A DNA stretch of 43,590 bases from Lachnospiraceae bacterium. GTDB lineage: Bacteria; Bacillota; Clostridia; Lachnospirales; Lachnospiraceae. The DNA is taken from contig JAFSGY010000070.1 of assembly GCA_017440575.1 (NCBI GenBank), positions 1 to 43,590 on the forward strand, read 5' to 3'. The translations under genes and the position numbers were made by a program. Below, piece by piece: positions 1 to 43,590 of this stretch. Each line of letters begins with the position of its first letter. The first letter of the stretch is position 1. The notes beneath the pieces were generated by a model. It was not told the origin of the DNA and searched no databases. It worked only from the letters and a program-made list of their open reading frames with translations.

Positions 1-21
1 GAACGAAGGGATGTGTACATC

Positions 22-555
22 ATGAAATTTATTATCAGCGGAAAGAACATCGACGTTACACCAGGTTTAAAGGCAGCAGTAGAAGACAAAATCGGCAAGC
101 TGGAAAAATATTTCACGCCAGAAACGGAGGTACATGCCACACTAAGTGTTGAAAAAGAGAGACAGAAGATAGAGGTTACCATTCCTGTTAAGGGAAATAT
201 CATTCGTTCAGAGCAGGTAAGCAATGATATGTATGTATCTATTGATCTTGCGGCTGAAGTGATTGAAAGACAGCTGAAGAAATATCGAAATAAATTCCGA
301 GCAGAGCAGCAGGCAGGTGCGGCAAGCTTAAGAACAGATTTCATTGAGAATGATTATGAAGAAGACGATGATGAGATTAAGATTGTTCGTACTAAGAAAT
401 TTGATATAAAGCCAATGTATGCAGAGGATGCTTGTATTCAGATGGAGTTGTTAGGACATGATTTCTTCGTATTCTGTAATGCAGAAACAGACGAAGTGAA
501 TGTTGTTTATAAGCGTAAAGGCAATACCTACGGTTTGATTGAGCCGGAAAATTAA
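22..555 (+). CDS. hpf: Long-form ribosome hibernation promoting factor (HPF/RaiA family)
   Basis: A 177-aa host protein that binds the decoding centre of the 30S subunit and, in the long form, dimerises 70S ribosomes into inactive 100S particles. Residues about 1-95 are the S30AE domain, beginning MKFIISGKNIDVTPGLK. A short acidic linker (about 110-120) precedes the C-terminal dimerisation domain with KPMYAEDACIQMELLGHDFFVF and a VVYKRKGNTYGLIEP end, so this is the long form and not the short one. The ATG at 22 gives the canonical MKF start and is preferred to the in-frame GTG at 13; GAAGGG at 5-10 is the likely ribosome-binding site. A strong terminator follows. It marks the chromosomal left flank of the prophage. 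Confidence 0.95.
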   Translation: MKFIISGKNIDVTPGLKAAVEDKIGKLEKYFTPETEVHATLSVEKERQKIEVTIPVKGNIIRSEQVSNDMYVSIDLAAEVIERQLKKYRNKFRAEQQAGAASLRTDFIENDYEEDDDEIKIVRTKKFDIKPMYAEDACIQMELLGHDFFVFCNAETDEVNVVYKRKGNTYGLIEPEN

Positions 556-573
556 TTTCATATGGAAGATGGC

Positions 574-606
574 ACAGGTATCGGAGAAATCCGATACCTG
601 TTTTTG
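574..606 (+). terminator. Rho-independent terminator of hpf
   Basis: A perfect 12-bp stem (574-585 with 590-601) closed by a GAAA tetraloop is followed directly by a T run. It lies 18 nt after the hpf stop codon. Confidence 0.9.
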
Positions 607-638
607 TCTTAAAAAGCGTTATAAAGTCATATATATAT

Positions 639-1283
639 TTGAATGAAAAAGAAATGGGACATTTTGTGGAAGGTATGAGGGAAAATCGATATCAATATAT
701 GATGACAGCATTAGCAGTATTTACAATGATTTTAGTGATAGGAATCTATTTTGCAGAACAGCACGAGTATGAGAGGCTACAAGCGGTAACCAGTGAAGAT
801 TATATCAAATGGGTGGATTATCAGGTGTCGGCAGAAGCTATGAAAAAGGCTTGCAAGTTGGATATAGAAAGTTATTATGGGGAGGTACATCTTGATTGGA
901 TTACACTTCTTGCTTATGCTGCAGTACAGGGGGGCGGAGAATTTGATAAAAAATCCATTGTGTATATTGAGGAGATAGCACAAAAGCTTGCAACTAAAGA
1001 GATTACAGTAGAGGAATTGAAGGAAAAGTATAAGTACTTTTCATACTATTATGAAGCATATGAGGCAGTATTAGGTGGAATGCTTGGTGAGTTTGAGATT
1101 GAGAAAATTGATAAAAATGGAAAGGTGAAAAAGGAGAAAAAATATGGTTTAAAAGCTTTTTCACCAATTGCCAAGGGATTTCCATATCAGGATTACGATG
1201 ATTTTGGGGCGTCCAGGAGCTATGGTTACGAGAGAAAGCATCTAGGGCATGACATGATGGGGCAGATTGGTACACCGATGTGA
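639..1283 (+). CDS. M23 metallopeptidase, N-terminal half only; split by prophage insertion
   Basis: A 214-aa reading frame with one N-terminal membrane segment (about residues 19-38, MMTALAVFTMILVIGIYF), a helical region, and then the first part of an M23 (LytM-like) fold ending SYGYERKHLGHDMMGQIGTPM. HLGHD fits the HxGxD zinc motif of M23 enzymes, but the rest of the domain, including the second HxH zinc motif, is absent: translation stops after GTPM at the prophage boundary. Full-length relatives are membrane-anchored cell-wall endopeptidases or division-type M23 proteins. The TTG at 639 is the longest start; no start has a convincing ribosome-binding site. The product is probably inactive in the lysogen and should be restored when the prophage excises. 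Family assignment rests on the motif, not on a search. Confidence 0.75.
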   Translation: MNEKEMGHFVEGMRENRYQYMMTALAVFTMILVIGIYFAEQHEYERLQAVTSEDYIKWVDYQVSAEAMKKACKLDIESYYGEVHLDWITLLAYAAVQGGGEFDKKSIVYIEEIAQKLATKEITVEELKEKYKYFSYYYEAYEAVLGGMLGEFEIEKIDKNGKVKKEKKYGLKAFSPIAKGFPYQDYDDFGASRSYGYERKHLGHDMMGQIGTPM

Positions 1284-1305
1284 ATGTTATGTAGAAATGT
1301 AATAT
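1262..1305. other. Probable attL (host-prophage junction)
   Basis: M23 similarity ends at the ATTGGTACACC stretch, and prophage DNA with the integrase gene begins within about 50 bp. Serine integrases recombine short unlike attB and attP sites, so no long repeat is expected. The crossover dinucleotide cannot be fixed without attR, which is outside the window. Confidence 0.5.
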
Positions 1306-1316
1306 AGATTGGAATT

Positions 1317-1359
1317 AAGAACCTGCACATCAAAAACTGATGTCCAGGTTCTTTTCTTT
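1317..1359 (+). terminator. Hairpin terminator between truncated M23 gene and integrase
   Basis: The arms AAGAACCTG-C-ACATCA and TGATGT-C-CAGGTTCTT (1317-1332 and 1338-1353) pair with one C-C mismatch, followed by TTCTTTT on the plus strand. The hairpin overlaps the integrase stop codon on the minus strand, where the T run is poor, so it works best for rightward transcripts reaching the junction. Confidence 0.7.
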
Positions 1360-2880
1360 TAACGTGCAGGTCTTCACGACCTTGCGTATTAGCTCGTTCT
1401 TGCTCGTATAAGACAGAGTATCAAAATTATCAAGCAGATAGCAGATCTGTTCATAGACATGCTGCTTGGTGTTCTCTGCTTTCTTCTTATTACGTTCTAT
1501 CAGTTCGGCTTTTCGGAGCTGCGCCTCCAGTTCTGTTTTCTGTTTATCCAATTCCTCAATCTGAGCAATAATATACTTGGCAGCAGTCGAAGACATATTT
1601 TCCTGCAAGGAATGCGTCAGATTGCCCAGAGAAGCGTTTACAACCTTTAGCTCGGACTGAATTGCGGATAAGTTCGAAATATCGCTTACAGCGTCTTGTA
1701 GGAGTATATAATCGGGGTTCAGACGTATACGGTGCAGTTCTTTCAGGAACAGATTGTCAATAACCTCAACACGTACATACTCACTGTTACAGTATGCCCT
1801 GCCTCTTCTTGCCATACAGTCACAGTAATAATAAGAGAACCATATATCATTCTTGCAATACGTTCTGGAAACAATCTTAGAGCCACATCCACACTTCATG
1901 ACACCTTTCAGTAGACCAACATCATATTTACGCTTACGGAACTGCTTGTTGCCTTGCAGACGGTTCTGCACATTAATCCAGTCTTCAGCAGAGATAACCG
2001 GTTCATGAATGCCTATGGAAATGGTCCAGTTATCTTTGCCCATAGTAAGAGTCTTGTCCTTACCTGTCTTGTGCTTACCATAGCTTATCAGTCCATGCTC
2101 ACCATCAAATAAACGCTTATCAGGAAGTTTGCAGCCATGCTCTAAGAAGTACTCATATGCTTCAGGAGCATTCTGGCAGTAAACAGGATTGGTAATAATA
2201 TTATGTATCTGGGAAGTGGATAGGAACTTACCTGACTGACTTCTTATTCCGTGATTCTTGCAGTATCGTTCTATCTTGGTAATGGTATACCCGCTTAGAA
2301 TGAGTTCGTATAGCATTTTAATACGCCATATTTCGTTTTCATCGATAACAAGAAAAGAATGCTCCTTTGTGCCTATTTTCTTTTTTATAGAGGTCATACC
2401 GCTTGGACAATTGCCTCCTGTCCATCTTCCGGCTTCAGCAAGGGCAAGCATATTGTCACCAACACGCTCAGAAGTATTTTCACGTTCCAATTGAGCGAAT
2501 GCGGCCAGAATATACATAACTGTTCTTCCAATAGGAGTAGAGGTGTCAAAAGACTCCTTTACCGAGACAAAAGCAACACCATGCTGTTCGAAGGTATCGT
2601 ACATAGCAGAGAACTCTTTTACGTTACGGCTGATACGATCCAGCTTGTAGACCATGACAACATCAAGAATATTGTCCTGTACGTCTTTCATGAGTTCTTG
2701 AAAGGAAGGACGGTTCGTATTCTTACCACTAAAGCCTTCGTCCTTGTTATAGACCTTGAATTCTAATACCGCATCACGGAAAATGATTCCGGCATATTCT
2801 TTACACATATTGATTTGTACCTCTACAGAGTCACTGTTATCTCGGTAGACGGATTTTCTAGGATAAATTCCTATTACCAT
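1330..2880 (-). CDS. Large serine recombinase (phage integrase)
   Basis: A 516-aa large serine integrase that catalyses prophage integration and, with a directionality factor, excision. Residues 1-150 are the resolvase catalytic domain: the RKS of YPRKSV supplies the nucleophile Ser10, and VYKLDRISRN is the conserved arginine region. The recombinase domain spans about 170-270. A zinc ribbon (CGCGS...YYCDCM) lies near 325-370, and a long coiled coil near 390-480 is the part that controls directionality in this family. A perfect AGGAGGT ribosome-binding site precedes the ATG at 2880. It is the outermost phage gene, next to the M23 junction, as expected for an integrase beside its attachment site. 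It ends with the leftward operon. No directionality factor could be recognised in the window. Confidence 0.95.
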   Translation of the reverse strand: MVIGIYPRKSVYRDNSDSVEVQINMCKEYAGIIFRDAVLEFKVYNKDEGFSGKNTNRPSFQELMKDVQDNILDVVMVYKLDRISRNVKEFSAMYDTFEQHGVAFVSVKESFDTSTPIGRTVMYILAAFAQLERENTSERVGDNMLALAEAGRWTGGNCPSGMTSIKKKIGTKEHSFLVIDENEIWRIKMLYELILSGYTITKIERYCKNHGIRSQSGKFLSTSQIHNIITNPVYCQNAPEAYEYFLEHGCKLPDKRLFDGEHGLISYGKHKTGKDKTLTMGKDNWTISIGIHEPVISAEDWINVQNRLQGNKQFRKRKYDVGLLKGVMKCGCGSKIVSRTYCKNDIWFSYYYCDCMARRGRAYCNSEYVRVEVIDNLFLKELHRIRLNPDYILLQDAVSDISNLSAIQSELKVVNASLGNLTHSLQENMSSTAAKYIIAQIEELDKQKTELEAQLRKAELIERNKKKAENTKQHVYEQICYLLDNFDTLSYTSKNELIRKVVKTCTLKEKNLDISF

Positions 2881-2937
2881 ATAGCACCTCCTGGTAATCT
2901 TATGAAAAATGGGTATAAAAAATACACCCTATTGCGA

Positions 2938-3054
2938 GGATGTACCAAAATGTGCTATATTTATCTTGTTCGGAGATAATGAATAGCGGTACATCCGTTA
3001 ATAGTTATCATGATGACCGTCTGGAGCTACCAACTTCAGGCGGTTATTTTTATT
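2938..3054 (+). ncRNA. Candidate structured small RNA with terminator, between integrase and dinD
   Basis: A long nested hairpin: GGATGTACC (2938-2946) pairs with GGTACATCC (2988-2996), GCTAT (2954-2958) with ATAGC (2983-2987), and TTATCT (2961-2966) with AGATAA (2974-2979). It is followed by a second hairpin, ACCGTCTG/CAGGCGGT (3016-3044), and a T-rich tail to 3054, which is terminator-like on the plus strand. The only plus ORF here (2940-3152) shows no protein character. Alternatively the first hairpin acts in the leader of the leftward integrase mRNA. Confidence 0.45.
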
Positions 3055-3111
3055 TGAACAATTTCCATTTTGGAAACAGTTGCTTACGGTTCAAAATTTC
3101 GTTAGTGAAAT

Positions 3112-4011
3112 TTATTTCAAGTTATTACGATGTTCACGTTCAATTTGTTTAATACTCTTATCAGGAGTAGGAAGATCCTCTGGCATAGTACCACCTAGTC
3201 TTTGGATGGTATCACGAACCTCTTTACCGACTTCGTAATGTGTTTTGTTTGCGTTGTCCTTACCCTGAATATTCTCACGTCGTAATTTTGCCTCTGTCTG
3301 TGTGGCGCGGAAGAGATTGGCAGCCAGCTCTTCATAACCCATATGGTCAAGTATCTTTTGGCTTTTTTTCAATCCCTTACGTTCATGAATCTCTTTTGCA
3401 CCGAGTCCACCATATAATCCTTTATATCCATAATTCTGGAATATTGCATAGTCATAATTGCTTTCAACACCGGCATCTTTGGCAGCAGCTACGAGCTGTT
3501 TGTTATGCTCAGCCATCTGATGGCGGATAGCAAGGCGCTTTTGTTCTTCCGTCATTTTGTCATAGTTATCAATTAATTCCTGCTGACGGGTTTTGACAGC
3601 AAAGTAAGTCTGTCCAAGAGCAATTACTTTTTTGCGTGGATCACCGTTCTGAACAATGAGATAGCAGGCATAACGGGAAAGTTCCATATCATCAATTTCA
3701 CGTTCCGCACCAGAACCTACGTTTACCATTTTGCCAACGTTGGCAAAATGGTCAGAACTTGAAAATCCGGAATTTTCGCAGGCGAGTATTGCTTTTCCGA
3801 TAACGCTTTCAAATCTGCGCCATTGTTTATATTCAAGCGCAATTTGCAATTCACGAGCATACCAGAACTCTTGTCCATATTCATTGATATGCTTAATGGA
3901 TTCAAATAGTGACTCAGAATAATTAGTTTCTTCTTCAAGAGATAAAGCTTTGGATAGGGCTTTATCCGTTGGTGTTGCAATCGGTTCTTCATCAAAGAAA
4001 AAGAACATCAT
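3112..4011 (-). CDS. dinD: DNA damage-inducible protein D (DinD family)
   Basis: A 299-aa DinD-family protein. The segment from EFWYARELQIALEYKQWRRF through ACENSGF, DHFANVGKMV, GSGAEREI, LSRYACYLIVQNGDPRKK and YFAVKTRQQE is the family signature. E. coli DinD is SOS-induced and inhibits RecA-mediated strand exchange; the role in phages is not settled. The start is set at 4011 because GGAGG at 4016-4020 precedes an ATGATG pair (4008 is equally possible); the longer frame to 4026 would contain this ribosome-binding site. It sits in the leftward lysogeny operon between the integrase and DUF4393. A perfect 28-bp palindrome lies inside the gene at 3725-3752. No clear LexA box is visible upstream. 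Confidence 0.88.
   Translation of the reverse strand: MMFFFFDEEPIATPTDKALSKALSLEEETNYSESLFESIKHINEYGQEFWYARELQIALEYKQWRRFESVIGKAILACENSGFSSSDHFANVGKMVNVGSGAEREIDDMELSRYACYLIVQNGDPRKKVIALGQTYFAVKTRQQELIDNYDKMTEEQKRLAIRHQMAEHNKQLVAAAKDAGVESNYDYAIFQNYGYKGLYGGLGAKEIHERKGLKKSQKILDHMGYEELAANLFRATQTEAKLRRENIQGKDNANKTHYEVGKEVRDTIQRLGGTMPEDLPTPDKSIKQIEREHRNNLK
3725..3752. repeat. Perfect 28-bp palindrome inside dinD
   Basis: The half-site GTTGGCAAAATGGT and its exact reverse complement meet at AACGTT. On the dinD strand the segment is read as part of FANVGKMV. A degenerate second copy lies at 5027-5054 in the same operon. Confidence 0.85.
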
Positions 4012-4128
4012 AAAACCTCCATTCATTTTATTAAGTGTACGATAGTTTTGTATATTTCAATTGGGACATCGCAAGATCATTTTCTCGATATCTGCTATTT
4101 CTTGAAAAGACTCCGAAAGAGAAAAAGG

Positions 4129-4983
4129 CTATGAAAATGAAAGATGGTCTGGAGCACATAATACATTTTTTAGATATTGCTCTTGTCCATGAATAAGGTC
4201 TTCTTCAGAGCCAGCATTCTCACAGCAAACATGAGCAAAGGCTAAACCATATTGTGTTAGTGTAATGCTGTTTTTATATACGCACCATTCGTGCATGTTT
4301 TCTTTCCCTTCAATAGTTACTTTGTAGTCTTCTAATAAAGTCAGAGAATGTTTTTCGCGTCGTATATTTATTAAACCCAAACGTTGAAGCAAATATAGTG
4401 ATTTAAATAAGGCTGTATCTAAATGAACCAATTTTTCATCCTTAAATAAATATAATGGACTATATACTTCTGCACTATTAAGGAAAAAACGGTCAAAATC
4501 AACTTCAATACTTAAACAAAAATGGAGACGGGTTATAAACCTACGATCACCAATGAAAGTTTTTTCTAAAAGAGAACTAAAAACAATTGCATCCTGCTTG
4601 GATAATTGCCTAATAATCTCAATATAACTAGGATGTACTTCGTTATCACAATTCATAGAAGAAGCAATTAAGGTAGAATACATTTGACGGAGATGTTCTT
4701 CATCATGATAAAACTTGAAAACATTGTCTAATGCGGGACCAACTATAGATAATGGAGGTTCTGTTAGATTTTCTTCTGGTATTTTATTAACTTTTTCATC
4801 CAGTTCTTTCAGGAATAATTCGATATTTTTATCTCTTTTTGCCTTGGCTTTTATTATAGGAGTAAATACGAGACTTACGATATCTGCAAGACGTTCACCT
4901 GCTTCTTTAGCAACTGGTGTAAGAGCAGAGTCTAAAAATTTTGGAATAATACTTATTTCTAGTTTAGTGATTTCTTCACTCAT
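4129..4983 (-). CDS. DUF4393 (Abi-alpha-like) protein
   Basis: A 284-aa protein with the DUF4393 layout: an N-terminal region (ALTPVAKEAGERLADIVSLVFTPI), then KELDEKVNKIPEENLTEPPLSIVGPALDNVFKFYHDEEHLRQMYSTLIASSMN and a mixed C-terminal half ending LTQYGLAFAHVC. The family is named for the abortive-infection protein Abi-alpha, so exclusion of competing phages is a reasonable but untested role. The ATG at 4983 is chosen because GAGGG at 4992-4996 lies 8 nt upstream; the ATG at 4989 would leave only 2 nt. It is cotranscribed leftward with immA and the repressor, so it should be expressed in the lysogen. Confidence 0.75.
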   Translation of the reverse strand: MSEEITKLEISIIPKFLDSALTPVAKEAGERLADIVSLVFTPIIKAKAKRDKNIELFLKELDEKVNKIPEENLTEPPLSIVGPALDNVFKFYHDEEHLRQMYSTLIASSMNCDNEVHPSYIEIIRQLSKQDAIVFSSLLEKTFIGDRRFITRLHFCLSIEVDFDRFFLNSAEVYSPLYLFKDEKLVHLDTALFKSLYLLQRLGLINIRREKHSLTLLEDYKVTIEGKENMHEWCVYKNSITLTQYGLAFAHVCCENAGSEEDLIHGQEQYLKNVLCAPDHLSFS

Positions 4984-5026
4984 TAACATTTCCCTCTTTC
5001 GTAATTATGTAGTGCGACATCGCAAG

Positions 5027-5071
5027 AGCATTGCGTCAACGTCGGCAAAATGGTAAGTTGCACCGGTGCAA
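5027..5071. repeat. Composite of two palindromic repeats between immA and DUF4393
   Basis: 5027-5054 is a degenerate copy of the 28-bp palindrome in dinD (right half GGCAAAATGGT intact). After two bases comes a perfect TTGCACCGGTGCAA at 5058-5071, ending 3 nt beyond the immA stop codon. A CGCAA/TTGCG inverted pair lies at 5020-5034. The sequence GACATCGCAAGA at about 5016 also occurs near 4070 in the next intergenic gap. Confidence 0.75.
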
Positions 5072-5074
5072 TGT

Positions 5075-5515
5075 TCAGTGCTGCAAACGTAATTCTATAA
5101 ACTTCTCCTCATATCCCAATAATCTGGATAACTGACTGGTGGTATAGCTCCTATTCTCAACTAATACCTCATCAGGGATAAGAAGCTCTGCAGCAAATAG
5201 GTTTGCTTCTTTCTCAGTTTTTGAATTGAGCAGAAGAGTCTTATTGCGGATGAAGTAACAATTCTGCTTCCTGTGTAGAATAGCATGAGCTAACTCATGA
5301 GCCATTACTAATTGTTTCTCGTGTTCTTCTAGGTTCTCATTCAGAAATATACATCTGTGGTTCTTCAAGAACATGTAACAACCGCACCGGGAACCCAGAG
5401 GACCTATCTGTATTTGTATGTTCAAATATTTTGCAATATCAAAAGGATTTCTGCTATTGCATTTCTTTGTATAGTAAGCGACTAAGCGTTTTATGTCTGT
5501 TCTCAATCTGTACAC
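5075..5515 (-). CDS. immA: ImmA/IrrE family metallopeptidase
   Basis: A 146-aa zinc protease of the ImmA/IrrE family (COG2856). The active-site helix reads MAHELAHAILH, giving the HExxH motif, and EKEANLFAAELLIPD supplies the downstream acidic ligand. In ICEBs1 the homologue cleaves the ImmR repressor to induce the element. Here the gene directly follows the CI-like repressor: the repressor TAG is immediately followed by the GTG start at 5515, which suggests translational coupling. The gene is therefore very likely the antirepressor protease of this prophage. A TTG three codons in is an alternative start. Confidence 0.9.
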   Translation of the reverse strand: MYRLRTDIKRLVAYYTKKCNSRNPFDIAKYLNIQIQIGPLGSRCGCYMFLKNHRCIFLNENLEEHEKQLVMAHELAHAILHRKQNCYFIRNKTLLLNSKTEKEANLFAAELLIPDEVLVENRSYTTSQLSRLLGYEEKFIELRLQH

Positions 5516-5917
5516 CTACTTTTTGTTTTTATTAGGATTGTATTTTTCCTTATTAATGGTTTTTAAGCGACGAAGCATAATTTCTAACTGTGCAGCAAAC
5601 ATTTCTCTGTCATCATCTGGAATCTCTTCCCCATCATAACTTGCAGGACCATCTTCATTAGTTGCAAGCTTATTCATTATATTTTCCAAGTCCTTAGAAA
5701 TATCCTTATTATCCTTTTCGGTAAGTTCTGTACCATTCAATAAATAATCCATGCTTACATTAAAAAACTTAGCAACAGCATTTAATTTTTCAGCATTTGG
5801 AGTAGATTTGTCCCATTTAACAATTGTACTGTTACCAAAGCCCAATTCTGCCTCTAAAGCAGGAAGGCTTATTCCACGTTCATTTGCTAATGCTTTGATT
5901 CGATCTTTTAAAGTCAT
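5516..5917 (-). CDS. CI-like phage repressor (XRE family)
   Basis: A 133-aa repressor. Residues about 3-62 form an HTH_3 domain (DRIKALANERGISLPALEAELGFGNSTIVKWDKSTPNAEKLNAVAKFFNVSMDYLL). The rest is acidic and charged, without an S24 peptidase domain, which fits control by the adjacent ImmA protease and not by self-cleavage. The ATG at 5917 with AAGGAGA at 5924-5930 is the true start; the open frame upstream to 6121 runs through the operators. Its helix-turn-helix closely resembles that of the Cro-like protein at 6160 (shared ALE..LGFG..TI.KW.KS.P), so both probably bind the same sites in 5937-6145. Confidence 0.92.
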   Translation of the reverse strand: MTLKDRIKALANERGISLPALEAELGFGNSTIVKWDKSTPNAEKLNAVAKFFNVSMDYLLNGTELTEKDNKDISKDLENIMNKLATNEDGPASYDGEEIPDDDREMFAAQLEIMLRRLKTINKEKYNPNKNKK

Positions 5918-5960
5918 ATATAATCTCCTTAAAATACGAGAAAAAAATCTCGAAAAAGTA

Positions 5961-5989
5961 TTGACAAGAAGAAAATATTCTCGTATAGT
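5961..5989 (+). promoter_or_regulatory. Rightward early promoter (PR-like)
   Basis: TTGACA (5961-5966), a 17-bp spacer and TATAGT (5984-5989) form a near-consensus sigma-A promoter with a start near 5996. An operator (5968-5983) fills the spacer. The transcript reads the Cro-like gene at 6160. Confidence 0.8.
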
Positions 5990-6092
5990 TAAGGATGTAA
6001 AGAGAAAACATTCTCGTAATATCCTTGAAACAGTTGAATACAAACGCCAATTTATAAGACTGTAGAAGAATATTTTCATGTTGTTATATATT

Positions 6093-6121
6093 ATGATAGA
6101 ATATTTTCTCTTTACTGTCAA
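6093..6121 (-). promoter_or_regulatory. Leftward repressor promoter facing PR
   Basis: On the minus strand TTGACA (6121-6116), a 17-bp spacer and TATCAT (6098-6093) give a start near 6086, with an operator (6096-6111) covering the spacer. The two transcripts would overlap by about 90 nt, so the promoters are convergent and not back to back. Confidence 0.7.
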
Positions 6122-6159
6122 TATAGCAAAAAGAAAATTTTCTCATAAGGTGGTGAAGT

Positions 6160-6351
6160 ATGTTAGAAAAAATTGAAAAGTTATGTGAGGAACGAGGGAT
6201 TACGGTAGGTGCATTGGAACGAACATTAGGATTTGGAAGATGTACAATATCGAAATGGCGAAAATCATCTCCGTCTGTAGATAAGTTAAAAAAGGTAGCG
6301 GATTATTTCGGAGTAGGCATAGATTACTTTCTAGCAGCAGGGAAGGGGTGA
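6160..6351 (+). CDS. Cro-like XRE repressor
   Basis: A 63-aa single-domain helix-turn-helix protein (KIEKLCEERGITVGALERTLGFGRCTISKWRKSSPSVDKLKKVADYFGVGIDYFL). It is the first gene of the rightward early transcript, and AAGGTGG at 6148-6154 precedes the ATG. Similarity to the repressor helix-turn-helix across the switch, together with small size and position, marks it as the Cro counterpart. The last operator copy (6130-6145) ends 14 bp before its start codon, so it is probably autoregulated. The 3' end is part of a 26-bp repeat. Confidence 0.88.
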   Translation: MLEKIEKLCEERGITVGALERTLGFGRCTISKWRKSSPSVDKLKKVADYFGVGIDYFLAAGKG

Positions 6352-6360
6352 TGGAGAGTG
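6335..6360 (+). repeat. 26-bp direct repeat, copy 1
   Basis: The segment beginning CAGCAGGGAAGGGGTGATGG is identical at 6335-6360 and 7025-7050. In each copy it supplies the ribosome-binding region and GTG start of the next gene. A shorter piece, CAGCAGGGAAGG, also occurs at 6566-6577 near the end of the gene between them. Confidence 0.9.
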
Positions 6361-6615
6361 AAGTTAGAAGAGGAGATAAGTAAATACCTCAAAGAGAATG
6401 GGATAACACAAACCTTTGTAAGTCAAAGAACTGGAATACCTTTACCTAAATTAAATATGTCATTAAAAGGGCATAGAAGAATATCGTGTCTAGAATATGC
6501 GCTGATATGTGGAGCATTAGAGGTTAATACGGATTTTTTCTTGAAACCGATAAGGTATGATGCATCAGCAGGGAAGGATAAAGAAACAAAAAACTGCCAG
6601 AAGTCGTGTTTCTGA
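6358..6615 (+). CDS. Small XRE-like helix-turn-helix protein
   Basis: An 85-aa protein: EEEISKYLKENGITQTFVSQRTGIPLPKLNMSLKGHRRISCLEYALICGALEVNTDFFL is a compact XRE-type fold followed by a basic tail. It is the second gene of the early rightward operon and is probably a further phage regulator. The GTG start at 6358 lies inside repeat copy 1. A hairpin (about 6591-6622, AACTG..CAGAA with TTCTG.CAGTT) spans its stop codon. Confidence 0.75.
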   Translation: MKLEEEISKYLKENGITQTFVSQRTGIPLPKLNMSLKGHRRISCLEYALICGALEVNTDFFLKPIRYDASAGKDKETKNCQKSCF

Positions 6616-7024
6616 CAGTTTACTGCTAAATTTTTTCACCTTATGTACTTTGCAGGTTTTCACCACAAAAGACACGACCAATTGTTTCTTTAAGTACTCC
6701 GTCACTTATGCAGTTTTAGTTCTGCAGTTTTATCATATGCCCATTAGTTGACGGAACAAGAGGAGTATCTGGTACGGTGAAGCATTTTTAAGCAGTGCCG
6801 TCTGCGTGCGATTATACTCTTCTCTGAGTAGGTAACGCCGTACCGATTGCTACATTTAGCCAGTTTTACGTGTTGTGGCACCACGGTTTGCAACCTCTTA
6901 TACGAAGGAACGGGGCAGGATCAGTTTTTTAATCATAGCGATTCCACCTTTCTTGCCCTATTTGGGTAGCAACATATTAACATTTTCAAAAGAAATATTC
7001 AAGAAAACAAAATAAAAACACTGT
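6616..7024. other. 409-nt stretch without a long ORF; possible minus-strand leader remnant
   Basis: No credible long gene is visible on either strand. It looks richer in GC than its surroundings. On the minus strand a 12-codon ORF (6936-6898, MIKKLILPRSFV) has a good AAGGTGG site at 6944-6950, as in a leader peptide. Just downstream, GGTACGG and CCGTACC (about 6771 and 6840) can pair. A 58-codon minus frame (6920-6744) also stays open but has no start. The edges carry CTGACAGT and ACTGTCAG as a short inverted pair. It may be a decayed insertion. Confidence 0.4.
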
Positions 7025-7050
7025 CAGCAGGGAAGGGGTGATGGAGAGTG
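7025..7050 (+). repeat. 26-bp direct repeat, copy 2
   Basis: Identical to 6335-6360; it provides the translation start of the 71-aa gene that follows. Confidence 0.9.
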
Positions 7051-7263
7051 GAGAAACCAATAATCATAGTCAGCGTAGGTAAAAGCACGCAAATTCTTTA
7101 TGATGGCAAGGCATATGGCAATCATATAAAAGAATTAAATTTTCATCACAAGGCAGGAGAGAATGCAGAAGTAGAGATAAAAGAGGATGAAAATGGACTT
7201 GCTGAAATGGGAGAAGATGCAGAGGCACTCAAGAATGCGATTAGAAGTATTATTGATGAATAA
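7048..7263 (+). CDS. Small hypothetical early protein
   Basis: A 71-aa acidic protein (start EKPIIIVSVGKSTQILYDGKAYG) with predicted beta strands followed by a C-terminal helix (AEALKNAIRSIIDE). No family is recognised. The GTG start is inside repeat copy 2. A bidirectional-looking terminator follows, separating it from a leftward gene. Confidence 0.6.
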   Translation: MEKPIIIVSVGKSTQILYDGKAYGNHIKELNFHHKAGENAEVEIKEDENGLAEMGEDAEALKNAIRSIIDE

Positions 7264-7297
7264 TGGTTCAGAGTGCAGGTAACACACTGAACCATTT
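7262..7297. terminator. Bidirectional terminator between convergent genes
   Basis: AATGGTTCAG-A-GTG pairs with CAC-A-CTGAACCATT (7262-7275 and 7283-7296) around a 7-nt loop. It separates the rightward gene ending at 7263 from the leftward gene ending at 7307. Confidence 0.7.
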
Positions 7298-7306
7298 ATG
7301 AAGAAT

Positions 7307-7504
7307 CTAAATAAGACGGAATGTACTAGCAATATTATGCTGAACTTCGATGTATCCGTTTTCTTCAAGTTCATTAATGATTTTTTCATAAGTAGAATCA
7401 GAAAGTTTGGCAATGGGTATAAGGTCAAATCGTGTAAAAGATTTTTTGCCTTTTTCGGATTCTGATTTGAGAAACTGTAAAATTACTTCAGTATTTTTAG
7501 TCAT
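7307..7504 (-). CDS. Small winged-helix-like protein, leftward
   Basis: A 65-aa protein with a winged-helix pattern (VILQFLKSESEKGKKSFTRFDLIPIAKLSDSTYEKIINELEENGYIEV). GGAGA at 7513-7517 precedes the ATG at 7504. It is the only leftward gene in the early region, so it has its own promoter and could be expressed in the lysogen. A role in regulation or excision is possible; the family is not recognised. Confidence 0.65.
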   Translation of the reverse strand: MTKNTEVILQFLKSESEKGKKSFTRFDLIPIAKLSDSTYEKIINELEENGYIEVQHNIASTFRLI

Positions 7505-7584
7505 AAAGAAGTCTCCTTTCTTTCAAACTCGGCTCTGGCGGGAGCCTGTGAGAAAAGTATAGGAGATAGGAAAGTAAAAAGCAA

Positions 7585-7600
7585 GTTGCACCAGTACAAC
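7585..7600. repeat. Degenerate copy of the GTTGCACCGGTGCAAC palindrome
   Basis: GTTGCACCAGTACAAC differs at two positions from the perfect palindrome. It is intergenic, just before the structured element at 7605. Confidence 0.6.
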
Positions 7601-7604
7601 TCAT

Positions 7605-7704
7605 GCCCTATATGCGGTGTACAAGTCAGCACCGCATCCCCTTATAACGCAAAATGCGTGTGCAATGGATTGCTCCTCAGGCCATTGCGCATCGCATATA
7701 GGGT
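7605..7704 (+). ncRNA. Structured RNA element A
   Basis: An 11-bp closing stem (CCCTATATGCG 7606-7616 with CGCATATAGGG 7693-7703) encloses three hairpins: GCGGTG/CACCGC (7614-7619, 7630-7635), ACGC/GCGT (about 7648-7660) and GCAATGG/CCATTGC (7662-7668, 7682-7688). ATGCG/CGCAT segments recur, so alternative pairing is possible. It lies directly upstream of the ribosome-binding site of the gene at 7733. The 5' and 3' ends resemble element B at 8206. No known RNA class was recognised. Confidence 0.7.
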
Positions 7705-7732
7705 GTGAGTGAACCGAATAAGGAGTGGTGAT

Positions 7733-8005
7733 ATGTACGATACCTATTTGTATCTGTTAAATGAAATGAAGAAAAAGCCTAATAGTATCCACATGATGGG
7801 GAATAGAGAGCTTGCAGACTATTGTTATCCACGTATCAAAGAGAAGTATCCAGATGTTGTTTTAATTAAAACAGACAGAATGCAATATTTTGCTTTGAAT
7901 GATAAGGCGAAATGTAAGCTGAAAAAGAAGCTGGAAGGATTCAAAAGAGAATTAAATGCAGAACTATTAGCATTTGAAGAGAACATTGCGAGTTTGGAGG
8001 TGTAA
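7733..8005 (+). CDS. Hypothetical early phage protein
   Basis: A 90-aa protein (MYDTYLYLLNEMKKKPNSIHMM...). The segment MMGNRELADYCYPRIKEKYPDVVLIKTDRMQYFALND suggests a small helix-turn-helix-like core followed by a basic helix. AAGGAG at 7720-7725 sets the ATG at 7733; the longer frame from 7709 would overlap structured element A. No family is recognised. Confidence 0.65.
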   Translation: MYDTYLYLLNEMKKKPNSIHMMGNRELADYCYPRIKEKYPDVVLIKTDRMQYFALNDKAKCKLKKKLEGFKRELNAELLAFEENIASLEV

Positions 8006-8008
8006 TTT

Positions 8009-8194
8009 TTGAATCAGATAAGTGAGGAATTGATAGACAGAATATATCAGTGCCATTGTAGCAGTATGGAAGAGTGGCAGGAAGGACATCCGGTAGATTC
8101 GTGGATTGATGATAATGGTGATATTTGCATTCGCTATGAGAGTGGTAAGTATTGGCATTACAAGCCTACTGGAAACGAATTTATGTGGTGGTAA
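8009..8194 (+). CDS. Small hypothetical phage protein
   Basis: A 61-aa protein with many aromatic residues (SWIDDNGDICIRYESGKYWHYK...) and a predicted beta-hairpin in its second half. The TTG start at 8009 follows TTGGAGGTG with suitable spacing, 3 nt after the previous stop. It ends 11 nt before structured element B. No family is recognised. Confidence 0.6.
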   Translation: MNQISEELIDRIYQCHCSSMEEWQEGHPVDSWIDDNGDICIRYESGKYWHYKPTGNEFMWW

Positions 8195-8205
8195 ACAAAT
8201 TTCCG

Positions 8206-8306
8206 TGCCTTCTGTGGGGTGCGTAAGCACCGGTTGTTCCCCCGGACAACAACCATAGGCATAGCGGTGTGCAGATATCCCATTATCTGCCATCGCACAG
8301 AGGGCA
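8206..8306 (+). ncRNA. Structured RNA element B
   Basis: An 11-bp closing stem (TGCCTTCTGTG 8206-8216 with CACAGAGGGCA 8296-8306) holds three hairpins: GGTGC-GTAA-GCACC (8218-8231, a GNRA tetraloop), GGTTGTT/AACAACC (8232-8254) and GCAGATA/TATCTGC (8271-8290). The layout and end sequences (TGCC-T.T.TG-GGTG at 5', ATCGCA.A.AGGG at 3') match element A, so the two are probably homologous. It lies between two tiny genes. Confidence 0.75.
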
Positions 8307-8362
8307 TGGATGGAATGATGGACAAACAGTCATACATAGGAATGAATGAGGAGGTGAAGTCT

Positions 8363-8509
8363 ATGGCAGAGAATAATGGTGGCTATACATGTACGGTACA
8401 TTATTCAGAAGACACATCAAAGCGAATGACAGAGGCATTGACTGACTTGTATTACCGGATGCAGAAGGGGATTGCAGAGAATGAAGAACATGACGATAAG
8501 ACCGCGTGA
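8363..8509 (+). CDS. Tiny hypothetical phage protein
   Basis: A 48-aa protein (MAENNGGYTCTVHYSEDT..). GAGGAGGTG at 8349-8357 sets the ATG at 8363; the longer frame back to 8219 runs through structured element B and is rejected. A short beta segment is followed by a helix (KRMTEALTDLYYRMQKGIA). An ACCGC/GCGGT hairpin (8501-8516) overlaps the stop codon. No family is recognised. Confidence 0.6.
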   Translation: MAENNGGYTCTVHYSEDTSKRMTEALTDLYYRMQKGIAENEEHDDKTA

Positions 8510-8627
8510 GTGCGGTATAAATGGACAAGTCTTATAGGGTGAGTAAGGGCGGTATTTTATATGCTTTTATTTTTTTTACCTTTTTTTCAGGGAGAAAGAG
8601 GGATTTTTAGAGGATTGGAGGTGTCTC

Positions 8628-8954
8628 ATGCTGGAATATGGACAAGTTGTTGATGGTTTAAAAGCAAGAGCAGAGAAGTTCCAGAAGGAGTATAACCAGC
8701 AGGATTATCTGTCTGCCATGTGGACCTATAACCATGCGTTGGCAATAGCAGTATTTATGAAGCTGGAAGAAGAGGACATAAAGATGCTTTTCGGCAACAG
8801 AGCATACATAGATGAGCAGACAGAAGATGTATACGAAGGACTGTTCTCGGAGTCGCAGGTGGAACGTGCAAGACTCTGGTGCATCCGCAATAACAAGACA
8901 AGGCAGGAAGTAGTAGACACGAGATACACGAGACTTCCTAAGGCAAAAAAATAG
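8628..8954 (+). CDS. Hypothetical phage protein
   Basis: A 108-aa mostly helical protein (LEYGQVVDGLKARAEKFQKEYN..) with a basic C-terminus. GGAGGTG at 8617-8623 precedes the ATG. It sits just before the replication initiator, and a hairpin with weak T tail ends the unit. Proteins of this size are common before replication genes in clostridial phages, but no domain is recognised. Confidence 0.65.
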   Translation: MLEYGQVVDGLKARAEKFQKEYNQQDYLSAMWTYNHALAIAVFMKLEEEDIKMLFGNRAYIDEQTEDVYEGLFSESQVERARLWCIRNNKTRQEVVDTRYTRLPKAKK

Positions 8955-8981
8955 AACCGGGTAGTGACAATACCTGGTTCT
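8953..8981 (+). terminator. Hairpin after the 108-aa gene
   Basis: AGAACCGGGTA and TACCTGGTTCT (8953-8963 and 8971-8981) pair with one G-T pair around a 7-nt loop. The T content downstream is modest, so it may be a weak terminator. Confidence 0.55.
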
Positions 8982-9153
8982 GAATTTGATTTGCAATGAC
9001 TTACAAACCAACCTACTGGATAGGAATATTGTAAGCCAAAACGCCGAAAAAGTCAAGAAAATCAAGGGATTTGGGAGTCCCTATTGTGGCAGTATTAATA
9101 TATTAAACTTACGGACAATCCATAAGAGGAGTTAAGTAGAAGGGCAGAAGAGG

Positions 9154-9969
9154 ATGGCTTACTGGAAGGATGTATACGAGTTAATTGACTCGAATGAATA
9201 TGAATATAAGTTTGCAGGGAATTACGGTGCCAAAGGTGAGAAGAGAGCAAAAAGGAAGAAGATTACTCCGGAGCAGATAAGAATACAGAATCAGAAGAAC
9301 CGTGAGAAGAAAATGAGGCGGCTGATTAAGAAGAATTTTCGACCATATGATATATGGGCATGCCTGAAATACCCAAAAGGTACAAGGAAGAAATGGGAAG
9401 AGGTAAAGAAGGATTTTGATAATTTTATCAAGACCATGCAAAGAAGGTATAAGAAGGTAGGAGAAGCCTTCAAGTATATTTACCGCATGGAGATAGGCGA
9501 GCGTGGAGGAATACATATACATATCCTGGTCAACCGCCTAAGAGAAAAATTGAATACGGATGTACTGATGCAGGAGATATGGAAACACGGAGTTGTAGAT
9601 TATAAGTCCATCCATGCAGAGGGCGGTTATGAGCAGTTGGCTGAATATATTGTTAAGAAACCGGAAAAGTATGGGGATGTATATAAGCAGCTTTCTCTTT
9701 TAGCGGAGGAAGAACAGCGAAAGTACCTTTCTTATAATTGCAGCCGCAATCTGATCCGTCCAGTACCAAAGAGGAAAGTATATCAGCATTGGACTGTACG
9801 GAAGCTTCTACGAGAAGGTCCAAAGCCGAAAAAGGGCTATTACATAGATAAGAACAGTATTCGAACAGGCGTAAATGCTTTTACGGGTATGTCATATCTC
9901 TATTATACAGAGTACAAATTGGATGTAAAGGAAGAAAGCTGGCAGCAGGACTATGGAGGCGGTGGCTAA
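9154..9969 (+). CDS. Rolling-circle type (HUH) replication initiator
   Basis: A 271-aa Rep-like protein. MEIGERGGIHIHILVN (about residues 112-127) contains the HxH metal-binding HUH motif, and EQLAEYIVKKPEKYG (about 160-175) fits the YxxxK catalytic tyrosine motif. The N-terminus is strongly basic (KGEKRAKRKKITPEQIR). HUH Rep proteins nick one strand at an origin and prime rolling-circle synthesis. Followed by an RNase H-fold protein and a nuclease, it is the probable replication initiator of the phage; no DnaC, primase or helicase is present. A palindrome-rich gap with a DnaA-box match follows at 9974-10018. A relaxase-like or recombinase role is less likely. Confidence 0.75.
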   Translation: MAYWKDVYELIDSNEYEYKFAGNYGAKGEKRAKRKKITPEQIRIQNQKNREKKMRRLIKKNFRPYDIWACLKYPKGTRKKWEEVKKDFDNFIKTMQRRYKKVGEAFKYIYRMEIGERGGIHIHILVNRLREKLNTDVLMQEIWKHGVVDYKSIHAEGGYEQLAEYIVKKPEKYGDVYKQLSLLAEEEQRKYLSYNCSRNLIRPVPKRKVYQHWTVRKLLREGPKPKKGYYIDKNSIRTGVNAFTGMSYLYYTEYKLDVKEESWQQDYGGGG

Positions 9970-9973
9970 CCGA

Positions 9974-10018
9974 TGACAATTTGTCACCAGTTGACATGCT
10001 ATCCACATATGTGGATAA
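9974..10018. other. Origin-like palindromic region with DnaA-box match
   Basis: TGACAA-T-TTGTCA (9974-9986) is followed by the perfect 18-bp palindrome TATCCACATATGTGGATA (10000-10017). TGTGGATAA at 10010-10018 is the complement of the consensus DnaA box TTATCCACA. It lies directly behind the HUH Rep gene. Origin function is inferred from position and sequence only. Confidence 0.5.
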
Positions 10019-10067
10019 GTGCCTTGCAATTTAGTATTTACTAGGAGTTGCGGGTTTTTGAAAGAGG

Positions 10068-10565
10068 GTGAAAAAGACGTTTAAAGTGAATATTTACATA
10101 GAGACGGATGAGGCAGGTGTAAGGAAACAGTACAGAGGGTATGGAGCAATCGTGGAATTTGTTCTGAAGAATGGAAATCCGGAGACAAGAGAGGATTACG
10201 GGCTGGAAGAAGCAACGGGAAATCAGATAGTATTACTTGCTTTAATAGAAGCCTTAAAGAGACTTACTAAACCATGCAGCATTACCATTTATATGAATAA
10301 CAGATACGTAAGTGAGAATATCCGGTTTGGCAGGATATATGAATGGTTTGCCAATGGATGGAGGACGGCACGGAATGAGCAGATTGCCAATATGAAGGAA
10401 TGGCAGGAGTTGTTACCACTTATAGAAGGGCATGAGCTTATTTTTTCTTGTGCGAAGGACCATTCTTACAAGAAAGTAATGCAGGGAGAGATTAAGAAAA
10501 TAAAGAACCAGGGAGTAGCTTGGAAACAACAGAGATTAGACCAACAGGAGGAAAATATTACATGA
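10068..10565 (+). CDS. RNase HI-fold protein with degenerate active site
   Basis: A 165-aa protein whose motif order follows RNase HI: VNIYIETD at the start, RGYGAIVEF, EEATGNQIVLLALIEALKRL, IYMNNRYV, WFANGWRTARNEQIANMKEWQELLPLI, and HELIFSCAKDHSYKKVM. In catalytic enzymes the second motif carries Glu (NRMEL) and the third Asp (TDSQYV); here they read NQIVL and MNNRYV, so two acidic ligands are replaced by Val and Asn. It is therefore probably not a nuclease and may bind RNA-DNA hybrids or other replication intermediates. It follows the HUH Rep gene and overlaps the VRR-NUC gene by 4 nt. The GTG start has AAAGAGG close upstream. Confidence 0.7.
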   Translation: MKKTFKVNIYIETDEAGVRKQYRGYGAIVEFVLKNGNPETREDYGLEEATGNQIVLLALIEALKRLTKPCSITIYMNNRYVSENIRFGRIYEWFANGWRTARNEQIANMKEWQELLPLIEGHELIFSCAKDHSYKKVMQGEIKKIKNQGVAWKQQRLDQQEENIT

Positions 10566-11020
10566 GCTTACAGAGAAGATTGCAGAATATGAAGAGAAGT
10601 GAAGATACAGAACAGATGAGGGTTATCGCATGGCGGAATGCATCAGTAACAAGATACCCGGAATTATGCTGGCTGTATCATATACCAAATGAGGGAGAGC
10701 GTAAGAATGGTGGAAAAGCTAAGGATATGGGGCTGACAAAGGGTGTAGCTGATTTGCATTTACCATATCCGAAAGGGCATTATACAGGTCTATACATTGA
10801 AATGAAGTGGGATAAAAACACACTGACCAAGGAGCAGACGGCATTTTTACTGGCTATGAAAGAAGCAGGACATTATGCTTGTGTATGTTATTCGGCAGAA
10901 GCCGCTATTGAAGTGCTGACCAAGTATCTGGAACTGTATAAGAATCAGATGATTATGGCAGATGCTTTGGAATGCAGGAGCGCAAAGCGTAATAAGGATG
11001 GAATACTTGTAGTGCATTAG
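10562..11020 (+). CDS. VRR-NUC domain nuclease
   Basis: A 152-aa protein with a VRR-NUC (PD-(D/E)XK-type) core: MRVIAWRNASVTRYPELCWLYHIPN, then GGKAKDMGLTKGVADLHLPYP with the catalytic Asp, YTGLYIEMKW with the E-x-K pair, and LTKEQTAFLLAMKEAGHYACVCYSAEAAIEVL. In phages such stand-alone VRR-NUC proteins are thought to cut branched DNA during replication or recombination. GGAGGAAAAT sets the ATG at 10562, overlapping the previous gene by 4 nt; the longer frame from 10520 is rejected. Confidence 0.88.
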   Translation: MSLQRRLQNMKRSEDTEQMRVIAWRNASVTRYPELCWLYHIPNEGERKNGGKAKDMGLTKGVADLHLPYPKGHYTGLYIEMKWDKNTLTKEQTAFLLAMKEAGHYACVCYSAEAAIEVLTKYLELYKNQMIMADALECRSAKRNKDGILVVH

Positions 11021-11083
11021 CCTTTTGACTCATATTAGGGAGTATTTTTATATATCACACAGTTACTTAAAAGCCATGGTAAG

Positions 11084-11105
11084 CCACGCCCGTATGAGGG
11101 CGTGG
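11084..11105 (+). promoter_or_regulatory. Hairpin beside a ribosome-binding site
   Basis: CCACGCCC/GGGCGTGG (11084-11091, 11098-11105) is a GC-rich 8-bp stem ending 4 nt before the AAAGGAG site of the gene at 11119. It has no T run, so it is more likely an mRNA stability or translation element than a terminator. Confidence 0.5.
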
Positions 11106-11118
11106 GGAAAGGAGTCTT

Positions 11119-11499
11119 GTGGACAGGAATAACCGGATAAATACAAAGGTAGAAGGCCTTGAATTTATGGAAAATCTGGGAACAGGAAGTGTTTATTATC
11201 CTATATCACAGGAGCTGAGAGACAGAGGTATAACATGGTGGTTTATAACACCATTAGAGGGCAATGTACAGGATGCTTCCTTAGTATCGCAGTATAACAG
11301 AAGCGGTGCGCTTGTGCAGCTTGATTATAAGTGGGGAAAACTGTCTTACTGGAACGGAATGGAAAAAGGAATGGCAGAGATACCTAAGGGAATGACGGTA
11401 AGGGAAGTTATGGAATATATGGAGAAGCATGTAGAAACGTATTACACGGAGGAGAAGAGAGAATGGATAAGAAAGAATTTGAACAGCCGGAAATGTTAG
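11119..11499 (+). CDS. Hypothetical phage protein
   Basis: A 126-aa protein of mixed alpha/beta character: SVYYPISQELRDRGITWWFITPLEG, then a beta-rich middle (GALVQLDYKWGKLSYWNG), and a C-terminal helix (EKHVETYYTEEKREWIRKNL). GTG start with AAAGGAG upstream, behind a stable hairpin. It overlaps the next gene by 37 nt, which points to translational coupling with the PcfK/AcrIIA9-like protein. No family is recognised. Confidence 0.65.
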   Translation: MDRNNRINTKVEGLEFMENLGTGSVYYPISQELRDRGITWWFITPLEGNVQDASLVSQYNRSGALVQLDYKWGKLSYWNGMEKGMAEIPKGMTVREVMEYMEKHVETYYTEEKREWIRKNLNSRKC

Positions 11500-12020
11500 A
11501 AATAGAAAATACAGAAGTTGCACCAGTGCAACAGCCTAAAGAGGAAAAGAAGAATGAAACGATTGAGTCCATAGAGGATTTGAACCAATTGGCAGCAGAG
11601 CTGAAGGAAGCAGGAGACAAGAAACATCTTTTTAAGTTGGCCGAACAATATGGAATAGATAAAGAGGATGTTGAGGATTATTTGGATGGAGTTGTAGAAG
11701 AGTTTGCAACACTTCTCATGGCAGCAGTAGGAAAGCTGAAGCATGAAGGTGCGGTGCTAGGACTACGAGGACTTGTAAAGGACTGGGCTGAGTGCGTGGA
11801 ACAGATGTGTACGGATGATGAAGAACTCTGTAAGGCAGTGCTAAAGAGTGACCGCAAACTAGTAGAATGCATGGGACGTGCTTTGAAGTATGCTTTTGAG
11901 AACAAGGCGAAATTGAATGATGACATTGTAAAAGCGGCTAAGTTGGACCCACCAATTTACTTAGGCGTTCCAGGAAAAGCAGAGCTTAAGAAGTTGATAA
12001 CAGATTATTACATGAAATAG
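11463..12020 (+). CDS. PcfK/AcrIIA9-like protein (possible anti-Cas9)
   Basis: A 185-aa acidic, helical protein. The C-terminal part, CVEQMCTDDEELCKAVLKSDRKLVECMGRALKYAFENK followed by PGKAELKKLITDYYMK, fits the PcfK-like pattern: C..D.EF...VL...K.L..CM.Y....A and a final DYY motif. AcrIIA9, a reported Cas9 inhibitor, belongs to the PcfK-like family, so anti-CRISPR activity is possible but not shown by the sequence. A PcfJ gene lies two genes downstream, which supports the PcfK link. The N-terminal linker contains VAPVQ, encoded by a copy of the dispersed palindrome. Confidence 0.6.
   Translation: MDKKEFEQPEMLEIENTEVAPVQQPKEEKKNETIESIEDLNQLAAELKEAGDKKHLFKLAEQYGIDKEDVEDYLDGVVEEFATLLMAAVGKLKHEGAVLGLRGLVKDWAECVEQMCTDDEELCKAVLKSDRKLVECMGRALKYAFENKAKLNDDIVKAAKLDPPIYLGVPGKAELKKLITDYYMK
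11517..11532. repeat. GTTGCACCGGTGCAAC-type palindrome inside a gene
   Basis: GTTGCACCAGTGCAAC, one mismatch from perfect, is read in frame as VAPVQ. Confidence 0.85.
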
Positions 12021-12031
12021 GTGGTGGAGTC

Positions 12032-12628
12032 ATGATTGCATATAAAGGTTTTAACAGTGATATGACGTGCACCATGGGGAGGGGAACATTTCAATACGCT
12101 CCCGGAGTAACCGTGGATGAAACAGAGACTGGTGCGCAGTGTGCACATACCGGTTTACACTGTGCCGAGGATCCGTTGGACGTGCTTGATTATTATGGAA
12201 ATCCAGAAAAGTCACGCTATTTTATTGTAAGGGCAGAAGGAGATATTCACGAGGATGCTCATGGTACCAGAATATCCTGTACCAGACTGACACCTGTTAA
12301 AGAAATTACAATACAGAAACTAGCTCTGCATGCCTGCCACTATATAGTAAGCCACCCGGAGCGTAAGAATAATAGAAGGGTGAAGGAAGATAAGGGAACA
12401 GCAGATGAGTATTTTGTAATTGTACGTGGAAAGAATCCGATTGCAAGAGGTGACAAGGGAGCAATTCTCTTTCTTTTGCAGGAGGCGGAGGATTCCAAGG
12501 AGATTGCAGAGATGGCCGCATATGAAGTAGATGGACAGGATATAAAAGAGGACACATGGTATGACATAGCGGGCAATGAGGTAAAGAAAAATGGTAAAGG
12601 AAAAACTAAGAAAGCTCAGAGCGCTTAA
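12032..12628 (+). CDS. DUF7666-like phage protein
   Basis: A 198-aa protein whose start, MIAYKGFNSDMTCTMGRGTF, followed by GAQCAHTGLHCAEDPLDVLDYY and RYFIVRAEGDIHEDAHGTRISCTRLTPVKEI, is a pattern seen in many Firmicute phages and assigned here to DUF7666 from memory. The function is unknown; the cysteine and histidine content could allow metal binding. GGTGGAG precedes the ATG. It lies between the PcfK-like and PcfJ genes and overlaps the latter by 38 nt. A Lys-rich tail ends the protein. Confidence 0.65.
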   Translation: MIAYKGFNSDMTCTMGRGTFQYAPGVTVDETETGAQCAHTGLHCAEDPLDVLDYYGNPEKSRYFIVRAEGDIHEDAHGTRISCTRLTPVKEITIQKLALHACHYIVSHPERKNNRRVKEDKGTADEYFVIVRGKNPIARGDKGAILFLLQEAEDSKEIAEMAAYEVDGQDIKEDTWYDIAGNEVKKNGKGKTKKAQSA

Positions 12629-14792
12629 TGCGACCAGGGAAATGATGCAGAAGGCAGCAGCTGATAATGGCGTGGAAGTAAAGGAAAAAGGCTGGAACGG
12701 TAAATGGGAAACAAGGAAATATAAATACAAGTATGCTATATATCTGCGCTGTCAGGAACTTTCCGGCTATTTGAAGATAGCAATATTCACTACAAAAGAC
12801 ATGAAGGATGGGATTGATACACCACGATTTGAACTATTCATCAATCCGGATGGAGAAGAATATATCACCCGTGAATTTGCCAATGGCGAGGAAAAGTGGC
12901 GTAAAGCCATGATTGAGAACTTAGATTATCCTGGGTATGGTTGGGGTTATTTATATAGCCAGAGTCAAAAAGCGGATTGGATTAATGCCGAGGGAGCAAA
13001 GACAATCCGCAATAAGCTCAAAGTAGAAAAGAGTGGTTTTCGTGGCATTTTGGAATATCAGCAAAGGGTTCTGAAGGAGAAAAGAGAAGAAGGCTACAGA
13101 AGGGAAACAGCGCCTTGGGATGCAGATATGGCATTAGTGCCGGAAGTCCCGAACGGCTTTGCTCGTTGGATGCAGAAGAAGGGAGTAGAAGAACACTTTA
13201 TTTTTTACCACTATGATCCTAAAAAGGAAGCAGAAACGGGTTACTGCTCTTATTGTGAGAAACAGGTTCCGGTAATAAAGCCGAGACACAATAAAAAGGC
13301 AAAATGCCCATGCTGTAAGACAGAGATAACCTTCAAGGCAGATGGAAAAATCAAACGGTTAGAGACAACGTATTATGATTTAAAGCTGATACAGAAGATA
13401 GCAGGAGGCTTCGTAATCAGAACCTTTGAAGTTCAGAAAAAATACAGTAACACAACCTATGATAAGCCATATTACATAGTAAAGGAATTTCGGAGAGCGT
13501 TATACAGGGAGGAAGGTATTACCTTGTATTGCATGGAACTGTATAAGAATAAGGAGTACCGCTGGGTAAGACAACGGGGATACTTTGGGATTGGACATTA
13601 TTATTACAGATATGGTTCGTCGAAAGAAGGACTGACCTATCCAACAAATATAGGGAGACTGGCCAAAAGTGAGCTGAAGCATTCTGGATTACCTATCATG
13701 CTTAAGAAAAAGCCAAGGATGGACATTGAAAAATATCTTTATGAAGAAGCAGGCAATCCGGCAATAGAGAAGCTGGTTAAGATTGATATGTTCCGGTTAG
13801 CAGAAGAAATTATGGAATGTAGTTATGATAAAGACCTTTTAAACGAGGAAGGAACTGATTTGGCCAAAATGTTAAAGCTGGACAAGAACCGCCTGAACCG
13901 TCTGAAAAATATGAATGGTGGAATCAACCATATGCGCTGGCTGCAGTTGGAAAAGAAAAACAATACAGCTTATACAGATGATATGATCCGTTACTTTGCA
14001 GATGCGAACCTTGTGCCAAAGAATTTGGAATTCATAAGCCAAAAGATGTCATATCAGAAGATATGGAATTATCTGATGCGGCAGCAGGATTTGACAGAGG
14101 ATAAACCATCACAGATAGTAACGACCTGGCAGGATTATCTCAATATGGCCAAGAAAGCTAAAATGCCGGTAGACAGTGAACAGATATACAAGCCTAAGAA
14201 CCTGGAAGCTAAGCACGCAGAAGCAATTGAGATATTACAGCAGGAAGGATTTAAGAAACAGGCAGAAGAGGTAAGAAAGCGCTTCAAGGATGTAGATAAG
14301 ATTTGTGCAGAGCTTACCAAGTACGAATATGAGTCAGACAAATACTGCATTGTAGCACCAAAGGGCGTAGAGGATATCATCCGTGAAGGAACCATATTAC
14401 AGCATTGCGTACATACCTGTGATTTTTACTGGGATAGAATATGCCATCGTGAAACATATCTGCTGTTCCTGCGTAAGACAGCATCGAAGGATGTGCCATA
14501 TTACACATTGGAGGTAGAACCGGCAGGAAATATCAGACAGAAGCGTACAACAGGAGATAATCAGAACAAGGATTTTGAGGATGCAGTAGGCTTCCTGAAG
14601 AAGTGGCAGAAGGAGATTCAGAAACGATTATCCAAAGAGGATAAGGAGCTAGGGGAAAAGAGCAGCATGCTTCGCAAGAAGGAATATGAGAAGCTTCGCA
14701 AGGATGGTAACAAAGTATGGCATGGAAGACTAGCAGGAAAGCTGTTGGTGGACGTGTTGGAAGAAGATTTTATGGAGGTAGCAAATGGATAA
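12591..14792 (+). CDS. pcfJ: PcfJ-like protein
   Basis: A 733-aa protein of the PcfJ family, named after a gene of the conjugative plasmid pCF10 and frequent in clostridial phages. A zinc-ribbon-like cluster (YCSYCEKQVPVIKP..KAKCPCCKTEITF, about residues 215-245) is followed by a long helical region. The C-terminal EDIIREGTILQHCVHTCDFYWDRICHRETYLLFLR with YYTLEVEP is the conserved PcfJ domain. Its biochemical role is unknown. GAGGT at 12577 precedes the ATG, which lies inside the end of the previous gene. It overlaps the next gene by 8 nt. Confidence 0.85.
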   Translation: MVKEKLRKLRALNATREMMQKAAADNGVEVKEKGWNGKWETRKYKYKYAIYLRCQELSGYLKIAIFTTKDMKDGIDTPRFELFINPDGEEYITREFANGEEKWRKAMIENLDYPGYGWGYLYSQSQKADWINAEGAKTIRNKLKVEKSGFRGILEYQQRVLKEKREEGYRRETAPWDADMALVPEVPNGFARWMQKKGVEEHFIFYHYDPKKEAETGYCSYCEKQVPVIKPRHNKKAKCPCCKTEITFKADGKIKRLETTYYDLKLIQKIAGGFVIRTFEVQKKYSNTTYDKPYYIVKEFRRALYREEGITLYCMELYKNKEYRWVRQRGYFGIGHYYYRYGSSKEGLTYPTNIGRLAKSELKHSGLPIMLKKKPRMDIEKYLYEEAGNPAIEKLVKIDMFRLAEEIMECSYDKDLLNEEGTDLAKMLKLDKNRLNRLKNMNGGINHMRWLQLEKKNNTAYTDDMIRYFADANLVPKNLEFISQKMSYQKIWNYLMRQQDLTEDKPSQIVTTWQDYLNMAKKAKMPVDSEQIYKPKNLEAKHAEAIEILQQEGFKKQAEEVRKRFKDVDKICAELTKYEYESDKYCIVAPKGVEDIIREGTILQHCVHTCDFYWDRICHRETYLLFLRKTASKDVPYYTLEVEPAGNIRQKRTTGDNQNKDFEDAVGFLKKWQKEIQKRLSKEDKELGEKSSMLRKKEYEKLRKDGNKVWHGRLAGKLLVDVLEEDFMEVANG

Positions 14793-16122
14793 TATACAGG
14801 AAATGATACCAGCTGTGGCAGCAGAGCCGGAAATAATCACACATCAGAGCTTTGAACAGCTGGATCAGGAATTACAGTGTGAGCTGGAGAGAGAAGCAGA
14901 AGGCTTCGTGAAGATTGGATATATGCTGAAGATATTCCGTGACACAACGATTTTGGTCAATACGGAATATAAAGATGTAAACGATTATGCCATGAAGAGA
15001 TTCCATCTGGATAAGTCGCAGGTATCAAGATTTACAAGAATCAATGACAGATTTTCAGAGGGCGGTTATTCGGACAAGCTTCAGGATAAATTCCGAGGAT
15101 TGGGATATGCAAAGCTTGCTATTATGCTTCAGCTTCCGGAAGCCATAGCGGACGAGATTACTCCAGCATTTAGTAAATCTGAGGTTTTAGAGATTAAGGA
15201 AGAAATAGACGAAGAGAAGAAAACCTCAGAAATTGAATTACTGTTAGAAACACAGGATACAAAAGTAGCAGAGCAGGACACCAATCTGAAGAAGGTAGTA
15301 TGGCAGATGCTGCATGATAATACCGAACTGTATAAAAAGCTGCATGAACAGGTACAAAAAGCGAAAGCAGAGCAGTTCGTACTAAAAAAAGCAAAGTTAA
15401 GGGAAGATTATCATAATATCCTGGCACCGCAGGGAGAAGGCATTTACAGTGTGCGTATACAGGGAATGGGCAGGATGATGCTGTCTATCAAGGAGACAGG
15501 AAGAGATATAAATCTGATACACGTTCGTTCGGGAGAAAAGGAAGTTTGTACGTGGAATGAGTTAGTTTGTGCGGTAGAGAACTGTATGTGTGAGAATATG
15601 TCAGCTGAAGAATCTTATAAGCACCAATATGGAGAAGAATGGCAGGAAGAGAAAAAAGAGGAAGTTGCACCGGTGCAAAGTTCTGCTACAATTCCAGTCC
15701 CGATTCCTACACCAAAGCCGGAGAAGAAAGCAGAACCGAGAAAACAGTCTAAGGTAAGCAAAGCGCCCGCACCAAAGCCGAAAAAAGAGGAGACGCCGGT
15801 AGCAGTCGAAGAAAAGTACGAGCCATTAGAGGGACAGACTACAGTTGAAGATATTCCAGGAATCGTACCAGAGGAATACAAAGAAACTGTTACTCAGGAA
15901 GAAGAAAACAAGGAAAGTGTTAGTGCAGACCATATAGGTGATGCCACCGAAATGGTATCAGAGGAAACACAGGAGCTTTCGAAAGAAAAGAGAAAATGGC
16001 GAAATGAGTATTTTTGCTTGGTTGCAGAAGCGAATGAAGCCTTACGTAATAAACAGTATGACATTACGATAAAGTACCTACAGGAAGCTATGGAGATGGT
16101 TCGCAATATGCAGGAGTGCTAA
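14785..16122 (+). CDS. ParB-HTH-like phage protein with long linker
   Basis: A 445-aa protein. Residues about 25-130 (FEQLDQELQCELEREAEGFVKIGYMLK..., then VNDYAMKRFHLDKSQVSRFTRINDRFSEGGYSDKL...GLGYAKLAIMLQLP) resemble the helix-turn-helix region of ParB/DUF3102-type proteins. A coiled-coil segment follows near 165-210. A Pro/Lys/Glu-rich linker (about 285-375) includes VAPVQ from the dispersed palindrome and a run of PxP motifs. A C-terminal helical domain (NEYFCLVAEANEALRNKQYDITIKYLQEAME) ends the protein. It may bind DNA during replication. Its start overlaps pcfJ by 8 nt. Confidence 0.6.
   Translation: MDNIQEMIPAVAAEPEIITHQSFEQLDQELQCELEREAEGFVKIGYMLKIFRDTTILVNTEYKDVNDYAMKRFHLDKSQVSRFTRINDRFSEGGYSDKLQDKFRGLGYAKLAIMLQLPEAIADEITPAFSKSEVLEIKEEIDEEKKTSEIELLLETQDTKVAEQDTNLKKVVWQMLHDNTELYKKLHEQVQKAKAEQFVLKKAKLREDYHNILAPQGEGIYSVRIQGMGRMMLSIKETGRDINLIHVRSGEKEVCTWNELVCAVENCMCENMSAEESYKHQYGEEWQEEKKEEVAPVQSSATIPVPIPTPKPEKKAEPRKQSKVSKAPAPKPKKEETPVAVEEKYEPLEGQTTVEDIPGIVPEEYKETVTQEEENKESVSADHIGDATEMVSEETQELSKEKRKWRNEYFCLVAEANEALRNKQYDITIKYLQEAMEMVRNMQEC
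15664..15678. repeat. Dispersed palindrome inside a gene
   Basis: GTTGCACCGGTGCAA, containing the perfect 14-bp core, is read in frame as VAPVQ at the start of the Pro-rich linker. Confidence 0.9.
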
Positions 16123-16142
16123 AAGTACGGATTGGAGGAAGC

Positions 16143-16415
16143 ATGGGGAAGAAAGCATATTACAACGTATATGAGGATGACAGATTAATCATGGAGAATG
16201 TAACAAGGAAAGAGATTACAGAACAGCTACCATGTTCCCTCAGGAGCTTGGAACATTACCTTGGCAGCAGGAAAAAGATGGATGGTAAATACAGCTTTGA
16301 ACTTTCCGAAAAAGAAGTAAAATCAGTTTTTGAAGAAAAGTGGGATGAAGCGGTAGCACCATTTAAAAGGGTGAAGTGGAGCAAGACGGAGGGGCGGAAG
16401 TTGTCTGTTTTTTAG
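16143..16415 (+). CDS. Small hypothetical phage protein
   Basis: A 90-aa protein (MGKKAYYNVYEDDRLIMENVTRKEITEQL..). The GGAGG at 16134-16138 sets the ATG at 16143; the longer frame from 16116 is rejected. The pattern ENVTRKEITEQLPCSLRSLEHYLG suggests a small helix-turn-helix that may recognise DNA, followed by a basic tail. It ends at the first copy of the linker repeat (TAGATAGAAATTTGACGGAG). Confidence 0.6.
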   Translation: MGKKAYYNVYEDDRLIMENVTRKEITEQLPCSLRSLEHYLGSRKKMDGKYSFELSEKEVKSVFEEKWDEAVAPFKRVKWSKTEGRKLSVF

Positions 16416-16440
16416 ATAGAAATTTGACGGAGGAATGCAG

Positions 16441-16845
16441 ATGGAAAAATTAAAATACAAAGAATGTGAAAAATGTGAAGATTGGAATGGCTGTGTTCAG
16501 AAATGTTTTGACACATGCTGTAAGCCTATGGATGCTTGGGATGAATTTAATAAATATAAGCAGCTAGAGGAACAAGGATTACTATTTCAGTTATCTTGCA
16601 AGGTAGGAGACACAGTTTATTATCCACAAAAAGATATTGATTATATTTTTCCGGTCAGAATTTCACAAATTATCATATCTGATTTGGGAGATGGGAAGTA
16701 TTGTGTGCAGTATAACGGCTGCTTCTTTGATTCCAATAATGACCCGTACCAAGAGTTTGAATTTGACAAGGACGATTTCGGCAAAACAGTATTTACTAAG
16801 CAATTTGCAGCCGAGATGAAGTTGAGAGAGTTAAAAAATAACTAG
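16441..16845 (+). CDS. Cys-rich small phage protein
   Basis: A 134-aa protein with an N-terminal cysteine cluster (YKECEKCEDWNGCVQKCFDTCC) that could hold zinc, followed by a beta-rich domain (LSCKVGDTVYYPQKDIDYIFPVRISQI) and a C-terminal DDFGKTVFTKQFAAEMKLRELK. The last motif is a common ending among Firmicute phage proteins of unknown function. The ATG at 16441 has CGGAGG seven nt upstream; the ATG at 16435 is too close. Confidence 0.7.
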   Translation: MEKLKYKECEKCEDWNGCVQKCFDTCCKPMDAWDEFNKYKQLEEQGLLFQLSCKVGDTVYYPQKDIDYIFPVRISQIIISDLGDGKYCVQYNGCFFDSNNDPYQEFEFDKDDFGKTVFTKQFAAEMKLRELKNN

Positions 16846-16866
16846 GAATTTAGTGAGGTAATATGC

Positions 16867-16965
16867 ATGACAGACGAAGAAATAGAAAAAATTATTTTAG
16901 TTATCAAAAAGAAAAAAGAGATAACAAGAGCTTTAAGAAATATTATAGCTTTGTTGCTTAGTTAG
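16867..16965 (+). CDS. Tiny phage protein (32 aa)
   Basis: A short ORF (MTDEEIEKIILVIKKKKEI...) with GTGAGGT upstream, preceded and followed by the same TAGGAATTT linker as its neighbours. The linker and start signal suggest that it is a real cassette gene. It is amphipathic and helical; the function is unknown. Confidence 0.55.
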   Translation: MTDEEIEKIILVIKKKKEITRALRNIIALLLS

Positions 16966-16983
16966 GAATTTGATGGAGGGAAC

Positions 16984-17466
16984 ATGAGCAATAGACCGGA
17001 AATTACAAAAAATCTTTCGTTGGCATTGGAAAGACATATAAACCCTAAGAAAGATACAAGAATTTATATAGCAAGAGAAGTTACGTTTGATTATTCCACG
17101 GGACATCCTGTGCGAGTGGATTATATGAGATTTAAGCCAGTTAATAACACGGTTTCAGGAATTGAAAAAGGAGATTTTTACTGTTATGAGGTTAAATCTT
17201 CGGTAGAGGATTTTCACAGCAAGAACGGACACAATTTCATTGGAGATTATAACTACTATGTTATGCCAAGAGATGTATATGAAAAGGTGCAGAGAGAAGT
17301 TCCGTGGAAAGTAGGTGTATTTGTATCTTCCATGGAAGAGTGCGAAGGGCTTTTAACCTTAACGCAAGTAAAGAAAGCAAGGCGCAGCGACAGAGAAAGA
17401 CCTGTATCTGAAATGCTCCTGATGATGTTTAGGTCGGCGGCAAGGGATAGAAGATCATTACAATAG
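16984..17466 (+). CDS. MmcB-like / PD-(D/E)XK-type DNA repair protein
   Basis: A 160-aa protein. Residues about 40-110 (GHPVRVDYMRFKP..., GDFYCYEVKSSVEDFHSKNGHNFIGDYNYYVMPRDVYEKV and VPWKVGVF) have the order of a PD-(D/E)XK nuclease: Asp in VDYM and the ExK pair in YEVKSS. This resembles the MmcB-type repair family. The remaining tail is basic. GATGGAGGG precedes the ATG. It is one of the cassette genes separated by TAGGAATTT linkers. Confidence 0.75.
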   Translation: MSNRPEITKNLSLALERHINPKKDTRIYIAREVTFDYSTGHPVRVDYMRFKPVNNTVSGIEKGDFYCYEVKSSVEDFHSKNGHNFIGDYNYYVMPRDVYEKVQREVPWKVGVFVSSMEECEGLLTLTQVKKARRSDRERPVSEMLLMMFRSAARDRRSLQ

Positions 17467-17487
17467 GAATTTTATGAGGGAATATAT

Positions 17488-17652
17488 ATGGATAAACAAA
17501 AATTGATTGATATAACACATGAGATTACAGATGACTTAGAAAAGGAAGCAAATGCAAAATTGGCAGAAGCTAAAATATATCATGAAGGTTACATACAAGC
17601 GTGCGAGGATTATGGCAAACGTATAAGACAAGCTGTTTATAAATCGGAATAG
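17488..17652 (+). CDS. Tiny phage protein (54 aa)
   Basis: A helical, charged protein (MDKQKLIDITHEITDDLEKEANAK..) with TGAGGG upstream at 17475-17480. Its TAG stop is again part of a TAGGAATTT linker. No family is recognised. Confidence 0.6.
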   Translation: MDKQKLIDITHEITDDLEKEANAKLAEAKIYHEGYIQACEDYGKRIRQAVYKSE

Positions 17653-17673
17653 GAATTTAGCAAAGGAGCGAAA

Positions 17674-17841
17674 ATGAAAACAATAACAGTATTAAAAATA
17701 TTGAAAAGATATGAAAAAAGTCTTTCTGTAATGGAAAATGAAGCATTAAGAGATTCGTGTACAACGGATGCAGAACATTACAGAAATGATAAAGTAGCAA
17801 TGCAGGAAGCAATTAAGATTATTGAAAGGAGTAATGCCTAA
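17674..17841 (+). CDS. Tiny phage protein (55 aa)
   Basis: A helical protein (MKTITVLKILKRYEKSLSVMENEAL...) with AAAGGAG at 17663-17669. It is the last member of the linker-separated run and ends 2 nt before the first hairpin of structured element C. No family is recognised. Confidence 0.6.
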   Translation: MKTITVLKILKRYEKSLSVMENEALRDSCTTDAEHYRNDKVAMQEAIKIIERSNA

Positions 17842-17843
17842 AT

Positions 17844-17960
17844 CCTCGTAGACGAGGTTTGTGCAAGATTAGTATGGTGAATTGCACAGTGAAATATAGC
17901 GGAGTGACTATGAAACCGAGTCGATTACTATATTTCCACTGCCGAATGATTTGGCAAGTG
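17844..17960 (+). ncRNA. Structured element C upstream of PAPS-reductase-like gene
   Basis: Hairpins in series: CCTCG-TAGA-CGAGG (17844-17857), TGTGCAA/TTGCACA (17860-17866, 17882-17888), GAAATATAG/CTATATTTC (17891-17899, 17928-17936) enclosing GACT/AGTC, and CACT-GCC/GGC-AGTG (17937-17943, 17953-17960). It could be a regulatory leader for the gene at 17967 or a free RNA. It does not clearly match elements A or B. Confidence 0.5.
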
Positions 17961-17966
17961 GTAGGT

Positions 17967-18710
17967 ATGATTTATATAGCAAGTAATAGTAACGGAAAAG
18001 ATAGTTTATGGATGATTTTAGAATTGATAAGACGTAAATATCCACTAGATGTAGTGTTGTTTTTTGATGGTGGTAAAGAGTTTCAAGCAATTTATGATAT
18101 TTGGGAGCGTGTCAAAAAGATTCTTGATGCTAATGGTATCAAGTGGGATGTTGTAAGACCAGATTATGATTTTGATTATTGTTTCTCAGAAAAGAAAATC
18201 AACACAAGAGACGGTTCAGATAAATACGGTTATTCTTGGTGTGGTGGCGTATGCAGATGGATGACAGAATACAAAACAAAAGCAATTAAAGATTATTATA
18301 AAACACATTATCACAATGAAGTAATCGTTGAATATGTTGGGATTGCAGTAGATGAATTAGACCGAGTAAAAGCACCGACAAAAAAAGGAAATTTGATTAA
18401 GAAATATCCTTTAATTGAATGGGGCTATAAAGAAAATGACTGCTTTGTAGGATGCTATAAAGCAGGATTTGATTGGAAAGAACCAAATACAGATATTTCT
18501 CTTTATCAAATTTTAGATAGAGTATCGTGTTGGTGCTGTGGTAATAAAAATCTTAATGAACTTAGAAACATATATCAAAATCTGCCTGAATATTGGGAGC
18601 GTTTGAAAGAAATGCAAAACAAAACAGATAAACCATTTAAAAGCTATGGAACTATCTTTGAGTTAGAAGAAAGATTTAAAAAAGAGTTGGCTGATATTCA
18701 ACAAAACTGA
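17967..18710 (+). CDS. PAPS reductase-family (PP-loop) protein
   Basis: A 247-aa protein with the PP-loop motif near the N-terminus (IYIASNSNGKDSLWMIL, a SxGKDS variant), then LDVVLFFDGGKEFQAIYDIWERVKKIL and SDKYGYSWCGGVCRWMTEYKTKAI. A Cys pair CWCCGNKN lies near residue 195 in a region usual for phage members of the phosphoadenosine phosphosulfate reductase family. These phage proteins use an adenylating fold but their substrates are unknown; DndC is a distant relative. The start is set at 17967 because the longer frame from 17859 covers structured element C; 17946 is an alternative. Confidence 0.75.
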   Translation: MIYIASNSNGKDSLWMILELIRRKYPLDVVLFFDGGKEFQAIYDIWERVKKILDANGIKWDVVRPDYDFDYCFSEKKINTRDGSDKYGYSWCGGVCRWMTEYKTKAIKDYYKTHYHNEVIVEYVGIAVDELDRVKAPTKKGNLIKKYPLIEWGYKENDCFVGCYKAGFDWKEPNTDISLYQILDRVSCWCCGNKNLNELRNIYQNLPEYWERLKEMQNKTDKPFKSYGTIFELEERFKKELADIQQN

Positions 18711-18729
18711 AATTCAAGGAGTGAACATA

Positions 18730-18900
18730 ATGCAGAATGAAGATGATATTGTCCCGTATCCAGAATACCCTGGAGTAACAATAAAAGATATTCGTTCCTT
18801 ACATGGAAGGAATATGAAACCAATGACAGATAAAGAAAAGGCAGAATTAATTTATATGTTCCAAGAATGCGAAGAACAGGAGAACAAAGATACAATTTAG
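18730..18900 (+). CDS. Tiny phage protein (56 aa)
   Basis: An acidic protein (MQNEDDIVPYPEYPGVTIKD..) with AAGGAGTG at 18717-18724. It ends the early rightward operon just before a hairpin. No family is recognised. Confidence 0.6.
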   Translation: MQNEDDIVPYPEYPGVTIKDIRSLHGRNMKPMTDKEKAELIYMFQECEEQENKDTI

Positions 18901-18946
18901 AAATAAAAAAGCGATAGACACACCGACCAAAGTACCTCTATCGCTT
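18901..18946 (-). terminator. Hairpin with T run on the minus strand
   Basis: AAGCGATAG/CTATCGCTT (18909-18917, 18938-18946) has an A-rich stretch at 18901-18910, so the terminator signature is on the minus strand. No leftward gene lies nearby; it may stop antisense transcription into the early operon. Confidence 0.55.
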
Positions 18947-19016
18947 AGACATTAAGCCTGAGGACATTATAACATAATGACTTTCCTTGGGCAAGAGACA
19001 ACGGAGGAAAGACAGC

Positions 19017-20036
19017 ATGAATACGAAAGAAAAACTGAAGAACGATATACTTGTAGGAATGAGAATGTATTTAGAACCGGCAATCATGGCTATATTAGAG
19101 GCAGTTATTGTAAAAGCCGTTCAGAATGTGGAAATGACAGAAATAGAAACTCTGCCGGCAGCAGTCGATGATACGAACAGATACATAATTGAATTGTTTA
19201 TGGCACGTAAGGCAACAAAGCTTAAAAAAAGTACAGTAGAAGCCTATATGCATACAATCCGCGAATTTGTCGCCTTGGTCAATAAGCCGTTGAATAAGGT
19301 GAGTGAGTGCGATGTAGAGTGCTATTTATACCGCAAAAAGCAGTTGAACAATAACAATACTTCTCTGAATAATCTTCGTAGAAATCTATCTGCATTCTTC
19401 ACATGGATGAGAAAGGTTAAAATAATCGGTGATAATCCCTGTGATGGCGTAGAACCATTTAAGCAGGTGGAAAAGCCAATAGATTATCTGGAACCAACAG
19501 ACGTTGAGAAGATTAAGCAGGGTTGCAAGTATAAGCGTGACAGGGCTATTTTGGAATTTATGCGTTGTACAGCAATGCGAAGAGGAGAAGTGCCTCAGGT
19601 AAGGATTAATGATATTGATTTTTCAACAGGAAAGATAGTGATATATGGTCACAAAGCAAGCAGATACCGCACTGTATTATTAGACAGGCTTGCAATGCAT
19701 TTCATTAATGAGTATCTAAAGGAGCGTGGGGTAACGCAGCAAAGCACAGAGCCTTTGTTTACACACCTGAGAGGGGATAAGACAAAGGTATTGGAAGCAG
19801 AAGGAGTATATGCGGCTATTAAAACAATAGCTGGTCGTTCTAAGATTGATAGGAGAGTTTATCCGCACATCTTTAGAAAGACAACCGCAACCAATATCTG
19901 TAAGCGTGGAGGAAGTGAGGATGCAGTAGGAGAGTATTTAGGACATGCACCGAAGAATGTAACAGGAAAGCATTATATTGGAAAGACAGATAGATATGTA
20001 GAACAAATCTTTCATAATTACGTTGAGGCAGTATAG
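19017..20036 (+). CDS. Tyrosine recombinase (XerC/D-like), second recombinase
   Basis: A 339-aa tyrosine recombinase. A SAM-like N-terminal core-binding domain (YIIELFMARKATKLKKSTVEAYMHTIREFV...) precedes the catalytic domain. The catalytic residues are visible: Arg in CTAMRRGEV, Lys near YGHKASRYRT, HxxR in PHIFRKTT, His in YLGHAP, and the Tyr in GKHYIG. CGGAGGA sets the ATG at 19017, and the longer frame from 18987 is rejected. The integrase of this prophage is the serine enzyme, so this one probably has another job: resolving multimers, controlling a DNA rearrangement, or late-gene regulation as its position next to the terminase suggests. It is the best candidate in the window for flipping the cassette at 37789-38462. 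Confidence 0.9.
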   Translation: MNTKEKLKNDILVGMRMYLEPAIMAILEAVIVKAVQNVEMTEIETLPAAVDDTNRYIIELFMARKATKLKKSTVEAYMHTIREFVALVNKPLNKVSECDVECYLYRKKQLNNNNTSLNNLRRNLSAFFTWMRKVKIIGDNPCDGVEPFKQVEKPIDYLEPTDVEKIKQGCKYKRDRAILEFMRCTAMRRGEVPQVRINDIDFSTGKIVIYGHKASRYRTVLLDRLAMHFINEYLKERGVTQQSTEPLFTHLRGDKTKVLEAEGVYAAIKTIAGRSKIDRRVYPHIFRKTTATNICKRGGSEDAVGEYLGHAPKNVTGKHYIGKTDRYVEQIFHNYVEAV

Positions 20037-20058
20037 CACAGATTGAAGGAGGGATATT

Positions 20059-20361
20059 ATGGAGGGGAAGATAAATCCAAGATTTGTTACATGGGAAGAA
20101 TATGGAATAAGTAAAAAAAGGTATAAGGAACTTAAGGACATTTGTTCCAGTGGACAAGCAGAAGATAAGGTATTGCATGCCGCTCGCAAAGCGAATAGTG
20201 ATATTGCAGAGCACATAGTAGAATCTGTGAAGAAGAATAAGAGTTACGAAAAAATAGAATATGATAATAAATTAGGGAGAATACCTTGTGGAAGAACTGA
20301 TTTCTATGGATATAGGAGACTGTTCTATCATCTGCTAGATGAGGACTTAAAATTTGAATAA
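20059..20361 (+). CDS. Small pre-terminase phage protein (possible late regulator)
   Basis: A 100-aa protein (PRFVTWEEYGISKKRYKELKDICSSG... with CGRTDFYGYRRLFYHLLDEDL at the end). Proteins with this layout are common just before the terminase in clostridial phages. Position suggests an ArpU/RinA-like late regulator, but no such domain is recognisable. GGAGGG precedes the ATG. It follows the tyrosine recombinase by 22 nt in the same direction. Confidence 0.65.
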   Translation: MEGKINPRFVTWEEYGISKKRYKELKDICSSGQAEDKVLHAARKANSDIAEHIVESVKKNKSYEKIEYDNKLGRIPCGRTDFYGYRRLFYHLLDEDLKFE

Positions 20362-20392
20362 AAAGTTAGTTAAGTAGGTAAGGTGAAAATAA

Positions 20393-20574
20393 ATGGAAAC
20401 TACAGTAACAGTGGATATTATGACGGAAAAGACAGACAAGGAGTACAAAGAGATATTCCAACTTTATCAGTTATGCATATAAATGTTGAGCAAAAAGAAA
20501 TCATTGTATTAAATACCATACGAGGCGAAAGGGCAAAAGGTATTTATGAAGAACTGACAGGTTTATTTGGGTAA
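20393..20574 (+). pseudogene. Small gene, apparently frameshifted
   Basis: The ATG at 20393 with AAGGTG upstream opens METTVTVDIMTEKTDKEYKE and stops at 20482. A second frame (from about 20474 to 20574) continues with INVEQKEIIVLNTIRGERAKGIYEELTGLFG. Together they look like one small protein of the type TVTVD...EYKEIFQLYQL followed by a helical end, broken by a frameshift near 20475. Two overlapping tiny ORFs, or a GTG start at 20383 for the second frame, are alternatives. Confidence 0.4.
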
Positions 20575-20590
20575 AATAAAAATACGAATC

Positions 20591-20622
20591 TAAATAAAAA
20601 CCGAGTATGTTAACATACTCGG
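20591..20622 (-). terminator. Leftward terminator of the 74-aa gene
   Basis: CCGAGTATG-TTAA-CATACTCGG (20601-20622) is a perfect palindrome. On the minus strand it is followed by TTTTTATTTA, as expected for the leftward gene that ends at 20631. Confidence 0.8.
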
Positions 20623-20630
20623 TAGAATAA

Positions 20631-20855
20631 TTAATTAGTAAAATCAATTGTGATATGTTCTTTTCCTAGTGTTGCTAATTTTTCTAGTAATAGCGAAGAT
20701 GCATTTTGGCAGTTTTTTATGGTAATATGTCCATTTGATTTTTTTGTGAGCGAAACAAGCTTTTCTAAAGAAATTGCAGAACAATCAGAAAAATTAAGAA
20801 CTATAGAACAGCCTGTGGAACAAAGCTTTTCCAGAGCTAGCGTTGAGACAGTCAT
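20631..20855 (-). CDS. Small leftward leucine-repeat-like protein
   Basis: A 74-aa protein with two similar units (LALEKLCSTGCSIVLNFSDC; ISLEKLVSLTKKSNGHITIKNC) and a third partial unit (LLLEKLATLGKEHITIDF). Each has a LEKL helix followed by an I-T-I strand, giving a small repeat fold. AAAGGAGGT precedes the ATG at 20855; the longer frame to 20951 is rejected. It is a lone leftward gene between early and late regions with its own terminator, so it is likely expressed in the lysogen. The function is unknown. Confidence 0.7.
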   Translation of the reverse strand: MTVSTLALEKLCSTGCSIVLNFSDCSAISLEKLVSLTKKSNGHITIKNCQNASSLLLEKLATLGKEHITIDFTN

Positions 20856-20984
20856 GCAATTACCTCCTTTTGTCTTAGTATATAATATTGTAATAAATAT
20901 ACTATATTTAAGAGCAGTTGTAAATGTGGATAAATAGTTCTTTATTAACATTTATTTTGGACTAGAAAAGGCTGCGATAGGTAG

Positions 20985-21008
20985 AAAGCACCAAAAAGGT
21001 GCTTTTTA
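20985..21008 (+). terminator. Rho-independent terminator before late region
   Basis: AAAGCACC-AAAAA-GGTGCTTT with a following T run. It separates the early/late border from the packaging genes. Confidence 0.8.
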
Positions 21009-21014
21009 TTATGC

Positions 21015-21028
21015 CAAAATGGTACAAA
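21015..21028. promoter_or_regulatory. Recurring CAAAATGGTACAAA motif, copy 1
   Basis: An exact 14-mer also found at 26718-26731, with a near match at 41458-41471. Copies 1 and 2 follow a terminator and all precede a late gene group, as expected for a late promoter or activator site. Confidence 0.4.
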
Positions 21029-21058
21029 GCAAAGTAAAAACCATGCAAAAATAAGGTC

Positions 21059-21334
21059 ATGAAGAAGGTAAAACAGACTATAAAAAAAATGCAAACAGCA
21101 TTATTAAATAAAGGAAAAATATACAAAATAGCAACGTATCAGTTTTACAGTGAAGAACAGTATCGCATGATTACGGGATACCGAATAACGGAGAAAAGAC
21201 CGTACAAGAAGAGAAATGGTCAGATGAGCGAAAAAGATTATGAACTGTTGAATACGTGCTCAGAAATAGAAGTATTGATGTGGTTTGCAGAAAAATGGAA
21301 GGAAGAGCAAGGGGATAAAAAGCAGGGTGATTAA
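21059..21334 (+). CDS. Small phage protein preceding the terminase
   Basis: A 91-aa basic protein (KKVKQTIKKMQTALLNKGKIYKIATYQFYSEEQYRMITGYRITEK...) with a helical C-terminus (EIEVLMWFAEKWKEEQG). It ends 1 nt before the terminase start. AAGGTC is a weak ribosome-binding site. Its place suggests a DNA-packaging accessory, but no HNH or other motif is visible. Confidence 0.65.
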   Translation: MKKVKQTIKKMQTALLNKGKIYKIATYQFYSEEQYRMITGYRITEKRPYKKRNGQMSEKDYELLNTCSEIEVLMWFAEKWKEEQGDKKQGD

Positions 21335-22951
21335 ATGGCAAAAAATCTGTCAGAGAAGCAAAAGGCATTTGCTGATTATTACATAGAATGCAGTAATGCT
21401 ACAGAAGCCGCTAAAAGAGCGGGCTATTCTGCAAAAACAGCAGGAGCAATAGGAGCAGAGAACCTTAAAAAACCTAATATATTAGAGTATATAGAAAAAA
21501 GGCAGAATATAATCGATTCAAATAGGATTGCGACACTGAAAGAGGTACAGGAACTAAGGACAGAAATCCTAAGGGGAGATTATAAAGATGATTTTGGTTT
21601 TAAACCATCTGCTGATGAGAGATTGAAGGCAGCCAAGGATCTTGAGAAAGCCTTACTCATTAAGGAAGAACAGGAGAAAAAGGCAAGAGAAGCAGAGGAG
21701 GCAAGAAAAGCCAAAACGTATCACATGGATTTGGATATTATTCCAGATACATTCCATTCGGTCATACGAGATATTAGAAATCATAAACATTTGGAATATG
21801 TTTTAAAAGGTGGCAGAGGTTCAACAAAGTCCTCAGTGGTAGGAAATACAATTCCCGAAATAATGAAAAACAATCACGAGGTGCATGCATTAGTATGTCG
21901 TAAAGTAGGAGTAACATTAAAAGATTCTGTGTATGCAAAAATTAAGTGGGCATTAAGGAAGCAAGAAATTGAAGAAGAATTTGACGAAAAATTAAGTCCG
22001 TTAGAAATTACGATAAAAGCAACAGGACAAAAAATATATTTTAGGGGAGCAGATGAACCAGAAAAAATAAAATCAATTTCGCCTCCATTTGGATATATAG
22101 GTATATTATGGTTCGAAGAATTAGATCAGTTTAATGGAGAAGAAGAAGTAAGAAACATAGAACAGTCTGCTATTCGAGGTGGTGATATTGCATGGATATT
22201 TAAAACGTTTAATCCTCCTAAAAGTGATAATAACTGGGCGAATGAATATGTAAGAAAACCAAAGGAAAACAGAGTGGTACATCATTCTACATATAAAGAC
22301 GTACCAGAAGAATGGCTGGGAAAACCATTCATAGAAGAAGCAGAACATTTGAAAAAAAATAATCCAGAAGCATATGAGCATGAGTATGAAGGAGTTCCTA
22401 ATGGAAATGGTGGAATGGTATTTGAATATCTGAGATTTGAAAAGATTACAGATGAGCAGATACAGTCATTTGACAGAATATATCAGGGTGTAGACTGGGG
22501 ATTCTTCCCTGATCCGTATGCATTTGTGAGATTGTACTATGATAAAGCAAGAGAGACCATATATTTTATCGACGAACTTTATATCCAAAAGAAACAGAAT
22601 GCATATACTGCAAAATGGATATTGGATAAGGAATATGACGATTATGAGGTCACATGTGATAGTCAAGAGAAGAAATCAGTGGCAGATTACAGAGATTATG
22701 GTATTCCGGCAAGGGCAGCAGTAAAGGGACCCGGGTCTGTTGAATACGGAATGAAGTGGTTGCAGACCAAAACAATAGTAATAGACGAAGAAAGAACTCC
22801 AAACGTATATAAAGAGTTTAAAAAATATGAGTATGAAAGAGATAAGGATGGCAATCCTATATCAGGTTACCCGGATAAGGACAACCATACGATAGATGCC
22901 ACGAGATATGCTCTGGAGAAATTCTATAACAAGAGAGGAAACAGTGCATGA
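21335..22951 (+). CDS. Fused terminase small and large subunit (PBSX-type)
   Basis: A 538-aa packaging protein. Residues 1-55 (LSEKQKAFADYYIECSNATEAAKRAGYSAKTAGAIGAENLKKPNI) are a complete Terminase_2-type small-subunit helix-turn-helix, joined by a coiled-coil linker (about 75-127, KKAREAEEARKAK). The rest is a PBSX-family large subunit: Walker A KGGRGSTKSS (about 155-165), Walker B ILWFEELDQF (about 250-260), and nuclease residues in GVDWGFF, TCDSQEKKSVADY and DNHTIDATRY. The two parts are normally separate proteins; there is no stop or frameshift between them here. The ATG overlaps neither neighbour at its start, and the portal start overlaps its stop by 4 nt. Confidence 0.9.
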   Translation: MAKNLSEKQKAFADYYIECSNATEAAKRAGYSAKTAGAIGAENLKKPNILEYIEKRQNIIDSNRIATLKEVQELRTEILRGDYKDDFGFKPSADERLKAAKDLEKALLIKEEQEKKAREAEEARKAKTYHMDLDIIPDTFHSVIRDIRNHKHLEYVLKGGRGSTKSSVVGNTIPEIMKNNHEVHALVCRKVGVTLKDSVYAKIKWALRKQEIEEEFDEKLSPLEITIKATGQKIYFRGADEPEKIKSISPPFGYIGILWFEELDQFNGEEEVRNIEQSAIRGGDIAWIFKTFNPPKSDNNWANEYVRKPKENRVVHHSTYKDVPEEWLGKPFIEEAEHLKKNNPEAYEHEYEGVPNGNGGMVFEYLRFEKITDEQIQSFDRIYQGVDWGFFPDPYAFVRLYYDKARETIYFIDELYIQKKQNAYTAKWILDKEYDDYEVTCDSQEKKSVADYRDYGIPARAAVKGPGSVEYGMKWLQTKTIVIDEERTPNVYKEFKKYEYERDKDGNPISGYPDKDNHTIDATRYALEKFYNKRGNSA

Positions 22952-24384
22952 GAATATGGAATATGATAAGGAGTTGGATTAGCAGGATGTTTACACGAGA
23001 TGTAGAAAGAGAGTTCAAGGTAGAAAGTATCGAATCAGATATTATGAGTGCAGCCATTAAAGAGTGGAGTGAAATTTATCAAGGAAAACCACCATGGGCA
23101 GACGATGATATTGAATCTTTCAATTTCGCGAAAAAGATTTGTAATGAGACAGCCCGATTAACAACACTCGATTTAAAAATTAATGTAGAGGGTTCTGTAA
23201 GGGCGGAATGGCTTCAAGCGCTGGCAGATAGTTTTATCGTGAAGATGCAACAGGAAGAATTTGAGAAGGCATGTGCATTTGGACATATCATAATAAAGCC
23301 GAATGGAAGTGGGATTGATTATATTATGCCATGGGAGTATGTTCCGGTAGATACAGACGTAGATGGGAATATAACTGCGGCAATATTCTTCGATAGATAT
23401 CATGATGAGGATGGAAAGTGGTATTACACGAGAATGGAATATCATAGATTCGAGGAATTAGAAAGTGTAGGAGAAACAGTCTATGCAATAACGAATAAGA
23501 TATATCGTTCAGCGGGAAAAGATGGACTGGGATTGCCGATTATGCTTAAGGATACAAAATGGAGCTGGATGCAGGAAGAGGAGTATATTGCTAATATAGA
23601 AAAGCCTTTATTTGCAGTATTGAAGATGCCAGTTGCCAATAATGTTGATATTAATAGTCCGTTAGGGTGTTCTATTTTTGCTAATGCAGAAAAAGAGTTA
23701 AAGAATCTGGACATAGCGCATACCAGATTGGGGGATGAAATTTTTGACAGCCAAAAAAAAATCTTTATGGGTGATATGCTCACGGTAGGAGAGGGGAAAC
23801 CGGTTAAGGGCAGAACAAGCCCTAATGGAGCAGTAGACAAGATAGGAAAGAAGCTTCCGAGATATGTGCATATTCTTCCGGGAACAGAAACGGGAGAAGA
23901 GTATCATGAAATTAACCCTCAGCTTCAAACGGATGAAAGGATAAAGGGTATTAATCACTTTCTGAATTTAGTAGGCGTAAAATGTGGATACAGCACAGGA
24001 CAGTTTGTACTGGATGGAAGAACCGGACATGTCACCGCTACACAGGTAGAAGCGGATGATCGTGAAACAATACAGCTCATCAAACAAATTCGAGACGTAT
24101 TCCAGAAAGCCACCGACAATATGCTTTATGCTGCAAATGCTATTGCAGATATTTACAACATCACACCAGTAGGAGCATACGAAGTAAAGTATGCATTTGG
24201 TGATATTACATACAATTGGGAAGAAGACAGGGCAAGACATTGGGGCTATGTGATACAGGGCAAGTATCCATTATGGCGATATTATGTAAAATTTGAAGGA
24301 ATGTCGGAAGAAGAGGCAAAAGAAATTGTTGCTGAAGCACAAGGAGAAAGTGCAGAAAAAAGCGGTTTGTTTGAGGAAGAGTGA
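22948..24384 (+). CDS. Portal protein (A118-like)
   Basis: A 478-aa portal, the dodecameric gate at the capsid vertex to which terminase docks. The N-terminus (WNMIRSWISRMFTRDVEREF) and the sequence IESFNFAKKICNETARLTTLDLKINVEG with ALADSFIVKMQQEEFEKACAFGHIIIKP and YVPVDTDVDGNITAAIF fit the A118/SPP1-like portal family. GYSTGQFVLDGRTGHVTATQV is a conserved stretch. The Glu-rich C-terminus ends SAEKSGLFEEE. Overlap of 4 nt with terminase indicates translational coupling. Confidence 0.88.
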   Translation: MRIWNMIRSWISRMFTRDVEREFKVESIESDIMSAAIKEWSEIYQGKPPWADDDIESFNFAKKICNETARLTTLDLKINVEGSVRAEWLQALADSFIVKMQQEEFEKACAFGHIIIKPNGSGIDYIMPWEYVPVDTDVDGNITAAIFFDRYHDEDGKWYYTRMEYHRFEELESVGETVYAITNKIYRSAGKDGLGLPIMLKDTKWSWMQEEEYIANIEKPLFAVLKMPVANNVDINSPLGCSIFANAEKELKNLDIAHTRLGDEIFDSQKKIFMGDMLTVGEGKPVKGRTSPNGAVDKIGKKLPRYVHILPGTETGEEYHEINPQLQTDERIKGINHFLNLVGVKCGYSTGQFVLDGRTGHVTATQVEADDRETIQLIKQIRDVFQKATDNMLYAANAIADIYNITPVGAYEVKYAFGDITYNWEEDRARHWGYVIQGKYPLWRYYVKFEGMSEEEAKEIVAEAQGESAEKSGLFEEE

Positions 24385-24800
24385 TAGGGATGAGGATTGA
24401 TAAGCATGTAGGGTGTGTAAACATTTCTCTTAATACAAGCAGAATAGATAATAATATTCTGGAAGCACAAAAGCTTTTGAACGAACAGGTAGTGGCTGAC
24501 TGCGAGCCTTATGTTCCGTTCAATCAAGGAGCGCTAAGAAACAGTGTAAGATATCCTCAGGGCATTCATGGAGGTGTTATTGAATACGACACTCCATATG
24601 CCCATTATATTTATACAGGGATATTATATCTGACAAAAGATGGTCGCTCTTTTGCACAACGCCATGAGAAAAAATATCCGACAGACAGAATACTTGAGTA
24701 TCATGAACCGGGAACTGGTTCAAAATGGTTTGAGAGTGCTAAGAAAGACCATGAGAAGGAATGGATAGATTTGGTCAAACGAACAGTTGGAAAGGATTAG
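24381..24800 (+). CDS. Minor capsid protein (Minor_capsid_2-like)
   Basis: A 139-aa head or connector protein. LLNEQVVADCEPYVPFNQGALRNSVRYPQG followed by EYDTPYAHYIYTGI and KWFESAKKDHEKEWIDLVKR is the pattern of phage minor capsid or HK97-gp10-like proteins. GTG at 24381 overlaps the portal stop and has GAGGAAGA upstream; an ATG at 24390 is the alternative. It lies between portal and MuF-type protein, an uncommon but known order. Confidence 0.75.
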   Translation: MIGMRIDKHVGCVNISLNTSRIDNNILEAQKLLNEQVVADCEPYVPFNQGALRNSVRYPQGIHGGVIEYDTPYAHYIYTGILYLTKDGRSFAQRHEKKYPTDRILEYHEPGTGSKWFESAKKDHEKEWIDLVKRTVGKD

Positions 24801-24802
24801 AT

Positions 24803-26434
24803 ATGCTGGAACCGGAATATTTTAATGATAAAGCAGATAAGTTGATTGAGATGTACAGGGAACTGGAAGATTATATCATGGAAGATATAGCAGAAAGACT
24901 GTTGAAATCGGGAGAAATGTCTGGAACAGCAGATTGGCTGATTTGGAAATTGGAGCAGATGGGAGAGCATCGAACTGTTATATTGAATAAGATAGCTAGA
25001 ATGACCAATATGAGCAGACGAGAATTGAAGGAACTGCTCCAAGAAGCTGTATTGACATCCTGGCAGGATGATTTAAGCGCATTTAATGAAATGGGAATAG
25101 AAATAGCAAGCCCGCTAAGTAATCCGTATGTTGTTTCGGTTATGGATGCGGAATGGAGAAAGAGTCAGGGAGAGTTGGAGAATCTGACAAGGTCTGCTAT
25201 GCTAAGAAGTCAAAAGGACTTGATAAAAATGCTGGATGAAGCTGAGATAAGGATAGCAACAGGAGTAAGGAGTTACTCAGCAGAAGTATGTGATATATTA
25301 GACAGATATGCTGGGAAGGGAGCTATGGTTGATTATCCTAGAGGCACACAGAGAACCTTAGAGGCAGCAGTCCGTATGTGTGTAGTCACATCCATGAATC
25401 AAACAGCGGCACAGATAACAAATCAATACATAGTACAGGCAGGAACAGAATATGTTTTAGTCTCTGCACATCTTGGGGCGAGAATACAGGAGAAAGGACA
25501 ATCTTACCTTGCTGGACATGAAAACTGGCAGGGCAAGATATTCCGTATCAATGGAAGTGAGCCAGAATATCCTAATTTGCTTGAAATGACAGGATATGAG
25601 ATAAATGCTGAAACGGGAACCGGATATGTAAGAGATCCACGTGGACTACATGGTTATAATTGCAGACATGGACATAAGCCTTGGGATAAAAGACTTAGAA
25701 ATCCGTATATGGATGAAAATGGAAACCTGAAAATAGATACAGAGGAAAATCGAAAGAGGTATAAATTAAAACAACAGCAAAGGGCGTATGAAAGGGATAT
25801 CAGAAAGACAAAACGAGAGCTTTTGACTAAAAAGAAAGAAATCGATATGGTAGCAGAAACAGATGTAAAGGATATGCTACAGGAAGATTATGACAGATTG
25901 GCACTGAAGCTAAGAGAGCAGAATAAGAAGTATAGTAATTTCTGCGAAGAAAACGGTTTTACAAAAGAGGTGGATCGACTAAAGGTAAGCGGGTTTAAGA
26001 AAAAACAGGCAAGCATGGCAAATGGCAGAGCTACGGCATTGGCTGCGAAAAACATGAAAGAAGGGCAGGAGCAACTTAAGGAAGCTATAAGAAGTGGAGA
26101 ATTGGGAACAAAGATTAAGGAACAACATTACTTGAAACACATAGAAGGTACAAAACAGTTTAATGATTATCTTCGAACAAGATTGAATAATCCAAACGGT
26201 TATAAAGGTCCACAGGATAAATTGACCATTAGTCTTGAAGAATGTCAGAAAATAGTCGATAATATGAGTGGAAAGGGAATTGTTAAGATGAGCAAAGGTT
26301 CGGCAACAGAGTATGTAACATGTGATAAGATAATAGGCCAGTACTATAAGGATGGACAGTGGCACGATACTAAAAGAGCAGCGATTCATTATGGCAAAAA
26401 TGGTAGTCACATCGTTCCGGTAAAGGAGTTGTAG
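24803..26434 (+). CDS. Minor capsid (MuF-type) protein with C-terminal toxin-50 domain
   Basis: A 543-aa protein of two parts. The first about 310 residues are a Phage_min_cap2/MuF-type head protein: GTQRTLEAAVRMCVVTSMNQTAAQI and YVLVSAHLGARIQEKGQSYLAGHENWQGKI with RGLHGYNCRHGHKPW. A charged helical linker follows. The last about 105 residues (KIKEQHYLKHIEGTKQFNDYL, LTISLEECQKIVDNMSGKGI, VTCDKIIGQYYKDGQWHDTKRAAIHYGKNGSHIVPVKEL) fit the Ntox50 (bacterial toxin 50) pattern. MuF-toxin fusions are a described class of temperate-phage polymorphic toxins, thought to be delivered with phage DNA or packed in the virion. ATG at 24803; the longer frame from 24761 overlaps the previous gene. Confidence 0.82.
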   Translation: MLEPEYFNDKADKLIEMYRELEDYIMEDIAERLLKSGEMSGTADWLIWKLEQMGEHRTVILNKIARMTNMSRRELKELLQEAVLTSWQDDLSAFNEMGIEIASPLSNPYVVSVMDAEWRKSQGELENLTRSAMLRSQKDLIKMLDEAEIRIATGVRSYSAEVCDILDRYAGKGAMVDYPRGTQRTLEAAVRMCVVTSMNQTAAQITNQYIVQAGTEYVLVSAHLGARIQEKGQSYLAGHENWQGKIFRINGSEPEYPNLLEMTGYEINAETGTGYVRDPRGLHGYNCRHGHKPWDKRLRNPYMDENGNLKIDTEENRKRYKLKQQQRAYERDIRKTKRELLTKKKEIDMVAETDVKDMLQEDYDRLALKLREQNKKYSNFCEENGFTKEVDRLKVSGFKKKQASMANGRATALAAKNMKEGQEQLKEAIRSGELGTKIKEQHYLKHIEGTKQFNDYLRTRLNNPNGYKGPQDKLTISLEECQKIVDNMSGKGIVKMSKGSATEYVTCDKIIGQYYKDGQWHDTKRAAIHYGKNGSHIVPVKEL

Positions 26435-26436
26435 AA

Positions 26437-26637
26437 ATGGTAAATATATGGAATTACAGAGATAGCAATATAGTTCGTATAATAGATAAAAAGGGAAATA
26501 TAAGACAAGGTACTGTTATTTGCGTGCTCGACAAAGAAGAAACGGAAAGAGAAGACGATTATATTGCTATAGAGAATGCAGATGGAGTATTTGAATATGA
26601 ACCTAGTGATATAAAGAAAATTGAGAATATTGAATAA
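26437..26637 (+). CDS. Small beta-rich protein, candidate immunity protein
   Basis: A 66-aa acidic protein (start MVNIWNYRDSNIVRIIDKKGN) that looks like a small beta-barrel ending in EPSDIKKIENIE. It begins 2 nt after the MuF-toxin stop codon, with AAAGGAG upstream, and is followed by a terminator. Immunity genes of MuF toxins usually sit in this place, so it is a good candidate antidote, but similar small barrel proteins occur in phages without toxins. Confidence 0.6.
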   Translation: MVNIWNYRDSNIVRIIDKKGNIRQGTVICVLDKEETEREDDYIAIENADGVFEYEPSDIKKIENIE

Positions 26638-26664
26638 TGTGTGAATTAGATGCAAGGGCTGTAA

Positions 26665-26697
26665 GGCACTTATCCGTAGAAAGATAGGTGCCTTTTT
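26665..26697 (+). terminator. Rho-independent terminator after the toxin/immunity pair
   Basis: GGCACTTATC/GATAGGTGCC (26665-26674, 26683-26692) with a TTTTT run. It separates the portal-MuF unit from scaffold and capsid genes. Confidence 0.85.
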
Positions 26698-26717
26698 GCG
26701 TGCAAGAAAGCAGTTTT

Positions 26718-26731
26718 CAAAATGGTACAAA
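26718..26731. promoter_or_regulatory. Recurring CAAAATGGTACAAA motif, copy 2
   Basis: Exact copy of 21015-21028, placed 21 nt behind a terminator and 100 nt before the scaffold start. Confidence 0.4.
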
Positions 26732-26831
26732 TTTTGCTGAACTGTAAATTACAATAAAATCACCAGGCGTGGTATAAACGCTTACTCACAACTGTGGACA
26801 GACCAGTATAAACAAATGTATGGAGGAAAAC

Positions 26832-27461
26832 ATGGATATTTTGGAATTGTTAAAGAAGTATGGAGTTGAACTTCCTGAGGACCAGGAAAAGGAATTCAAT
26901 AAGGAGTTCCGCAAGACATACAAGTCAGAGGGAGAGGTCAACAAAGCAGTGGAAAAGGTTGAGAAGGACAGGGATGCATGGAAAGAGCGCGCAGAAACGG
27001 CCGAAACAGCGTTGACCGGATTCGAAGGTAAGAAACCGGAAGAAATCCTTGCAGAGATGAAAACACTCAGGACAACACTTGAAACAACGAAGAGCCATTA
27101 TGAGAACAGATTGGCAGAGAGAGATTTGGATGATGCCATTGCAAGAGGGCTTGAAGAGTATAAGTTTACTTCGGAAGCTGCAAAGCGAGAGATTGTTGCT
27201 GATATCAAAAAGTCAAAGGCAACAGTCAAGGAAGGAAAGATTTTAGGTCTTTCAGACATGATGGCAATTTACAAGGAAAAGGATCCGGGAGCGTTTGTGG
27301 ATGAGCAGCAGGAAAACTTGGAGGCAAACAGGGCAAGGGCTATCGGTACACTGAATAATCCAGCGCCTGCCAAGATGACAAAGGAACAGATTATGCAGAT
27401 TAAGAACAGGACAGAACGACAGAAAGCAATTGCTGAGAATATGGATCTGTTCAGAAAATAG
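26832..27461 (+). CDS. Capsid scaffolding protein (GP20-like)
   Basis: A 209-aa scaffold of the Phage_GP20 type. The typical order is MDILELLKKYGVELPEDQEKEFNKEF, a coiled coil (VNKAVEKVEKDRDAWKERAETAETAL), then LAERDLDDAIARGLEEYKFTSEAAKREIVADI, and a C-terminal region with LGLSDMM...KDPGAFVDE that would touch the capsid protein. GGAGG at 26823-26827 sets the ATG at 26832. It starts the capsid unit and is expected to leave the procapsid during maturation. Confidence 0.88.
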   Translation: MDILELLKKYGVELPEDQEKEFNKEFRKTYKSEGEVNKAVEKVEKDRDAWKERAETAETALTGFEGKKPEEILAEMKTLRTTLETTKSHYENRLAERDLDDAIARGLEEYKFTSEAAKREIVADIKKSKATVKEGKILGLSDMMAIYKEKDPGAFVDEQQENLEANRARAIGTLNNPAPAKMTKEQIMQIKNRTERQKAIAENMDLFRK

Positions 27462-27472
27462 GAGGCTAGAAT

Positions 27473-28423
27473 ATGGCAGCAAATGATAATGTAATCACGA
27501 CAGCAGACATTAATGTTACTGCAAGAGAGCTTGATTTCGTAACCAGCTTTGCACGTAATTGGCAGGCGTTACAGGAGATTCTTGGTATTACAAGAGCAAT
27601 CAGAATGACACCGGGAACGATGTTGAAGTCTAAGTATGCAACGGGAACATTACAGGGTGGAAAGGTTGCAGAAGGTGACATGATTCCCCGTTCAAAGTTT
27701 ACCGTTCAGGAAAAGGATTACGAGGAGATTACAATTGAAAAGTTTTCTAAGGAAACATCTATTGAGGCGGTAAAGAAGCATGGATATGATGTCGCAGTTG
27801 GAATGACAGATGAAGAATTTCAGGTAGAGTTGCAGGACACTGTCATGGACAGATTTTATGATTACCTTCAGACAGGAACTATGACGTTTGAGGAAAAGAC
27901 ATTCCAGATGGCATTTGCGATGGCAATCGGTAAGGTAAAGGATAAGTTCAAGACAATGCATAAGAATGCAACAGGAATTGCAGTATTTGCTAATACGTTA
28001 GATGTATATGCATATCTTGGAAGTTCTGAAATTACAGTACAAACAGCTTTTGGTATGACTTATATTGAGAATTTCCTTGGAGCCGATGTTGTATTTATGA
28101 CAAGTGAGATTAGCAGAGGACGGCTTGTTGCAACACCGTTGAATAATATTGTTGCATATTATGTAGATCCGGCAGACTCCGACTTTGCCAAGATGGGGCT
28201 TGTATATACTACTGATGGAGAAACAAATCTGATTGGTTTCCATGCAAAGGGAGATTATGACAGGGCAACAGGTGTATCTTATGCAATTATGGGATTTGTT
28301 TTGTTTGCAGAGTTTATTGATGCGATTGCTGTAGTAACAATTAATCCGAATGCAACAGTAACAGAGTCTGAGAACACTAATGCAGCAAGTGCGGTAAGCA
28401 TCGGTGATGAATCGGGGGAATAG
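27473..28423 (+). CDS. Major capsid protein
   Basis: A 316-aa HK97-fold-type major capsid protein by position after the scaffold and by content: ITTADINVTARELDFVTSFARNWQALQEILGITRAIRMTPGT, AEGDMIPRSKFTVQEKDYEEITIEKFSKETSIEAVKKHGYDVAVGMTDEEFQVELQ, and ADVVFMTSEISRGRLVATPLNNIVAYYVD. AGGAGG precedes the ATG. The gene ends TCG GGG GAA TAG; a frame one base back stays open from 28411 to 28584, which would add a HeH/LEM-like tail after a -1 shift (see the 35-aa gene). Confidence 0.9.
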   Translation: MAANDNVITTADINVTARELDFVTSFARNWQALQEILGITRAIRMTPGTMLKSKYATGTLQGGKVAEGDMIPRSKFTVQEKDYEEITIEKFSKETSIEAVKKHGYDVAVGMTDEEFQVELQDTVMDRFYDYLQTGTMTFEEKTFQMAFAMAIGKVKDKFKTMHKNATGIAVFANTLDVYAYLGSSEITVQTAFGMTYIENFLGADVVFMTSEISRGRLVATPLNNIVAYYVDPADSDFAKMGLVYTTDGETNLIGFHAKGDYDRATGVSYAIMGFVLFAEFIDAIAVVTINPNATVTESENTNAASAVSIGDESGE

Positions 28424-28476
28424 CAGGCTATAGTCTGGATGAGAGTGTCGGATACAGTGAGCAGGAGCTTAATACC

Positions 28477-28584
28477 ATGAAGAAAGTGGATATTATAGCT
28501 CTTGCTGCTGAATTAGGCTATAGCGTGACACAGACAGCAACAAAAGCAGTTATTATACAGGAATTCTTAGAGCAACAGGGGTAG
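28477..28584 (+). CDS. HeH/LEM-like mini protein, or frameshifted capsid tail
   Basis: A 35-aa ORF (MKKVDIIALAAELGYSVTQT..) with CAGGAG at 28461-28466. The pattern KKVDIIALAAELGYSVT..TKAVIIQEFL fits the HeH/LEM-like helix-extended-helix found next to phage head genes. The same frame is open upstream to 28411 and encodes GYSLDESVGYSEQELNT without a start, which raises the possibility that it is reached from the capsid gene by a -1 slip on GGGGG. Confidence 0.6.
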   Translation: MKKVDIIALAAELGYSVTQTATKAVIIQEFLEQQG

Positions 28585-28590
28585 TGGATC

Positions 28591-29109
28591 ATGTCAGAAA
28601 TGTATGCAGATTTTGAATATTACCAAAAAGAATATGGCGGGAAAGTGTTTCCGTCTGCTGATGATATGAAACGCTATGCAAGAAAAGCCGACAGGATATT
28701 AGATTCCTCCACGTCGGGAAAGCTAGAATTTGCTTTCCCGACGGATACCAAAACAGTACAGGCGATAAAAGACTGTGCCTGTGAATTAGCAGAGTTTTCC
28801 TATCAGATTGACCAGTATCTTGCCGTGGCAGCAGAAGGGGCAGGATATATCACACAGGAAGATGGGAAAGTAAGAGGAAAGATTGTAAAGTCTGTTTCAT
28901 CAGGTTCAGAATCAATTACTTACACAGGCGCAGATAATACGGTGAGCACAATTGTGTCACAGGCAGCTAAGGACAAGAAAGTAAGAGATGTCTATGAATA
29001 TGGTGTAATACGTGGATATTTAACAGGCATGAAAGATGCAAACGGGGTAATGCTGTTATATGCAGGGGATTATCCGGGAAGAAGGTGTGTATGGGCATCG
29101 GATACATAG
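28591..29109 (+). CDS. Head-tail connector (adaptor) protein
   Basis: A 172-aa protein of the gp6/adaptor type: ADFEYYQKEYGGKVFPSADDMKRYARKADRILDSSTSGKL, TVQAIKDCACELAEFSYQIDQ and a C-terminal VYEYGVIRGYLTG. Adaptors form a ring under the portal and connect it to the tail. It follows the capsid gene directly, as in other siphophages. GGGGTAG before the ATG is a weak ribosome-binding site. Confidence 0.75.
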   Translation: MSEMYADFEYYQKEYGGKVFPSADDMKRYARKADRILDSSTSGKLEFAFPTDTKTVQAIKDCACELAEFSYQIDQYLAVAAEGAGYITQEDGKVRGKIVKSVSSGSESITYTGADNTVSTIVSQAAKDKKVRDVYEYGVIRGYLTGMKDANGVMLLYAGDYPGRRCVWASDT

Positions 29110-29558
29110 ATTCTATTGTGTTATACAACAGATATGAAAACGAAGGACTTGGAAAGATATATTATATCGGAACGAGATTCGATAATGCGAGGATTGAACT
29201 TACGCAGGGAGCAAATATCCGCACAAGTGGATTGGAAAGTGCAGATTCATGCATAGTAAAGATACCAAATGATAGTTCATTGCCAAAGCCTTATGTTGCA
29301 CCGGTGCAATGGAAAAAACTTTCCGATGAGGAAATACAGGGAACTTTTACGCTGGATAAGGGGGATAAATCTTTTTTTGCAATATGTAAAAAGAAGGAAC
29401 TGGGAATAGATAGAGCATTACCAGAAGGCTTGATTGACAGTGAGACATATGAGGAAGGTTTTTTCGAATATATGAGTAACGAGTATGGTTATTCTTACAT
29501 GTTAAACACTGTAGATGTATATTCATTGATTCCTAGATTCGAAATAGGAGGAAATTGA
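29091..29558 (+). CDS. Head-closure-type minor structural protein
   Basis: A 155-aa protein starting GIGYIDSIVLYNRYENE, followed by a beta-rich middle and a C-terminal DVYSLIPRFEIGG. Position between connector and tail-completion genes indicates a head-closure role (DUF6751-like from memory). AGAAGG sets the ATG at 29091, overlapping the previous gene by 19 nt. VAPVQ at about residues 69-73 comes from the dispersed palindrome. Confidence 0.65.
   Translation: MGIGYIDSIVLYNRYENEGLGKIYYIGTRFDNARIELTQGANIRTSGLESADSCIVKIPNDSSLPKPYVAPVQWKKLSDEEIQGTFTLDKGDKSFFAICKKKELGIDRALPEGLIDSETYEEGFFEYMSNEYGYSYMLNTVDVYSLIPRFEIGGN
29295..29309. repeat. Dispersed palindrome inside a gene
   Basis: GTTGCACCGGTGCAA, with the perfect 14-bp core, is read in frame as VAPVQ. 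Confidence 0.9.
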
Positions 29559-30049
29559 TGTCACAGGAAAAAGCATATGAAATCCTTAGCTCGGAAGAGC
29601 AGGAAGTCATAGGAAAAGCTATTTATTCATTAGTATCGGAATGCCCTGCTATTCCTAAAAGTGTTAAGAAAAGTTATGGAGATATAAATTCCAATACAGT
29701 AGGAATGTTTGCAGAGCAGGGAGCAATAATACGTGAGCGATATGTAAATGGAGCCTTTATAGCACAGTATCCATTTACGTTATTGTATCGTTCTAAGCCA
29801 GATTCTGATAAGGAGAGGATGGCTAGAGAGGAAACACTTTCTAATATTGCAAAGTGGCTTTGTGGTAAGGAAATAGTTTTAATTGAAACAGGCTATAAGC
29901 TATCAGAGTATCCTGCACTGACAGATGGTAGAAAGATAATAGGGATAGAACAAAGGCAGACAGTATATCCCGCAGGAAAGCTTGAAGATGGAAGTGTGGA
30001 TTATCAGGTTCATCTGATAGTGGAGTATAGGAAGAAAGGAATGTATTGA
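29558..30049 (+). CDS. Tail-completion / minor capsid-type protein
   Basis: A 163-aa protein (EILSSEEQEVIGKAIYSLVSECPAIPKSVKKSYGDINSNTVGMF, then GAIIRERYVNGAFIAQYPFTLLYRSKPDSDKER and VDYQVHLIVEYRKKG). The beta-sandwich order and position before the major tail protein match siphophage tail-terminator proteins, which stop tail tube growth and join the head. AGGAGG sets the ATG at 29558. Confidence 0.7.
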   Translation: MSQEKAYEILSSEEQEVIGKAIYSLVSECPAIPKSVKKSYGDINSNTVGMFAEQGAIIRERYVNGAFIAQYPFTLLYRSKPDSDKERMAREETLSNIAKWLCGKEIVLIETGYKLSEYPALTDGRKIIGIEQRQTVYPAGKLEDGSVDYQVHLIVEYRKKGMY

Positions 30050-30051
30050 GC

Positions 30052-30552
30052 ATGAAAAGACATTTGTTAGCACATTTTGTGGATATAAAAATGGATACGA
30101 CATTTGCTACTTCTGAGTATCACCTTCTTGGTGAGGGAATCAATTCGCTGACGGAAGAATTTAACCCAGAGGAAGAGACGGAACAGTGGATTAATCAGGC
30201 AAATGGAACTACTGATATTAAATCATATACACCATCTATTTCTGTGGAAATGCAGGATGTAGATCAGGAGGATACAGACCTACTGACATGGGTAAATAAT
30301 ATGATTGATACACTTCCAACAGGTAAGGAAGCAGTGACATCGTATATCAGAGTAAGAGTTCAGGGAAATGGACCAGAGTATCCGGCTGTAAGAAGACAGT
30401 GTGCAATCTCAGTAGGTAGTACTGGTGGAGATGCAGGAGGCAATGTAAATAATGCGTTAACAATTGGTGGTAGAGGAGATGGTGTTAAAGGCACCTTCAA
30501 TATGAAAACCAAGACATTTACAGAAACAACGACTGCTAGTGCCAGTTCATAA
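30052..30552 (+). CDS. Major tail tube protein
   Basis: A 166-aa protein: HFVDIKMDTTFATSEYHLLGEGINSLTEEFNPEEETEQWINQANGTTDIKSYTPSISVEMQD, then TGKEAVTSYIRVRVQG and a Ser/Thr-rich end (TFTETTTASASS). The pattern, length and place before the tail chaperones identify the tube protein. TTG at 30046 overlapping the previous stop is an alternative start. A terminator-like hairpin follows, which would keep this gene more abundant than the chaperones. Confidence 0.8.
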   Translation: MKRHLLAHFVDIKMDTTFATSEYHLLGEGINSLTEEFNPEEETEQWINQANGTTDIKSYTPSISVEMQDVDQEDTDLLTWVNNMIDTLPTGKEAVTSYIRVRVQGNGPEYPAVRRQCAISVGSTGGDAGGNVNNALTIGGRGDGVKGTFNMKTKTFTETTTASASS

Positions 30553-30578
30553 CAGTGATGTTAAGCAATATTAACATA

Positions 30579-30619
30579 AATGGGCGGAAACCTTTCGAAT
30601 CCGCCCATTTTTCGAAAGG
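30579..30619 (+). promoter_or_regulatory. Overlapping hairpins (attenuator-like) between tail tube and chaperone genes
   Basis: AATGGGCGGA/TCCGCCCATT (30579-30588, 30600-30609) plus T run forms a terminator. CCTTTCGAA/TTCGAAAGG (30591-30599, 30611-30619) is a second perfect stem that shares its region and whose 3' arm includes the AAAGGA site of the next gene. The two cannot fully coexist. Either one would lower chaperone output. Confidence 0.6.
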
Positions 30620-30628
30620 ATGTTAAGG

Positions 30629-31054
30629 ATGGAAAAATTAAGAGTAGATAATGGATTAAAGAAGATAGAGGTAAATGATAGGGGAGATTTTATTGAATTC
30701 TCTGTTAAAGATAATAAGTTTATTGAGGGATTTGGAGAACTTGTCACATGGATGGAAGGGGTGTTAAGAAATCAGAAACAGCAGACTACAGAGGAAACAG
30801 AAAAGACAATAGAGATGATATTGGACGATATTAAGGGAAAAAGTGAAATATGCAAGGAAGCATGTTGCAGGATAGATAAGTTATTTGGTTCAGATACCTG
30901 TAAAAAGGTGTTTGGAAATATTGAGCCGGATGAGTATGTAATTGGAGAGTTTATGGATCAGATCGTTGATTTTATGGATAAGTTCCAGAAAGAAAGACAG
31001 GAAAGTATAGGAAGTAAATACAGTAACGAGAGAAAGGGTGCTAACAGTATATAA
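30629..31054 (+). CDS. Tail assembly chaperone
   Basis: A 141-aa acidic helical protein (EKLRVDNGLKKIEVNDRGDFIEFSVKDNKFIEGFGELVTWMEGVL...) at the usual place of the first tail assembly chaperone, before Gp15 and the tape measure. AAAGGA at 30615-30620 sets the ATG at 30629; the ATG at 30620 overlaps that site. Its stop overlaps the Gp15 start (TAATG). A frameshifted fusion with Gp15, as in lambda G-GT, was not evident. Confidence 0.75.
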   Translation: MEKLRVDNGLKKIEVNDRGDFIEFSVKDNKFIEGFGELVTWMEGVLRNQKQQTTEETEKTIEMILDDIKGKSEICKEACCRIDKLFGSDTCKKVFGNIEPDEYVIGEFMDQIVDFMDKFQKERQESIGSKYSNERKGANSI

Positions 31055-31614
31055 TGTGGAATATCTTAATGGACAAGCTTCCAACTGAATATAAGGGATT
31101 TCCGATTGATTCCGATTTCAGAGTTGGCATTCAGATGTTTCAAGCACTTAATGATAAGGAGTTAATGGAAAAGGAGAGGGTGGCGGTTGCACTGAATCTC
31201 CTTTTTTTAGATAAGGAAAATATACCGGATTTGGAAACGGCAATCGAGGGAATAAATTATTTCTTATCAGGCTGGATGACAGACAGGATAGAAAAAAAGA
31301 AACACGATATAAAGGTAACAGACTATGACATAGACCAGTGGCGTATTTACGCAGCATTCCGTTCACAATATGGAATAAACCTCAATATCGAGAATTTACA
31401 TTTTTGGGAGTTCATGGCATTGCTTACAACGTTGGATGAGTGTGCGTATACAAGAGTTATCGATATTAGGACAAGGAAAGTAGATAATAAGATGTCACCT
31501 GAAGCAAAAAAGGCACTGAGAGAGGCTAAGGAGAGATATAACTTGGAAGAAGAGGAGATAACACCAGAAGATCAAGACATAATCGATAATTTCATGAAGT
31601 ACGTGAAGGGGTGA
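31054..31614 (+). CDS. Gp15-family tail assembly protein
   Basis: A 186-aa protein of the bacteriophage Gp15 family: TEYKGFPIDSDFRVGIQMFQ, ALNLLFLDKENIPDLETAIEGINYFLSGW, VTDYDIDQWRIYAAFRSQYGINLNIENLHFWEFMALLTTL. Gp15 proteins occupy the second chaperone position before the tape measure in gram-positive phages. Its ATG overlaps the previous stop, so translation is coupled. Confidence 0.85.
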   Translation: MWNILMDKLPTEYKGFPIDSDFRVGIQMFQALNDKELMEKERVAVALNLLFLDKENIPDLETAIEGINYFLSGWMTDRIEKKKHDIKVTDYDIDQWRIYAAFRSQYGINLNIENLHFWEFMALLTTLDECAYTRVIDIRTRKVDNKMSPEAKKALREAKERYNLEEEEITPEDQDIIDNFMKYVKG

Positions 31615-31621
31615 ATAATAC

Positions 31622-34288
31622 ATGGCAGCAGGATATGATGGCTCTATTAGAATTAACACACAAATTGAGACAAAAAATATCAATAGTCAGATGATGAAGG
31701 TTGTAAATTCTATAAGTAAAACAGAAAAAGAAATAGCGAATCTTCGTAATAAAATGAAGCAGCTGGAATTTGCTAAAATACCAACACAGGAATATGTACA
31801 GTTGCAAAAAGAATTGGCCAGTGCAGAAACGAAGGCAGATAGTTTGTATGGAAAACTGAGAATATTAGAGAAAACTGGTGCAAATAGGACAAGTGCAAGC
31901 TTTCTGAGGTTAAAAGAACAGATAGCAGAGGCTGATGAAAGGATTGATGCGCTGCGAATGGGGATTACTGATTTGGAAAGCTCAGGAGCAGCATTTACAA
32001 GTGGTGTGGATTCGGCAGAGTACAAGAAAGCAGCAGATAAAGTAGAGGAATTATCGGCGAATCTGAAGGTGAGTCATAAGAGATTAACAGAACTAAATAA
32101 ACAGACGGAGGAAACATCGGATAAGTTTGCAAAGATTAAGGATAAAGCCCAAAGTGCCTTTAAGTCCATGATAGAAGGGAGTAAGAAAAGCAGTAAGACG
32201 TTATCGACTCTGGGAAGTAGAACTAGAGGGATTCTGTTGAGTCTTTTAATATTCAACAATATAACCAAAGCTTTTAATAGCATGGTTGGTGGAATGAAGG
32301 AAGGTTTTAATAATTTGGTCATTTATGCGGATGATTATAATGTTGCGATGTCGCAATTAAAATCTTCTAATACACAAATGAAGAATAGTCTTGCAACTGC
32401 ATTTGGATCAATTGTACAGATGGCAATTCCTCATTTGATTACATTGATTAATTATGTTACAGAGGCATCAAACAGAGTAGCACAGTTTACAGCTGTATTA
32501 GCGGGGAAAGATTCGTGGACGAAAGCAGTAGCAGTACAGGAAGATTATGCAGAATCATTAAGTGGAACTGCGTCAGCAGCAAAGAAAGCCAAGGGAGTGT
32601 TGGCATCTTTTGATACGTTGGAAGTATTAAATAAAAAGGATACATCAACGGGAGGTACTACGACAAATCCTAAGGATATGTTTGAAGAGGTGCCAATCGA
32701 GAATGCGGAAATTACTAGTATCGCAGAACGATTTAAACAGATGGTGAATGCGAGTGACTGGGAAGGAATAGGAACATTATTAAGTGATAAATTAAAGAAA
32801 TCTATGCAGGATATAGAGTGGCAGAAAGTTTATAGTAATGCGGATATGTTTGGCTCTGGGCTTGCGGCATTTTTAAATGGTCTTGTTAAGCCGGCTACAT
32901 TTAAGGAAGTGGGAAAAACTACAGCGGGTTCGCTAAATACGTGTCTGCATTTCCTAAATAGCTTTGGGAAGGACTTCGAATGGGGAAAATTTGGGGAATC
33001 TCTTTCGGAAGGAGTAAAAGGTTTTCTGATGGAGTGGGATGCAGAGCTTACGGGAGAAACCTTTAGCACTTTTGCATCAGGGCTTTTACAAGCAGCAACA
33101 GAAGCCATAGAGACTACAGGAGATAATGACACCTTTGAGGTGTTAGGACAGAAATTTGTAGATTTGATATGTGGAATACAATGGGGAGACCTTACATGGG
33201 ATTTAATCAATTTTTTTGTGGCTTTGCAAGATGCAGCCGGAGAATTGCCAGCAGACTTTGCACGTGGAATAGCAGAAGGGATTCTGAAGAAAATAACAGG
33301 TCAGGAGAACTTGGAAATAGAAACACCAGAGTGGCTTAACAATATAATTGAGGCCATGTTGAAAGGACCATTGCCAGTGCAGCCTTTATCATTTGTAAAA
33401 ATGATATTACCTGATGAGCAGGAGGAAAAAGAACAATTAGCACAATTCTTAGGCAGAGTTTATCAATGGTTGGATGGAGATATTAGAAATCTGTTCACAA
33501 AAGAAAAATGGCAGGAATTAACGACAGGATTAAAGGAAGGACTTGCTGCAAATTGGGAAGAATTTGAAATCCTGTGGGAAGAATCGGGAGCTGCGTTGTG
33601 GTGGGAAGAGGATGTAGCACCGTGGTTTACTGTAGAAAAGTGGGCTGAGGTTGCGAGTGGAATTAGCGAAGGGATCTCCACAAAATGGGACGAAACCAGT
33701 GAAACTTGGAAAACGAATATTAAGAGTTGGTGGGAAGAGGATGTAGTACCGTGGTTCACGGTAGAAAAGTGGAAGACAATTGGCGAGAACATGAAGAAAG
33801 GCGTACACAATGGATTCTATGGCATTGTTTCTAAAACAGTGGACGTTGCAAATGGAATTATATCTTCGTGTGAAAATATGGTTAATAAGTTGATTGATAA
33901 GATAAATTCACTAGTACAAGAAGCACAAGCACTTGCAAATAAAGTACCGGGAATGAACTGGGAGTTACCAACTTTAAATCCTATATCCTTTGGACGTGTG
34001 CAGGCTCCTGACATTCCGGCACTTGCGGATGGAGATGTAATTCGAGGGGGAAATCCATTTTTAGCAATATTAGGAGATCAGCCACATGGACAAACGAATA
34101 TTGAAGCACCATTGAGTACAATTGAAGAGGCAGTATCTAGAGCAGTGGGTGGAAATAATGGAACAGGTCCTCTTATTGTAGAGCTGTATATGGATAGTGA
34201 AAAGTTTGCAAGACTGTTCATGGATAATTGGATGCAGGAAGCCAGCAGAAGGGGACTTAATGTTGATATATTGGAAGGAAATACATAA
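31622..34288 (+). CDS. Tail tape measure protein
   Basis: An 888-aa tape measure that sets tail length and is expelled during DNA ejection. It has an N-terminal coiled coil (about 20-175, KTEKEIANLRNKMKQLE), a hydrophobic segment near 200-225 (TLGSRTRGILLSLLIFNNITKAF), and a Trp-rich region near 630-725 with two repeats of WWEEDVxPWFTVEKW (DNA copies near 33601 and 33730). ANKVPGMNWELPTLNPISFGRVQAPDIPALADGDVI near 760-800 is a typical C-terminal motif, without a peptidase domain. At about 1.5 angstrom per residue the tail would be near 130 nm. Confidence 0.92.
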   Translation: MAAGYDGSIRINTQIETKNINSQMMKVVNSISKTEKEIANLRNKMKQLEFAKIPTQEYVQLQKELASAETKADSLYGKLRILEKTGANRTSASFLRLKEQIAEADERIDALRMGITDLESSGAAFTSGVDSAEYKKAADKVEELSANLKVSHKRLTELNKQTEETSDKFAKIKDKAQSAFKSMIEGSKKSSKTLSTLGSRTRGILLSLLIFNNITKAFNSMVGGMKEGFNNLVIYADDYNVAMSQLKSSNTQMKNSLATAFGSIVQMAIPHLITLINYVTEASNRVAQFTAVLAGKDSWTKAVAVQEDYAESLSGTASAAKKAKGVLASFDTLEVLNKKDTSTGGTTTNPKDMFEEVPIENAEITSIAERFKQMVNASDWEGIGTLLSDKLKKSMQDIEWQKVYSNADMFGSGLAAFLNGLVKPATFKEVGKTTAGSLNTCLHFLNSFGKDFEWGKFGESLSEGVKGFLMEWDAELTGETFSTFASGLLQAATEAIETTGDNDTFEVLGQKFVDLICGIQWGDLTWDLINFFVALQDAAGELPADFARGIAEGILKKITGQENLEIETPEWLNNIIEAMLKGPLPVQPLSFVKMILPDEQEEKEQLAQFLGRVYQWLDGDIRNLFTKEKWQELTTGLKEGLAANWEEFEILWEESGAALWWEEDVAPWFTVEKWAEVASGISEGISTKWDETSETWKTNIKSWWEEDVVPWFTVEKWKTIGENMKKGVHNGFYGIVSKTVDVANGIISSCENMVNKLIDKINSLVQEAQALANKVPGMNWELPTLNPISFGRVQAPDIPALADGDVIRGGNPFLAILGDQPHGQTNIEAPLSTIEEAVSRAVGGNNGTGPLIVELYMDSEKFARLFMDNWMQEASRRGLNVDILEGNT

Positions 34289-34677
34289 TGAAATTTACGC
34301 AGGGAATTAGAATAGATGGCACATTATTTGATGTGCCTCTGTTATCTATTAAAAGAAATTTTGATGTATTAGATAAATATGCAGAACGCAACGAAGAAGA
34401 TGGCGATTTGCTGAGAGAAGTTGCAGGTGTATATGCTAATTACACGTTGGCATTTGGAACCATCAACGATGATGACACATATGAGATGTTGATTAACAAG
34501 CTGACAGAGCCGATAGCTTTCCATGATTTTGAGATACCTACGACTAAAGGAATATTTGAGTTTAAAGGGTATATTAGTCAAGTGTCAGATGAGATAAGTA
34601 AAATTATGGAAGACACAGCAAAGTTTAAAGGTCTGACGTGTAAATTCACTATGAAGGAACCGTTCAGAACACCGTAG
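34288..34677 (+). CDS. Tail tip protein, distal-tail-like
   Basis: A 129-aa beta-rich protein (KFTQGIRIDGTLFDVPLLSIKRNFDVLDKYAERNEEDGDLLREVAGVYANYTLAFGT) located between tape measure and the large tail protein, the usual place for a distal tail or baseplate hub component. The ATG overlaps the tape measure stop by 1 nt. It is shorter than full distal tail proteins, so only the hub core may be present. Confidence 0.7.
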   Translation: MKFTQGIRIDGTLFDVPLLSIKRNFDVLDKYAERNEEDGDLLREVAGVYANYTLAFGTINDDDTYEMLINKLTEPIAFHDFEIPTTKGIFEFKGYISQVSDEISKIMEDTAKFKGLTCKFTMKEPFRTP

Positions 34678-34690
34678 GAGGACTTTCGGA

Positions 34691-36418
34691 ATGCCAAAGA
34701 CAGGTTTTTATTGTGTATATGGATTAAAAGATACTACAGCTTTGCAGGATAGTACACCGGCAAGTGAATGCAATCAGGAATTTGGGAATTTGGAATTGCT
34801 GAAGGAAAATACTGAGCCGGGGGATTATGCGACGCTGGAAAAGAATTTTTTCTTACTAGATGCATCTCAAAATGAGATGCCTGATGAACCGGAAGATTTT
34901 GCATTTTATTCTAATGCTATGTCTGGGGGAGATGGTACATTTTCGAACAATCCGTGTCTTAATATTAGTTTTACAGAGAATCATTCAAGCATTGGATTTA
35001 CATTCTATTTCAAGGATGACTATCCTTTAGAGATGGATATTGTATGGTATGACATCTATGGAATTCAGATAGCGAGCAAATATTTTGAAATAGATAGTAA
35101 TGTGTATTTTGCAAGGAATCAGGTAGAGAACTATGCAAAAGTGAAAATAACGTTTACGAAAGCAAGACCATGTCGGTATGTAAAGCTTTGGCACATAGAA
35201 TATGGAACAGACTTGATAATGGGTGAAGGTGGAATGCCGCTTAAGGGAGCAAGCCTGATAGAAGAAACAGACAGGACGTCAGATAAGATTGCTATTAACA
35301 AGCTGTCATATAAATTGATAGATACAGAAGATGACTTTAATGTTGGAAATATATCTGGTTTACACAAAGTAATGCAAAAGAGGCAGAAATTACATGCTTA
35401 TGAAGTGGTAAATGGAAATACATTAGAGTTGGGAACTTTCTTTTTGGATGATGTTAAGACAACAAAGAATGTTACAAGTATTTCAGCGGTGGATTTCAAA
35501 GGTGTTTTGGATGATTATACATTTAAAAATGGTAAGGTCTATGATGGAGAATTGGCCGGAAATGTAATTGATGAAATTATGACGGTAGCAGGAATAGAAG
35601 ACTATGAGGTAGATGATGAAGTAAGAAGTCTGCCGTTATATGGATGGCTTAAGATTCAAACCTGCAGAAAAGCTTTAAGAGAAGTGTTATTTGCTTGTGG
35701 AGCTGTAGCCGAAAGTACACGTAGAAATAGCATGAGAATTTTCAGACCGGGAAGGAAGATACAGACAGCAATTGAGCGAACAAGAAAGTTTTCAACATCA
35801 GTATCATATAAGGATTATATATCTGATGTATCTATTAAATATCCAGAATACTTTTTGGTGGATGAAGAAAAGCAGATTGTGAAAGGAGTGTACAATCCGG
35901 GAATATATACTGTGGAACTTTCATTCCCTGCAAAGGATATGGTTATCAATACGGGAGAAATAATAGAGCAATCTTATAACTATGTGCAATTTAAGGTTGC
36001 AGAGCAAGACACAGAGATTGTTATAAAAGGTAAAAAATATAGCAAAGATGATTTAATGATAACTGCATCTGTGCCTAATATCGAGGCAGGGAAGTTGAGA
36101 AAAACTAAGAGCTTCACATGTACAGTATTAAGCGGAAAAACAGCGTTGGAACGAGCAGAAGAAATTTTAGATTACTATTCTTTGCAGATAGGCTTAAAGA
36201 TAAAGTTTCTGAATCAAGGCGATGCTCCGGGAATGTGGGGAGAGATTCAAAATAACAACAGAGCATATGGAAACTATCTGGCCGGAATAGAAAAGATGAC
36301 TACGGATCTGACAGGAGGATTTATCAGTACAGCAGAGCTGAGAGGATATTACAAGCTGGTATCAGATTTCTATTATACTGGAGAGTTAATTGCTGGAGAG
36401 GATATGGGGGTGCTGTAA
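34691..36418 (+). CDS. Tail tip / baseplate protein (Tal-like without lytic domain)
   Basis: A 575-aa protein. The N-terminal third contains a beta-sandwich (PEDFAFYSNAMSGGDGTFSNNPCLNISFTE with YPLEMDIVWYDIYGI) that may bind carbohydrate. The middle (NKLSYKLIDTEDDFNVGNISGLHKVMQKRQKLHAYEVVNG, TISAVDFKGVLDDYTFKNG) and the end (AGIEKMTTDLTGGFISTAELRG) fit gp27/Tal-type hub proteins. No peptidase or glycosidase motif is seen. AGGAGG precedes the ATG. It lies between the distal tail gene and the small baseplate genes. Confidence 0.75.
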   Translation: MPKTGFYCVYGLKDTTALQDSTPASECNQEFGNLELLKENTEPGDYATLEKNFFLLDASQNEMPDEPEDFAFYSNAMSGGDGTFSNNPCLNISFTENHSSIGFTFYFKDDYPLEMDIVWYDIYGIQIASKYFEIDSNVYFARNQVENYAKVKITFTKARPCRYVKLWHIEYGTDLIMGEGGMPLKGASLIEETDRTSDKIAINKLSYKLIDTEDDFNVGNISGLHKVMQKRQKLHAYEVVNGNTLELGTFFLDDVKTTKNVTSISAVDFKGVLDDYTFKNGKVYDGELAGNVIDEIMTVAGIEDYEVDDEVRSLPLYGWLKIQTCRKALREVLFACGAVAESTRRNSMRIFRPGRKIQTAIERTRKFSTSVSYKDYISDVSIKYPEYFLVDEEKQIVKGVYNPGIYTVELSFPAKDMVINTGEIIEQSYNYVQFKVAEQDTEIVIKGKKYSKDDLMITASVPNIEAGKLRKTKSFTCTVLSGKTALERAEEILDYYSLQIGLKIKFLNQGDAPGMWGEIQNNNRAYGNYLAGIEKMTTDLTGGFISTAELRGYYKLVSDFYYTGELIAGEDMGVL

Positions 36419-36814
36419 TTGGAATTTGTGTATGACAGAACCTATGAGGATGTGAAAAATAGGACATCGAAAGGATATCTGAACGCAGCAGATTTAAACA
36501 GGGTTGAGAATAATATAGATGAGTTGGCCGGATATGTGGATTTGGAACTGGAAACTAAGCAGTGGGATATCGGAGGATTACCGAGACAAAGCGATTTTGA
36601 AAGAATACTTTCTAATATTTCTAAGCTCAAGGAATATTTTGCGATACTGCAAACAACGCCAGTTGCACCGGTGCAACCTTTAAATAGTTATCAAAAATGG
36701 AACGACATAGAACGTATATTATTTGACATGTACAGTCTGTATATGCGTAGCGTGAGCAATAAATATTATTGTGGAGAAGATATTGGCTGTGGAGATGAGA
36801 TAGGAGTGATTTAG
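36419..36814 (+). CDS. Baseplate or tail-fibre-associated protein
   Basis: A 131-aa protein (TTG start at 36419 with GGGGGTG upstream). FVYDRTYEDVKNRTSKGYLNAADLNRVENNIDELAGYV is a motif often seen at baseplate genes of clostridial phages. Two similar helical segments (RQSDFERILSNISKLKEYF and YQKWNDIERILFDMYSLY) flank a TPVAPVQPLN linker that coincides with a dispersed palindrome. It starts on the base after the previous stop. Confidence 0.65.
   Translation: MEFVYDRTYEDVKNRTSKGYLNAADLNRVENNIDELAGYVDLELETKQWDIGGLPRQSDFERILSNISKLKEYFAILQTTPVAPVQPLNSYQKWNDIERILFDMYSLYMRSVSNKYYCGEDIGCGDEIGVI
36662..36677. repeat. Dispersed palindrome inside a gene (perfect 16-mer)
   Basis: GTTGCACCGGTGCAAC is perfect over 16 bp and is read in frame as VAPVQ in a linker between two similar helical segments. 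Confidence 0.95.
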
Positions 36815-36815
36815 T

Positions 36816-37310
36816 ATGGCATTTGTAATTAAAACATGGGTAGACAGGGTAGTAGAATATGCAGGAAGGCGTAAGTTGACGAATGTAACAACAGGAACAG
36901 AAGAACTGGTGGATGTAGCAAGAAGTGAAGGCACAGTATCAAAGGAAGGGGATGCCTTCAACGCTAAGAATATGAATAATTTGGAACAGAGAATACATGA
37001 TACCTTTGCGGAGGTAACCAAGGTATATACGGATGTAGTGGTAGCAGCTAGTAATTGGGGAACGTACACAGCAACTCTGACAGGCGAATCGGATATAGTG
37101 ACAGAATATCCATATAAAGCGGATATTACGTTAGAAGGTATAACAGCAGAGCATTGTGCCAAGGTAAGCTTTGCACCGGCAGAGATTGCAGATGAAGTTT
37201 TTGCACCCTACAACAACACACAATCTGGTAAGATTAGGATTTATGCAAAGTCTAAGCCGATTGAAGCAATAACCATACCAACAATATACGCAATAAAGAA
37301 AGGGGTATAG
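36816..37310 (+). CDS. Minor tail / baseplate protein
   Basis: A 164-aa protein. The N-terminus (FVIKTWVDRVVEYAGRRKLTNV, then VSKEGDAFNAKNMNNLEQRIHDTF) is a segment often placed at the start of clostridial phage tail fibres. The C-terminal part (TYTATLTGESDIVTEYPYKADITLEGITAEHCAKVSFAPAEI.. and GKIRIYAKSKP) is a small beta-sandwich. It may be a short fibre. It follows the previous gene by 1 nt. Confidence 0.7.
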   Translation: MAFVIKTWVDRVVEYAGRRKLTNVTTGTEELVDVARSEGTVSKEGDAFNAKNMNNLEQRIHDTFAEVTKVYTDVVVAASNWGTYTATLTGESDIVTEYPYKADITLEGITAEHCAKVSFAPAEIADEVFAPYNNTQSGKIRIYAKSKPIEAITIPTIYAIKKGV

Positions 37311-37311
37311 C

Positions 37312-37656
37312 ATGAAGATTAGTGTAGCATTCGAAGAAAAGAATGGTAAGAAGTATTATAAACAGCATAAGACAAAGTATCACTTGGAAAACGAGAGTGC
37401 ACTTATGGATATTATTCCTAATGATACACCTGAAAGAATGAGGTTCTATTATTGCGATCATGGAGCATGGATATTTGATACTGAAGCATATGAGGAATAT
37501 CTTGCTGAGGTGCAGGAAAAACAGCAGGAGGCTGCAAACAATGATACAATAATTACGCAGCAGGATATGCTGGTAGCAATGATGGAGCTGGCACAGCAGA
37601 TCAGCGATATGGAAACAGAATTCAATCAATTGAAAGCTACGGTAGGAGGGGAATAA
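37312..37656 (+). CDS. Small tail-associated protein
   Basis: A 114-aa protein: a basic start (KISVAFEEKNGKKYYKQHKTKYHL), then a CDHGAWIFDTEAYEEYLAEVQEKQQ segment and a coiled-coil end (MLVAMMELAQQISDMETEFNQLKATVGG). It sits in the operon just before the XkdX-like gene, as small tail accessory proteins do. GGGGTATAG precedes the ATG. Confidence 0.6.
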   Translation: MKISVAFEEKNGKKYYKQHKTKYHLENESALMDIIPNDTPERMRFYYCDHGAWIFDTEAYEEYLAEVQEKQQEAANNDTIITQQDMLVAMMELAQQISDMETEFNQLKATVGGE

Positions 37657-37657
37657 T

Positions 37658-37768
37658 ATGGCAACAATCTATTATAAAATAATTAAGTCAGGTGATATGA
37701 GCATTGAACAGGTGCCGGACAAATGGCGGGCACAGGTGCAGGAGATGCTGGATGCAGAGGAGGTATAA
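37658..37768 (+). CDS. XkdX-like small protein
   Basis: A 36-aa protein (MATIYYKIIKSGDMSIEQVP...KWRAQVQEML) matching the XkdX pattern: an aromatic start, then a short helix pair with W. XkdX-like genes lie after tail fibre genes in Firmicute phages. TAGGAGGGG precedes the ATG. Confidence 0.7.
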   Translation: MATIYYKIIKSGDMSIEQVPDKWRAQVQEMLDAEEV

Positions 37769-37771
37769 GCT

Positions 37772-38140
37772 ATGTTTAATAGCGAACAAAATAGTAATTT
37801 AACAAGCAAAATAAATCCTAAACTAGCTTTAATATCAGAAAAAACATATAATACAGACGCAAATTCTAATACATACACTTTTACAAAAGACTATGCGCAA
37901 GTTTTGTATATTGGAATTGGTTCTGATAATCAGTATAGTGGTGCGTATGAGCTTAAAAGTACAACTATTTCTGATTACAAAACTTTATTTACATCTAAGT
38001 TTTCAGATACAGAGGGTGGCGGTGGAATGGTACAAGTGTTAATAATTCTACTGAATGATGTCAAAGCAGGTGATACCATTACTCACTACTCATATGATAC
38101 AGCGAAGGAGTATATTTATGACTTAGTAAATGAAACTTAA
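37772..38140 (+). CDS. Tail-tip protein with invertible variable domain (expressed allele)
   Basis: A 122-aa protein made of a constant start (MFNSEQNSNL) and a variable domain (ALISEKTYN..YTFTKDYAQVLYIGIG...NDVKAGDTITHYSYD). The variable part is homologous to that of the opposite-strand module at 38150-38449. GGAGGTATAAGCT precedes the ATG, and the gene is the last of the tail operon. The 14-bp repeat at 37789-37802 spells NSNL at the border between constant and variable parts. Position after baseplate genes, small beta-rich fold and paralogous alternatives suggest a receptor-binding or surface protein with phase variation. The family is not recognised. Confidence 0.75.
   Translation: MFNSEQNSNLTSKINPKLALISEKTYNTDANSNTYTFTKDYAQVLYIGIGSDNQYSGAYELKSTTISDYKTLFTSKFSDTEGGGGMVQVLIILLNDVKAGDTITHYSYDTAKEYIYDLVNET
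37789..37802 (+). repeat. Left inverted repeat of the invertible cassette
   Basis: AAATAGTAATTTAA, exact reverse complement of 38449-38462. Read in frame as NSNL. A further TTTAATA lies a few bases outside on both sides. Confidence 0.85.
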
Positions 38141-38149
38141 TAAATTGAT

Positions 38150-38449
38150 TTATATAGTGAATATGATGTAATAAAGTGCAGGATTATATGATATCTGCAC
38201 AGTATCACCTTGTTTTACATCTGTTAATTCATACACTTGTAACTTCGTAGGTGAGCTATAAGAAGTAAAAGATTTATTCTTTATTAAGTTGTAAACACAC
38301 GATATTGATACACTTACAGACACATCCGAATTGTTATGTGCTGCATTAGCTATTAGAACGCAACGTTTATAATCAGATGTGAAAGTGTATTTCATCGAAC
38401 CACTACCACCGCTATATGAATTTTCAGAAATAACAACTATATCACTCAT
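38150..38449 (-). CDS. Silent alternative module of the tail-tip protein
   Basis: A 99-codon frame on the minus strand (MSDIVVISENSYSGGSGSMKY..., then YTFTSDYKRCVLIA and LTDVKQGDTVQISYNP), paralogous to the variable domain of the gene at 37772. The two stop codons are 9 bp apart. No ribosome-binding site or promoter precedes it; the frame continues through NSNL of the inverted repeat to 38512. Inversion between the repeats would join it in frame to MFNSEQNSNL and give a 109-aa protein. It is therefore read as a stored allele and not as an independent gene. Confidence 0.75.
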   Translation of the reverse strand: MSDIVVISENSYSGGSGSMKYTFTSDYKRCVLIANAAHNNSDVSVSVSISCVYNLIKNKSFTSYSSPTKLQVYELTDVKQGDTVQISYNPALYYIIFTI

Positions 38450-38462
38450 TAAATTACTATTT
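38449..38462 (-). repeat. Right inverted repeat of the invertible cassette
   Basis: TTAAATTACTATTT, the exact reverse complement of 37789-37802. It lies just inside the terminator at 38472. Confidence 0.85.
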
Positions 38463-38471
38463 AAACTTATT

Positions 38472-38495
38472 AAAAGGCTGTTATAGGCCTTTTTC
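38472..38495 (+). terminator. Terminator of the tail operon outside the invertible segment
   Basis: AAAAGGC-TGTTATAG-GCCTTTT followed by T-rich sequence. It lies 9 bp beyond the right inverted repeat, so it would end the transcript in either orientation of the cassette. Confidence 0.8.
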
Positions 38496-38628
38496 TTTAG
38501 CAGTAAAATCAAAGAAATTGAGTAAGTAAAAGTATATAAATTTATTTGTGAAATATTGTGAGAAGGTATACTTTTATAAAACAGAAGAACATGTTATATT
38601 AAGGCCATAAACATAAGGAGAATAAGTT

Positions 38629-39621
38629 ATGAAGTATTATGTATATATATCAGAAACAAAAGTTGACATGTTATATAGTCAGATTACAAACATGGAAAGT
38701 GAGCGCTCTTTAAAAAGCGGGCTGAAGGTAGGAATATTGTCAGTAGAGGCAGAAACAAAGAACATAAAATCAGTATATGATAAAATAAACGAAGTTATTA
38801 ATGAGATAGATGACATAGGAGATATATATAGTGATGCAGAATATATTCGAGGAACACTTGCAATGGGGTGGAATGCAAGAAATAAATTGAATTATAAAAG
38901 TAATGCAACATATTGGATTGGAGAAGCAGTGGATGGTGATGGGATTTTAAATAAGATTTTGTTAATAGGGTCGCAACATCATATAATCGGAAATAAAATA
39001 AGCGAAGACTATTGCTATTCTACCTCATATATTGACTCTTTTTTTAATGCTATTGAAAATAGAATAGATTTTGAAACATTAAAATATAATGATAGAGATG
39101 GACAATCGGAGATACGATCAACGGATGATAAAAAAATGATACAAAAAATGAAAGAAAGAAATGCTTCAATTTCCGAAATGAAATTATTTGTTAATGATGC
39201 TTATTTAGCAGATTTTATCGATGAGTTTTCAGGATGGCATAATGGCATATTTCAAGAGTATGAATTTGTTGCGAAACTTTTACATTCAGAAATGAAAGTT
39301 GATAATAGTGGTAATATGATAAGATATGCTATTGCTACTCCGATTTATGTTGTTTTGTTATCGCAGATAGATAAAAGGATAATAATAGAAAAAGGAAGAA
39401 AAAAGTATATATTGACTAGGGCTGAATATGAACAACATAAAATACATGATTTTCGTACAATTCATTTGTTATTAAAAAGAAGTGGATTAGATGAAAATAG
39501 ATTTACCAAAGAGATGAAAGTGCAATATGAAAAGTATAATGGTGGAACAAAAGAATTTAATAGGAGCGAGTTCAACAATAAAGCTATTGAGATAGTTAAA
39601 GAGTATTTTTGTATAGTTTGA
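38629..39621 (+). CDS. DUF7019-like accessory protein
   Basis: A 330-aa protein beginning KYYVYISETKVDMLYSQI and containing ILLIGSQHHIIG, EDYCYSTSYIDSFFNAIENR, and a middle region YAIATPIYVVLLSQI. The start matches my recollection of DUF7019, a family without known function. It is AT-rich compared with the tail genes, lies between two terminators, and has its own AAGGAG; it is probably a lysogenic conversion or defence gene. No direct link to the inversion cassette is evident: no recombinase motif is present. Confidence 0.55.
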   Translation: MKYYVYISETKVDMLYSQITNMESERSLKSGLKVGILSVEAETKNIKSVYDKINEVINEIDDIGDIYSDAEYIRGTLAMGWNARNKLNYKSNATYWIGEAVDGDGILNKILLIGSQHHIIGNKISEDYCYSTSYIDSFFNAIENRIDFETLKYNDRDGQSEIRSTDDKKMIQKMKERNASISEMKLFVNDAYLADFIDEFSGWHNGIFQEYEFVAKLLHSEMKVDNSGNMIRYAIATPIYVVLLSQIDKRIIIEKGRKKYILTRAEYEQHKIHDFRTIHLLLKRSGLDENRFTKEMKVQYEKYNGGTKEFNRSEFNNKAIEIVKEYFCIV

Positions 39622-39726
39622 TAATGAAAAAATATTATGAGTATCATAAATTGTAGTATTATGGTATAAAAGTGCTTGCATAGTAGGATGAATTTAAGTA
39701 GAATTAAGTTAAATCAATAAGCGCCA

Positions 39727-39767
39727 TGAGCCGATAGAGAATAAAATCTTTATCGGCTCATTTTTTA
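39727..39767 (+). terminator. Rho-independent terminator
   Basis: TGAGCCGATA/TATCGGCTCA (39727-39736, 39751-39760) followed by TTTTTTATTT. It isolates the accessory gene from the holin gene. Confidence 0.85.
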
Positions 39768-39789
39768 TTTTAAGAAGGAGGTATAAGGG

Positions 39790-40182
39790 ATGAAACGAAA
39801 AATTTGTTCAGTATTGGGAGCAGCAGGAAGTGCAATCGCAGGATTCTTTGGAGGATGGGACACGGGACTTGCAACACTATTAATTTTTATGGTGTTGGAT
39901 TATGGTTCGGGGTTATTAGTTGCGGCTGTATTTCATAAGAGTAGTAAGACGGAGACTGGCACATTAGAGTCGAAGACATGCTGGAAGGGACTGTGTAAAA
40001 AGTGCATGACTCTTGTATTTGTGCTTATGGCACATCGTATTGATTTGGTAATTGGCACGAATTACATCAGGGACATGGTGATAATTGGTTTTATCATTAA
40101 TGAATCAATTTCCTTGGTAGAGAATGCAGGATTGATGGGATTGCCATTGCCGGCAGCAGTAAATGATGCAATTGATATTTAG
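39790..40182 (+). CDS. Holin (phage holin 4 / Cph1 type)
   Basis: A 130-aa membrane protein: GLATLLIFMVLDYGSGLLVAAVFHKS, then TGTLESKTCWKGLCKKCMTLVFVLMAHRIDLVIG and MVIIGFIINESISLVENAGLMGLPLP. This is the pattern of the phage_holin_4 (toxin secretion/phage lysis) family with three to four membrane segments. GAAGGAGG precedes the ATG. Holins open the membrane at a set time to release the endolysin encoded downstream. Confidence 0.88.
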   Translation: MKRKICSVLGAAGSAIAGFFGGWDTGLATLLIFMVLDYGSGLLVAAVFHKSSKTETGTLESKTCWKGLCKKCMTLVFVLMAHRIDLVIGTNYIRDMVIIGFIINESISLVENAGLMGLPLPAAVNDAIDI

Positions 40183-40193
40183 ACCAATAAAAA

Positions 40194-40215
40194 CGTCGGC
40201 TCATGAACCGACGCT
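40194..40215. terminator. Weak hairpin after holin
   Basis: CGTCGG/CCGACG (40194-40199, 40208-40213), with a short AAAA before and CTTTG after; possibly a shared terminator between the convergent units. Confidence 0.4.
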
Positions 40216-40254
40216 TTGCACATAAGGTTTGAAGTTATTTTATCAGTAGAGCAT

Positions 40255-40524
40255 TTACATTTTTATTCTATATTGCTTTCCACTACCTAATATTTTCTTT
40301 GCCTTATCCTCATTAAAAGGGGGATAATCATAGTCTTTTTTCAACTGTTCATTTAATCTTTTTAATTGCTTTTCGGACAATCCAGATGTGGATGTTAATC
40401 CTGTTCCGGTATAATCAAATTTATAAATATGAAAATTATCAAATCTTGGTACATATCCTTTAAATAATAAATGATTCTCAGTGTCTCCTATTTCAACACT
40501 CTCTATATTTATAGCCATGTCCAT
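40255..40524 (-). CDS. Hypothetical leftward accessory protein
   Basis: An 89-aa protein with beta-rich start (INIESVEIGDTENHLLFKGYVPRFDNFHIYKFDYTGTGL) and a basic helical end. AAAGGAAAA precedes the ATG at 40524. It is transcribed with the zinc-ribbon gene behind it, so it is probably a lysogen-expressed gene placed between lysis genes. No family is recognised. Confidence 0.6.
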   Translation of the reverse strand: MDMAINIESVEIGDTENHLLFKGYVPRFDNFHIYKFDYTGTGLTSTSGLSEKQLKRLNEQLKKDYDYPPFNEDKAKKILGSGKQYRIKM

Positions 40525-40553
40525 AACGTTTTCCTTCTTTCTTAATTAGTTTA

Positions 40554-41324
40554 TTATTCTATAATATCAATATAGTATGCTTTGACAGCAGGAATATCTT
40601 CTTTAGTTCCTGTAAAAGCTCTTTCGACACTTTGAACTCCAGCGAATTCACAATAGATAGTAAGAATATCGTCTTTCAAAATCTTGGTATCATCATCGAT
40701 ACGAGAGTCATACATGAAGTATTCGTCGTCAAAATAATAACCATATCCAGAATTATCTGTATAGATGTGATAATATTCGTTAGAATCAAACAAACCGCCT
40801 TGTAAAATCTGAGATACTTTGACGGTTAGAACAATTCTCTGACCTATATTCTCGTCTGGATATCTAGCAAGCGTCTTATAGTCAGCAGGTTGGCAAGAGG
40901 CAATAAATTCTTCTTTAGTTTCTGTTGGAATAATTACTTCGCTGGATATTTCTTCTTGTGTTTCTATTTCTTCAGAAGAGCTTATGGCAGTATCGGTAGT
41001 AGAAGCATTATCGGTTGAAGTTGTAGTAGAGCTCATTCCCAGAATAGAGATTAATAGCCAAAAGACAGAGACACCTAATGCAACATAGGCAGGTGTTTTT
41101 TTATGTCCATCTTTTTTACAAATGTCAATAATGGCTAGTATTGCACCTAATACATAGGTACAGCCCATAACTGCTAAGACTAATGATGCAATTCCCAAGC
41201 CAGAAGCTTTAGGCTTAGGTGCTGATCGATTAGCATAATACTGTGGTGGTGTAGGTGTTGCCGGAGTCCCACAGTTTGGACAAAAATTAGTAGTAAATTC
41301 TGTTCCACATCTTGGACATTTCAT
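40554..41324 (-). CDS. Zinc-ribbon membrane protein with extracytoplasmic domain
   Basis: A 256-aa protein. The N-terminal zinc ribbon (MKCPRCGTEF...NFCPNCGTP) is followed by a Pro-rich spacer, two membrane segments (about 44-70, GLGIASLVLAVMGCTYVLGAILAI, and 80-98, AYVALGVSVFWLLISILGM), a Ser/Thr/Glu-rich linker, and an outer domain (KEEFIASCQPADYKTLARYPDENIGQRIVLTVKVSQIL..) of OB-fold-like appearance. The start is set at 41324, with AAGGGGG upstream; the longer frame to 41402 lacks such a site. As a leftward membrane protein inside the lysis region, it may alter superinfection or the cell surface. Confidence 0.65.
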   Translation of the reverse strand: MKCPRCGTEFTTNFCPNCGTPATPTPPQYYANRSAPKPKASGLGIASLVLAVMGCTYVLGAILAIIDICKKDGHKKTPAYVALGVSVFWLLISILGMSSTTTSTDNASTTDTAISSSEEIETQEEISSEVIIPTETKEEFIASCQPADYKTLARYPDENIGQRIVLTVKVSQILQGGLFDSNEYYHIYTDNSGYGYYFDDEYFMYDSRIDDDTKILKDDILTIYCEFAGVQSVERAFTGTKEDIPAVKAYYIDIIE

Positions 41325-41457
41325 TTGTAGTTTCCCCCTTTTATCGTTTGTTCTATTTAGTGAATATAGTAAAAGTCTATCATTCAACAGGAAAGAACTC
41401 AATGGAGCTAATGGTATAGGTAATAGTGAAAAAAATGCACTATGATGTGTTGCTTTT

Positions 41458-41471
41458 AAAATTGGTACAAA
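41458..41471. promoter_or_regulatory. AAAATTGGTACAAA, variant of the recurring motif
   Basis: Differs by one inserted T from CAAAATGGTACAAA at 21015 and 26718. It lies 65 nt before the lysis gene at 41536. Confidence 0.3.
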
Positions 41472-41535
41472 TAGAGAATATGTTGGATGTAAGCTAAAGA
41501 AGGGATAGTAAATAGATAAAATATAAGGAGTGGGT

Positions 41536-41850
41536 ATGGTTAAGTTTGTATCGGATAATTGGCAAATCGTTACAGTATTAGCATCTGTGATTACATATCT
41601 ATATACACAGATAATTGCACAGAGAAGAGGGATAAGAGCTTTATTAAGAGCAGATATAATTCGGCTTTATAACAAATATCATGATGATTTAGGATACTGT
41701 CCGATTTTTGTTAAAGAAGCCTTAGAGGATGAGTATCAGCAATATCATGCTCTAAGAGGAAATGGGGTAGGCACCAATTTATATAACGCAATTATGGCTC
41801 TTCCAACAGAGCCGCCTAAGAAGGAGGAAAAAAGTAATGAAGAAAATTGA
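41536..41850 (+). CDS. Small membrane protein of the lysis module
   Basis: A 104-aa protein with one N-terminal membrane segment (WQIVTVLASVITYLYTQII) and a cytoplasmic helical part (ALLRADIIRLYNKYHDDLGYCPIFVKEALEDEYQQYHALRGNG). Proteins of this layout accompany holins in clostridial phages. AAGGAG sets the ATG at 41536. It overlaps the next holin gene by 14 nt. Confidence 0.7.
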   Translation: MVKFVSDNWQIVTVLASVITYLYTQIIAQRRGIRALLRADIIRLYNKYHDDLGYCPIFVKEALEDEYQQYHALRGNGVGTNLYNAIMALPTEPPKKEEKSNEEN

Positions 41851-42070
41851 TTGGGTAAAGAAGTTGACAAGTAGAAAATTATGGGCAGCAGTAGCATCCT
41901 TTGTGTCGATGATGATTGTAGCTAGTGGCGGTGCAGAGAGTCAGGCATCAGAAGTAGCTGCCATTATCATGGCTGGTGCTACCGTAGTGGCATACATCAT
42001 CGGAGAGGGATTGGTGGATGCTTCAAATAAAATTACAGAAAGCAAAGTGGAGGAAGTTGCCAATGAATAA
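41837..42070 (+). CDS. Second holin
   Basis: A 77-aa protein: KKIDWVKKLTSRKLWAAVASFVSMMIVASGG, then AAIIMAGATVVAYIIGEGLVDA, which gives two membrane segments and a basic N-terminus as in small phage holins. AAGGAGG precedes the ATG. It lies directly before the endolysin group and could be an antiholin partner of the product at 39790. Confidence 0.75.
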   Translation: MKKIDWVKKLTSRKLWAAVASFVSMMIVASGGAESQASEVAAIIMAGATVVAYIIGEGLVDASNKITESKVEEVANE

Positions 42071-42233
42071 GGAAATACAGATAGAAGTAATAAAAGCTCT
42101 TGCGTATGATATGCCAATTATGGACGTAGCTAATATGGCTGACATGGAAGAGGAAGAAGTTAAGCAGTTTGCAAAAGAGCATGCGACAGAAATCAAAGAG
42201 CGAAAGCGGATGGCGGAGGAATTTGGCCTATGA
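42063..42233 (+). CDS. Tiny helix-turn-helix-like protein
   Basis: A 56-aa protein (MNKEIQIEVIKALAYDMPIM.. then VANMADMEEEEVKQF) resembling a small HTH. GGAGG at 42050-42054 sets the ATG at 42063, overlapping the holin stop. It overlaps the endolysin start by 4 nt. The role in the lysis cluster is unclear. Confidence 0.55.
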   Translation: MNKEIQIEVIKALAYDMPIMDVANMADMEEEEVKQFAKEHATEIKERKRMAEEFGL

Positions 42234-43222
42234 AAATAAAAGAAGTTATCATGGTGCTGAACCGCACAGTAATTCTGAAAGGTTCAGACGTATCATATTG
42301 GCAGGGAAACATTGATTTCGACAAAATGTACAAGGCAGGAATTCGCTTTGTGATCATTCGTGCCGGTTACGGAACTACGCAGGACAAAAACTTTGTTACA
42401 TATATTAATGCTGCAATTAAAGCAGGACTTATGGTCGGTATTTATTGGTTTATGTATGCCAAGAATGAGACTGCAGCAAGAAACAATGCTAAGAAATGTA
42501 TCGAAGTTATTGCTCCATATAAAGCATATATTCATTGTATGGTATGGGCAGACTGGGAATACGATAGCGATGCAAATGCAGGACAACTGTCTAATGCCAA
42601 GAGAAGTAGCTTAGTAAGAACGTTCCTTACACAACTTCAGTCAGCAGGATATCAGGTAGGTATCTACAGTAATCAGGACTATATCCGGTCAGGAAAGTTT
42701 ACATTGAATTTGATTGCAGAGTTTCCTCTGTGGTTTGCCAAGTATGCTTCAAGCATGGGTAAGTATGCTGAGCGTGGAAAAGATGGACATCCGTATTTAT
42801 GGCAGCACACTTCACAGGGAAGTGGCTCAATGTATGGTGTATCAAGTATATACATTGACCTAAATAGAGGTTACTTTGAAATTAAGGAAGTAAGTATAAG
42901 TACAGAGAATATCTTGGATAAGGTTCAAACGGACAACACTGTAATCATGGCTACAGACAATCCATATCTGGAACCGGTAAGAAATCTTCAATACCGAAGA
43001 GGGTATTATCTTCAGTATGGTGATGATGTCAAATGGGCACAATGGCATTTATGGCGTTTTGGTCTGTTCGTAGATAAGAATGGAATTCCAGATGCAAGTA
43101 TGATTGATGGTTACTGGGGTGAAAAGTCAGATGCGGCACTAAAAGAAGCACAGAGAAGACTAGGATTACCAGATACAGGTATCTTAGATCAGAGAACAAG
43201 AGAGGCTTTTATGACGGTGTAG
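42230..43222 (+). CDS. Endolysin: GH25 muramidase with peptidoglycan-binding domain
   Basis: A 330-aa endolysin. Residues about 15-215 are a GH25 (Chalaropsis-type) muramidase: [15 protein letters not shown] carries the catalytic Asp, then [16 protein letters not shown], and VWADWEYD with the catalytic Glu, followed by WFAKYASS and [10 protein letters not shown]. The C-terminal [24 protein letters not shown] and [34 protein letters not shown] form a PG_binding_1 domain. It cleaves the beta-1,4 bond between MurNAc and GlcNAc. There is no signal peptide, so release needs a holin. GGAGG lies 9 nt before the ATG. Confidence 0.93.
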
Positions 43223-43229
43223 TAATTAT

Positions 43230-43259
43230 AAAAGAGTGGTGAAATGCCACTCTTTTATA
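43230..43259 (+). terminator. Rho-independent terminator of the endolysin gene
   Basis: AAAAGAGTGG/CCACTCTTTT (43230-43239, 43247-43256) around a 7-nt loop, with TTTTATAA at its end. The group II intron begins directly after it. Confidence 0.9.
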
Positions 43260-43260
43260 A

Positions 43261-43590
43261 GTTTGCGCGCCATGGGCGCGCTCTAACGGGTGCAAGTCCC
43301 GAACACGCCCAGATAGTGGGAAGTGTATAGCCGAACAGCAAGGGTGTCCATTGTGAGGTGGAATCTGAAGGAAGCTGTAAGCAAATCTCTGGTCCGACGA
43401 ACAGAAATCACATATAAGGCTAGGCTACGAGAGATAAGTTGGCTTATAGCAACGAAGTCTAATAACTATCACATTTGTAGTAGCGGAGTAAATGTGGCGG
43501 ATATATGGAGAGAAAGAGCGCGCACCTTAAGCGTGGAGGTCTCACAGAGGTTTCATTAGCCTAGTAACAACGAACTGTGAGAAGTCAGCA
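43261..43590 (+). mobile_element. Group IIC intron, 5' part (domain I), cut by the window end
   Basis: The RNA domain I pattern fits bacterial class C introns: GCGCGCC-ATGG-GCGCGC helix, GGGTGCAAGTCCCGAAC, AGCAAGGGTGTCC, GTGGAATCTGAAGGAAGC, and CATATAAGGCTAGGCTACG with GATAAGTT. Class C introns insert behind transcription terminators, and this one starts at GTTTG directly after the endolysin terminator. The candidate IBS1 TTATAA (43255-43260) can pair with TTATAG at 43444-43449, including one U-G pair. The start GTTTG differs from the usual GTGYG. The reverse transcriptase ORF and 3' end lie outside the window. Confidence 0.85.

Follow-up and report, generated by a model that had tools for sequence, protein, structure and literature searches.

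A probable two-state coding switch in the tail region of a Lachnospiraceae prophage and its likely link to a Xer-like tyrosine recombinase

The window analysed here, an entire contig of 43,590 bp from an assembly of 2.83 Mb (122 contigs, 78% complete), contains a prophage with a serine integrase at its left, a tyrosine recombinase located before the terminase, tail genes extending to ~37.8 kb and lysis-type genes beyond them, several of these gene names being our own reading of the translations. At the end of the tail region lies a plus-strand gene of 122 aa (37772..38140), composed of a constant start, MFNSEQ, the residues NSNL encoded by a putative recombination site, and a first variable module. 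A second module occupies the minus strand (38150..38464) and is open in frame through the right-hand site (NSNLMSDIV...FTI). The left site, AAATAGTAATTTAA, is found at 37789..37802 on the plus strand, with the core AAAAT-AGTA-ATTTA matching TAAAT-nnnn-ATTTA at 9 of 10 positions, and the right site is its exact inverted copy at 38449..38462 on the minus strand, where the core TAAAT-AGTA-ATTTA matches at all 10. Upstream of the pair there is a further plus-strand tail gene (36816..37310), while a gene with a DUF7019 domain (Pfam PF22880, E 8e-31), which is out of place for a structural gene and is possibly a cargo gene, lies at 38629-39621 between the switch and the lysis-type genes.

Our analyses bear out most of the original prediction, which had described the locus as a two-state invertible gene. 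Homology between the plus gene and the minus frame is indeed evident, with 33% over 113 positions and a two-sequence BLASTP E of 2e-7, and their arrangement is tail to tail: the ORFs stop at 38140 and 38150, leaving a gap of 9 bp. The predicted 14-bp inverted repeats were found at both positions and nowhere else in the assembly, which, at 78% completeness, contains a single forward and a single reverse copy of the 14-mer and 0 copies of a reversed control pattern; the arms diverge directly beyond the identical 14 bp, and NSNL is read across both of them. When the segment is flipped in silico, MFNSEQNSNL runs on in frame into the second module, as anticipated, and the gene at 37772 becomes MFNSEQNSNLMSDIVVISENS..., an uninterrupted frame of 109 aa. 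Likewise, only the plus copy has a start signal, since the ribosome-binding-like sequence AGAGGAGG precedes its ATG and nothing similar is present before the minus ATG at 38449. The locus thus has the architecture of a phage tail-gene inverton, with a pair of inverted sites around alternative 3' coding modules, either of which could be joined in frame to one constant start. Two details needed amendment. The right border of the invertible unit is the end of the right arm, 38462, and the previous limit of 38512 is just a mechanical ORF start. On the other hand, the terminator proposed outside the right repeat has a counterpart in a hairpin followed by a T-rich stretch at 38472..38493, but this hairpin is weak (8 bp, -9.1 kcal/mol and a z of -1.44; an equally good fold arose in 20 of 200 shuffles) and does not appear in the list of a terminator scan, so that it can be considered only a possible terminator. 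A promoter scan was uninformative, with 9 promoter-like matches against 8.6 expected.

The 14-bp repeat is not striking by itself, because inverted pairs of at least 14 bp spaced by 250-1500 bp arise 0.27 times per window in first-order Markov sequence of the window composition, the expectation under the local 4-kb composition being 0.01. Once in-frame modules were also required, with a minimum of 90 codons and a coverage no lower than 0.95, 60 Markov replicates gave a count of 0.

As regards the protein, neither module matches a Pfam family above the cut-off, the plus gene has no PHROG match and module 2 shows only weak PHROG matches of unknown function. No close relative of either module was confirmed in viral contigs, nor was a relative of module 2 found in the phage collection. 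For the plus protein, AlphaFold2 modelling on an alignment of two rows gave an almost entirely beta structure of eight strands, with a mean pLDDT of 72.9 and a pTM of 0.69. Among 10 relatives whose inverton genes were compared with PHROGs, three match tail-fibre families (L348, L355, L364) and two a virion structural family. A surface or receptor-binding role of the switch protein therefore appears likely, as judged from the gene position, this all-beta model of moderate confidence and the tail-fibre and lectin matches of relatives.

Single-protein scans of viral contigs with the neighbouring tail genes retrieved no relative, and searches of genomes and phage records with the same genes retrieved distant ones. 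The N-terminal domain of the neighbouring tail gene defines a family, with 54 loci in viral contigs, 14 in genome contigs and 25 in a second viral scan, several of which are repeats. An in-frame scan revealed the same architecture within homologues of this gene in eight loci (L016 from genome G080, L064, L065, L078, L093, L126, L129 and L136). Used by itself, the frame test enriches only about twofold, because scans without a core filter also match in both wrong phases (in-phase to other phases 20:9:10 and 24:9:8 in the tail-gene scans and 19:9:12 in a further scan). When the site core was required as well, the ratio rose to 33:1:1, a count that includes some segments twice, once per direction, as well as 12 loci taken in for having already shown a pair. 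Under this stricter site-plus-frame test, 5 of the 84 tail-domain loci, a set that includes duplicates, pass in phase (L064, L093, L126, L129 and L136) and 0 in the other phases; L065, L016, L078, L284 and L287 do not pass.

The arms of the relatives have in common the dyad core TAAAT-nnnn-ATTTA, read mostly as N-x-N-L or a close variant. Altogether, 23 distinct in-frame invertons, that of the window included, share this core, and all 23 read it at the same codon position, although they are not fully independent because several of the phages are related. Three of the tail-gene homologues (L016, L065 and L078) deviate from the core rule, L065 retaining the dyad with alterations on both sides (AAAC-AGTA-GTTT). 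A relaxed search yielded 10 inverted pairs in recombinase loci against 0.7 expected and 5 in tail-domain loci against 0.3 expected. Exact inverted pairs of TAAATnnnnATTTA with the same centre, 250-1600 bp apart, numbered 10 in 1.42 Mb of pieces of recombinase-bearing records, which overlap slightly so that a few pairs may be counted twice, with 3 more from the tail-domain loci (0.83 Mb); nine permuted cores gave 0 inverted same-centre pairs each in the same sequences. The record of one phage, L376, has an in-frame inverton of this site type at G432:C1:54829-55569 and another at 62611-63228. An inverted repeat resembling a site in G409 encloses no modules and was rejected.

The candidate enzyme is encoded mid-genome on the plus strand at 18987..20036, with a probable start at 19017. 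It matches Pfam PF00589 (E 1.3e-27), its best PDB matches are XerA, a XerC-like protein and XerD, and it falls below the curated cut-off of every NCBIfam model listed. Residues R188, K213, H284, R287, H310 and Y320, which we take to be the catalytic set of a Xer-like core, are invariant in an alignment of six sequences, and ~60-70 residues precede the SAM-like domain. A viral scan confirmed 117 relatives, the best 80 of which represent 78 distinct loci; from these 80 we chose 38 records, of which 33 were scanned complete and 4 in part, all in pieces. An in-frame site inverton is present in 15 of the 37 scanned records. The same criterion detects none in the other 22, many of which are fragments, and four further records display a site pair only, namely G412 (centre mismatch), G428, G430 (2 kb apart) and G433; in the 38th record, G442, the exact core was not found. 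Fisher's test of 15 in 38 recombinase records against 5 in 84 tail-domain loci gives p 1.2e-5, a rough value because the latter loci are shorter, duplicates and related phages are included and three of the five passing loci (L064, L126 and L129) also have the enzyme. In a phylogenetic tree, the window enzyme groups within a supported clade in which 15 of the 48 rows, its own included, come with invertons, and the enzymes of L064, L126, L129, L282, L287 and L284 branch outside it.

In the wider family, the recombinase gene may be found right beside the sites. In L282 it is located between the sites of a tail-gene inverton; the segment L282:9459-12064 contains a tail gene and three inverted-type sites, with the recombinase gene between two of them, and is apparently a self-contained multi-module shuffling locus. 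In L287/L288 a recombinase lies ~0.3 kb from an in-frame inverton with the non-canonical site CGACAGTTTAG, whose module has an H-type lectin domain (H_lectin in L287). In L284/L285 a distant member (26% identity) lies among hsdS genes at a type I restriction locus, where the sites have the same core as the tail-gene invertons, read N-A-N-L; L284 fails the frame test for tail-to-tail modules. In another locus, L292:2533-3042, a 15-bp inverted repeat, AACCAAATAGTGTTT, surrounds ~480 nt and is followed by a hairpin with a T-run; part of this segment looks like a piece of 16S ribosomal RNA, and Rfam gives no match up to E 0.1.

This linkage of family and sites lends support to the preference of the original prediction for a tyrosine over a serine recombinase, and the mid-genome enzyme, its leading candidate, is the most likely invertase. 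The nearest relatives of the window enzyme speak against the assignment, since G408, G409 and G419 (68-70%) exhibit no inverton in the visible records, nor do the short loci L212, L214 and L216, also near relatives, in their visible sequence. The same is true of the prophages L136 and G080/L016, the former with a canonical and the latter with a non-canonical inverton, in which a recombinase of the window type was not found, the one enzyme seen in either being a different sort of integrase. In those two prophages, therefore, either a host enzyme or the integrase acts on the sites, or the switch is idle. Extended to the window, these cases point to the alternative of a real switch worked in trans by a tyrosine recombinase of the host, be it an hsdS invertase, a RecV-type enzyme or XerC/D, in which case the enzyme at 19017 would have another job. 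In favour of this alternative, the hsdS locus L284 combines the shared core with a distant member of the family. In the host of L136 (G397), the two hsdS matches, on C13 and C14, both lie at contig ends, which is what one would see had an invertible hsdS locus interrupted the assembly. Furthermore, RecV of C. difficile works on several switches away from its own gene (PMC5903667, PMC5386303), and a published flagellar-switch repeat, AAGTT(A/G)CTAT(A/T)TTACAAAAAA, resembles the window site on the other strand in a comparison by eye, which is offered as a lead only. Against a host enzyme, no hsdS match was detected in the window's own assembly (78% complete), and the phage recombinase family accompanies the sites in the proportion of scanned records given above. 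We consider this explanation a minority possibility, well behind action of the phage's own enzyme.

Related prophages were also compared, which the original prediction had suggested as a check for swapped modules. A module silent in one phage is similar over 30-35 aa to one expressed in another in the pairs L126/L129 (67%), L136/L126 (60%) and L305/L308 (80%). The labels were set by the longer upstream frame, a rule that swaps them for L064 and for the window, and pairs with L064 were therefore excluded; modules in the same state are also alike between phages, as in L065 and L136, both expressed (44%). No near-identical prophages in opposite orientations were found among the records compared, and hence no pair of records displays both orientations of one phage. 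A sharp boundary is seen between L256 and the G440 record, whose constant parts are unrelated (28.5% identity over the 200 nt before the site) and whose sequences are 98.7% identical over 318 nt from the first base of the arm. This jump in homology exactly at the site indicates that the site served as a recombination boundary; as read from these two sequences, the breakpoint speaks of evolutionary exchange and not of inversion in the window phage.

Alternatively, the locus could be decayed or static, with two convergent paralogous genes and repeats remaining from module acquisition after recombination had ended. That inversion has not been sighted directly, that the arms differ right outside the 14 bp and that the sites mark cassette exchange in evolution would all fit this explanation. 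Nevertheless, both frames are open, the arms are identical, the phase is kept and the silent frame has no start signal of its own, so that we regard a static locus as improbable. As for the large serine integrase (1330-2880), it is the other recombinase of the prophage, but the sites accompany Xer-like tyrosine enzymes and the contig of the G080 prophage has no serine-recombinase match, making its involvement very improbable indeed.

Taken together, we assign a probability of about 0.8 to the reading that 37772-38462 is a two-state invertible coding switch of a small, tail-associated, probably receptor-binding protein, worked by a Xer-like tyrosine recombinase, most likely that encoded at 19017-20036. 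The two-state, in-frame character claimed at the outset is strongly supported by the core, the codon position and the tail-to-tail modules in the 23 invertons, together with the swaps between expressed and silent modules and the homology that starts at the site. According to this model, the phage recombinase would act on the two inverted sites from 18 kb away, and recombination at TAAAT-nnnn-ATTTA would flip the segment of 674 bp. Depending on the orientation, one module or the other would continue the constant MFNSEQ start in the same frame, with the site-encoded NSNL as the link. This start holds the sole ribosome-binding site, and the remaining module would lie silent on the opposite strand. 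For the window prophage itself, inversion is a deduction from sequence.

More tentatively, and with somewhat more doubt than confidence, we suggest that one widespread Xer-like family and one protein-coding site (TAAAT-nnnn-ATTTA, read N-x-N-L) could constitute a currency for cassette exchange common to phage tail genes and hsdS. If this were true, one exchangeable machinery could serve both phages and hosts in diversifying attack and defence, phages devoid of the enzyme could borrow that of the host, and modules would also move between phages via the same site.

That phages switch host-binding proteins by inverting DNA is a long-standing concept, mostly tied to serine invertases such as Gin of Mu and Cin of P1, which generate alternative fibre ends. 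The motif defined here with its fixed codon position, along with a recombinase family, makes such switching findable by sequence alone, and directly testable. The window locus is like Gin and Cin in outcome, namely alternative protein ends, and differs in that its candidate enzyme is a tyrosine recombinase; as the original prediction had stated, no serine invertase adjoins the segment, the only serine recombinase being the large integrase at the left end of the contig, and the arrangement is thus not of the Gin/Cin/Hin type. Tail-fibre inversion by Gin and Cin is named in PMC6109161, which describes the Rin shufflon of bifidobacterial prophages, where a receptor-binding protein with a constant N terminus acquires swappable C termini through short crossover sites and a XerD-like tyrosine recombinase. 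In Rin there are several modules, sites of 11 bp (TTCCCTAACCC) and a recombinase alongside, whereas the window has two modules, a TAAATnnnnATTTA-type site (AAATAGTAATTTAA), only six constant residues ahead of the site and its candidate enzyme at a distance of 18 kb, and so falls outside the Rin type; the same paper also reports a second inverted locus with no recombinase adjacent. In the haloviruses phiCh1, phiH1 and ChaoS9, two inversely oriented fibre genes surround the tyrosine integrase/recombinase Int1, and inversion of the fibre modules is reported as shown in phiH1 and phiCh1 (PMC6471424). These are archaeal viruses with Int1 between the fibre genes, likened to the window by arrangement and not by homology. 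With the Rin and halovirus systems, tyrosine-recombinase tail switching is therefore already known in two other phage groups. A further parallel is PsrA of Streptococcus pneumoniae, a tyrosine recombinase that inverts a segment between 15-bp IR1 repeats within coding sequence and thereby swaps the 3' part of hsdS (PMC7096588 and PMC4948785); its target is a restriction-modification specificity gene and not a tail gene, and the hsdS link proposed here runs through locus L284 and not through PsrA. A survey of hsdS is given in PMC7394358, and C. difficile switches are also the subject of PMC2784873 and PMC8844915. Among the hits listed, at the level of titles and the openings of abstracts, a scope that does not take in Milman et al. 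2023 on gene-altering inversions, we found no report of a phage inverton sharing an hsdS-type site. The window locus differs from the known systems in that its core also occurs at an hsdS locus and keeps one codon position, and in the distance of its candidate enzyme.
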